Virus record (IMG/VR): IMGVR_UViG_3300043595_000071
Span: 1-29,076 of that record
From: a virus
Length of the DNA: 29,076 nt
Direction: 5' to 3' (one strand)
Shown here: one piece after another, positions 1 through 29,076 of the stretch
Position numbering within the stretch: the stretch's first letter is position 1
Layout of the letters: each line of letters opens with the position of its first letter
Made by a program: the position numbers and the translations under genes
The notes under the pieces: model-generated
Database searches by the model: none
What the model saw: only the letters and a program-made list of their open reading frames with translations
What the model was told of the DNA's origin: nothing

Positions 1-1227
1 TGCCCAGTCCCAGACCCGGTTGCAGCCCCTCGGGATGAGGATGTTGTATTGCCAGTCATGGACGTTGGCCCAGTGCGCGAGCCGGGACATGCGTGCCGCA
101 CTGAATGGCATCCCGCGATAGTTCCCGGTCAGGTCCTCCACCGTGACCCCCAACCCCATCGCTGCCGCTGACAACACGTCTTCGTTGTAGCTGCCGTCCT
201 CGACGCTGGGCGGATCGGTGAAAGTGATGGTCTTGCCGGCTGGGAAGTGAGCCATCATCCCGGGCTCGATACCCTCTATCAACGGGTCGGCAGCGTCCTT
301 TTTCCCCACCAACGGACTCCCGGCGCCGCTATCCGTGACGATGCCAGCAAAGCACGCCGCGATCTTCTGGCGCAGCAGCCGCGCGTCGCGGAACTCGTCA
401 TAGTCCTTCAGGGTCACGATCACCGGCGCATACCACGTGACGCCGCGCACCTGGCCGGGCCGGTCGACCCGGTACAGGTGGATCAGATCCTCGGCCAACA
501 CGCGCTGAGAGAACCCGGTGGCTTTGGCTGAGCGCAGCCCGGTCGATCCGGGGTGATCATCGAACAGCCAGTAGGCGACTCGCCTGCCTGCGCTATCGAA
601 CTCGACACCCAGGATTACCTTGCCACCAGACGCGCCGATAAACCCGTCTTTGTTGGTGTCGATGTAGTCGGGCTCGAGTGTCTGCAGCTGCAGCGGGATC
701 GGTAGTCCCTCGGTGATCGGGCGGCGACGGCGACGGATCAGTACCTCGCCCGAGACCGCGATCGTCTCTAGCCACAGTCGCTGCAGCCCGTACAAGTTGT
801 GCAATCCGTCAAAGTCGCATGCCGTGCTTTCTGCCCAAGGGTTGAAGACAGCAGAGGCATTGCGTTTGACTCGCTTGCCCACCTTGTTGCTGGGCTTTGC
901 GCGAATACCCCATCCAACGCCGTGATTGCCAATGACGATCTTGGCGCGCTTGGCGAACGGAGTATTGCGATCCAGGTCACGCGCATGGTTGCGGAGAATC
1001 GACAGCGACGAACCCACCGCCGCGTTGGCATCGCGACTGACGCGCTTCCAGTTGTCGGTGCGCCGCCCTCCCTGTGCTGCCTCGTAGTGGCGCTTGAACA
1101 CCTCCACGGCAGCGCGCGCCTGCATGCGCCCAAGCACAAACCCGGGCGCGAATGGGAGCAGCAGCCGGTCGAAAGAAGTCATCAGGCCGCGGCTCTCGAG
1201 ACCAGCGGCAACAGCAAACTTGCTCAT
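1..1227 (-). CDS. Phage portal protein, lambda gpB type (partial, cut by window edge)
   Basis: Portal proteins form the dodecameric ring at the capsid vertex through which DNA is packaged. The open frame starts at an ATG at 1227 and stays open to base 1, giving 409 codons without a stop; the C-terminus is outside the window. The N-terminus begins MSKFAVAAGLESRG, and motifs typical of the lambda-type portal family (Phage_portal_2) follow: SRDANAAVGSSLSILRNHARDL near residues 65-85, EPDYID near 190, DLIHLYRVDRPGQVRG near 260, and AAAMGLGVTVEDLTGNY near 365. The ATG shares four bases (ATGA) with the stop of the gpW-like gene, which fixes the start. The order terminase-gpW-portal is that of lambda A-W-B. 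Family identification is confident from motifs and context. Confidence 0.93.
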   Translation of the reverse strand, partial: MSKFAVAAGLESRGLMTSFDRLLLPFAPGFVLGRMQARAAVEVFKRHYEAAQGGRRTDNWKRVSRDANAAVGSSLSILRNHARDLDRNTPFAKRAKIVIGNHGVGWGIRAKPSNKVGKRVKRNASAVFNPWAESTACDFDGLHNLYGLQRLWLETIAVSGEVLIRRRRRPITEGLPIPLQLQTLEPDYIDTNKDGFIGASGGKVILGVEFDSAGRRVAYWLFDDHPGSTGLRSAKATGFSQRVLAEDLIHLYRVDRPGQVRGVTWYAPVIVTLKDYDEFRDARLLRQKIAACFAGIVTDSGAGSPLVGKKDAADPLIEGIEPGMMAHFPAGKTITFTDPPSVEDGSYNEDVLSAAAMGLGVTVEDLTGNYRGMPFSAARMSRLAHWANVHDWQYNILIPRGCNRVWDWA

Positions 1228-1448
1228 TCGTCACAGCTCCTGTCGAAGCCCTTGCTGGTGCGCATCAACCGGTACGGCGGCGCTTCGGTGACCTCACGCT
1301 GCATCTCGGAGAGCAGCGAGCGCATCTCGGCCAGGCTTTGATACTGGACTGTGCGCGCCGGCGGGCCCGAATAGCTCACGCTCAAAATGCCCCTAGCCAC
1401 CGCGGCCTTCAGTGTGTCGATGTCGGTCTGTGTCCAGATCGTTGCCAT
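1224..1448 (-). CDS. Head-tail joining protein, gpW family
   Basis: The 74-residue product matches the length and pattern of lambda gpW (about 68 residues), which adds to the portal after DNA packaging and prepares the head for tail attachment. The N-terminal part WTQTDIDTLKAAVARGILSV is the characteristic helix and following strand of the family, and YQSLAEMRSLLSEMQREV is the second helix. It lies between large terminase and portal, as in lambda, and overlaps the portal start by four bases. A 63-base gap separates it from the terminase stop; I see no gene in that gap. Confidence 0.9.
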   Translation of the reverse strand: MATIWTQTDIDTLKAAVARGILSVSYSGPPARTVQYQSLAEMRSLLSEMQREVTEAPPYRLMRTSKGFDRSCDE

Positions 1449-1511
1449 AGGTACCTCGGTCCGGGAGTCTTGCGGTGTGGTCGAGCGGTGTCCATGGGCG
1501 ATATGGCGCGA

Positions 1512-3467
1512 TCAGCGCTTGCGCAAGTAGCCAGGCCGGCGCGGGATCCACCCACCTGACTGCGCTGGCGCGGGTTGGTGCTGCGCACTGGACGGCGGCG
1601 CCGGCGGGGGCTGGTCATACCCTGCATCACGCTCGAGCTGGATCCAGTCGCTCTCCTGGAATCGGTCGATGCCTACTACGTATGCCGCGCATCGCGCATA
1701 GATCCGGGCGTCAAGGTAGTGATTCTCGCGCCCGGCGATTACAACCCATTCGCGCTCGAGCCTGCCCTTGCGCGTGCGATGGGTGATCAACTGCTCGGAC
1801 GTAAGCTGCTTAAAGTATTCCTCGTCGTAGCGCGGGAAGTGGCAGTAGCCCGGGGGTTCGCCGACGCCCTCATCGATGGGCAAGCTCATGCGAATCCAGC
1901 CATAGAGCTCGGTCTTGCCTGCACTGCTCCCGACATTCCACATCCTGTACCCGCCGAGGATCTTCTGCCCTTGCCAGTCCACATCCACAGTGGTTGGCAG
2001 GCTCACGAGCACGCTGTCGCTGTGGCCGCCCTTGACGGCCATCACACGATTCATTGGTTTGGTCAGCCCCCATGCATACACCGCCATCGTGTTCCAGCCG
2101 CTATCAACTGCAAGCATCGAGATCCGCAGCGAGGTACCACATTCGTGCGGGTAGGCGCGATCGAGCAAAGCATCGACCTGCGGCCAGGGTCCGGTCGGCC
2201 CGAGGTTGGAGGTGTCGCCCGGCAGCACGCCGATATCGATGGACCAACTGCGCTTTTCTCGGCCCCACCCAACAACCTCATAGCGCAGCGAATCCTTTTG
2301 AACGTCGACGCCGCAGGTCAGGAACAGCACGCCCCTGGGACAGCGCCCTATCTGATAGTCCTCGCGCCGGCGGTAGAGAACCTCCCACTCGGGCGCGTCC
2401 GACTTCTCGGTCCAGGTCTCGCCCAGCACCGTGTTGACCACGGTCTTGAGCGCCTCCGGTCCCTTACGTGCGGCAGTCGCGTACTCGGTTGCGATCTGGC
2501 CCCACGATGCGTTTGGCGAGTAGCTGTAGGCAGCCCAGATTGCGAAGCTCGCGTGCCCTTTGAATGGCTTGCGTGCCCGCCACTCGCCAGCCTCCACCAT
2601 GTCCCGTTTGTGCTTGTGGTCGATGTGGCTATCGCACTGCCTGCATACGAAGTGCGCTTTCTCGGGTTCATCCTTGGGCCATAGCATGAAGTGCCCGCGG
2701 AGCGTGTCTTCGTAGTCCCAGTGCATGCCGCGCTGGTACTGCGGGCTGTGCACCAGGAAGTCCATGTGGCCGCAGTGCGGGCATGGAACGTAGAACCGAC
2801 GTTGATCGCCGTCGCTGAACTCGACCTGGATGCGAGAATGCCCGTCGACGGTTGGCGTCGATCCAACGCCAATCTTTCTATCCCAGTAGTATTGCGCGCG
2901 CTGCTTGCCGAGCAACAGCTGATCGCCCTCAACACCTGCGGCCGCCGGGTAGCCGTCGACCTCATCGAAGAGCACGACGCGGCGGGACACCCGGCGGAAC
3001 CCGCGCGGGCTGTTGGCGCCAACCAAGGACAGTGAGCCGCCCGGGAATCTCTTGCGGAGTATCTTCTGCTTTGAGTTCGCCCCGCCGAACAGCGCCGCCA
3101 TGACCGGCACGTCGCGTAGCATCGGCTCGATCTCTTCGGCGCTGTAGTCTTCCGCGTCCGGGATGGTCGGCTGCACCATCATGATCGGGCACTTGTCGTA
3201 GTGCATGTAGTACATGGCCACGATGTTTAGGATCTTGCTCCAGCCAACGCGGGCGGACTTCATGCACGAGACGACCTCTACTTCCGGATCGCTGAAGGCA
3301 TCTAGTATCCCGCGCTGGTATGGGATGCAGCGCCACTCGCCGGTCTCGGCTGAGCTCTCGGGTGAGAGCCTGTAATACTGCTCGGAATAGTCGCTCAGTC
3401 GCAGTTGCGGCGGAGGCGCCAACAATCTACAGAGGTGCCGCTCGATCTCAATCTGCGCTGTCGACAT
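1512..3467 (-). CDS. Terminase large subunit, GpA family
   Basis: This 651-residue protein is the ATP-driven DNA packaging motor and the nuclease that cuts concatemers at cos; the length equals that of lambda gpA. Visible elements are a deviant Walker A, SCMKSARVGWSKI (residues 67-79), Walker B with catalytic acid, VVLFDEVDG (164-172), a zinc-ribbon-like pair CPHC (229-232) and CRQC (275-278), and acidic nuclease-type positions in CGVDVQKD (385-392), AVDSG (about 455) and HYLDARIYA (about 585). The C-terminus is proline/glutamine-rich and then basic. Its start overlaps the end of the small terminase gene by 20 bases. GpA-type terminases usually serve cos-packaging phages, so this phage probably has cohesive ends (inference). 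Confidence 0.96.
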   Translation of the reverse strand: MSTAQIEIERHLCRLLAPPPQLRLSDYSEQYYRLSPESSAETGEWRCIPYQRGILDAFSDPEVEVVSCMKSARVGWSKILNIVAMYYMHYDKCPIMMVQPTIPDAEDYSAEEIEPMLRDVPVMAALFGGANSKQKILRKRFPGGSLSLVGANSPRGFRRVSRRVVLFDEVDGYPAAAGVEGDQLLLGKQRAQYYWDRKIGVGSTPTVDGHSRIQVEFSDGDQRRFYVPCPHCGHMDFLVHSPQYQRGMHWDYEDTLRGHFMLWPKDEPEKAHFVCRQCDSHIDHKHKRDMVEAGEWRARKPFKGHASFAIWAAYSYSPNASWGQIATEYATAARKGPEALKTVVNTVLGETWTEKSDAPEWEVLYRRREDYQIGRCPRGVLFLTCGVDVQKDSLRYEVVGWGREKRSWSIDIGVLPGDTSNLGPTGPWPQVDALLDRAYPHECGTSLRISMLAVDSGWNTMAVYAWGLTKPMNRVMAVKGGHSDSVLVSLPTTVDVDWQGQKILGGYRMWNVGSSAGKTELYGWIRMSLPIDEGVGEPPGYCHFPRYDEEYFKQLTSEQLITHRTRKGRLEREWVVIAGRENHYLDARIYARCAAYVVGIDRFQESDWIQLERDAGYDQPPPAPPSSAQHQPAPAQSGGWIPRRPGYLRKR

Positions 3468-3927
3468 TCGACAACTCCAACAGCGACTCGCGCACGATCT
3501 TGTCGATGATCAAGACGTCCTTGTTGGATAGGTGCGGGATCTGCTGCTTACACTTGCTGGGGATGCCCATGAACTTTGACCGCGCCCGAGTCACGACGGC
3601 TTCGAAGGCCCCCAGTGCATCCGTTCTCTTGACCAAGTGACCGGACTCACGATCGAAGTCCATCTGCTCGCGCTGGCGGCGCAGCCGTTCGCGCTGGGTT
3701 CGCTCCTCGAGGTAGGCGCCGGTCTTGATGCTGCCGTTTTGGTGACCGTTGGGACTGCCGCCCCTGGCTTTCGCTGCATCCGTATTGGCCTCCCAGGCTG
3801 CGTCGGCTTGTTCGCTATCGATTCTGCCGGCGATCGCGGTGATCCGACCAGAGGCCAAAGCCGTTTGTACTGCGTTCAACCTGCAGCCGCGGTGCCTCGC
3901 GTACTCCCTGAGACCCATCAATGGCAT
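3448..3927 (-). CDS. Terminase small subunit, Nu1-like
   Basis: Small terminases recognise the packaging site and recruit the large subunit. From the ATG at 3927 the protein has 159 residues. It begins with a winged-helix-like segment (GLREYARHRGCRLNAVQTALASGRI) typical of Nu1-like DNA-binding domains, followed by a charged region (TQRERLRRQREQMDFDRESGHLV) and a C-terminal helix likely to contact the large subunit. The reading frame is open further up to 3996, but the upstream residues are not family-like. ATGs at 3927 and 3918 both precede the HTH and neither has a strong ribosome-binding site, so the start is uncertain by three codons. It lies directly upstream of, and overlaps, the large terminase gene. 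Confidence 0.85.
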   Translation of the reverse strand: MPLMGLREYARHRGCRLNAVQTALASGRITAIAGRIDSEQADAAWEANTDAAKARGGSPNGHQNGSIKTGAYLEERTQRERLRRQREQMDFDRESGHLVKRTDALGAFEAVVTRARSKFMGIPSKCKQQIPHLSNKDVLIIDKIVRESLLELSNVDSAD

Positions 3928-4091
3928 GGAAACCCATGGCGCAAAGACCGCCAATTGACCAGAGGATTGTAAAAATATTCCATGAATCAACACCAAACAT
4001 CATCCGACCAGCCAATTTTCGTGCCAAACCAGGGTGGAATTTTGGAAGACAGAGCCCCCGCATTCTCTGGTGCTCCGGAAGAACCTAAGGG
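3928..4091. other. Non-coding gap upstream of small terminase; candidate cos region
   Basis: This is one of the few real gaps in an otherwise overlapping leftward operon. In lambda the cohesive-end site lies just upstream of the small terminase gene, so a cos site here is plausible by position. The minus-strand sequence near 3970-3985 is AT-rich (GGAATATTTTTACAATCC) and could include a TACAAT -10 element, but no -35 at good spacing is apparent. I cannot identify a cosN nicking site or repeated terminase-binding sites by eye. Confidence 0.3.
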
Positions 4092-4661
4092 CTACCCACC
4101 TCCACCCTGTGTTGCCTCCTGTTCTAGATATCTACTCAGTGCTGCCGCTGTGGCGCTCTGGAACGCTTGTTGGATCGCCTCGCCAGCAGCCGCGTCTCTA
4201 AGAACATCGCCCACACCCGAGCCCACAAGGCTCTTGATGGGGTCGCGTGGCGCGCCAGGGCCTTGTCGCTCGAACACACCACGGAATCCGCCACGCACGG
4301 TCTGGATGAAGGCATGCCGCAACAGGAAGGTCTGCCCTACGTTCACCTCGGCAGTCACACCGAGAGGCGTCTGCGTCGAGGGATACGAGCCCAGCGATAT
4401 TGGCCGTGGCGATACTTTGAGCCCCCATCGCATCGCTGCCAGTCCTGCCCTGTTGGAAGGCAACACCACTGACAGCCTGCGCTCGATGGTTGACTCCTTG
4501 ATCCGTTTCTTGGTGCGCACGTATGCCACGGCTGCACGCTGCGCTTCCTCCATCCCGTCATTCCCAGCCCTGCGAGCAGCGCGTGCAATCCGCTTCTCAT
4601 CAATCCTGGATCGGAATGCAGCAAGCTGCTGTTGGTTGATCTCGATCCGCAGGTCAACCAT
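4092..4661 (-). CDS. Minor tail protein Z-like (tail completion) protein
   Basis: The 189-residue product resembles the lambda gpZ / prophage minor tail Z family, which completes the tail terminator end before joining to heads. Supporting patterns are an N-terminal helix ending in RIARAARRAGNDGMEEAQRAAVAYVRTKKRIKESTIERRL (residues about 23-62), then SVVLPSNRAG, a beta-rich middle, and RHAFIQTVRGGFRGVFERQG (about 115-134). The ATG has a clear ribosome-binding site (GGGAGAGGAAC) and overlaps the preceding LuxR-type gene by eight bases. The position is odd: lambda Z lies among the head-tail genes downstream of the portal, whereas here it precedes the small terminase. Assignment to the Z family rests on the pattern only. 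Confidence 0.6.
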   Translation of the reverse strand: MVDLRIEINQQQLAAFRSRIDEKRIARAARRAGNDGMEEAQRAAVAYVRTKKRIKESTIERRLSVVLPSNRAGLAAMRWGLKVSPRPISLGSYPSTQTPLGVTAEVNVGQTFLLRHAFIQTVRGGFRGVFERQGPGAPRDPIKSLVGSGVGDVLRDAAAGEAIQQAFQSATAAALSRYLEQEATQGGGG

Positions 4662-4941
4662 AGTTCCTCTCCCTTGTTAGCAGCAGTGGTGATACACCCA
4701 CTCCGAGTTGGAATCGGCTGCTCATGTTGAACTTCAGTCGCACCATGCGCAGGTGATAGCGGACCGTCTTCGTAGCACGGCCCATGACATTCGCAATCTG
4801 CTTGTCTGATAGCCCCATTGCTGCGTGCTGCAGCACCCGCAACTCGATGTCGGTGAGCGTATTGCCCGCGGCAATGTGCACCCTCGGGCCCCAGATGTCC
4901 GCGGCGCTCACCGAATAGCGAATTTGCAGGTTGAGGGCCAT
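4654..4941 (-). CDS. Small LuxR-type (GerE) HTH transcription factor
   Basis: This 95-residue protein is almost only a LuxR/GerE DNA-binding domain. LTDIELRVLQHAAMGLSDKQIANVM (residues about 29-53) followed by KTVRYHLRMVRLKFNMSSRFQLGV is the four-helix HTH with the expected recognition helix. There is no receiver, autoinducer-binding or other sensor domain. Its ATG overlaps the stop of the upstream gene by one base (TGATG) and its end overlaps the gpZ-like gene. It lies just before the packaging and head genes, in the slot where lambda encodes antiterminator Q, so a role in switching on late genes is plausible. That role is an inference from position. Confidence 0.8.
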   Translation of the reverse strand: MALNLQIRYSVSAADIWGPRVHIAAGNTLTDIELRVLQHAAMGLSDKQIANVMGRATKTVRYHLRMVRLKFNMSSRFQLGVGVSPLLLTRERNYG

Positions 4942-5345
4942 CAGAGGACGCGGCTCGTGGCAGCCCGCTCCGCAAGAAACACAGCGGCCTCTTGTACCGC
5001 CTTATCGCGCTTCCATGTGCCCACCAGCGCCACCTGCCAATCCATGGGTGATAGATCTCGAACATCATCGACGCTCTGAACTCGACGGAACCGATCCGGC
5101 GTCATGTGGTTGGTGCTGCGCCAATTCTCCGCCTGCTCATCGGTGCCGGCGAAAACTAGCCAGGGTCGTGCGTCGACTACAACCCTGTGGGGCGCGTGCT
5201 GAGCGGCGGCGATGGTAATCACGAGTTCAATGGGCAGCTGCAGTGCGTCGGCAGGCGTCAGGTGCGCGGGCGTGTTCAATCTCGCAATGGGGTAGCGCGT
5301 CAGGTTGCGCATGACCGCCACCAGATTCAGGTGTGACACTTTCAC
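4941..5345 (-). CDS. Uncharacterised phage protein between two LuxR-type genes
   Basis: The gene encodes 134 residues from a GTG start at 5345, which shares GTGA with the stop of the upstream LuxR-type gene. I do not recognise a family. The sequence looks soluble and globular: a hydrophobic strand-like segment ALQLPIELVITIAAAQ, then RVVVDARPWLVFAG, a polar stretch, and a C-terminal helix QVALVGTWKRDKAVQEAAVFLAER. No membrane segment, cysteine cluster or catalytic motif is apparent. Its place between two LuxR-type HTH genes, coupled to both by overlaps, suggests a shared regulatory job, but this is not shown. Confidence 0.75.
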   Translation of the reverse strand: MKVSHLNLVAVMRNLTRYPIARLNTPAHLTPADALQLPIELVITIAAAQHAPHRVVVDARPWLVFAGTDEQAENWRSTNHMTPDRFRRVQSVDDVRDLSPMDWQVALVGTWKRDKAVQEAAVFLAERAATSRVL

Positions 5346-5713
5346 TTCCAGAGCCTCCCTTCTGCATCCGGATCGATCAGCGGCTCCTCTCGACGTATTG
5401 TTGCCGCCGATGCGCTCTTCCGATGGTTGCTACGTCCATATAACTCGATGGCCACGAGGAACAGCGCGCGCTCGGAATACACGCCGAACTTTTCCTTCAG
5501 CGACCGGACGAAAGAGCCCACCGTGACGGGACTGAGCTTCAGCACCGCGGCGATATCGACCTGCCGCGTCCCCTTCGAGAGCAGCTTCATCACCTGTTCG
5601 TGGCGCATGGACAAGCACACCGGCGTGATGAGCCTCCATGATCCATTTGCACGCCTGACCGCCCATGCCCGATGAAATGGCGAGGTGCGGCGCTTTGGCT
5701 TTTCTTGCTGCAT
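5342..5713 (-). CDS. Second small LuxR-type HTH transcription factor
   Basis: From the ATG at 5713 (ribosome-binding site GGAAGGAA eight bases upstream) the product has 123 residues. The DNA-binding region is MRHEQVMKLLSKGTRQVDIAAVL followed by SPVTVGSFVRSLKEKFGVYSERALFLVAIEL, a LuxR/GerE-like four-helix arrangement. The N-terminus (QQEKPKRRTSPFHRAWAVRR) is basic and the tail is acidic. The frame is open further upstream, but that stretch is occupied by a separate small gene in another frame. It is distantly similar to the 95-residue HTH protein two genes downstream and may be its partner or paralogue. There is no sensor domain. Confidence 0.75.
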   Translation of the reverse strand: MQQEKPKRRTSPFHRAWAVRRANGSWRLITPVCLSMRHEQVMKLLSKGTRQVDIAAVLKLSPVTVGSFVRSLKEKFGVYSERALFLVAIELYGRSNHRKSASAATIRREEPLIDPDAEGRLWK

Positions 5714-5714
5714 T

Positions 5715-5855
5715 TCAGCGATTCCTTCCGCACCGCGTGCACTTGCCCTGCACAAACCAATGCTCGCACGCATCGATACGCTCGCGACGCTGCTGCTCGA
5801 GCTGGGCAGCCACACGGTGTTGAATCGTTCCGCTTGGACGCTTGCGGATGATCAC
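5715..5855 (-). CDS. 46-residue small cysteine/histidine protein
   Basis: A short frame not found by length-based calling: GTG at 5855 shares GTGA with the stop of the HNH-like gene, and its TGA ends one base before the ATG of the LuxR-type gene. The product begins VIIRKRPSGTIQHRV, continues with a charged helix (QLEQQRRERIDA) and ends CEHWFVQGKCTRCGRNR. Cys30, His32, Cys39 and Cys42 could bind one zinc ion. Small proteins of this type are common in phage operons. Tight coupling at both ends and the cysteine pattern support a real gene; the function is unknown. Confidence 0.65.
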   Translation of the reverse strand: MIIRKRPSGTIQHRVAAQLEQQRRERIDACEHWFVQGKCTRCGRNR

Positions 5856-6544
5856 GCGACAGACCTCTGTGAGCGCCTGGTGTAATGAACTCTATTTCGA
5901 TTCTGCGTCAGCCGATCAGCCCAACGGCAGTTGCCGGGCTCGTAGTTTCCGTCGTTGTCCTTGCGATCAATTGTTGTGCCCACGGGGCGTTGGCCCATGT
6001 CGCTGATGAATACCTCGAAAGACTCCCATTGCGAGCAGACCAGAATCCCGCGACCTCCGTACCTTGGGTAAGAATGGTTTCTTGGATTACGGCATCGGCC
6101 AAGCATGCTGCACCAAGATCTGTAGGTTCCTGTTCTGTGCATGCCGTGCGTGGTCGTAATTTGCTGGCGATAGCAACCGCAAGAAGTGCATTTACCTCCA
6201 GTCAGTTGATTCCCAGTGGTCTCCATCTCGTTCCCGCAGTCGCAGCGGCACAGCCACGCAGCATTCGCTCTACCTGGAATTTTAATCGTCTGACGGATCA
6301 CGACCAGACTTCCGAATCGCTTGCCGGTTAGGTCGAGCACGATGAAGCGAGGGTTTCCTTCTTTCTTTTTACAACCGCAAGAAACCTGACGCCCATGGAC
6401 CAGGCTGCTGCCGCGAATTCTCGGCTGACTCCCGCAAGAGCATGTGCAGAGCCATGCGATCGCGTTTCCCAGATAACCATCTTTGCGGACGACCAACAGC
6501 CGCCCAATCTGTCTGCCGGTTAAATCTGGGGTTTTGTTAGCCAT
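5852..6544 (-). CDS. HNH-like homing-endonuclease family protein with two zinc modules (copy A)
   Basis: The 230-residue protein has two tandem modules of about 50 residues, each starting LTG(R/K)xxGxLxV and containing CxCxCG...SCGC (about residues 8-60 and 69-126); these look like zinc-binding DNA-contact modules. The C-terminal domain (about 135-215) has the family pattern YRSWCSMLGRC...YGGRGI.VC..W..F, then TIDRKDNDGNYEPGNCRWA, found in free-standing phage endonuclease-like genes. I infer a sequence-specific nuclease or DNA-binding role; many homologues are unnamed. The start is the ATG at 6544, which overlaps the RuvC-like stop by one base. Base composition is poorer in G+C than its neighbours, consistent with a mobile gene. 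Two other windows of this family exist at 11688 and 18569. Confidence 0.72.
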   Translation of the reverse strand: MANKTPDLTGRQIGRLLVVRKDGYLGNAIAWLCTCSCGSQPRIRGSSLVHGRQVSCGCKKKEGNPRFIVLDLTGKRFGSLVVIRQTIKIPGRANAAWLCRCDCGNEMETTGNQLTGGKCTSCGCYRQQITTTHGMHRTGTYRSWCSMLGRCRNPRNHSYPRYGGRGILVCSQWESFEVFISDMGQRPVGTTIDRKDNDGNYEPGNCRWADRLTQNRNRVHYTRRSQRSVA

Positions 6545-7059
6545 CAGGCTGCACTCCGAATGGATCTGTGCTGCAGGTACCACGCACCCAGGAGCAGCGC
6601 CTCGCCGCGATTATGATCCTTCTTGCGATCCAGCCGATCCAGCGCCGCTGGGAACAACATCCTGGCCTTGCACCTCGATGCCTCCTTGCGCACTCGCTCT
6701 CCATCATCCTTGGCGAACACCATCCCGAGTTGCCGCTTCCAAACACCAGGGCTGACGAACTCGATGCGCACGCGAACCATCTGCAAGGTGGCAAGCAGCG
6801 AGGCCAAAGTCATGCCCTGCGAGAACGCCGCGACGCTGCCGTTCTTCGGCATTGCGTGAACACGCTCGACGACCGCGGTGGTTTCGCGGCCGGCAATGTG
6901 CTGGAACAGCGCGCTCGACAGTGCTTCGGCGTCCACCCACTTCGTCGATGCGTCCTGCATGATCGGCATGTCATCGACGTGGATGAACTCGCCGGCCGCG
7001 GTCAGCAGCGACCAAGCGCCGGTAACGCCGGGATCGCATGACAGGATCAATCTCGACAT
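6544..7059 (-). CDS. RuvC-like Holliday junction resolvase
   Basis: This 171-residue protein has an RNase H-type fold pattern used to resolve recombination or replication branches before packaging. Visible acidic residues are Asp9 in LILSCDPGVTGAW, Glu65 in TAVVERVHAMP, and Asp148 and Glu153 in KKDHNRGEALLLGAWY, matching the RuvC order D-E-D/E. FSQGMTLASLLA (about 79-90) fits the conserved middle helix. Lambda's corresponding region encodes resolvase-type functions (Rap/NinG), so the position is expected. The start overlaps the preceding stop by one base (TGATG). Confidence 0.85.
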   Translation of the reverse strand: MSRLILSCDPGVTGAWSLLTAAGEFIHVDDMPIMQDASTKWVDAEALSSALFQHIAGRETTAVVERVHAMPKNGSVAAFSQGMTLASLLATLQMVRVRIEFVSPGVWKRQLGMVFAKDDGERVRKEASRCKARMLFPAALDRLDRKKDHNRGEALLLGAWYLQHRSIRSAA

Positions 7060-7703
7060 CAGTGCTTCGCTCCTGTGGATTGACCCATGGCCGGCACACC
7101 GCCATTCACCGGGGCGGCCGTGGGCGATTCCAGCGACCTCCCATCGTTCTCCTCCTCGACAAAATCCTGCTGCTTGGCGGGTTCCTTGGCTTCATCGGCA
7201 TCGTCAGCAGCGCCAAACTTGATCGAAATCTTGACCTCCTCGCCGGTGCGCTCCTCGAGTTCGAGCGTCTCCATGGCCATCGGGAACAGCCCCTGCAGAT
7301 CACAGACCATCTTGCACTCGGTGCCGTCTACCTGCAGGCGGATGTTGCTCACACGCGCGTTCTGGACCTCGACTTTGCTGTCGATACCCCAGGCGATCGT
7401 TGCCCTGCATCCCTTGAATTTTTCCTTGATGCGGATCGGCCCGATGCGCTCGGATGCAGGGCCCTTGATCTTGTTGTTGGATCCGAAGTCGAACAGGAAT
7501 CGCCAGATGCCTGGGTGCTTGGAGATCTCCGCAGCGAACGCCTCGCCGACCTTGATCTCGCTCAGGCGAATCTTTCGACCGGGCTCGAAGTCGCCCGCAT
7601 CCCCGCCCTCCTCGCCCTCAGTGTCGGCGCTGCGCATCTTCGAGCCTGTGAATCGGCTTGCAAGGATTGCGGTCTTGTTGGTCAGTGACAGTGGCTTGGC
7701 CAT
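7059..7703 (-). CDS. Uncharacterised phage protein with acidic C-terminal tail
   Basis: The 214-residue product is not a family I recognise. The N-terminal half contains LSLTNKTAILASRF and a beta-rich segment (KIRLSEIKVGEAFAAEISK, RFLFDFGSNNKIKG). The region VEVQNARVSNIRLQVDGTECKMVCDLQGLFP is followed by ETLELEERTGEEVKISIKFG. The last 50 residues are acidic and proline-rich and probably disordered. The start at 7703 has AGGAG ten bases upstream. It lies next to the RuvC-like gene and downstream of replication genes, so a nucleic-acid role is likely but unproved. A single-strand binding role is possible from the disordered tail, but I see no OB-fold signature. Confidence 0.75.
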   Translation of the reverse strand: MAKPLSLTNKTAILASRFTGSKMRSADTEGEEGGDAGDFEPGRKIRLSEIKVGEAFAAEISKHPGIWRFLFDFGSNNKIKGPASERIGPIRIKEKFKGCRATIAWGIDSKVEVQNARVSNIRLQVDGTECKMVCDLQGLFPMAMETLELEERTGEEVKISIKFGAADDADEAKEPAKQQDFVEEENDGRSLESPTAAPVNGGVPAMGQSTGAKH

Positions 7704-7743
7704 GTTGTTGGCACTCCTGCTGTGTTGATGTTGGAATCTGATT

Positions 7744-8100
7744 TTAGCTGCCGCAGTGGCACTCGATGTAGACCTCGCCCGTGCGTGGGTTCGTGCCGAT
7801 GATTTCGCACTTTGCGGTCAAGCCGCACTTGAAACTGCGTACCTCGATTGGCTTGCCGGTGAGCGCCACCTGCTCAGCAGCCAGCACCTGGGCCAGGTCG
7901 ATGTCTTCGGGATCGAAGGGATTGCCGTCGTCGGTGAAGACGCGCACGCAGTAGAAACTCCCATCGGCCTTGGCCAGGCACTTGAGGATGTGGCGCTCCT
8001 CGGTCGGCTCGCTGCCTTGCGGTGGCAGTTCGGTGGCTACAGCTGGGGCGCTCAGCGCGAGGGCGAGCAGGATTAGGGCGGTGTGACGAATCGATTTCAC
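7744..8100 (-). CDS. Small exported cysteine-containing protein
   Basis: A 118-residue protein starts at a GTG (8100) with a good ribosome-binding site, AGGAG eight bases upstream. Residues 1-22 form a clear Sec signal peptide: KSIRH, a hydrophobic core ALILLALALSAP, and AVA at the likely signal peptidase I site. The mature part is about 96 residues with six cysteines (in KCLAK, YCVRV, KCGL, KCEI, ECHC), so disulfides in the periplasm are likely. I do not recognise a family. An exported protein inside the replication arm is unusual; it could affect the envelope or host, or be a lysogenic-conversion gene. Confidence 0.72.
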   Translation of the reverse strand: MKSIRHTALILLALALSAPAVATELPPQGSEPTEERHILKCLAKADGSFYCVRVFTDDGNPFDPEDIDLAQVLAAEQVALTGKPIEVRSFKCGLTAKCEIIGTNPRTGEVYIECHCGS

Positions 8101-8111
8101 TGTTGTAACTC

Positions 8112-8459
8112 CTAGAACAGCGCCGGCTGCGCTGGTGATTGTGGATCGCTGTTGGAAGTCGGTGCAGCCTTGTTGTTGGAAGTCGGCTGCACGGCATTGT
8201 TGGAAAGCTGTGGCGCGACCTGGGTCGCGACCTCAGGCTGAAGTTCGCCTTGGCGTGATCGCTCGAGGTGGCGCTCGCAGAGTTGCTTGCACTTGACCAG
8301 TCCATCATCCCCGGCGCCGGCGCCGAGCTCGTAAGTGCCAGAGCGTGCGCCTGGCCGATATGCGGTGTAGTACCGCGGCTGGCCGGCGCTGTCCCACGTG
8401 ATCGCATAGCCCTCGGTGGTCACGAGGCTGTCGGCTTTGCGGTGCCAGGCGAGGCTCAT
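8112..8459 (-). CDS. Uncharacterised phage protein with Asn/Pro/Gln-rich tail
   Basis: The ATG at 8459 shares ATGA with the primase-helicase stop, giving 115 residues. The N-terminal part resembles a compact domain (SLAWHRKADSLVTTEGYAITWDSAGQPRYYTAYRPG) of a type often seen in phage replication operons, followed by CKQLCERHLERS. The C-terminal 45 residues are low-complexity, with repeated TSNN/LSNN units that produce the repeated base motif gttggaa in 8150-8205. No catalytic motif is seen. Confidence 0.65.
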   Translation of the reverse strand: MSLAWHRKADSLVTTEGYAITWDSAGQPRYYTAYRPGARSGTYELGAGAGDDGLVKCKQLCERHLERSRQGELQPEVATQVAPQLSNNAVQPTSNNKAAPTSNSDPQSPAQPALF

Positions 8460-10261
8460 GTGTGCGCCTCGTCCGCTGTGAAGCGCTGACCGTACATCCC
8501 GCCCATCTCCGACTGCTGCGGGGGCGTTGCCCAAGGATCCGAGCCCGCCTTCGGTATCTCGATGTAGTCAGCGAGAACCTTGTTGAACCTGAAGTCGGTC
8601 TGCCCAAGCTGCCCAGTCTCGCGCAGGCGAATCTTTTGCGTGTGAACCTGCACTGGAGCGTCCGGTTTGCCCTTGTCTCGATGCACGATGAGGATGTTGT
8701 CTGGCTTGTTGTACCAGTGCGCGCTGCCGCTGATGTCATAGGCGCTCGGCATCGGGTACTTGCCGTCCTTGTTGCGGTAGAGCTTCGCCGGATGCGCGAC
8801 GATCCAGATATGCAGCATCGTTTGGCGCGCGAACCTGCGCACCCGCTTCAGCGACTTACCGATGTACTCGGTCTCCGAGAGTCGCTCGGGCCGATTGGCT
8901 TCGAGCTCGTTCCAGGGATCGATGATCAGGCCCTTGATCCCATGCCGCAGCAGCAGTGCCTGGCTGATGTCGAGGATGTTGTCTAGGTTCCAATCATCCT
9001 CGTCCTCGGGCGAGATCATCGGGAAGTGCCAGCTCACCCACTCGAGCGCCTGATCCAACTGCTGCGCAGACATCCGCTCGGTCGGTCCGGTGCCGAACGG
9101 CGCGCGCATGAACTTCTGCATGAGCCGCGACGCATGCTTGCGCAACGGCGAGTTCTCGGGCGAGAACATGGGGATCACCCAGCCGTGATTCGCCGCCATG
9201 TTGACCGCGAGTGCGTCCAGGAAATTGGATTTGCCAGCGCCCGGCGTGCCGGTGATCACGGTGACTTCACCGTCCTGGACGGTGTAGTTCTCGTCCAATG
9301 TTTTCCATCCCGTCGAGGCTCCGCGGGAGTCGCCCTGCTCGTACAGCAAGTGCAGATCGCGCTTGAGTTGCCGCAGATACACCACGCCCCTGATCGGGTA
9401 TTCCTGTGCGCTCTCCAGGCAGTTGCGCAACGCGGTGGCGCCGTGCTTCACGAGCACGTCGTTGGCGTCTTTGCAGCCATCAGGCCAAGTTACTCGCCGG
9501 CACTTGCCGACACCCAGACGCCGCACGAGCTCTTGCTCCAGTCGCGTGCCAGGCGCGTCGCTATCGACGGCAATCACCCACTGTTGCACCTGGGCGAGTT
9601 GCTCCCATGCGGTGTCGATGAACGTGAACTTGCTGTCGTAGTTCTTCGCGTTGATGGCTGGCGCACCATCCGGCACCGAGATGCACGAGGCAATGCCGGC
9701 GACCTCAACGCTGAGCTTGTCGATCTCTCCCTCGACGATCACGCATCGTTGGAACTCGATGTCGTTGAGCCCGCATAGCACGCGCTCTGCGCCAGCCTCC
9801 ATGCGGAAGTTCTTGTCACGATCGCGGTACTTGACGTTGATCAAATCCTCACCGCGGTAGTACGGGAACGCGATGGCTTTGACGCGATCCTCGACCTGCG
9901 GCATGTACACCACGCGCGAGTGGATGCGGTTGCGATGCAGGATCCTCTCAGGGATGCCGCGGCCGGCGAACCACTCGAGCAGTGCAGGCTCGAGCTCATC
10001 GGGCTGGTGATGCACTTGCGGCCGCACCCAGACAGGTTTGCGCCAGTGCAGCTCGTGCCGATGAATGCCGGTGCCGAGACCGCCGGCCCATCCGCAGTGC
10101 TGGCACAGCCACGTGCCTTTCTCGACGTTGACGCCGAGGCACTTGGAGTGTTTTTTCTTGCGCTGCGCCGAGCACTCTGGGCACAGAACGTCGAGCTCGC
10201 CTGAGGGGCTCGGTACGGCGCTGCGAGGTATCTCGATGCGGAAGTCGGCGAAGGTTTTCAT
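8456..10261 (-). CDS. Phage primase-helicase (zinc finger, Toprim and RecA-like helicase)
   Basis: From the ATG at 10261, which shares ATGA with the initiator's stop, the protein has 601 residues. It combines primer synthesis and replicative DNA unwinding, like T7 gp4. Domains in order: zinc-binding primase domain with Cys27/Cys30 (CPEC) and Cys53/Cys56 (CQHC); Toprim domain with VIVEGEID (174-181, Glu178) and AVDSDAPG (231-238); KDANDVL (264-270); helicase domain with Walker A GTPGAGKS (338-345) and a Walker B-like LIIDPWNEL near 460. The following DISGSAHWYNKPDNILIVHRDK matches the later RecA-like helicase motifs. The frame extends further upstream, but those residues overlap the initiator and look non-native. 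Confidence 0.95.
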   Translation of the reverse strand: MKTFADFRIEIPRSAVPSPSGELDVLCPECSAQRKKKHSKCLGVNVEKGTWLCQHCGWAGGLGTGIHRHELHWRKPVWVRPQVHHQPDELEPALLEWFAGRGIPERILHRNRIHSRVVYMPQVEDRVKAIAFPYYRGEDLINVKYRDRDKNFRMEAGAERVLCGLNDIEFQRCVIVEGEIDKLSVEVAGIASCISVPDGAPAINAKNYDSKFTFIDTAWEQLAQVQQWVIAVDSDAPGTRLEQELVRRLGVGKCRRVTWPDGCKDANDVLVKHGATALRNCLESAQEYPIRGVVYLRQLKRDLHLLYEQGDSRGASTGWKTLDENYTVQDGEVTVITGTPGAGKSNFLDALAVNMAANHGWVIPMFSPENSPLRKHASRLMQKFMRAPFGTGPTERMSAQQLDQALEWVSWHFPMISPEDEDDWNLDNILDISQALLLRHGIKGLIIDPWNELEANRPERLSETEYIGKSLKRVRRFARQTMLHIWIVAHPAKLYRNKDGKYPMPSAYDISGSAHWYNKPDNILIVHRDKGKPDAPVQVHTQKIRLRETGQLGQTDFRFNKVLADYIEIPKAGSDPWATPPQQSEMGGMYGQRFTADEAHT

Positions 10262-11127
10262 GCTGGCACCGTCCATGGGTCTGGCTCGTGGCCCGTTCCG
10301 TTGGGGCTCTGAGGCAGCCGCGGGTACTTGCCGGCGGTCCAATGCCCAGAGTTCGCGCGCCACTGGCGCACGCAGTTCTGCCAGTGCTGATCCCAGTCCG
10401 CGTACCTGTCGCCGCGTGAGCGCCATGTGGTCTGGAACACCGCCATGGCTTCATCGACATCGACGCCAGGCAGGTTCTGCCGGGCGTACGCCGCTCGGTC
10501 CGGTGTCAGGCCGAAGTCATCCGGCAACGGGACCTTCGCTGAGCTGGGCTTCGGTTTCTTTCCGGCGGAGCCTTCGGGGGATACAGGGGGTTCTTTTTCT
10601 TTTCTTATTCCTAAGAGGTCTTGGTCTAGGTCTCCCCCCAGCGAGACGCTCTTGTCATCCGTAACGTCACGCGTAACGTTACGCTCGCGTTGACCCTTGA
10701 GACGCTCCCTGTAACGCCTCTGCCTATCGGCGCTCTTGTCCGACTTCTTACGCTTTGAAGATAGGGAGTTTTTTACGCAATAGCCGGGCAGCTTTACCCG
10801 ACTCCCATCGTCACTCGTTACGAGCCATGACGCCGGCATCACGTCACAAAAGCCATCGATGCCGACCAGAGCGTCGATTTCGGTGACGGTGCACGTTACG
10901 GTGTCATCGTCACGCACGTGCTCATCAGCGTAACGCCAAAGCGTAACGAGTGCGCCGCGTAACGCGTTACAGGCGTAACGCACAGCATCACCCTTGGACA
11001 GGTCAACGAACCCCGTCTGCCCGGTTCGAACGGATACCTGGTACCGATCGAGGAGCTTGGTGGCGGCCGTCATCAGCCGAGGGTCGTCGACCATGTCCTT
11101 GTCAAATTTGATCCAGCCGCTGCTCAT
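10258..11127 (-). CDS. Phage replication initiator-like protein
   Basis: From the ATG at 11127 the product has 289 residues. The N-terminal 110 residues (SGWIKFDKDMVDDPRLM ... LVTLWRYADEH ... EIDALVGIDGFCDVMPASWL) fit the winged-helix domain found at the start of lambda O-like and related phage replication proteins. A basic linker follows (KRKKSDKSADRQRRYRERLKGQRE), then low-complexity sequence, and a C-terminal domain (LTPDRAAYARQNLPGVDVDEAMAVFQTTWRSRGDRYADWDQHWQNCVRQW) of the type that recruits a helicase. It is immediately upstream of the primase-helicase, overlapping ATGA. The gene contains an array of short repeats likely to be the replication origin, as in lambda O. Start choice is supported by coupling to the upstream remnant. 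Confidence 0.82.
   Translation of the reverse strand: MSSGWIKFDKDMVDDPRLMTAATKLLDRYQVSVRTGQTGFVDLSKGDAVRYACNALRGALVTLWRYADEHVRDDDTVTCTVTEIDALVGIDGFCDVMPASWLVTSDDGSRVKLPGYCVKNSLSSKRKKSDKSADRQRRYRERLKGQRERNVTRDVTDDKSVSLGGDLDQDLLGIRKEKEPPVSPEGSAGKKPKPSSAKVPLPDDFGLTPDRAAYARQNLPGVDVDEAMAVFQTTWRSRGDRYADWDQHWQNCVRQWRANSGHWTAGKYPRLPQSPNGTGHEPDPWTVPA
10588..10983. repeat. Iteron-like GTAACG array with AT-rich tract; putative replication origin
   Basis: The hexamer GTAACG or its complement CGTTAC occurs eleven times: at 10661, 10673, 10677, 10711, 10816, 10894, 10930, 10943, 10959, 10965 and 10975. Several copies extend to GCGTAACG, and 10671-10684 is a perfect 14-bp palindrome (GCGTAACGTTACGC). The densest cluster is five copies in 10930-10980. 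A T-rich stretch lies beside the array at 10589-10612 (ttctttttcttttcttattc). Iterons plus an AT-rich tract inside the initiator gene is the layout of lambda ori within O. The repeats are coding on the minus strand (for example VRYA and LVTL), but this frequency is far above chance for a hexamer. Confidence 0.65.
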
Positions 11128-11288
11128 TGGCGTTCGTTCTTCTTGTTGGTGCTGCGCGCCGCATCCAGCGACACGGCAATGTCGACGTAGATGCGATGTG
11201 GCGGGAACAGAGAGATCAGCCAAGGCGCGATCCGCCACTTACCGCCGTGGAATCGGAGCGATGGCCTGGTGATGGGTTCGGCGCTCAT
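11124..11288 (-). pseudogene. N-terminal remnant of a phage DNA adenine methylase
   Basis: A 54-residue frame runs from ATG 11288 (ATGA overlap with the upstream stop) to a TGA at 11124 that overlaps the initiator ATG. Residues 9-36, LRFHGGKWRIAPWLISLFPPHRIYVD, match the start of Dam-type N6-adenine methylases, where GGK(W)xxAPWI and FPxHxxYVEPF form the AdoMet-binding motif. The match ends exactly where EPFGGGxSVL should follow; the remainder, IAVSLDAARSTNKKNERQ, is unrelated. Both coupling overlaps are kept, so an in-frame internal deletion of most of the gene is likely. The catalytic DPPY motif is absent, so it cannot be an active methylase. Confidence 0.7.
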
Positions 11289-11554
11289 GATGCCGTCCCA
11301 TAGCGCAGCGACTCACAACGCAAGCCGTTGCATCGACGGTCGCCGCAGTTGCAGGTATTTGGCCCGCGGTAGCCATCCAATATGCTCGCGGCGCTGCGCA
11401 CCACCGGATGTCCAGGAACCCCGTATGGCCTGCGTCCCGTGCGCATACGGAACTCGTTCTGCTTGATGTTGCGACACTCTTTGCAGTAGCAACTCGGGCG
11501 CACGCGCGCAGCTGTCTTGCAGCGAGCGCAGAGTCCTGGTTGCCATTTGTTCAT
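11285..11554 (-). CDS. Small cysteine-rich (zinc-binding) phage protein
   Basis: From ATG 11554 the product has 89 residues. It has two cysteine clusters: CARC plus CYCKEC (about residues 9-28) and CNCGDRRCNGLRC (about 67-79), with a basic middle (KQNEFRMRTGRRPYG). The first cluster looks like a small zinc finger. I do not recognise a named family. The start overlaps the stop of a small upstream frame (ATGA) and its stop overlaps the methylase remnant. A DNA-binding or adaptor role is possible but not shown. Confidence 0.65.
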   Translation of the reverse strand: MNKWQPGLCARCKTAARVRPSCYCKECRNIKQNEFRMRTGRRPYGVPGHPVVRSAASILDGYRGPNTCNCGDRRCNGLRCESLRYGTAS

Positions 11555-11691
11555 AGATAGAACCCCGTGCCGGACGATGAGGTACGGCAAGCACGCGAAT
11601 GTGGCTGCAACGGGAGGGGTTGCGCGGCAGTGATCTCAGCGGGTCTCAGCTGCCTGACCGTGCGCTGCTTATGCGGGGGTAAAAAGATCAT
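11551..11691 (-). CDS. Possible 46-residue small protein
   Basis: An open frame starts at ATG 11691 inside the stop of HNH-like copy B (ATGA) and ends with a TGA that overlaps the next ATG at 11554 (again ATGA). The product, MIFLPPHKQRTVRQLRPAE and onward, is proline- and arginine-rich without a recognisable motif. Overlaps at both ends match the pattern of neighbouring genes, which is the main support. Composition alone would not convince, and the frame could be fortuitous. Confidence 0.4.
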   Translation of the reverse strand: MIFLPPHKQRTVRQLRPAEITAAQPLPLQPHSRACRTSSSGTGFYL

Positions 11692-12164
11692 GCGACGTGC
11701 TTCCAAGACTTGTGGTGCGCCGCACGGCTAACGGTTGAGCGCTGAACTCCGAACTGCAGAGCCAGAGCCGATAGAGATTCCCCGGCAACAAAGCCAGAGC
11801 GGATCTGAACCACTAGCGTTTCGGTGAGTCGGGCGCTCCATACCGCAACCCCTTTCGGTCCATTGGGATTGCCCGTGCGATTGCGCGCTCGGGGGCCGGG
11901 GCGCCGATTCAGTGCCTGAGTACGTGAGTCGGCCCAGCGACAGTTCGAAGGCTCGTAGTTCCCGCAGGGATCCTTCCTATCGAGGGTGCGGCCGTGCGGA
12001 CGAGGGCCTACGTCAGATACGAACGCCCAAAAATCAGTGCGCCAGCGGTCACAGACAGACACTCCCTTCGCCCCGTACCACCGGTATTTATGATGCCCCG
12101 GGCTGTAGCATCGCTCCTTCATCGCGTACCAGGATCTGTAGAGGGGGTGCGTGCTCGCGTTCAT
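11688..12164 (-). CDS. HNH-like endonuclease family protein with C-terminal HTH (copy B)
   Basis: The 158-residue product starts with the same C-terminal domain as copy A: YRSWYAMKERCYSPGHHKYRWYG.KGVSVCDRW (about residues 9-43) and TLDRKDPCGNYEPSNCRWA (about 60-78). It has no N-terminal zinc modules. Instead the C-terminus carries a short helix-turn-helix, LSALALQFGVQRSTVSRAAHHKSW (about 130-153), which probably recognises a target site. I infer a free-standing homing-type nuclease or its degenerate relative. It lies between the tRNA region and the replication genes, in the leftward operon. Confidence 0.7.
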   Translation of the reverse strand: MNASTHPLYRSWYAMKERCYSPGHHKYRWYGAKGVSVCDRWRTDFWAFVSDVGPRPHGRTLDRKDPCGNYEPSNCRWADSRTQALNRRPGPRARNRTGNPNGPKGVAVWSARLTETLVVQIRSGFVAGESLSALALQFGVQRSTVSRAAHHKSWKHVA

Positions 12165-12276
12165 TGATCGCGTACCACGCTGGATCTAGATGGGAGCGCA
12201 CCCTGGGCCAGAGCACCAGCCCAGGGGCGGTTTGAAATGCCGGCAGATATGGCTGAGCCGGCCCTCATTGATACGT

Positions 12277-12350
12277 TGGCGCCCCCGTGACGATTCGAAC
12301 GTCCACCGTCCGCGTGATCAGCGCGGCCGCTCTCCCAGAGCTGCAGGGGC
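12277..12350 (-). tRNA. tRNA-Ile (GAU anticodon), atypical
   Basis: The minus strand folds as a cloverleaf of 74 bases. The acceptor GCCCCTG pairs with CGGGGGC over all seven positions, and G73 and an encoded CCA follow. The D stem is GCTC/GAGC, the anticodon stem CCGCG/CGCGG with loop CTGATCA (anticodon GAT), and the T loop TTCGAAT with stem GGACG/CGTCA (one mismatch). Oddities are C at position 37, where tRNA-Ile normally has A, and G73 instead of A73. It lies in the leftward transcript between the Cro-like gene and HNH-like copy B. A long minus-strand frame crosses it. Confidence 0.7.
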
Positions 12351-12925
12351 TTGTTGGAAATCTCGTAGTGCCAACACCGCGTCTCAGGCAGCCGGCACAC
12401 GACGCACCACACGTCCGCGTCTGACGGGCCATCCTGGTGGTCGCGTAGGATGTTGAGCGAGCGCGGCACTTTGTTGGAACTCGCGCATTGCACGAGGCGT
12501 GACACCGAGGAGCACGCCCGGCGATTTCGCGAAGTCAAAAGAACCACAGCGGGTGCCGGTGGCTTGACGAAGCCACCCTGCATCGGCCCGCATTCAATGT
12601 TCGCGCCCGCACGATGCGCACGCGCGTGCCTTTTGGATCGCCCAGAGTCAACGGCGATATTTTTTTCAGAAATCGCCTCTGCTGTGAGGGTGCGTGCGTA
12701 AGATCTGCAAAACAAGGCAGACAAAGCTCTATGAACTCCCTCACGCAACTCGCAACGAACTGTCGCCCTCTTGACAGATGTAAAATACTTACCGTCGATG
12801 CGACAGAACATCCTTGTCAGCGCATGGAGACGCGCGCACCGTGGGCGTGCGGGAAATACACAGCGCATTGGAATGCGCGATGGATGGGAGGGGAAACCCA
12901 TGGGCAAGAAGTGGCCGGCGTACAT
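12351..12925. other. Region without a confident gene, between Cro-like gene and tRNA
   Basis: No reading frame here is convincing. The minus-strand frame ending at 12161 is open through the region and the tRNA; its part near 12360-12480 (SDADVWCVVCRLPETRCWHYEIS) looks protein-like and its stop shares ATGA with HNH copy B, but I find no start with a ribosome-binding site. The stretch 12655-12800 is AT-richer than its surroundings. An inverted repeat GCGCATT-gg-AATGCGC lies at 12863-12878. The region would be the leader of the leftward transcript, where lambda has antitermination signals, but no boxA/boxB pair is clear. Confidence 0.35.
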
Positions 12926-13207
12926 TCAGCCCGTGCCCGATTGCATGTGCGGATGCCGAGGCTCGTCCTGCGGGGGATACAGGTCTGGCCGGAGCTCAGA
13001 ACGAGAAACACCGGATATCGACTCCAGTGTCAGCACTCGTTCCGCGGGCACCTTTCCCTTGGATAGCCACTTGTACACGGCCTGGTACCGGACACCGCAA
13101 GCCGAGGCGACCTTAGAAACTCCACCCCCCAGCGCAATTGCGCGACCTACTGGCGTATCCGGAATGGGCTCTTCGGCTTCCTCAACCACGGCATGCGATG
13201 TGTCCAT
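12926..13207 (-). CDS. Cro-like / YdaS-type HTH regulator
   Basis: From ATG 13207 the product has 93 residues. The core, VGRAIALGGGVSKVASACGVRYQAVYKWLSKGKVPAERVLTLESISGVSRSELRPDLYP, has the pattern of the YdaS/Cro family of phage HTH proteins, ending in the typical LRPDLYP. It is the first gene of the leftward (replication and late) arm and diverges from the repressor, which is Cro's position in lambda. Its promoter -10 lies at 13217-13222, so the transcript should begin only a few bases before the ATG, and no ribosome-binding site is visible. A TTG at 13216 is an alternative start. Confidence 0.85.
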   Translation of the reverse strand: MDTSHAVVEEAEEPIPDTPVGRAIALGGGVSKVASACGVRYQAVYKWLSKGKVPAERVLTLESISGVSRSELRPDLYPPQDEPRHPHMQSGTG

Positions 13208-13216
13208 GCCACGCAA

Positions 13217-13244
13217 ATTACAACCTATAGTTGCTGTTCGTCAA
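13217..13244 (-). promoter_or_regulatory. Leftward early promoter (PR-like) overlapping operators
   Basis: On the minus strand, TTGACG (13239-13244) and TGTAAT (13217-13222) are separated by 16 bases. Operator 13220-13234 covers the -10 side. The same layout and nearly the same sequence recur in the rightward promoter at 14597-14624, which makes both predictions stronger. It would drive the Cro-like gene and the whole leftward arm. Confidence 0.75.
13220..13234. promoter_or_regulatory. Operator O1 (ACAACCTATAGTTGC)
   Basis: One of four matching sites of form RCAACCWRTRGTTGY, an imperfect palindrome with arms CAAC/GTTG. It overlaps the leftward promoter's -10 element, where bound repressor or Cro would block the promoter. 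A degenerate match (ACAACCGGAGGTGTC, 13244-13258) has its centre 24 bp to the right, at the -35 side. Confidence 0.75.
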
Positions 13245-13274
13245 CAACCGGAGGTGTCAGCGACCCGCAATAGC

Positions 13275-13721
13275 ATGCAACCTATGGTTGTAAGCACAAA
13301 GGAACAAGTCCGCGCCGCCTTCGCACAGAGGCTGAACGCCCTGCTTGAGAAGCGGGGTGTAAAGAAATGGGGCCGCCCAGCCAGGCTCTACGAGATCTTG
13401 AAAGCCCACAACGGCGGGCAGCAGGTAGTTTCAAAGACCGCATGCCAGAACTACCTGAACGGCGACGACCTGCCCGACGAGGCGAACAAGGCAATCCTGG
13501 CTGACGCGTTGGGGGTGTCGCTGTGGGAACTCTATGAAGATCCGACACGATTGCCAGACCCCGCAATGGCTGAATTCTTACGCTACTGGGCCAGGCTCAA
13601 CGATCGCGGCAAGGCGTACGTCATCGAGTCCGCCAGGGTTGCATCAGGCGATACACTTTCGACCCCGCTACCGCCGGAACCAGAAGAACTGAAACAACCG
13701 AGCAAACGCAAAAGGAGATGA
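13275..13721 (+). CDS. Phage repressor-like HTH protein (CI position)
   Basis: From ATG 13275 the product has 148 residues (145 from the alternative ATG 13284). The N-terminal region AFAQRLNALLEKRGV...GRPARLYEILKAHNGGQQVVSKTACQNYLNGDDLPDEANKAILADALGVSLWELYED is a HTH domain of the phage repressor type. The C-terminal 50 residues (FLRYWARLNDRGKAYVIESARVASG...) contain no Ser/Lys peptidase motifs and end in the basic KQPSKRKRR. It is divergent from the Cro-like gene with operators between, which is CI's place. GGAGG at 13250-13254 is 20 bases from the ATG, too far for a usual ribosome-binding site, so the start is uncertain. The frame continues upstream but runs antisense through the Cro-like gene. 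Confidence 0.78.
   Translation: MQPMVVSTKEQVRAAFAQRLNALLEKRGVKKWGRPARLYEILKAHNGGQQVVSKTACQNYLNGDDLPDEANKAILADALGVSLWELYEDPTRLPDPAMAEFLRYWARLNDRGKAYVIESARVASGDTLSTPLPPEPEELKQPSKRKRR
13277..13291. promoter_or_regulatory. Operator O2 (GCAACCTATGGTTGT) over the repressor start codon
   Basis: A strong match to the operator, with five-base arms CAACC/GGTTG around TAT. It spans the repressor's candidate start codons (13275 and 13284), so binding here could repress the repressor's own gene. Its centre is 57 bp from O1 and 33 bp from the degenerate middle site. Confidence 0.72.
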
Positions 13722-13722
13722 G

Positions 13723-14451
13723 ATGAGCCTCAGAAACCGCAGGGAATGCAGCAGCAAGACGGCCAGCAAGTGCACACTGCTAGCAGCCGGTGTAATCATG
13801 GGGTTGGCCGCTTTCGGCGCCGAGCCTTCGCCAGAGGATGATAGATCTAGGCGAATTAGGGAGGACTACAAGGAGGCCCTAGGCGCGGCGGATGTCGCTG
13901 AGCCCGCGAAGAGCCATGAATCGCAGCTTGAAAGGCACCGCAAGGAAAGAGCAGATGGCAACGCGTATGCCGCACAGATCCGCGAGCAGTACGACAGGTC
14001 CAAGGGGGTTACGCCAGAGTTCGAGCCGGAAATATGCGACGGGCATCCAGTCGGCACACCGGCGCGTGCCGACTGTCTGGCTGAAGTCGAGCGGCTAACC
14101 GCCGCGATTATTGCGGGGAGGCGCGACACCAACTTCGCCACCATGACGCGGGTAAACAAGGAAGTTAACGACTTCTACGCTCGCACGCCTGGCACACAGC
14201 AGTACAAGACCGCTCAGCTCATCCGAAAGGAACAGGCTGCAATCGAGACGGCCAAGGCGAAGTGCGGCAAGGATTATCAGCGGATTTCGGTTGGAATGTC
14301 CTTCAAGCGTGTCAAGGAGTGCATGGGTCGCGCCTTCCAAAAACGAAGCGAGCAGCTTATGCCCGACGGCACCGTCCTCAAGAGCTACCAGACCCGCGGG
14401 GGCTACGTCCACGTGCTGGGCGACAAAGTTGTCCGGGTAGATTCTTTTTAG
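13723..14451 (+). CDS. Exported protein co-transcribed with the repressor, SmpA/OmlA-like C-terminus
   Basis: The 242-residue product starts one base after the repressor stop with GGAG six bases upstream, so it is translated from the same message. Residues 12-33 (SKTASKCTLLAAGVIMGLAAFGAEP) look like a signal peptide, so the protein is probably periplasmic or envelope-bound. A long charged helical region follows. The last 55 residues (ISVGMSFKRVKECMGRAFQKRS ... GGYVHVLGDKVVRVDSF) resemble the SmpA/OmlA (BamE-like) pattern GMxxxxVxxxxG...V.F..gkV. It is in lambda's rexAB position, expressed in the lysogen, so superinfection exclusion or lysogenic conversion is a fair inference, not a demonstrated one. 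Confidence 0.78.
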   Translation: MSLRNRRECSSKTASKCTLLAAGVIMGLAAFGAEPSPEDDRSRRIREDYKEALGAADVAEPAKSHESQLERHRKERADGNAYAAQIREQYDRSKGVTPEFEPEICDGHPVGTPARADCLAEVERLTAAIIAGRRDTNFATMTRVNKEVNDFYARTPGTQQYKTAQLIRKEQAAIETAKAKCGKDYQRISVGMSFKRVKECMGRAFQKRSEQLMPDGTVLKSYQTRGGYVHVLGDKVVRVDSF

Positions 14452-14494
14452 CCTCCCATTCGGAAGGGGTTACCGCCTCTCCATCCCCGACCAG

Positions 14495-14519
14495 ACCCGG
14501 CTCAGCAGCCGGGTTTTTT
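14495..14519 (+). terminator. Rho-independent terminator after the repressor operon
   Basis: ACCCGGCT (14495-14502) pairs with AGCCGGGT (14507-14514) around the loop CAGC, followed directly by TTTTTT. It lies 44 bases after the exported-protein stop and before the rightward promoter, so it ends the repressor operon. Confidence 0.92.
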
Positions 14520-14582
14520 ATTCTCGGAGCACCGGCCGATTCCGATTTTGATCGCGCTGCGGAAAAACCTGACACTAAAATA

Positions 14583-14597
14583 ACAACCAATAGTTGT
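14583..14597. promoter_or_regulatory. Operator O3 (ACAACCAATAGTTGT)
   Basis: Matches the same operator form as O1 and O2. It abuts the -35 element of the rightward promoter. Its centre (14590) is exactly 24 bp from that of O4, close to the spacing of lambda operators. Confidence 0.8.
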
Positions 14598-14624
14598 TGA
14601 CAGTCGACAACCTGTAGTTGTAAT
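14597..14624 (+). promoter_or_regulatory. Rightward early promoter (PL-like) overlapping operators
   Basis: TTGACA (14597-14602) and TGTAAT (14619-14624) are 16 bases apart. The surrounding sequence is nearly the same as the leftward promoter (both run GTTGTTGAC ... GTTGTAATTT). The start of transcription would be near 14631, about 25 bases before the first rightward gene. Confidence 0.82.
14607..14621. promoter_or_regulatory. Operator O4 (ACAACCTGTAGTTGT)
   Basis: Fourth copy of the operator, placed over the spacer and -10 side of the rightward promoter. Bound repressor here would exclude RNA polymerase. Confidence 0.8.
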
Positions 14625-14656
14625 TTTCGTTCCATCGCCTCACCGATGGAACGCAA

Positions 14657-14947
14657 ATGACCGACCCGACCACTGCCTCGATCCCCACTCCCAAGCCAGA
14701 CGGCCAGGACGCCGTCCTGCTGGTTCACGCTATGACCACCGACACCGGTCGGATGGTGGCTACCGCAAAGGGACTGAGCAGGCGTGACCTGTTCGCAGCG
14801 ATTGCCATGCACGCGATCGTGACGAAGCACGGCGTCGTTAATCCTGAGGAAACCGATGCCGATAAGAATCCGCGGATTGCAGCGGTTGCGGTCTCGATAG
14901 CCGACGAACTGATCGCCGATCTCAGCAAAGCGCCGGTGCAGTCATGA
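14657..14947 (+). CDS. First gene of rightward early arm, uncharacterised
   Basis: A 96-residue protein starts about 25 bases after the predicted transcript start, without a strong ribosome-binding site. It is soluble and mostly helical: AVLLVHAMTTDTGRMVATAKGLSRRDLFAAIAMHAIV, then NPRIAAVAVSIADELIADLSK. I do not recognise a family. As the first gene under PL-like control it holds the place of lambda N, but it is not arginine-rich and has no visible antiterminator motif. Confidence 0.72.
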   Translation: MTDPTTASIPTPKPDGQDAVLLVHAMTTDTGRMVATAKGLSRRDLFAAIAMHAIVTKHGVVNPEETDADKNPRIAAVAVSIADELIADLSKAPVQS

Positions 14948-15798
14948 GCACCCAGCACCCCGCAGCAGTTCTGTTCCCGACCTCGGACGAACTCGAGTCC
15001 GCCGACCAGGAGTCCGCCTCACTCGACGCACAGATCGCCTTCATCGACCAGGCACTGTCTGCGCTGTCGGGCCCTCAAGGCTCACGCCCCGTCGCCTTGC
15101 TGAGCACGATTCGCCGCACGCACATCGTGCAGCTGGCCTGGGTCGATACCGCCGACCGGTTCGTGCGCAAGGACAACATCTCCTACGTTGGTACCGACTT
15201 GAGCGCCGCGCTGAATGAGCAGCTACGTTTGCGCCGACTGCACGAGTGCGAAGCGCGATCTGTCCAAGAGCCGAAGCGCGATCCCGAGGCGGCAGCTCAG
15301 CTCGCCCGCGTGCTGATGCTACTGGTGTGCGTCGCCTCTCTATTCGGGATGAGCGGCTGCGTGAGCACCAGCGTCGACGGCCCGCGCGCCTTCGAATTCG
15401 CCACGACTGAGGCCCGCAACACCCAGGTCGCGCTCACCGGGCTGATGGCCCTCGATACCGCGCAGACCGCCAGCTTCGGCAATTGCTTCCGCGAGGCCAA
15501 CCCGCTTGCCGTTGCTGTCTACGGCACGGACCGCCCCAGCCCCAAGCAAGTGTTGATCACCAACACCGTCTACATCGCCGCGCACTGGGCTGCCGCGAGC
15601 TATCTCGACCGCAAGGCCGAGGCGCCGATCGACCTCTCGCTCACCGCCGAGCAGGACATGGCACGCCGTGGTCGATGGAGATTCATGCGCGGGCTGTATC
15701 AGTTCCTGACCGCGTTCGGCCACGGCGCCGCCGTGATCAACAATCAGCTCGAGGGCATCCGGCCGTTTTCCACGCCGAAGTGTGGAGCGCAGTCATGA
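14944..15798 (+). CDS. Membrane-anchored protein with internal lipobox-like segment
   Basis: The 284-residue frame begins with ATGA overlap. Residues 1-118 form a soluble domain (TSDELESADQESASLDAQIA, RRTHIVQLAWVDTADRFVRK). Residues 122-139 are hydrophobic and end in GMSGC, a lipobox-like site. The C-terminal part (ALTGLMALDTAQTASFG, ANPLAVAVYG, NTVYIAAHWAAASYLDRK, FLTAFGHGAAVINNQ) has weak hydrophobic helices resembling small integral proteins seen in phages and hosts. It may be a single inner-membrane protein with a cytoplasmic N-domain. Alternatively, a separate lipoprotein of about 160 residues may start internally at ATG 15316 or GTG 15310. No strong internal ribosome-binding site was seen. 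Confidence 0.7.
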   Translation: MSTQHPAAVLFPTSDELESADQESASLDAQIAFIDQALSALSGPQGSRPVALLSTIRRTHIVQLAWVDTADRFVRKDNISYVGTDLSAALNEQLRLRRLHECEARSVQEPKRDPEAAAQLARVLMLLVCVASLFGMSGCVSTSVDGPRAFEFATTEARNTQVALTGLMALDTAQTASFGNCFREANPLAVAVYGTDRPSPKQVLITNTVYIAAHWAAASYLDRKAEAPIDLSLTAEQDMARRGRWRFMRGLYQFLTAFGHGAAVINNQLEGIRPFSTPKCGAQS

Positions 15799-16010
15799 AC
15801 CGCCGCACGCTGATCCTGATTCTCCTGCTGTCCGCGGCCTGCATCGGACTTGGCGTCTCATTCGGCGCGCAGGTGTTCGGCTGCAACCAAGACGAATTCG
15901 GCGCCGATCACACTTTCTTCAAGGCCAGTGACTGCTTTCAGTCCCGCGGCACGGATGGCTCGGTGTTCCTGGAGTGTCGCCGCGTCGTCACTGTAGGCGG
16001 TGCCAAATGA
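15795..16010 (+). CDS. Small protein with N-terminal membrane/signal segment
   Basis: ATG 15795 overlaps the preceding stop (ATGA). The 71-residue product begins NRRTLILILLLSAACIGLGVSFGAQVFG, a basic start followed by a hydrophobic segment that could be a signal anchor or a signal peptide. A short cysteine-containing domain follows, with Cys in GCNQ, DCFQ and ECRR. The family is unknown. It is probably located in the envelope. Confidence 0.68.
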   Translation: MNRRTLILILLLSAACIGLGVSFGAQVFGCNQDEFGADHTFFKASDCFQSRGTDGSVFLECRRVVTVGGAK

Positions 16011-16357
16011 GCAGCCAGCAACGCCCCTGGCTCCTGACAGCCCTGCGCGGTACCGAGCGCATCACGGTCGGCCAGTTCGACACGGTTGCTGCAGCGAACG
16101 GCGCCGGCTCGTATCAGATGATCGACAGCCTGCCCCGCGTCGAGCTGAACCCCGAGTTCGCCAGCGCCTTCCCGCTGACGATCAAAGTCGCATACACCCG
16201 CAGCGGTCACCGTGGGATGGCCCTCAGCCAATACAACATCCACAGCGGCTGCGAGCAGTGGGTGTCGCAGATCTTCTGCGGACCGTTTGCCTTTCGTGAC
16301 GTCGCCCTGCTGCGCAACGAAATCGAGGCCGAGCTCGCCATCGGAGCTTCAGCATGA
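16007..16357 (+). CDS. Uncharacterised phage protein
   Basis: A 116-residue soluble protein, coupled by ATGA at both ends. The sequence has strand-like segments (ERITVGQFDTVAAANGAGSYQ, PLTIKVAYTRSGHRGMALSQYN) and a C-terminal helix FRDVALLRNEIEAELAIG. There are cysteines in GCEQ and FCGP but no clear metal site. I do not recognise it. Confidence 0.68.
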   Translation: MSSQQRPWLLTALRGTERITVGQFDTVAAANGAGSYQMIDSLPRVELNPEFASAFPLTIKVAYTRSGHRGMALSQYNIHSGCEQWVSQIFCGPFAFRDVALLRNEIEAELAIGASA

Positions 16358-16794
16358 CCGACATCCTCAACGCCTGCCCCGTGTGCGGCAACCAGAGCGG
16401 TCACTGTCGCCACACCACCGAGGGCCAGGTCACCACGCAGCGCCCGTCACAGCGAGCTGTGGCAGCGCTACTGGGCACGCTGCCGAGGCTGAGCGCTGAG
16501 GATGTCAGCGATCCGTACGTGGCGCGTGCTGGCACCGTCGGCCAGGATCCGGCTCTTGTTCCAGCCCGCCAGCAGCCCGACACCGCTCCTGTTCGTCTCC
16601 CGGTGTCGGCTGCTGCGGGCGGCACGGTCGGCAAGCGCAACAACCAGCTCTACGACCCGAAGTGCCGCGAGCTCGCCGAGTACTTCGCCAGCGATCGCGA
16701 GCTGAGCGACGAACGGCTCGATGAACTGGCGCAGTGCATCCAGGACACTGTTGAGATGACGTTGGGTCTTTGGGAGAGCGAGGGCCAGTCATGA
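16354..16794 (+). CDS. Uncharacterised protein with N-terminal CPVC knuckle
   Basis: The 146-residue product begins ILNACPVCGNQSGHCRHTTEGQ; Cys8, Cys11 and Cys18 with a His could bind zinc. A proline/alanine-rich, probably disordered middle (about 40-95) leads to a helical C-terminus, ELAEYFASDRELSDERLDELAQCIQDTVEM. It could be an adaptor binding DNA or protein. No family is recognised. Confidence 0.66.
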   Translation: MTDILNACPVCGNQSGHCRHTTEGQVTTQRPSQRAVAALLGTLPRLSAEDVSDPYVARAGTVGQDPALVPARQQPDTAPVRLPVSAAAGGTVGKRNNQLYDPKCRELAEYFASDRELSDERLDELAQCIQDTVEMTLGLWESEGQS

Positions 16795-17000
16795 AAGTCA
16801 GGCTCGAGCTCACCGTCGACGCCCGTCTCGCAGCAGACATCCGCGTCTTTTATGCAAAGGCCATGCAGGGCAGCGAGCAGGCTGCTTGCTTGCACCCGAT
16901 GACGATGGCCTTTCTATCGACACTACCCAAGCAGATCGATGAGCGCGCTGAAGTCGTCGCCGCCAAGATCGCCGCCGGTCACCTGGACGTCGAGCGATGA
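16791..17000 (+). CDS. Small uncharacterised phage protein
   Basis: ATG 16791 shares ATGA with the preceding stop and gives 69 residues. The sequence (KVRLELTVDARLAADIRVFYAKAM ... ERAEVVAAKIAAGHLDVER) suggests a strand-helix-helix fold. The function is unknown. Confidence 0.65.
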   Translation: MKVRLELTVDARLAADIRVFYAKAMQGSEQAACLHPMTMAFLSTLPKQIDERAEVVAAKIAAGHLDVER

Positions 17001-17269
17001 GCCGCAAGCACGACACCCAACTGCAGGCTCTGCTCTGTGAGATGGATCCACAGATGCTGCTCGGGCTACACGCCGGCATCTCACTGTGCATCAAGCGAAT
17101 GATCGAGGACGGTCCCAACAAGGGATCGCCTGGCCACGCGTTACTGCTGGCCGAGCGCAGTTCACTGCTGCGTTTGCTCGATCGAGAGATCACGGCCCGA
17201 AAGATCGGCCACGGCTCGGCAGCTGCCGAGATGCGCGCCGCTGAGATCTCAGCAATGGAGCGTGCGTAA
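16997..17269 (+). CDS. Small helical phage protein
   Basis: A 90-residue, largely helical protein (TQLQALLCEMDPQMLLGLHAGISLCIKRM ... ERSSLLRLLDREITARKIG), coupled by ATGA upstream and by a one-base TAATG overlap downstream. No known motif is visible. Confidence 0.65.
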   Translation: MSRKHDTQLQALLCEMDPQMLLGLHAGISLCIKRMIEDGPNKGSPGHALLLAERSSLLRLLDREITARKIGHGSAAAEMRAAEISAMERA

Positions 17270-17451
17270 TGGCAATCGGGTTCGCTGCCGGACTGCAGAT
17301 CATCTTCCTCGCGCTGAAGATATTCGCTGTCATCACCTGGTCGTGGGTGTGGGTGCTTGCCCCGCTGTGGCTCAGCCTGCTGCTGTACGCGATCGGGGTG
17401 CTCCTGGTGGCGCTCGGCGTACGAGTCGGGCCCGAGGACTACGAGCCATGA
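17269..17451 (+). CDS. Small two-helix membrane protein
   Basis: The 60-residue product has two hydrophobic segments, about residues 3-23 (GFAAGLQIIFLALKIFAVITW) and 27-50 (WVLAPLWLSLLLYAIGVLLVAL), with an acidic C-terminus (GPEDYEP). It is likely an inner-membrane protein. Its size would suit a holin, but its location in the early arm argues against lysis, and no endolysin is nearby. Confidence 0.68.
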   Translation: MAIGFAAGLQIIFLALKIFAVITWSWVWVLAPLWLSLLLYAIGVLLVALGVRVGPEDYEP

Positions 17452-17558
17452 GCCGGTTCAACCCGAGCGCCTCGAGCTGGATCGTCACGCTGCCGCTGCG
17501 TCGACGTCGCTCGGTGATGCGGTGGATCTTCGATGTTGTCTTTCGCGGCCGCTCATAA
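17448..17558 (+). CDS. 36-residue basic small protein
   Basis: ATG 17448 shares ATGA with the membrane gene's stop, and the frame ends TAA at 17558. The product (SRFNPSASSWIVTLPLRRRRSVMRWIFDVVFRGRS) is strongly basic with an amphipathic end, and might sit at the membrane. It is supported mainly by the coupling. Confidence 0.5.
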   Translation: MSRFNPSASSWIVTLPLRRRRSVMRWIFDVVFRGRS

Positions 17559-17580
17559 AACCAACAGGAGTCACGGACCC

Positions 17581-17715
17581 ATGATGCTCAGCATTCCGAC
17601 AGGTATTGACTTGCGCGCGCCGGCGGAGAAACGCGCCGGGTTCAAGAACATGTTCAGGCGCTTCGATGCGATTCACTTCATGCGGCGCGCTGGCATTCGG
17701 GTGTTGGCGGACTGA
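17581..17715 (+). CDS. 44-residue small phage protein
   Basis: It begins ATGATG at 17581 with AGGAG about eight to eleven bases upstream, and its stop overlaps the next ATG by one base (TGATG). The product includes IPTGIDLRAPAEKRAGFKNM and ends FMRRAGIRVLAD. No family is known. The good ribosome-binding site and coupling to the nuclease gene support it. Confidence 0.55.
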   Translation: MMLSIPTGIDLRAPAEKRAGFKNMFRRFDAIHFMRRAGIRVLAD

Positions 17716-18572
17716 TGAGCACGCAACTCAATCTGCCGGTCGTCGCGATCATCCCGGGCATGCCCTGGGACGAGTATCTCGCCCTCGATGCGCTCAACGC
17801 CTCGAAGCTGAAAGTGATGGCCCACTCGGCGAAGCACTACCGGCACAACATAGATCACGGCAAGGAAAGCGACATCCTCTCACTCGGCAAGGCGGCCCAC
17901 TGCGCGGTGCTCGAGCCTGAGCGGTTCCAGACTGACTTTGCAGTGTGGCGGCGACGGGCTGACAACGGAAACATGGCACCGCGTAAAGGCCAGTACTGGG
18001 ATGCCTTCGAGGCCGAGAACCGCGGCAAGATCCTGATCACCGAGAACGACGAGACCGACGCGCTGACCATGCAGTCTGCGATCCGCAGCGATGCCAGTGC
18101 CATGAAATATCTGGCAGCCGCCGGTCAGCCCGAGGTGACCATGCGCTGGATGCTCGGTCGCCGGCCATGCAAAGCGCGTGTCGACTGGCTCACTGGACGC
18201 GTCCTTGTTGGAATGAAGAGCGCTGCCGATGTTCGAAGGCGCGAGTTCTCTAATGCAGCGGCCCGACTTGGATATCACCTTTCCTGGAGTTACTACGCTG
18301 ATGGATACGAAGCGATCATCGGCCACCCACCGGAAAAGATGATAGAGATCGTGGTCGAAAAAAGCCCTCCTCACGACGTGGTAGTCCATGTAATACCGGA
18401 TCGAGTACTGGAGGTTGGTAGGCAGGAATACCTCGAACTGATTGACTCGCTGGACGGATGCGAGAAACGCGGTTTCTGGCCCGGAGTCGGCGGTGGTAGC
18501 GAGGTGGAATTTGACCTTCCAAGTTACAAGTACGAGGACAGCGACCTTTCTTCGACTGGGATACAGTGGTGA
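17715..18572 (+). CDS. RecE-like PD-(D/E)XK exonuclease homologue, active site altered
   Basis: The 285-residue protein matches the RecE/exonuclease VIII-like family (PDDEXK), which makes 3' single-stranded ends for phage recombination. Family features are SKLKVMAHSAKHYR (about 30-43), LGKAAHCAVLEPERF with His62 (57-71), and CKARVDW with Asp157. The expected D/E-X-K acid is missing: the segment reads VLVGMKSA, so Gly166 stands where Asp should be, with Lys168 kept. The downstream YHxQxxxY motif reads YHLSWSYY (187-194), with Ser in place of Gln. Activity is therefore doubtful. It is located, as lambda exo is, in the integrase arm. Its stop overlaps HNH-like copy C. Confidence 0.82.
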   Translation: MSTQLNLPVVAIIPGMPWDEYLALDALNASKLKVMAHSAKHYRHNIDHGKESDILSLGKAAHCAVLEPERFQTDFAVWRRRADNGNMAPRKGQYWDAFEAENRGKILITENDETDALTMQSAIRSDASAMKYLAAAGQPEVTMRWMLGRRPCKARVDWLTGRVLVGMKSAADVRRREFSNAAARLGYHLSWSYYADGYEAIIGHPPEKMIEIVVEKSPPHDVVVHVIPDRVLEVGRQEYLELIDSLDGCEKRGFWPGVGGGSEVEFDLPSYKYEDSDLSSTGIQW

Positions 18573-19015
18573 AGCCTTGCAACTTCAAGCATGGTTGCTC
18601 AAAGAGAATGGGCAATACTCCCGAGTACCGGGCCTGGTGCGCTATGCGCGATCGTTGTTACTGCAAGTCAAGTTCTTGCTATAGATACTACGGATACCGA
18701 GGAATTGCTGTTTGCGATCGCTGGGATAGCTTTGTGAATTTCTTTGAGGATATGGGCCCCAAGCCGTCTCCAGCTCATTCTCTTGACAGGATAGACAACC
18801 GCGGCAACTACGAGCCTCAGAACTGCCGATGGGCTACGCGTATTCAGCAAGCAAGAAACAAGCGCAAAAGTCCGATGCTCACTCTAGGCGGCGTTACTCT
18901 TCATGTGCTTGAGTGGTCAGTTCGACTTGGTTTAAGCATCAACACAATCCGGATGAGAATGCGGACAGAGACCGACTCATCCAGGATCCTTCGAAAGTCT
19001 ATGCGCGCGAGATAG
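18569..19015 (+). CDS. HNH-like endonuclease family protein with C-terminal HTH (copy C)
   Basis: GTG 18569 shares GTGA with the nuclease stop; an in-frame GTG at 18566 is an alternative. The product has 148 residues. It carries the family core PEYRAWCAMRDRC...YGYRGIAVCDRWDSF and SLDRIDNRGNYEPQNCRWATR (about 18-95), then a short HTH, GVTLHVLEWSVRLGLSINTIRMRM. Local base composition is clearly more AT-rich than the neighbours, suggesting recent acquisition. It sits directly behind the degenerate RecE-like gene, whose changes could be linked to the insertion (speculative). Confidence 0.72.
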   Translation: MKPCNFKHGCSKRMGNTPEYRAWCAMRDRCYCKSSSCYRYYGYRGIAVCDRWDSFVNFFEDMGPKPSPAHSLDRIDNRGNYEPQNCRWATRIQQARNKRKSPMLTLGGVTLHVLEWSVRLGLSINTIRMRMRTETDSSRILRKSMRAR

Positions 19016-19019
19016 GGTC

Positions 19020-19871
19020 ATGGCACAACAAGATCAGCAACAACCCAAGAAGACATTCGCCCCGCCCGTCAGCATCGGCGAAATGTTCCCGACCGAGCAC
19101 ATCAAGTGCGCCGACCTACGTGGCCAGTCCCGTACCTACACGATCAAACAAGTCGTGAAGCAGGAGGTCGAGGGCGATAAGGGCATCAAGGTGCGCGGGG
19201 TCATCAAGTTCCAGGAGACCGACCAGTCCCTGGTGATGAACCGGACCAACGCGACCTTGCTGATGACGATGTTCGGAGCCAACCCGCAGGAGTGGGCCGG
19301 CAAGAAGGTCACGCTCGATCCGTCCACTACCAAGTTTGGCCCCGAGACCGTGGAGTGCATCCGCATCGGTGGCTCACCAGACATCGACCGTGACATGCGC
19401 GCGGCCGTGAAGCTCCCCAAGCGCAGCCCCGTGAACTACACCCTCCGCTGCACCCGCCAGTACGCGCCAACACTGGCTGACTTCGAGTCGTGCAAGGAGC
19501 TGGCCGAATTCGAGGGACTCGATAGGCGGCGCATCGAGTACTGGAAAAAGATCCCGACCGCTCACAAGGAGCCCATTAAGGCCGCCGCGCTGGCCTGCAA
19601 GGAGCGATTGGAGAGCGAAGCAGAACAAGCCGCCAAACAAGCCGCCGCCGCTCAGCAGGAGGCGCAGGCAGAGCAACAGGCCGATGCGACAGGCGAGGAC
19701 GAGCCGTTCGATGCTGAGAAGGCGCTCGCCGATCTAACTACGCCCGCCGACCGAGACGCCCTCGAGGCCACCTGGTCAGATGTGGTCGACCACTTTGATG
19801 CCATGGGCCAGGAAATCCCCGTGCCCTATGACGCCGCCTATCAACTATCCAAGGAGCAGTTCGCCGAATGA
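19020..19871 (+). CDS. Phage protein of the recombination region
   Basis: The 283-residue product begins four bases after HNH copy C. The N-terminal half (SIGEMFPTEHIKCADLRGQSRTYTIKQV ... RGVIKFQETDQSLVMNRTNATLLMTMFGANPQEWAGKKVTLDP) matches a conserved but unnamed phage family found next to recombination genes. It is rich in beta strands and could be an OB-like domain. The middle is helical, and residues about 205-225 are a Gln/Ala-rich coiled segment. A role with the exonuclease and the coiled-coil protein downstream is inferred from position. No recombinase of RecT or Bet type is recognisable. Confidence 0.75.
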   Translation: MAQQDQQQPKKTFAPPVSIGEMFPTEHIKCADLRGQSRTYTIKQVVKQEVEGDKGIKVRGVIKFQETDQSLVMNRTNATLLMTMFGANPQEWAGKKVTLDPSTTKFGPETVECIRIGGSPDIDRDMRAAVKLPKRSPVNYTLRCTRQYAPTLADFESCKELAEFEGLDRRRIEYWKKIPTAHKEPIKAAALACKERLESEAEQAAKQAAAAQQEAQAEQQADATGEDEPFDAEKALADLTTPADRDALEATWSDVVDHFDAMGQEIPVPYDAAYQLSKEQFAE

Positions 19872-21394
19872 GCGCCATCGAATCCAATACCCGCGAGTTG
19901 CTGCCGCCAGCAGATGCGCCAGCCACGCCCGGTACCGAGCTGTCGTTACCCCAGCGCGCGCTCGCGGCGATGAAGCTAAAGGTGACGGTCGAGCAGTTGA
20001 CCGAACTCGCCGCTAAAACCGCCGATATCACGACGATCACCAACGCCGATGGCCGCACGCAAATTCACGCGGCAGCCATGGTGCTGCGCGAAGAACGGAT
20101 CGCGATCGACAAGGCAGGCATAGCCGGTCGCGACGAAGCAAACAAGTTCGCGAAGCAGGTCATCATCGAAGCCGGCAAGCTGATCAAGTTAATCAAGCCG
20201 GAAGAGGAGCGGCTGATCGCACTGCGCGACGCATGGGACACAGCAAGAGAGGCGGAGAAGTTCGCCAAGGCCGACCTCGAGCGCAAACGCAAAGAGGCGA
20301 TCCAGTCCCGCATCCAAAGCATGCGCGATCGGGTGGCCGAGGTTGCGGGCCTGGGCTCCGCTGGCGTGCAACAGGCGATCATCGAATTCACCGCGATCGT
20401 GATCGACGACAACAACTTTGCCGAACTGAAGGAGACGGCCGAGGCGGTACACCAGAATGTCCTGGCCCGCCTTCGGTCGATGCACGCGGAGTACGTCAAG
20501 CACGAAGAGGATATGGCGCGCATCAAGGCCGAACAGGAGCGGCGCGCGGCGGAGCTCGAAGCCGAGAAGGTCCGCCAGCGCAAGGAGCGCGAACTCGATA
20601 AAGCCCGTATGGCGGCGATATCAGCCATCAACCGGCTGCCCCTGGTCGCCACCACCGGCCGCAATCCCGATCGCAAGGCCGGTACGCGCGAGTGCATCGC
20701 CGACACCCTCGACGAGGCGCGCAACTTCGAGGTGAGCGAGGCCGACTTCGGCACGCTGCTCGATGCGGCAACCGAAGCCAAGCGCGCCGCCGTCGAGCAG
20801 ATCGAGCACGTCCTGCAGCGCTTCGACGATCGCGAACGCCAGCAGGCCGAGCATCAGCGTCTCGATGCCGAGCGGGCAGCCGCCCAGGCCGAACACGCGC
20901 GTATCGCCGCCGAGAACGCGCGCCAGGCCGAGGAGCTGCGCCGGCAACAGGAGTCCCTCGAGCAGCAGCGGCGCGACCAGGAAGCGGCTGCCCAGGCCGA
21001 GCGCGATCGGTTGGCCGATGAGCAGCGCAAGATCGAAGCCGATCGGCAGCAGGTCGCACTGCTGCAGGCATCGCTCGCCGCCCAGTCTGGACCGTCGCCG
21101 CAGGCCGGGCCTCCAACGGAACCCCAGCCCGAACCGAGCACCACCATCGAGCCTCCCATTGCGGACGTTTGTGGAGAGGTCCCCTGCAAGCTCTGCAGCA
21201 CGCCCACCCGCGCCCTGCACACGCTGCTGTGTGATGGCTGCTACGACCTCAGCAAGCACATCACGGTAGCGACCGCAGTCTCGGCGATCACGCTTGGCTG
21301 CGAGGCGCTCGGCATTGCCGATCGAGCAGTGAGCATGCTCAAGGCGGCCCGCAAGGCTCGGGCGCAGTTGCAGTCGCAGGCAGGTGCGGCATGA
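19868..21394 (+). CDS. Long coiled-coil phage protein with C-terminal zinc-knuckle
   Basis: The 508-residue product is dominated by heptad-like charged helices, about residues 115-260 and 300-400 (KEAIQSRIQSMRDRVAEV; EHARIAAENARQAEELRRQQ). Between them lies a compact part (RLPLVATTGRNPDRKAGTRECIADTLDEARNFEV). A proline-rich linker near 410-430 is followed by CGEVPCKLCS...LLCDGC, a likely four-cysteine zinc site. Such proteins, resembling phage DUF1351-like coiled-coil proteins, are often encoded by recombination genes. It may bind DNA or bridge proteins. It is coupled by ATGA on both sides. Confidence 0.75.
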   Translation: MSAIESNTRELLPPADAPATPGTELSLPQRALAAMKLKVTVEQLTELAAKTADITTITNADGRTQIHAAAMVLREERIAIDKAGIAGRDEANKFAKQVIIEAGKLIKLIKPEEERLIALRDAWDTAREAEKFAKADLERKRKEAIQSRIQSMRDRVAEVAGLGSAGVQQAIIEFTAIVIDDNNFAELKETAEAVHQNVLARLRSMHAEYVKHEEDMARIKAEQERRAAELEAEKVRQRKERELDKARMAAISAINRLPLVATTGRNPDRKAGTRECIADTLDEARNFEVSEADFGTLLDAATEAKRAAVEQIEHVLQRFDDRERQQAEHQRLDAERAAAQAEHARIAAENARQAEELRRQQESLEQQRRDQEAAAQAERDRLADEQRKIEADRQQVALLQASLAAQSGPSPQAGPPTEPQPEPSTTIEPPIADVCGEVPCKLCSTPTRALHTLLCDGCYDLSKHITVATAVSAITLGCEALGIADRAVSMLKAARKARAQLQSQAGAA

Positions 21395-21669
21395 GCAAGA
21401 CAAAACCGAAGTCGAAGGCCGGCGCCAAGTCGGCTAAGTCCGCGCACCAGCCGGCGCAGCGACTGACCACAGTCGCAGTCCGGTTCTCAGATACCGCCAA
21501 GGTCTACACCTACAAGATCAAGCCCGGCAGGGTGAAGCTGGGTGACGAACTGATCGCCGACACAGATCGCGGGCCCGTGGTCGTGTTTGTGGTGCGCATC
21601 GACCAGGCCGTGCAGCCCGTGCCCGGCGTCGAGCTCAAGACCATCACCCGCAAAGCCGTTCCAATCTGA
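21391..21669 (+). CDS. Small basic beta-strand protein
   Basis: The 92-residue product has a lysine/alanine-rich N-terminus (SKTKPKSKAGAKSAKSAHQP), followed by a beta-rich domain (TTVAVRFSDTAKVYTYKIKPGRVKLGDELIAD, GPVVVFVVRIDQ) that looks like an SH3-like barrel. The basic tail suggests nucleic acid binding. Unnamed family. Confidence 0.68.
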   Translation: MSKTKPKSKAGAKSAKSAHQPAQRLTTVAVRFSDTAKVYTYKIKPGRVKLGDELIADTDRGPVVVFVVRIDQAVQPVPGVELKTITRKAVPI

Positions 21670-21675
21670 GGATCT

Positions 21676-22389
21676 ATGACCGCAATTTGCCTAGATACAG
21701 AGACAACTGGCGTGGACGCGCCCGACGTGATCGAGCTTGCCTACGCTGGCCCGCTGGCCACCCCGCGCACCCAGTACCATGACAATGACATCAAGTTCTT
21801 TGCGTGGAAGCCCAACAAGCCAATCACCCTGGGCGCGATGGCGACGCACCATATCATCGACGCGGACCTGCAAGAGTGTCTGCCATGGCCTGGCAGCTGG
21901 TTGCCGCCCGCTGAGATCGGCCCCGTCGAGTACGCCGTTGCTCATAACTGCCAATTCGACTGGGACGCGATCGGCAAGCCTGCGCAACTGAAGCAGATCT
22001 GCACGCTCGCACTGGCGCGCAAAGCATGGCCGCTGCTCGACTCTCACAAGCTGGGCGCGATCATGTACCACCTGTACCCGCAAGCGATGGCGCGAGATTG
22101 GCTGCGCAAGGCTCACTCTGCGACTGCTGATGTCTCGATGCTGGGTCGGTTGCTGTTCACGCTCACCGACATCTTCCAGCCGCGTGACTGGGCGCATCTC
22201 TACCAGATCAGCGAAGTGGCGCGAGTGCCCACTGTCATGAGCTTCGGGAAATATGGGCCGGCCGATGGCAAGCCCGGCATGCCGATTCCCGAGATGCGCC
22301 GCAAGGATCCTGGCTACGTGCGCTGGCTGCTCGCGAACGCAGACATCGTGAAGAAGGACCTCTACTGGCAGAAGGCGCTCACCCAGTGA
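21676..22389 (+). CDS. DEDDh exonuclease, ExoX-like
   Basis: The 237-residue protein has the three exonuclease motifs of the DnaQ superfamily: CLDTETTG (Asp7, Glu9), HNCQFDWDAI, and the DEDDh motif HSATADVSM. The C-terminal part (FGKYGPADGKPGMPIPEMRRKDPGYVRWLLANADIVKKDLYW) is typical of exodeoxyribonuclease X. It degrades single- or double-stranded 3' ends and could make up for the altered RecE-like protein, or act in repair. It begins seven bases after the preceding stop. Confidence 0.9.
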   Translation: MTAICLDTETTGVDAPDVIELAYAGPLATPRTQYHDNDIKFFAWKPNKPITLGAMATHHIIDADLQECLPWPGSWLPPAEIGPVEYAVAHNCQFDWDAIGKPAQLKQICTLALARKAWPLLDSHKLGAIMYHLYPQAMARDWLRKAHSATADVSMLGRLLFTLTDIFQPRDWAHLYQISEVARVPTVMSFGKYGPADGKPGMPIPEMRRKDPGYVRWLLANADIVKKDLYWQKALTQ

Positions 22390-22583
22390 CGCCGTTCCAA
22401 CAATACCAGTTGCTTCACATGCAGGCGGAGGTTCAAGCCTTGGTGTCTGAGCGCGAGGCCATGATCGCAGCCAACAAGGGTCGCGAGTCGGCCGGACTCT
22501 CGCTGGCATATGGCGAGGACGCGTTCGCAATGAATGCCCAGGCTTTGCGCTGCGTTGTGCCCGATCCGCGCGAGCTGGCCTGA
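22386..22583 (+). CDS. 65-residue helical phage protein
   Basis: GTG 22386 shares GTGA with the exonuclease stop. The product (TPFQQYQLLHMQAEVQALVSEREAMIAANKGR ... ALRCVVPDPRELA) is a predicted helical hairpin. No known family. Its coupling supports it. Confidence 0.62.
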   Translation: MTPFQQYQLLHMQAEVQALVSEREAMIAANKGRESAGLSLAYGEDAFAMNAQALRCVVPDPRELA

Positions 22584-22626
22584 GCACTGGTCGATAACAA
22601 TTTTCAACAACCTTGCGGGAGTGACG

Positions 22627-23010
22627 ATGGAAGAGAACAAGTTCAGTGGTTGGGGTCTCGTGGAAATAATGGGACACGTGCGTGTTGCCGGCCGACTGGG
22701 TGAACGCAGCATCGCCGGCACCAACCTGCTGCAAGTCGACATCCCGCTCAGCGACGAGCCCGACCACTTCCGCACTCAGTTCGTCGGTGGTGGATCGATC
22801 TACGCGCTGCATCCGACGGACGAGAAGACGGCGCGCGCACTAGCGAAACGGTTGGGCACCAAGCCGACTTACGCCTACGACGTCGAGCAGCAGCTACGCA
22901 TCGAGCAGCGCGCAGCAGCAGAGCCTGTCACTGCCGAGCCGCGGGTGCCCGTCTATGGCGGTGACGACCCGGATCACGATCACGACGAAGACGACGACAA
23001 CCGGTTCTGA
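22627..23010 (+). CDS. Conserved phage protein with SSB-like acidic tip
   Basis: From ATG 22627 (GGGAG seven bases upstream) the product has 127 residues. NKFSGWGLVEIMGHVRVAGRLGERSIAGTNLLQVDIP followed by GGGSIYALHPTDEKTARALAKRL matches an unnamed protein family common on phages and mobile elements. The last residues, DHDHDEDDDNRF, are an acidic tail ending in phenylalanine, like the partner-binding tip of single-strand binding proteins (DDDIPF). The link to SSB is a suggestion; the domain itself is not a recognised OB fold. Confidence 0.75.
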   Translation: MEENKFSGWGLVEIMGHVRVAGRLGERSIAGTNLLQVDIPLSDEPDHFRTQFVGGGSIYALHPTDEKTARALAKRLGTKPTYAYDVEQQLRIEQRAAAEPVTAEPRVPVYGGDDPDHDHDEDDDNRF

Positions 23011-23018
23011 GCAGCGCC

Positions 23019-23513
23019 ATGCACGCCCTCACCTGCCAATACTGCGGCGCCGCTGCCACCTACTACGAGAGCAGCGCGCCACTCTACAACGGACGCGACT
23101 ATGGCTCCTGCTGGGCGTGCGCACCGTGCGATGCAATGGTTGGCTGTCACCCCGATGGCCAGCCCCTCGGCACGCTCGCCAACAAGGCGCTACGCATCGA
23201 GCGGCAGGCGGTCAAGCGGGTCTTCAATCCTTTATGGGAAGACATCGAGGGTGCATACCCGGGCATCCCGGTGCCACGCGGATGGGTTCGCCAGGTAATG
23301 CGCACGCGGGCCTACCAGTGGCTCGCGGCGCAGATGGGTTTGCCGGCCGAAGCGTGCCACGTTGCGATGTTCGATGAATCTCAGTGCCGGCGGGCGGCGC
23401 AGATTATTCAGGACTTGCTGCCGACGCCGGCCGTGATTCGGGACTGGGCAAAGGCGCGGGAGCCAAAGAAGACACGAACGCGCCAGGCATGCGCGCGGGC
23501 GGTGGCGAAGTGA
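23019..23513 (+). CDS. Zinc-finger phage protein, DUF3268-like
   Basis: The 164-residue protein begins with CQYCG (6-10), then CWACAPCDAMVGCHPDGQPLGTLAN (about 31-55), the pattern of the DUF3268 zinc-finger family. RVFNPLWEDIEGAYPG follows as in family members, and a helical C-terminal domain (TRAYQWLAAQMGLPAEACHVAMFDESQCRRAAQII) is typical. It is found in phage early regions; function not established. Its stop overlaps the methyltransferase start by one base. Confidence 0.82.
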   Translation: MHALTCQYCGAAATYYESSAPLYNGRDYGSCWACAPCDAMVGCHPDGQPLGTLANKALRIERQAVKRVFNPLWEDIEGAYPGIPVPRGWVRQVMRTRAYQWLAAQMGLPAEACHVAMFDESQCRRAAQIIQDLLPTPAVIRDWAKAREPKKTRTRQACARAVAK

Positions 23514-24931
23514 TGCGCTCAGGCGAAATCGTCGTCGACTGCTTTGCCGGTGGCGGCGGTGCCAGCACTGGCATCGAGCGCGCCATCGGCAGGCCGGTCG
23601 ACTACGCTGTCAATCACAACGCCAAGGCGCTGGCCGTGCACATGGCCAACCACCCGCACACGGTCCACCTGCACGAGAACATCCGCAACCTGGATCCGGG
23701 GGGCGTCGCACCAGGCCGGCAGATCGGGCTCGGCTGGTTCAGCCCCGACTGCACGTACTACAGTAAGGCGCGCGGTGGCAAACCCTTTCGAGACCCTCGC
23801 AAGGCAATGCGTATCCGCGGTCTGGCGACGAGCGTGATTTGGTGGATGCAGCAGCGCCGGCCTCGGGTGGTGATGCTTGAGAATGTTGAAGAGTTCGCGC
23901 ACTGGGGCCCGCTGCTCGATGACGGTACACCCTGCCCAATCCGCCGTGGCCAATCCTTCCGGCGATGGCACCGCCGCATTGAAAACCTTGGCTACCGGAT
24001 CGACATGCGGCAGCTCGTGGCCGCGGAGCACGGCGCCGGCACCACGCGCAAACGATTGTTCGTTGTTGCCCGCTGCGACGGAGAGGAAATTGTATTCCCG
24101 GAACGCACGCACGGACCCGGCCTGCAGCCGTTCGTGACCGCGGCCGATTGCATCGACTGGTCGATCCCCTGCCCTTCGATCTTCACCCGCAAGAAGCCGC
24201 TGGCCGAAGCCACGATGCGCCGGATCGCTCGCGGCGTCATGCGATATGTCGTGAACAATCCGCGCCCGTTCATTGTAACGATGCGCGGCACAGAGCCTGC
24301 CCACGTCGATGCGTCTGCGCGCTCCATCTATGAGCCGCTGCGCACCGTCAGCGCCGCCGGCACCCATCACGCGCTGGTAGCTCCATCGATCATCAACACC
24401 CGTAACGGTGAGCGTGTGGGCCAGGATCCGCGCTGCCGCGACATCCGGCTGCCCTATCCAACGATCACCGCGCAGGGCAGCCAGGGCGCGCTCGTCGCTG
24501 CATTCCTGGCGCGGCACTACGGCGGGCACGAGAACGACGGGCATCCGCTCAACATCCCGGTGAGCACGATCACCACGAAGGACCATCACCACCTGGTGCA
24601 CGCCTTCCTGCTCAAGTACTACGGCACCGACCAGGATCCGCGGTTGAGCGAGCCGCTGGCAACGATAACGACAAAGCACCGATTCGGACTGGTGACGGTG
24701 TGCGGCGAGCCATACCAGATCGTCGACATCGGCATGCGCATGTTGGAGCCGCGTGAGCTGGCCAACGCGACCAGCTTCGGCCGAGACTACATCCTGGATC
24801 CGCTCTACGAAGGCAAGCCGCTCAGCAAGACCGATCAGGTTTGGATGATTGGCAACGCGGTACCGCCGGCCGCGGCTGAGGCTCTGGTGCGTGCCAACTT
24901 CCAACAACAGCAATACGAGGCAGTCGCATGA
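23513..24931 (+). CDS. DNA (cytosine-5) methyltransferase, phage type
   Basis: From ATG 23513 the protein has 472 residues. It transfers a methyl group from AdoMet to cytosine in DNA, probably protecting the phage from host restriction. Motif I is VVDCFAGGGGASTGIE (7-22), motif IV GWFSPDCTYYSKA with catalytic Cys80, motif VI MLENVEEF with Glu123, motif VIII GAGTTRKRLFVVAR near 180, and motif X GNAVPPAAAE near 450. Motif IV has SPDC in place of the usual PPCQ, a variant found in phage-borne enzymes. Between VIII and X are repeated segments of form PxxTIxxxHHxLV (about 280-400), probably in target recognition. No partner endonuclease is nearby. Confidence 0.92.
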   Translation: MRSGEIVVDCFAGGGGASTGIERAIGRPVDYAVNHNAKALAVHMANHPHTVHLHENIRNLDPGGVAPGRQIGLGWFSPDCTYYSKARGGKPFRDPRKAMRIRGLATSVIWWMQQRRPRVVMLENVEEFAHWGPLLDDGTPCPIRRGQSFRRWHRRIENLGYRIDMRQLVAAEHGAGTTRKRLFVVARCDGEEIVFPERTHGPGLQPFVTAADCIDWSIPCPSIFTRKKPLAEATMRRIARGVMRYVVNNPRPFIVTMRGTEPAHVDASARSIYEPLRTVSAAGTHHALVAPSIINTRNGERVGQDPRCRDIRLPYPTITAQGSQGALVAAFLARHYGGHENDGHPLNIPVSTITTKDHHHLVHAFLLKYYGTDQDPRLSEPLATITTKHRFGLVTVCGEPYQIVDIGMRMLEPRELANATSFGRDYILDPLYEGKPLSKTDQVWMIGNAVPPAAAEALVRANFQQQQYEAVA

Positions 24932-25155
24932 CTTGCCCGGTACCGAACTGCGGCAACACCGTGCACCAGGGTCACCTGATGTGCTTTGGCCACTGGCGCG
25001 CTGTGCACTTCACGCTGCAGATGAAGGTGCAGCGGGCCTGGAAGAACTTCGTCCAGGCCAAGAAAGCAAACATGAAGCTGGCGTGCCTGCGTGCGTACCG
25101 GGCGGCGCGGGATGAGGCGATTGCCTCCGTGAGTCCCCAAGGAGACTGTCGATGA
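24928..25155 (+). CDS. Small zinc-binding phage protein
   Basis: The 75-residue product begins TCPVPNCGNTVHQGHLMCFGHW, a Cys-Cys-Cys-His pattern that should bind one zinc ion, followed by a basic helix (QMKVQRAWKNFVQAKKANMKLACLRAYRAAR). It is coupled to both neighbours by ATGA. Proteins of this size and pattern are frequent in phage operons; function unknown. Confidence 0.72.
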   Translation: MTCPVPNCGNTVHQGHLMCFGHWRAVHFTLQMKVQRAWKNFVQAKKANMKLACLRAYRAARDEAIASVSPQGDCR

Positions 25156-25496
25156 ATGATCAAGAGATGCGGGCGCTCATCAACTCGCCCGAGATCGAAG
25201 GATTCTTGCGCGGCGTGCACATCGAGGCGGTACACCAAGTCGACCGATGGGGCACCGCGCACGACATAGCCAAGCGCCCGGCGGACTGGTTCTGGCTGGT
25301 TGGATATCTCGCCGGCAAAGCACTGCACGCGGCGGTGAGCGGCGACCGTGATAAGTCGCTGCATCACTGCATCAGTACCGCGGCCGCGCTCTACAACTGG
25401 CACTGCTCCATCAAAGGCGTCGACGTTCGGATGGCGCCGGGCAGCAGCGACATCGCGAGGCGCGTCGATGGTGAGTTCCCGGGCGAGGCTGCGTAG
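25152..25496 (+). CDS. Conserved helical phage protein, possibly MazG-like
   Basis: The 114-residue product contains EAVHQVDRWGTAHDIAKRPADWFWLVGYLAGKALHAAVSGD and SLHHCISTAAALYNWH, a pattern repeated in many phage and plasmid proteins. The W(G)xxHD...DWFWLVGYLAGK...HHxIStAAAxxNWH arrangement resembles all-alpha NTP pyrophosphatases such as MazG, but the metal-binding glutamates of MazG are not clearly present. I keep the function open. Confidence 0.72.
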   Translation: MNDQEMRALINSPEIEGFLRGVHIEAVHQVDRWGTAHDIAKRPADWFWLVGYLAGKALHAAVSGDRDKSLHHCISTAAALYNWHCSIKGVDVRMAPGSSDIARRVDGEFPGEAA

Positions 25497-25499
25497 TCG

Positions 25500-25943
25500 A
25501 TGCGCGCTATCTCTCTCTGGCAGCCATGGGCCTCGCTCTGGCTCACGCAATCAAAGATCCACGAGACGCGGCACTGGTCGACGCCGTATCGCGGGAGCCT
25601 GGCTGTCCACGCAGCGAAGCGCCCGGTCTCTGATCCTGGAGAGCAGGTCGCCGCAATCTGCGTTCGTGAGTTTGGAACCGACTGGCGCAAGGCCTTGCCA
25701 CGGGGCGCGATCATTGGCTTCCTGGAGCTCATCGACTGCGTATCGACCGAGGCCATGTGCGCTCACTGGCAGGTTGGCAGTGTGCCCACGGCTTCCCTTC
25801 CCCGAGACTACTGGTGCGGAGATTTCAGCGAGGGTCGCTTTGCTTGGCGAGGCGCCTTTCGCAATAGCCTGCAGTCGCATGTCCCGTTCGTTGGCCGGCA
25901 GGGTTTCTTCAACGTGCCCGACGAGGTGCTCGCGAATGGCTGA
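25500..25943 (+). CDS. ASCH domain protein
   Basis: The 147-residue protein begins RAISLWQPWASLWLTQSKIHETRHWSTPYRGSLAVHAAKRP, the typical start of ASCH (PUA-like) domains, which bind RNA or modified nucleotides. LPRGAIIGFLELIDCV and GRFAWR complete the family pattern. ASCH proteins are common in phages near nucleic acid modification genes; here a cytosine methyltransferase is nearby. The ATG at 25500 follows the preceding stop by three bases. Confidence 0.85.
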   Translation: MRAISLWQPWASLWLTQSKIHETRHWSTPYRGSLAVHAAKRPVSDPGEQVAAICVREFGTDWRKALPRGAIIGFLELIDCVSTEAMCAHWQVGSVPTASLPRDYWCGDFSEGRFAWRGAFRNSLQSHVPFVGRQGFFNVPDEVLANG

Positions 25944-26070
25944 GACAACCATTGAGTGGACCAGTACGCGCGCTGCCGACGGGGCGGTGCACGCGGGTTA
26001 TAGCTTCAACGCCTGGGTCGGGTGCCAAGAGGTAAGCGTCGGCCCGCAAGGTGCCTGCGAGCGATGCTAG
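25936..26070 (+). pseudogene. N-terminal remnant of a phage Gp37/Gp68 (DUF5131) protein
   Basis: ATG 25936 overlaps the ASCH gene's end and the frame stops at TAG 26070 after 44 residues. TTIEWT at residues 4-9 and FNAWVGCQEVSVGPQGACERC at 24-44 match the start of the Gp37/Gp68 family (usual form TxIEWTxxTxNPxxGCxxxSxGCxxCYAE), a radical-SAM-like protein normally several times this length. The match ends at the third cysteine of the cluster. No continuation is found in the next frame. It is a stump left by deletion, or less likely a mini-protein with a metal site. Confidence 0.65.
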
Positions 26071-26295
26071 GTGCATCTCGCCCGTAACGAGCTCTCAGAG
26101 GTCATGCTCAGGCTCTCGCGGCTTGACTGCTCTAACGAGTCAGGGCCGATACGCGAAGCAACATTCGCGATCAGCCGTGCTTCGACTTATCTATACGAAG
26201 TCCTTTCGTGCCGCCAGGTCTATGACGGCGACAAACGATGCGGGCTCGACGCTGGTCACGACGGACCGTGCGGGCCGGATGAAATTCCATTCTAG
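26071..26295 (+). CDS. Small phage protein with C-terminal Cys/His motif
   Basis: A GTG at 26071 follows directly after the remnant's stop and gives 74 residues. The N-terminal half is helical (ARNELSEVMLRLSRL). The C-terminus CRQVYDGDKRCGLDAGHDGPCGPDEIPF has the pattern CG..AGHxGPC found in small actinophage and proteophage proteins, a possible zinc site. The start is uncertain. Confidence 0.58.
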   Translation: MHLARNELSEVMLRLSRLDCSNESGPIREATFAISRASTYLYEVLSCRQVYDGDKRCGLDAGHDGPCGPDEIPF

Positions 26296-26306
26296 GGGAG
26301 GCGCCA

Positions 26307-26630
26307 GTGATCACCGAGTACGACCTGCAGGTGAGCAGCCACGTCCATTGGACGGTCAAGGTGGAGAGCGAGATCGTATGGCTCGACCACCGCGGCCCGC
26401 TGCAGGGCTACATCGCATACTGCAGCGAGACCACCGCCGAGGGTCGCGGGCTCACCGAGGCAGATGCGTTCGAGTCCTTCATCACCAGCGCATTCCCGGA
26501 GCCAGTGAAGGGGCCGACTCCGCCGCCGCCATCTGCCGCCCCACCGCCGGCCATGCCTACCACCAACGTGCGCACGTTCCCGCTGCGCGGCAGATTCCTC
26601 GAGCGGGCGATCACGGGGGACGGCTCATGA
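26307..26630 (+). CDS. Uncharacterised phage protein with Pro-rich tail
   Basis: GTG 26307 has a strong ribosome-binding site (GGGGAGG seven bases upstream), giving 107 residues. A beta-rich domain (YDLQVSSHVHWTVKVESEIVWLDHRGPLQGYIAYCSE) is followed by a helix and a proline-rich stretch (PTPPPPSAAPPPAMP). No known family. Confidence 0.66.
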   Translation: MITEYDLQVSSHVHWTVKVESEIVWLDHRGPLQGYIAYCSETTAEGRGLTEADAFESFITSAFPEPVKGPTPPPPSAAPPPAMPTTNVRTFPLRGRFLERAITGDGS

Positions 26631-26860
26631 CCGACGGCCGACTCTATCGACAGCATGCCAAATTGCTCGTGCTCGCCGCCGGCAATCAGCTGGCGTGCGT
26701 CGTGCTGGCGTGCACCGTCCCCATGCTGGCGTGGGATGGGCATGCGCTGGGGTGCGCAGTGTTTGCTGGTGCCGCAGGCTGGGCGTGGCACCGGGCGCGG
26801 TACTACCTCGGGTTGGCGGAATGGGTGCGTGGGCAGATTGAGCGGGCGGAGGGTGGGTAG
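26627..26860 (+). CDS. Small membrane protein
   Basis: ATG 26627 shares ATGA with the preceding stop; 77 residues. Two hydrophobic segments (about 13-34, LLVLAAGNQLACVVLACTVPML, and 38-54, HALGCAVFAGAAGWAWH) suggest a hairpin in the inner membrane, with a charged C-terminus. The function is unknown. It lies just before the excision/integration genes. Confidence 0.65.
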   Translation: MTDGRLYRQHAKLLVLAAGNQLACVVLACTVPMLAWDGHALGCAVFAGAAGWAWHRARYYLGLAEWVRGQIERAEGG

Positions 26861-26865
26861 TCCTA

Positions 26866-27132
26866 ATGTTCCTCGACGCCACGCAACTCGCGCAACTCAC
26901 CGGTCGCAAGCGGCCCAAGGCTCAGTGCGAGTTCCTGGCGCGCGAGGGTTACCACTTCCGGGTCAATGCATGTGGCGAGCCGGTGGTGCTGGTGGCCGAG
27001 GTTCACAAGCGATTCGGCGTCGAGCTGGCTCCTCAGCCCGGGCGTGCGCCTGGCGGAAAATCGATCCTGGATTGGCAGGCGATGGAGCGTCGCGGTATGG
27101 TCCGCCTCCGTGGGCCGCACAAGAACTCATAA
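26866..27132 (+). CDS. DUF4224 protein, likely excisionase-type factor
   Basis: The 88-residue product starts FLDATQLAQLTGRKRPKAQCEFLAREGYHFRVNACGEPVVL, which matches the DUF4224 family found immediately upstream of phage tyrosine integrases. The small HTH-like fold and position suggest a directionality factor or integrase regulator. Its end overlaps the integrase start by 23 bases. The role is inferred from family context. Confidence 0.82.
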   Translation: MFLDATQLAQLTGRKRPKAQCEFLAREGYHFRVNACGEPVVLVAEVHKRFGVELAPQPGRAPGGKSILDWQAMERRGMVRLRGPHKNS

Positions 27133-28138
27133 CAGGCATCTGCCCCGCCGCGTTTACCAGCGCCGCGGCAAGTACTACTACGTTCATCCCAACGGTGAGT
27201 GGCTCCCCCTCGGCGATGATTATGGCAATGCCCTGCGCAGGTACGCGGACTTGATCGGGGAGCGGCCCATCGGGACACTCTCGGAGTTGTTCGATCGCTA
27301 CCTGCTCGAGGTCATCCCAAAGAAAGCGGCCACGACTCAGGAGGGGCAGCGGGTTCAACTTGAACTGCTCCGCATCGCCGTTGGACGCTCAAAGCCTCAC
27401 GAGCTTGCCGCGCGGGATGTGATCCGGTACCGCAACGCGCGCGGGCAAAAGTCGAAGGCCCAGGCGAACCAAGAGATCGCGCTGCTCTCCCACATCTGCA
27501 CCATGGCGGTGGAGTGGGAAGTGCTGGAGACCAATCCTTGCCGCGACGTCAAGAAGTTCCAGATCGCGCCGCGTGACCACTATGTCGAGGATGCCGATTA
27601 CATGGCGATGCGGGCAGCCTGCGGCGAGCGTCTGCAAGTGCTGATGGATCTGGCGCTGCTGACTGGGCAACGCCAAGCGGACCTGCTGCGGCTGCGTTGG
27701 GACCAGCTCGACAAGGATGGAATCAGGTTTCGCCAGGGCAAGACCGGGAAGGTGCTGATCATGTCTTGGTCGGCGGAGTTGCGCCGCGTTATCGCTCGAG
27801 CAAAGGAGATCGAGCCGACCGGCGTCACAGTGGTCGCGACCGAGCGCGGTGGGCAATACACCAAAGACGGCTTCAGCACGCTATGGCACCGGGCACGCCT
27901 CAGAGCCAAGGAGAAGGGATTGCAGAGGCCCTTCCAATTCCACGACCTGAGAGCCAAGTCGGCCAGCGATGACGCATTGGCCGCCGCGAGCGAGAGGCTT
28001 GGGCACGCCAGCACAGCAACCACCCAACGCGTTTACCGGCGGGCGCCGAGCCGGGTGAAGCCCCTGGATTTTGGACGCGCCAGCCTTATTGGACGTGAGC
28101 ACCGGTCGGGAACTCGGAAAAAGCAGGCTCGGAAGTAG
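27110..28138 (+). CDS. int: Tyrosine-type phage integrase
   Basis: From a GTG at 27110 (product beginning GRTRTHNRHLPRRVYQRRGKYY, a usual start in DUF4224-linked integrases) the protein has 342 residues. It performs site-specific recombination between attP and attB. The catalytic residues are all present: Arg188 (TGQRQ), Lys211 (GKTGK), His278 and Arg281 (HDLRAKS), His299 (LGHAST) and Tyr309 (RVYRR). Residues about 55-145 are the core-binding SAM-like domain. The frame is open further upstream but within the DUF4224 gene. The putative attachment site begins 13 bases after its stop. Confidence 0.93.
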   Translation: MGRTRTHNRHLPRRVYQRRGKYYYVHPNGEWLPLGDDYGNALRRYADLIGERPIGTLSELFDRYLLEVIPKKAATTQEGQRVQLELLRIAVGRSKPHELAARDVIRYRNARGQKSKAQANQEIALLSHICTMAVEWEVLETNPCRDVKKFQIAPRDHYVEDADYMAMRAACGERLQVLMDLALLTGQRQADLLRLRWDQLDKDGIRFRQGKTGKVLIMSWSAELRRVIARAKEIEPTGVTVVATERGGQYTKDGFSTLWHRARLRAKEKGLQRPFQFHDLRAKSASDDALAAASERLGHASTATTQRVYRRAPSRVKPLDFGRASLIGREHRSGTRKKQARK

Positions 28139-28151
28139 TCGGGCACCTACC

Positions 28152-28195
28152 TGTGAATCCGGTTGTCATGGGTTCGAATCCCATACGCCACCCCA
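28152..28195 (+). other. Attachment site: 3' half of a tRNA-His gene
   Basis: Forty-four bases match the 3' part of a bacterial tRNA-His from the anticodon loop onward: TGTGAA (anticodon GTG), GGTTGTC, T arm ATGGG-TTCGAAT-CCCAT, acceptor strand ACGCCAC, then CCCA including CCA. The 5' half is absent: upstream CACCTACC cannot pair with it. A tRNA 3' end directly after an integrase is the normal sign of an attP or attR core, with crossover at the anticodon loop. This predicts a complete tRNA-His at the other end of the prophage. Confidence 0.8.
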
Positions 28196-28208
28196 ACACC
28201 CCAACTTC

Positions 28209-28297
28209 ATGCTCGTGGCTGAGCGGCTGAAAGCACCGGTCTGCAACACCGGCAAGCGTCGAGCTCCACGCCAGTTCGAATCTGGCCGAGCATTCCA
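28209..28297 (+). tRNA. tRNA-Cys (GCA) with a long variable arm
   Basis: An 89-base cloverleaf with CCA encoded. The acceptor ATGCTCG pairs fully with CGAGCAT. The D arm is GGCTGAGCGGCTGAAAGC, the anticodon stem CCGGT/ACCGG with loop CTGCAAC (anticodon GCA), the T arm GCCAG-TTCGAAT-CTGGC. The variable region is 17 bases and can form a small stem (AGC/GCT), as in class II tRNAs. The body resembles tRNA-Ser, but U73 (before CCA) and GCA are the main cysteine identity elements. Charging by cysteinyl-tRNA synthetase is therefore predicted. Confidence 0.8.
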
Positions 28298-28303
28298 TTT
28301 GAT

Positions 28304-28387
28304 CTCGGAACGTAGCGCAGCCTGGTCAGCGTACCTGCCTTGTTCGGGACGAGGAAGTCGCACGTTCGAATCGTGTCATCGAGACCA
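28304..28387 (+). tRNA. tRNA-Pro-like (CGG), irregular structure
   Basis: The anticodon arm CCTTG-TTCGGGA-CGAGG gives anticodon CGG with proper U33 and G37, and the D arm GCGCAGCCTGGTCAGCGT and T arm GCACG-TTCGAAT-CGTGT are normal, followed by A73 and CCA. However, four extra bases (CCTG) separate the D and anticodon stems, and the acceptor pairs only over CTCGG/TCGAG with two or more mismatches. It is either a decaying tRNA or one with an unusual fold. Confidence 0.5.
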
Positions 28388-28407
28388 ACCGTCACCCGCA
28401 GACCCAT

Positions 28408-28482
28408 GGCCATGCAGCTCAATGGCAGAGCACTCGGCTGATAACCGAGAGGTTGCAGGTTCGACCCCTGCGGTGGCCACCA
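28408..28482 (+). tRNA. tRNA-Ile (GAT)
   Basis: A 75-base cloverleaf: acceptor GGCCATG with GGTGGCC (one mismatch), D stem GCTC/GAGC, anticodon stem CTCGG/CCGAG with loop CTGATAA (anticodon GAT, A37), T arm GCAGG-TTCGACC-CCTGC, A73 and encoded CCA. All isoleucine-type positions visible are usual. It reads AUU/AUC codons. Confidence 0.88.
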
Positions 28483-28488
28483 TTCACC

Positions 28489-28563
28489 GGTGCAATGGCG
28501 TAACGGCAACGCGGCGGCCCCATGAGCCGACGACTGATGGTTCGAATCCATCTTGCACCACCA
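28489..28563 (+). tRNA. tRNA-Met/Ile2 type (CAT), with C33
   Basis: A 75-base cloverleaf: acceptor GGTGCAA/TTGCACC (seven pairs), D stem GCGT/ACGC, anticodon stem GCGGC/GCCGA (one mismatch) with loop CCCATGA (anticodon CAT), T arm GATGG-TTCGAAT-CCATC, A73 and CCA. Position 33 is C in place of the nearly universal U. CAT may be a methionine anticodon or, after lysidine modification, an AUA-reading isoleucine tRNA. Confidence 0.75.
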
Positions 28564-28728
28564 CTTTCCTCGCCCAGCAATCCCACCGGACATCCCGACT
28601 GCTTCTTGACAGTCCGGTCCGTCTGCGCAGACCATGTTCGCATGGCCAAACACAAGGAAGTGAGACGAGCGCTTCCGCGCACGACAGCAGCGCATCGACA
28701 CCTAACTGGTCCTAACAGAGCGCGCATC
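28564..28728. other. Non-coding stretch between tRNA array and MetE-like gene
   Basis: No gene is supported here. A seven-base inverted repeat (ACCGGAC/GTCCGGT, about 28586-28619) with a 20-base loop is present but is not followed by a T tract, so it is not a typical terminator. GTCTGCGCAGAC (28622-28633) is a perfect 12-bp palindrome. Confidence 0.4.
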
Positions 28729-28860
28729 ATGTTGTTCCCCACCACGCTCGTCGGCAGTTATCCGCAACCGGACTGGCTGATCGATCGCGAGAAGCTCGCG
28801 GGCCGATTCCCACCGCGCGTGCGTGCGCGCGAACTGTGGCGCATTCCGGAGCAGTGGCTC
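28729..28860 (+). pseudogene. 5' fragment of a MetE-like methionine synthase II gene
   Basis: The 44 codons from ATG 28729 encode LFPTTLVGSYPQPDWLIDRE, then KLAGRFPPRVRARELWRIPE and QWL. This matches the start of cobalamin-independent methionine synthase II-like proteins, where VGSYPxPDWLIDR and PPRVRAxELWR are conserved. Family members continue with an EEAQDDAT-type helix and run for over 300 residues. Here, after about 28860, the frame goes on to a stop at 29076 but the sequence is unrelated (HRRRHACLVILNSL...). The gene is broken by an insertion, deletion or sequence join. This is a cellular metabolic gene, suggesting host DNA. Confidence 0.65.
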
Positions 28861-29076
28861 CACAGGCGCAGGCATGCTTGTTTGGTTATTCTGAACTCTC
28901 TTTTGCAGGGGACGGTTTTACCTGAGGAGCTTTCGGACCCAAGTCCGACAAGTTCCTGGCATGACCGACTGACGACCCGGACAGCAGGGACACTAGTTCA
29001 GGGAGACACAGGGTATGGATACGAACCCGCGGTTACTCTTGCTCGCGTGCTGGTGGCACTCGGCGTGACGGCGTAG
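28861..29076. other. Unassigned sequence after the MetE-like break
   Basis: The last 216 bases show no recognised gene. A hairpin TCGGAC-CCAA-GTCCGA lies near 28935-28950. The sudden loss of MetE similarity at its left border suggests that this is the edge of another element or a deletion product. I could not identify terminal inverted repeats or a transposase in the available length. Confidence 0.35.

Follow-up and report, generated by a model that had tools for sequence, protein, structure and literature searches.

A probable replication origin built of GTAACG words inside the initiator gene of a temperate phage

Eleven copies of the hexamer GTAACG lie within 320 bp of each other inside a phage gene for a putative replication initiator, which raises the question of whether this array is the place where the phage starts to copy its DNA. 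To our knowledge, few origins have been mapped in temperate phages other than those that follow the lambda and P22 models. The window analyzed here is the whole of record IMGVR_UViG_3300043595_000071 (29,076 bp). Genes for an integrase, a GpA-type terminase and an exonuclease led us to assign it to a temperate phage, whole or partial; a DNA methyltransferase is also among its phage genes. In our judgment it is highly probable (about 85%) that the array, lying as it does within the initiator gene, is the replication origin of the phage. The GC skew of the record gave no clear origin signal.

The GTAACG array and the gene that carries it

GTAACG was found 19 times on the two strands of the record, as compared to 6.1 copies expected and 13 at most in dinucleotide shuffles. 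Eleven of these copies were confined to positions 10661-10980, and the remaining 28.7 kb held only eight, so the word is not equally frequent elsewhere. At the rate found in the rest of the record, 0.09 copies per 325 bp would be expected. The record was also shuffled 200 times with its dinucleotides kept; a stretch of 325 bp then held at most three copies of GTAACG, and at most ten of any hexamer. The first-pass annotation, made from the letters of the sequence, had called eleven copies in either orientation far beyond chance, and these counts bear it out. Another word, GATCGC, occurs seven times within about 300 bp at 20098-20398, but it is a frequent word, with 70 copies in the whole record.

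The copies fall into two clusters separated by about 215 bp, with a lone minus-strand word between them (10816-10821). Cluster 1 (10894-10980) consists of words starting at 10894 (minus strand), 10930, 10943, 10959, 10965 (minus strand) and 10975, which include the five-copy group at 10930-10980 noted before and are encoded as RYA, CNA, ALR, LVTL, WRYA and TVT, in three frames. It contains the convergent pair GTAACGCGTTAC (10959-10970), 7 bp apart. Cluster 2 (10661-10716; words at 10661, 10673, 10677 on the minus strand, and 10711) is situated in the inter-domain linker, about 410-465 bp into the gene, and holds the perfect 14-bp palindrome GCGTAACGTTACGC (10671-10684), also described earlier, which is made of two iterons that converge and overlap, 5 bp apart. 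The spacings between sites (9, 7, 16, 13 and 33, 5, 12 bp) are irregular; in particular, the 9, 7, 16 and 13 bp steps give no evident regular protein lattice, which we count against the origin reading.

The gene itself (P0001, 289 aa) runs on the minus strand at 10258-11127, with its ATG at 11127-11125. Its product matched phrog_2509 (replication initiation protein) with E=1e-16 over residues 56-262, and phrog_1408 and phrog_9474 more weakly. For P0001 alone no Pfam match was obtained, and a search of the phage collection with it at E 1e-3 returned none; the P0002 search of that collection returned 107 records. The search of plasmids gave no match, and none was confirmed in genome contigs. According to AlphaFold2 (AF2) models, the protein is composed of an N-terminal winged-helix-like domain (residues ~1-155; pLDDT 89 when modelled alone), a linker of low confidence and a helical C-terminal domain (~205-260). 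Relatives align with P0001 from MSSGWIKFDKDM onward. The best fold matches of the N-terminal domain, weak ones, were the N-terminal domains of staphylococcal plasmid RepA proteins (4pql, 5kbj and 4pt7; Z 5.1-5.2 over 77-78 residues), one RepA structure being bound to DNA, and these rows were level with CRP-type winged helices. Foldseek gave no significant match (no E below 0.001) for the full P0001 model or for the N-terminal domain. The family profile matched DnaT chains with E 4e-4, and the C-terminal domain model (residues 195-264) matched DnaT 4ou6 with Z 5.4 and rmsd 4.7.

The adjoining downstream gene (8456-10426, minus strand) encodes a primase-helicase with a Toprim and a DnaB C-terminal domain (phrog_239, E=1e-80; PF03796 and PF13155), and its mechanically called ORF begins within the final part of the initiator gene. 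No DnaB_C turned up in the record of the relative L003, and the helicase neighbor is thus not conserved there. Two HNH endonuclease genes with related profiles lie on either side of the replication region, at 5852-6583 and 11688-12164 (-); these are possibly homing endonucleases.

Selection on the DNA and conservation of the word

A cluster of words inside a gene could be a by-product of peptides rich in VT, RY and NA that are written with biased codons. VT or RY is indeed encoded by several of the words, and permutation of synonymous codons within the gene already raised the expectation to a mean of 3.5 copies. Nevertheless, the 11 copies observed were more than in any of 1000 such trials (maximum 9) or of 5000 recodings of the same protein with the codon usage of the phage (mean 1.2, maximum 7), and the words are found in every reading frame and on either strand. 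L003, whose protein is 42% identical to that of the window in the alignment, carries nine GTAACG words at the same two places, cluster 1 having its counterpart at gene positions 163-233, and also a tight convergent pair (8 bp apart). Some of the words at matching places are shifted against the codon frame: GCG TTA CGC (ALR) in the window corresponds to GCC GTT ACC (AVT) in L003, and CTC GTT ACG CTT (LVTL) to GCG TTA CTA (ALL). In the relatives as well, the words occupied three frames and both orientations, with different residues at matching places, and second clusters were present. As the frame in which the words are written differs between the window and its relatives, selection acts on the DNA and not on the peptide. 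A protein by-product as the full explanation is refuted by the shuffles, the recodings and the frame changes across relatives, and we give it hardly any credence.

To follow the word through the family, we scanned viral contigs with five diverged initiators, which yielded at least 568 relatives, and 80 of these were retained. Adding the window, L003 and named phages gave a set of 85 genes, with 27 representatives less than 80% identical to one another. These representatives contained 158 GTAACG words as compared to 35 expected from synonymous shuffles (4.5-fold), and all except one had at least four (26/27); GCGTTA/TAACGC and GGTAAC were the other leading iteron words. The density was 7.26 per kb inside the initiator genes and 0.29 per kb in 206 kb of flanks, and the iteron consensus in 25 relatives was (G)GTAACGC(T).

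In the GDWIKFE relatives the words form a regular lattice of two clusters, with same-strand spacings of mostly 11-12 bp and convergent spacings of mostly 14 or 25 bp. This lattice, including a GTAACG at gene position 148, is the trait of one subgroup and does not define the protein family. The window lacks it, as its spacings given above show, and L003 (8, 11, 17 and 34 bp) is likewise off the lattice. The first-pass annotation had pointed to a short unit in mixed orientation and suggested that the binding mode could be new. The hexamer does occur in both orientations, but mixed orientation is the norm of the whole family; the geometry of the window is the variant, and what is unusual in it is the tight convergent pairs, 5-7 bp apart as opposed to 14 or 25 bp in GDWIKFE relatives.

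The repeat beside cluster 2 and the link of the word to the N-terminal domain

Directly after cluster 2, the coding strand carries three AGACCN units (GGTCTT GGTCTA GGTCT on the plus strand; 10617-10633), the sole site in the record with three units of this type at 6-bp steps. It is followed by the A-rich purine tract AATAAGAAAAGAAAAAGAAC (10588-10612, coding strand). The tract had been noted before as a T-rich stretch beside the array; with 70% AT in 30 bp of a record of 62% GC, it ranks 21st among 29,047 windows of the record. Since the gene is on the minus strand, the tract lies downstream of the iterons in the direction of the gene, as in lambda, and it is the presumed melting site.

In the window the repeat and tract alone were not above synonymous shuffles, and their support comes from the alignment across phages. 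In the window, L003, L096-L099 and L102 the repeat consists of NAGACN or NAGAGN units in steps of 6 bp and an A-rich tract comes next, and in the alignment of these seven three AGA at 6-bp steps are invariant. L100, L101 and L103 have AGACC at period 5, and L105, L106 and L175 have ACCGGT. Most GDWIKFE relatives show a GAGAA repeat within about 10 bp after cluster 2, with a period of 5, which is not a codon multiple. The A-rich tract of lambda (L209:610-665), ACTATTACAAAAGAAAAAAGAAAAGATTATT, resembles the TTACAAAA...AAGAAAAGAAA tract that follows cluster 2 in L003, L096 and L102. At the origins served by DnaA, DnaD and RctB, strand-specific short repeats are bound as single strands (PMC10797057, PMC10201434).

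The search with the L003 protein drew in genes sharing both domains or only the C-terminal one, which allowed the word to be set against the N-terminal domain. All 13 genes with the N-terminal domain had at least four GT[A/C]ACG words, and 96/102 genes without it had fewer than three GTAACG, most C-domain-only genes having none (Fisher 6e-13, a value that ignores kinship, is based on cut-offs slightly different on the two sides and includes L003 as L095). Six genes without an N-domain match (L109, L110, L113, L132, L134 and L153) are exceptions, with four or five GTAACG; the proteins of L109, L132 and L153 start with an xxWFRxYxxxxxDPK-like sequence and are perhaps remote relatives of the N-terminal domain. 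Four genes whose products are similar in the C-terminal part, from Paracoccus Pkon1 (L009), Microbacterium Gingerbug (L012), Pam5 (L013) and Pseudomonas BR233a (L014), were set aside and served as negative controls; they have other N-terminal domains and other words. Clustered words were seen in these other initiator types too (AGGTCA six times in Gingerbug, GGGTCA/GACCCC seven times in Pam5, CAGGGA and GGGACA six times in BR233a), and the word clusters in the four genes are perhaps further in-gene origins.

The word also changes with the domain. L103, L105, L106 and L175, which have divergent N-terminal domains, contain 9-15 GTCACG words and only 0-2 GTAACG, and L103 has the C-terminal domain and the downstream repeat in common with L100 and L101, but a different word. 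The initiator gene of Salmonella phage epsilon15 (L208:1501-2178) has no GTAACG and eight GCGGAC, with the usual AGAGAAGAGAAGA purine repeat kept; it is probably another word switch. A word that tracks the N-terminal domain and changes with it is the pattern expected if this domain reads the word.

These results bear on two other functions that the array might have. The words could be operators, through which the N-terminal domain or another repressor controls transcription of the replication operon and which take no direct part in opening the DNA. The resemblance of the N-terminal domain to CRP-family winged-helix regulators, which is about as good as that to plasmid initiators, speaks for such a role, and iteron plasmid initiators often autoregulate. 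On the other hand, the sites extend over 320 bp inside the coding region, no cluster is found upstream of the gene, and in the relatives cluster 2 is followed by the repeat and the A-rich tract; we therefore consider operators unlikely. Alternatively, the cluster could serve as a centromere-like partition site, a recombination or packaging site, or in methylation-based regulation. Partition, recombination and packaging sites also have clustered short words in mixed orientation, and the phage encodes a DNA methyltransferase. Yet a methylase or a packaging enzyme would not explain why the word tracks the N-terminal domain and switches with it (GTCACG; GCGGAC in epsilon15), and this makes such a function even less probable than operators.

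Comparison with known origins and a working model

As far as sequence allows, the proposal of the first-pass annotation that the origin lies inside the initiator gene is supported by the match to phrog_2509, by a word that is conserved and linked to the N-terminal domain, and by the lambda-like placing of the AT-rich tract. The putative origin in the window has the general plan of ori-lambda, with iterons inside the gene of the initiator and an A-rich tract after them (PMC7466680), as had been claimed, and by this analogy it probably works like that of lambda. The iterons of lambda are, however, four 18-bp interrupted palindromes in one direction, in contrast to eleven hexamers in both directions and two clusters, and lambda relies on P and the host helicase where this phage has its own primase-helicase. 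The earlier description of the initiator as O-like therefore fits its position and layout, but does not extend to its descent: P0001 does not match phrog_277, to which lambda O belongs, and alignment A6 of the N-terminal domain gave a probability of 0.1% against lambda O in hhalign, a comparison of sequences only that leaves room for remote homology. Our best reading is that the initiator belongs to the YdaU/Rac family, not to the lambda O family, and that the layout of the origin is lambda-like.

The ydaU gene of the Rac prophage of E. coli (L207:1228-2016) matched phrog_2509 with E=9e-89. Its GTAACG words, at gene positions 148+, 160+, 174-, 367+, 381- and 404-, have the usual spacing of the family and are followed by AGAGGAAGAGGAAGAGGAAGATATAAATA. 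An origin of Rac, oriJ, is active in experiments (PMC3945230), and from the words and the purine tract we infer that it lies within ydaU, a candidate gene for its initiator. Rac and the other phrog_2509 initiators share with the window a homologous N-terminal domain, GTAACG in both orientations in two in-gene clusters, and a purine-rich repeat directly after cluster 2. The window differs from them in several respects: its protein is only 19-27% identical to aligned GDWIKFE members and has about 20 extra residues inserted ahead of the long helix; its gene carries 11 sites as against 3-8, at different spacing; its repeats are AGACCN rather than GAGAA; and the neighboring gene encodes a primase-helicase rather than a DnaC-like loader.

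Iteron plasmid initiators (RepA of staphylococcal multiresistance plasmids, RepE and TrfA) have a winged-helix N-terminal domain that resembles that of the window in a weak match, and no sequence similarity of the window protein to them was found. The origins of iteron plasmids combine iterons with a DNA-unwinding element that contains repeats (PMC10797057). One-strand short repeats beside double-strand binding sites are likewise a feature of the DnaA-trio, the DnaD recognition element and (G/A)ATCA of Vibrio cholerae ori2 (PMC10797057, PMC10201434); their words differ from the AGACC and GAGAA repeats.

A working model can be drawn in which the clusters, their selection as DNA, their conservation and their tie to the N-terminal domain are results of the computation, and binding by the N-terminal domain, melting, helicase recruitment and the order of the steps are all deduced. 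The winged-helix-like domain would bind GTAACG on either strand in the two clusters. The initiator bound at both clusters would then assemble and strain the DNA beside cluster 2, where the strand-specific repeat and the A-rich tract would open. The C-terminal domain, on its flexible linker, may assist in holding the opened strand and in recruiting the primase-helicase of the phage encoded by the next gene.

A more general possibility, which we put forward tentatively and at somewhat less than even odds, is that this is a large family of phage origins with two separately evolving DNA codes in the initiator gene. One would be the word of the N-terminal domain, used in both orientations and switching on divergence (GTAACG, GTCACG, GCGGAC); the other would be the 5-6-bp repeat, specific to one strand, that comes right behind the word (GAGAA, AGACC, TAGACC, ACCGGT) and, in the manner of the DnaA-trio, is read once the DNA has melted. 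If this is true, origin DNA would have given rise to linker peptides such as REEKRREEKRRE or DLDQDL as a by-product. In the searchable open-licence literature we found no description of GTAACG iterons, GGTAACGC, GAGAA/AGACC repeats or in-gene origins of such phages, which is weak evidence; the combination of an iteron word that is conserved yet switchable and a distinct strand-specific repeat, found across this initiator family, appears to be undescribed in that literature. For Rac, the comparison suggests YdaU, a protein without an assigned function, as the initiator of oriJ. As the word recurs in dozens of diverged initiators, the origin may be located from sequence alone in this family, and the natural word switches would be ready-made experiments on the coevolution of initiators and their sites.

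Follow-up and report, generated by a model that had tools for sequence, protein, structure and literature searches.

A class II tRNA-Cys gene with a serine-like body beside a prophage integrase, and its relatives in phage and bacterial tRNA clusters

A tRNA gene with a long variable arm, the anticodon GCA and U at the discriminator position (U73) was analysed in a 29,076-base record classed as viral (the whole of this stretch is referred to as the window). It probably specifies a functional class II tRNA-Cys that is charged by cysteinyl-tRNA synthetase (CysRS) and belongs to a kind that recurs in mobile tRNA clusters. Class II tRNAs are usually listed as those for serine, leucine, selenocysteine and, in bacteria, tyrosine. 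Because such genes recur in phage and bacterial clusters, a genuine kind of cysteine tRNA that has drawn little attention seems likelier than a chance oddity, and this recurrence with a near-fixed U73 is of more interest than the single gene in the window.

The tRNA gene and its fold

The following features were distinguished:
28209..28297, + strand: class II tRNA-Cys(GCA) with U73 and an encoded CCA (ARAGORN; Rfam RF00005; pairing)
28243..28245, + strand: anticodon GCA in the loop CUGCAAC (ARAGORN; sequence)
28253..28269, + strand: variable region CAAGCGTCGAGCTCCAC, 17 nt, with a 3-bp stem AGC/GCT and 4 nt, including nt 48, on its 3' side
28294..28294, + strand: discriminator U73 (sequence; Rfam alignment)

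ARAGORN called a tRNA-Cys(gca) at 28209-28297 (+) with the anticodon at position 35. The Rfam tRNA covariance model (RF00005), a check proposed in the first-pass annotation, matched 28209-28294 with 54.3 bits (E 3e-9 over the window), above its gathering score of 29. All 23 pairs of the cloverleaf as drawn are Watson-Crick pairs, comprising the acceptor stem AUGCUCG/CGAGCAU, a D stem of 3 bp, the anticodon stem CCGGU/ACCGG, the variable stem AGC/GCU and the T stem GCCAG/CUGGC, which are followed by U73 and CCA. The acceptor and T stems are arranged 7/5 without a bulge, the end pair is A1:U72, and G15 is combined with C48 in place of the G15:G48 pair of the E. coli type. As both the anticodon and T stems are perfect, the 17 nt between them are fixed (CAAGCGUCGAGCUCCAC in the pairing check), and a fold with a short variable loop, which the first-pass annotation had named as the outcome that would overturn its reading, was ruled out. 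Its assignment to class II with a 17-base variable region is thus borne out, as is the presence of the cysteine determinants GCA and U73. A pattern for class II GCA tRNAs matched once in the window and in none of 100 shuffles. The cloverleaf (-27.4 kcal/mol) is not the minimum-energy fold (-30.9 kcal/mol when unconstrained), which carries little weight since a cellular tRNA-Ser shows the same pattern (-34.6 and -38.9 kcal/mol, respectively). No sigma-70-like promoter was found.

Genomic context

The record encodes a terminase, a primase/helicase, an exonuclease, a methyltransferase and an integrase. About 420 bp of the window hold three tRNAs, one degenerate tRNA and one truncated tRNA, within the following neighbourhood:
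26966..28138, + strand: tyrosine integrase ORF as listed, the true start of which may lie further 3' (PHROG phrog_1, E 6.5e-46; Pfam PF00589, E 3.9e-13)
28151..28195, + strand: 3' part of a tRNA, from anticodon loop to CCA, read by eye as tRNA-His(GTG)
28306..28382, + strand: degenerate tRNA, by eye a remnant of tRNA-Pro(CGG) (Rfam tRNA, 22.0 bits)
28408..28482, + strand: tRNA-Ile(GAT) (ARAGORN; Rfam, 58.5 bits)
28489..28563, + strand: tRNA-Met(CAT) (ARAGORN; Rfam, 60.4 bits)
28729..28860, + strand: the 44 initial codons of a gene of the MetE/uroporphyrinogen-decarboxylase family, with unrelated sequence following (translation; similarity)

A DUF4224 protein (26866-27132, +; PF13986, E 2.1e-12) is encoded immediately ahead of the integrase. 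The truncated tRNA, separated by 13 bases from the end of the integrase ORF (28138), was read as tRNA-His on the basis of the CUGUGAA loop at its start and C73-CCA at its end. This fragment is probably the attR core of a prophage attachment site. A 41-nt piece of it occurs only once within the window, which places attL, the other prophage end, outside the record. The tRNA-Pro-like remnant has broken acceptor pairs, scores below the gathering score of 29 and received no ARAGORN call at default settings. The MetE-family gene is broken after codon 44, where the reading frame continues into unrelated sequence (28729-29076), which represents a recombination scar or an assembly joint. A further tRNA-Ile call by ARAGORN inside an ORF (12277-12350, -) lacks Rfam support and is probably false. 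Given that the class II tRNA-Cys gene lies 3' of both the integrase and the att-like tRNA-His fragment, the DNA beyond this fragment is more likely to be that of the host or an older element. The gene is thus located outside the phage genes proper, in a small, decaying tRNA cluster.

Recurrence in viral contigs

Viral contigs were first scanned with a pattern that required the anticodon GCA, an extended variable region and a D arm resembling that of tRNA-Ser, with base 73 left free; a Ser-like body among the relatives is therefore in part a product of the pattern, which does not apply to base 73. Fifty-two contigs matched, and fifty of these carry a real class II GCA tRNA called tRNA-Cys by ARAGORN. 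A narrower tRNA pattern matched none of the viral contigs. U73 is present in 49/50 viral class II GCA genes, with A73 in the remaining one (L004). By contrast, tRNA-Ser of the same loci, passed through the same filters, has G73 in 28/29 cases, while the Leu and Tyr tRNAs of these loci have A73 throughout (52/52 and 32/32, respectively). The contrast in U73 between class II GCA tRNAs and tRNA-Ser is marked when counted on genes (Fisher, 4e-19) and on unique viral and bacterial sequences (39/41 versus 1/29; p 4e-16), and 20 of the 22 clusters formed at 80 % identity contain U73 only. These figures derive from 695 tRNA rows, of which 657 were parsed and 642 passed the stem filters. The one tRNA-Ser with U73, a tRNA-Ser(TGA), occurs in a locus (L027) whose tRNA order matches that of Enterobacter phage PG7. 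This isolated phage carries a class II gene, named plainly tRNA-Cys in its record.

Two further scans were done with the anticodon stems fixed and the variable length free, and 80 of at least 120 stretches were examined per scan. Among the matches listed, class I GCA tRNAs, which served as positive control, have U73 in 151/151 cases and class II GCA tRNAs in 9/10, three of the latter (L004, L005 and L008) being already known from the first scan. Class II tRNAs account for ten of the 161 GCA tRNAs among the matches listed and are thus a minority in that sample. Where fetched loci contain at least fifteen tRNA genes (up to twenty isotypes), the sole tRNA-Cys is of class II in 18/18, although these loci were picked for holding a class II gene, so that the figure speaks to the absence of a class I partner and not to frequency. 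Two loci (L183 and L194) have a D arm that by eye resembles tRNA-Tyr, yet also U73. The occurrence of Ser-like and Tyr-like bodies with U73 suggests that such tRNAs arose more than once and converged on one outcome. The 38-tRNA locus L183 holds both its Tyr-like class II gene (3787-3870) and a class I tRNA-Cys (11166-11239).

Recurrence in bacteria and host-side searches

The genome scan yielded 65 matches, of which 47 were archaeal and were set aside, as by eye they resemble intron-containing class I tRNA-Cys. Among the eighteen bacterial matches, seven were called tRNA-Cys, nine contained no tRNA according to ARAGORN and two (L097 and L071) were not called Cys. U73 is found in six of the seven class II GCA genes and C73 in the other (L087). 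Clusters with class II tRNA-Cys occur in Rhodoferax, Hydrogenophaga (two), Piscinibacter and an Akkermansiaceae MAG, with clusters of 10 to 31 tRNAs in L073, L090, L092, L095 and L103, while in a gammaproteobacterial MAG it is the lone tRNA on a short contig. Genes for an RtcB RNA ligase (4477-5694) and an HNH endonuclease (3870-4439) adjoin the cluster of L073. The class II tRNA of L071 (424-514), from a soil acidobacterium, has C73 and an anticodon loop of doubtful assignment ('gcaa') and is allo-tRNA-like.

The host is probably alphaproteobacterial. A search with the integrase among viral contigs gave no relative, and the cluster region was matched in 4/7 array genomes at merely 74-85 % over 39-71 bases. 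The 44-amino acid MetE piece was found in 3/369 genomes in the class of the genome holding L103 (G001) and 14/398 in its phylum. Its best genome match was G513 (82 % identity), and the identity to an Aminobacter plasmid was 88.6 %. In the family of G513, matches to the cluster region were obtained in 51/149 genomes, most of them to the tRNA-Pro-like remnant or the MetE piece. The window tRNA alone was matched in 0/296 genomes of the order at E 1e-6, with at most three candidates scored per genome. A search for 16S in two genomes likewise gave no match.

Serine-like body, variable arm and origin

The D and anticodon arms are identical to those of cellular tRNA-Ser(UGA) at 32/34 positions, the anticodon itself excluded, and the label "serine-bodied" in the first-pass annotation is thus a fair one. 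The tRNA-Ser(UGA) reference was taken from two genomes of the family of G513, and both cellular sequences entered the comparison through BLAST matches. A core classifier of modest accuracy (leave-one-locus-out: Ser 25/29, Tyr 15/22, Leu 38/40) likewise places the window tRNA as Ser ahead of Tyr and Leu. Tyr parentage was rejected on this basis (-12.7 for Ser versus -15.8, variable arm left out). Compared with the closest cellular tRNA-Ser found, eight of the twelve pairs of the acceptor and T stems differ, in every case with both bases replaced and never just one, which indicates either that selection kept the pairing or that whole arms were swapped, giving a chimaera. The T arm and the four preceding nucleotides (21 nt) are identical in the phage class II tRNA-Cys of L042, L054 and L055, and the T stem of the window tRNA occurs in 3/41 class II Cys tRNAs versus 0/454 other unique tRNAs. 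The shared T arm would point to common descent or a chimaera, while the D and anticodon arms would point to cellular tRNA-Ser. A FastTree phylogeny of 94 tRNAs, which left out the L087 gene, showed seven label changes. The nodes linking the window gene with L090 and L103 have low support (0.42 and 0.34), so that a single origin is not established by the tree.

Variable stems were compared by hairpin search in 29 tRNA-Ser, 41 class II Cys and 22 tRNA-Tyr. In the window tRNA the stem has 3 bp and is followed on its 3' side by 4 nt, in contrast to tRNA-Ser, where 5-6 bp with 1 nt predominate; the window tRNA thus lacks both G73 and a variable arm of the kind typical of tRNA-Ser (a stem of about 5 bp followed by 1 nt). 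Among the class II Cys tRNAs, a 3-bp variable stem is missing in 9/41 and 3 nt are found on the 3' side in 16/41, the latter also being the case in 14/22 tRNA-Tyr.

Charging and alternative explanations

CysRS depends chiefly on U73 and GCA as determinants, and for minihelices U73 by itself is enough to give cysteine identity (PMC9976931). A serine-type class II ancestor may have changed its anticodon to GCA and base 73 to U, upon which CysRS would read GCA and U73, charge the tRNA with cysteine and allow UGC and UGU to be decoded. The weaker, differently set variable arm and the loss of G73 would largely keep seryl-tRNA synthetase (SerRS) off. Such tRNAs would fill the cysteine slot in mobile tRNA clusters, both phage-borne and bacterial, and the window would hold the remnant of one such cluster, into the tRNA-His of which a prophage appears to have integrated. 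Several features count against a functional tRNA-Cys charged by CysRS. The A1:U72 end pair is found in just 3/41 unique class II relatives, with G1:C72 in 36/41, the E. coli-type G15:G48 pair is missing, the neighbouring tRNA is degenerate, no promoter match was found and integration would have parted the cluster from any promoter upstream of tRNA-His.

Alternatively, the gene may be a relic whose anticodon was switched and which, as part of a decaying cluster, is no longer transcribed or charged. The low-scoring tRNA-Pro-like neighbour, the cut tRNA-His, the lack of a promoter match, A1:U72 and the shortened variable stem fit this explanation. However, the perfect stems, the exclusively double-sided changes relative to cellular tRNA-Ser and the scores of the adjoining tRNA-Ile and tRNA-Met (58-60 bits) argue against decay of the gene itself, and a relic is considered unlikely, if still a serious alternative.

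Ownership by the phage, with the tRNA supplying Cys-tRNA during infection as the first-pass annotation had suggested, is compatible with cysteine charging and concerns only to whom the gene belongs. Although the record is classed as viral and many relatives reside in phage tRNA clusters, one of them in the isolated phage PG7, the gene is separated from the phage genes by the integrase and the cut tRNA and adjoins a truncated gene of chromosomal type. The proposed supply during infection is therefore not supported, and phage ownership appears quite unlikely.

SerRS reads class II tRNAs and does not need the anticodon, so that some serylation may occur. Charging by SerRS, with Cys codons read as Ser, or by both enzymes, would be in keeping with the tRNA-Ser(UGA)-like arms and with the acceptance of the class II form by SerRS described in PMC7609411, but G73 has been replaced, the Ser-type variable stem has been lost and the near-fixed U73 of the viral genes would go unexplained, making this improbable; where the first-pass annotation had left cysteine supply and misreading side by side, cysteine is thus favoured and misreading as Ser disfavoured.

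A bolder extension of cysteine charging, to which little credence is given, is that phages and mobile clusters repeatedly rebuild tRNA-Cys on Ser- or Tyr-type class II bodies, with charging by CysRS kept through U73 and GCA. The reason, equally speculative, would be escape from host enzymes that cut or modify the ordinary class I tRNA-Cys, for example anticodon nucleases belonging to defence or toxin systems. If the tRNA is charged by CysRS, few changes would suffice in nature to shift cysteine identity onto a serine-type body, and the divide between class I and class II would not follow the amino acid in the way that is commonly tabulated. These genes would then provide natural test molecules for discrimination between CysRS and SerRS, and the question would arise of why mobile tRNA clusters use such bodies.

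Comparison with known systems

Canonical class I tRNA-Cys shares GCA and U73 with the window tRNA but has a short variable loop instead of 17 nt, and the D arms differ. Bacterial tRNA-Ser(UGA) has the D and anticodon arms in common with it, but departs from it in the anticodon, base 73 and the variable, acceptor and T stems. Mobile tRNA arrays (tRNA array units and cyanobacterial plasmid arrays) likewise carry clustered, redundant tRNAs on mobile DNA, whereas the cluster in the window is short and decayed. The array on a plasmid of Nostoc TCL26-01 includes a class I tRNA-Cys of 75 nt. Two Nostoc plasmid arrays of 20 and 21 tRNAs (L387 and L388) adjoin an HNH endonuclease gene; L388 contains a class I tRNA-Cys, and the plasmid gene table gives no RNA genes. 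Nothing was found in support of a tRNA-Ser(GCA) in the Anabaena tRNA operon.

The nearest described kind is the selC* tRNA-Cys (Mukai et al. 2017, as described in PMC7609411 and PMC9437257), an existing case of cysteine identity in a tRNA with a long arm. It resembles the window tRNA in the long variable arm, the GCA (or UCA) anticodon, U73 and cysteine identity, as well as, in some selC* tRNAs, in A1:U72, which according to a review (PMC7609411) an ordinary CysRS would not recognise in these selC* tRNAs. As these sources describe it, the acceptor and T stems of selC* are arranged 8/4, with A51a bulged out and the anticodon stem lengthened, and certain species have a CysRS* and SelB* dedicated to it (PMC7609411, PMC9437257). 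No selB* or cysS* was found among the sixteen different window ORFs scanned, and the 7/5 stems, without a bulge, differ from the 8/4 or 9/3 stems of selC* and allo-tRNAs. A description of a 7/5 class II tRNA-Cys in phages or arrays was not found in the literature searched, which was partially covered. Thus, while a long-armed cysteine tRNA is already known in the 8/4 form of selC*, the 7/5 form would be new.
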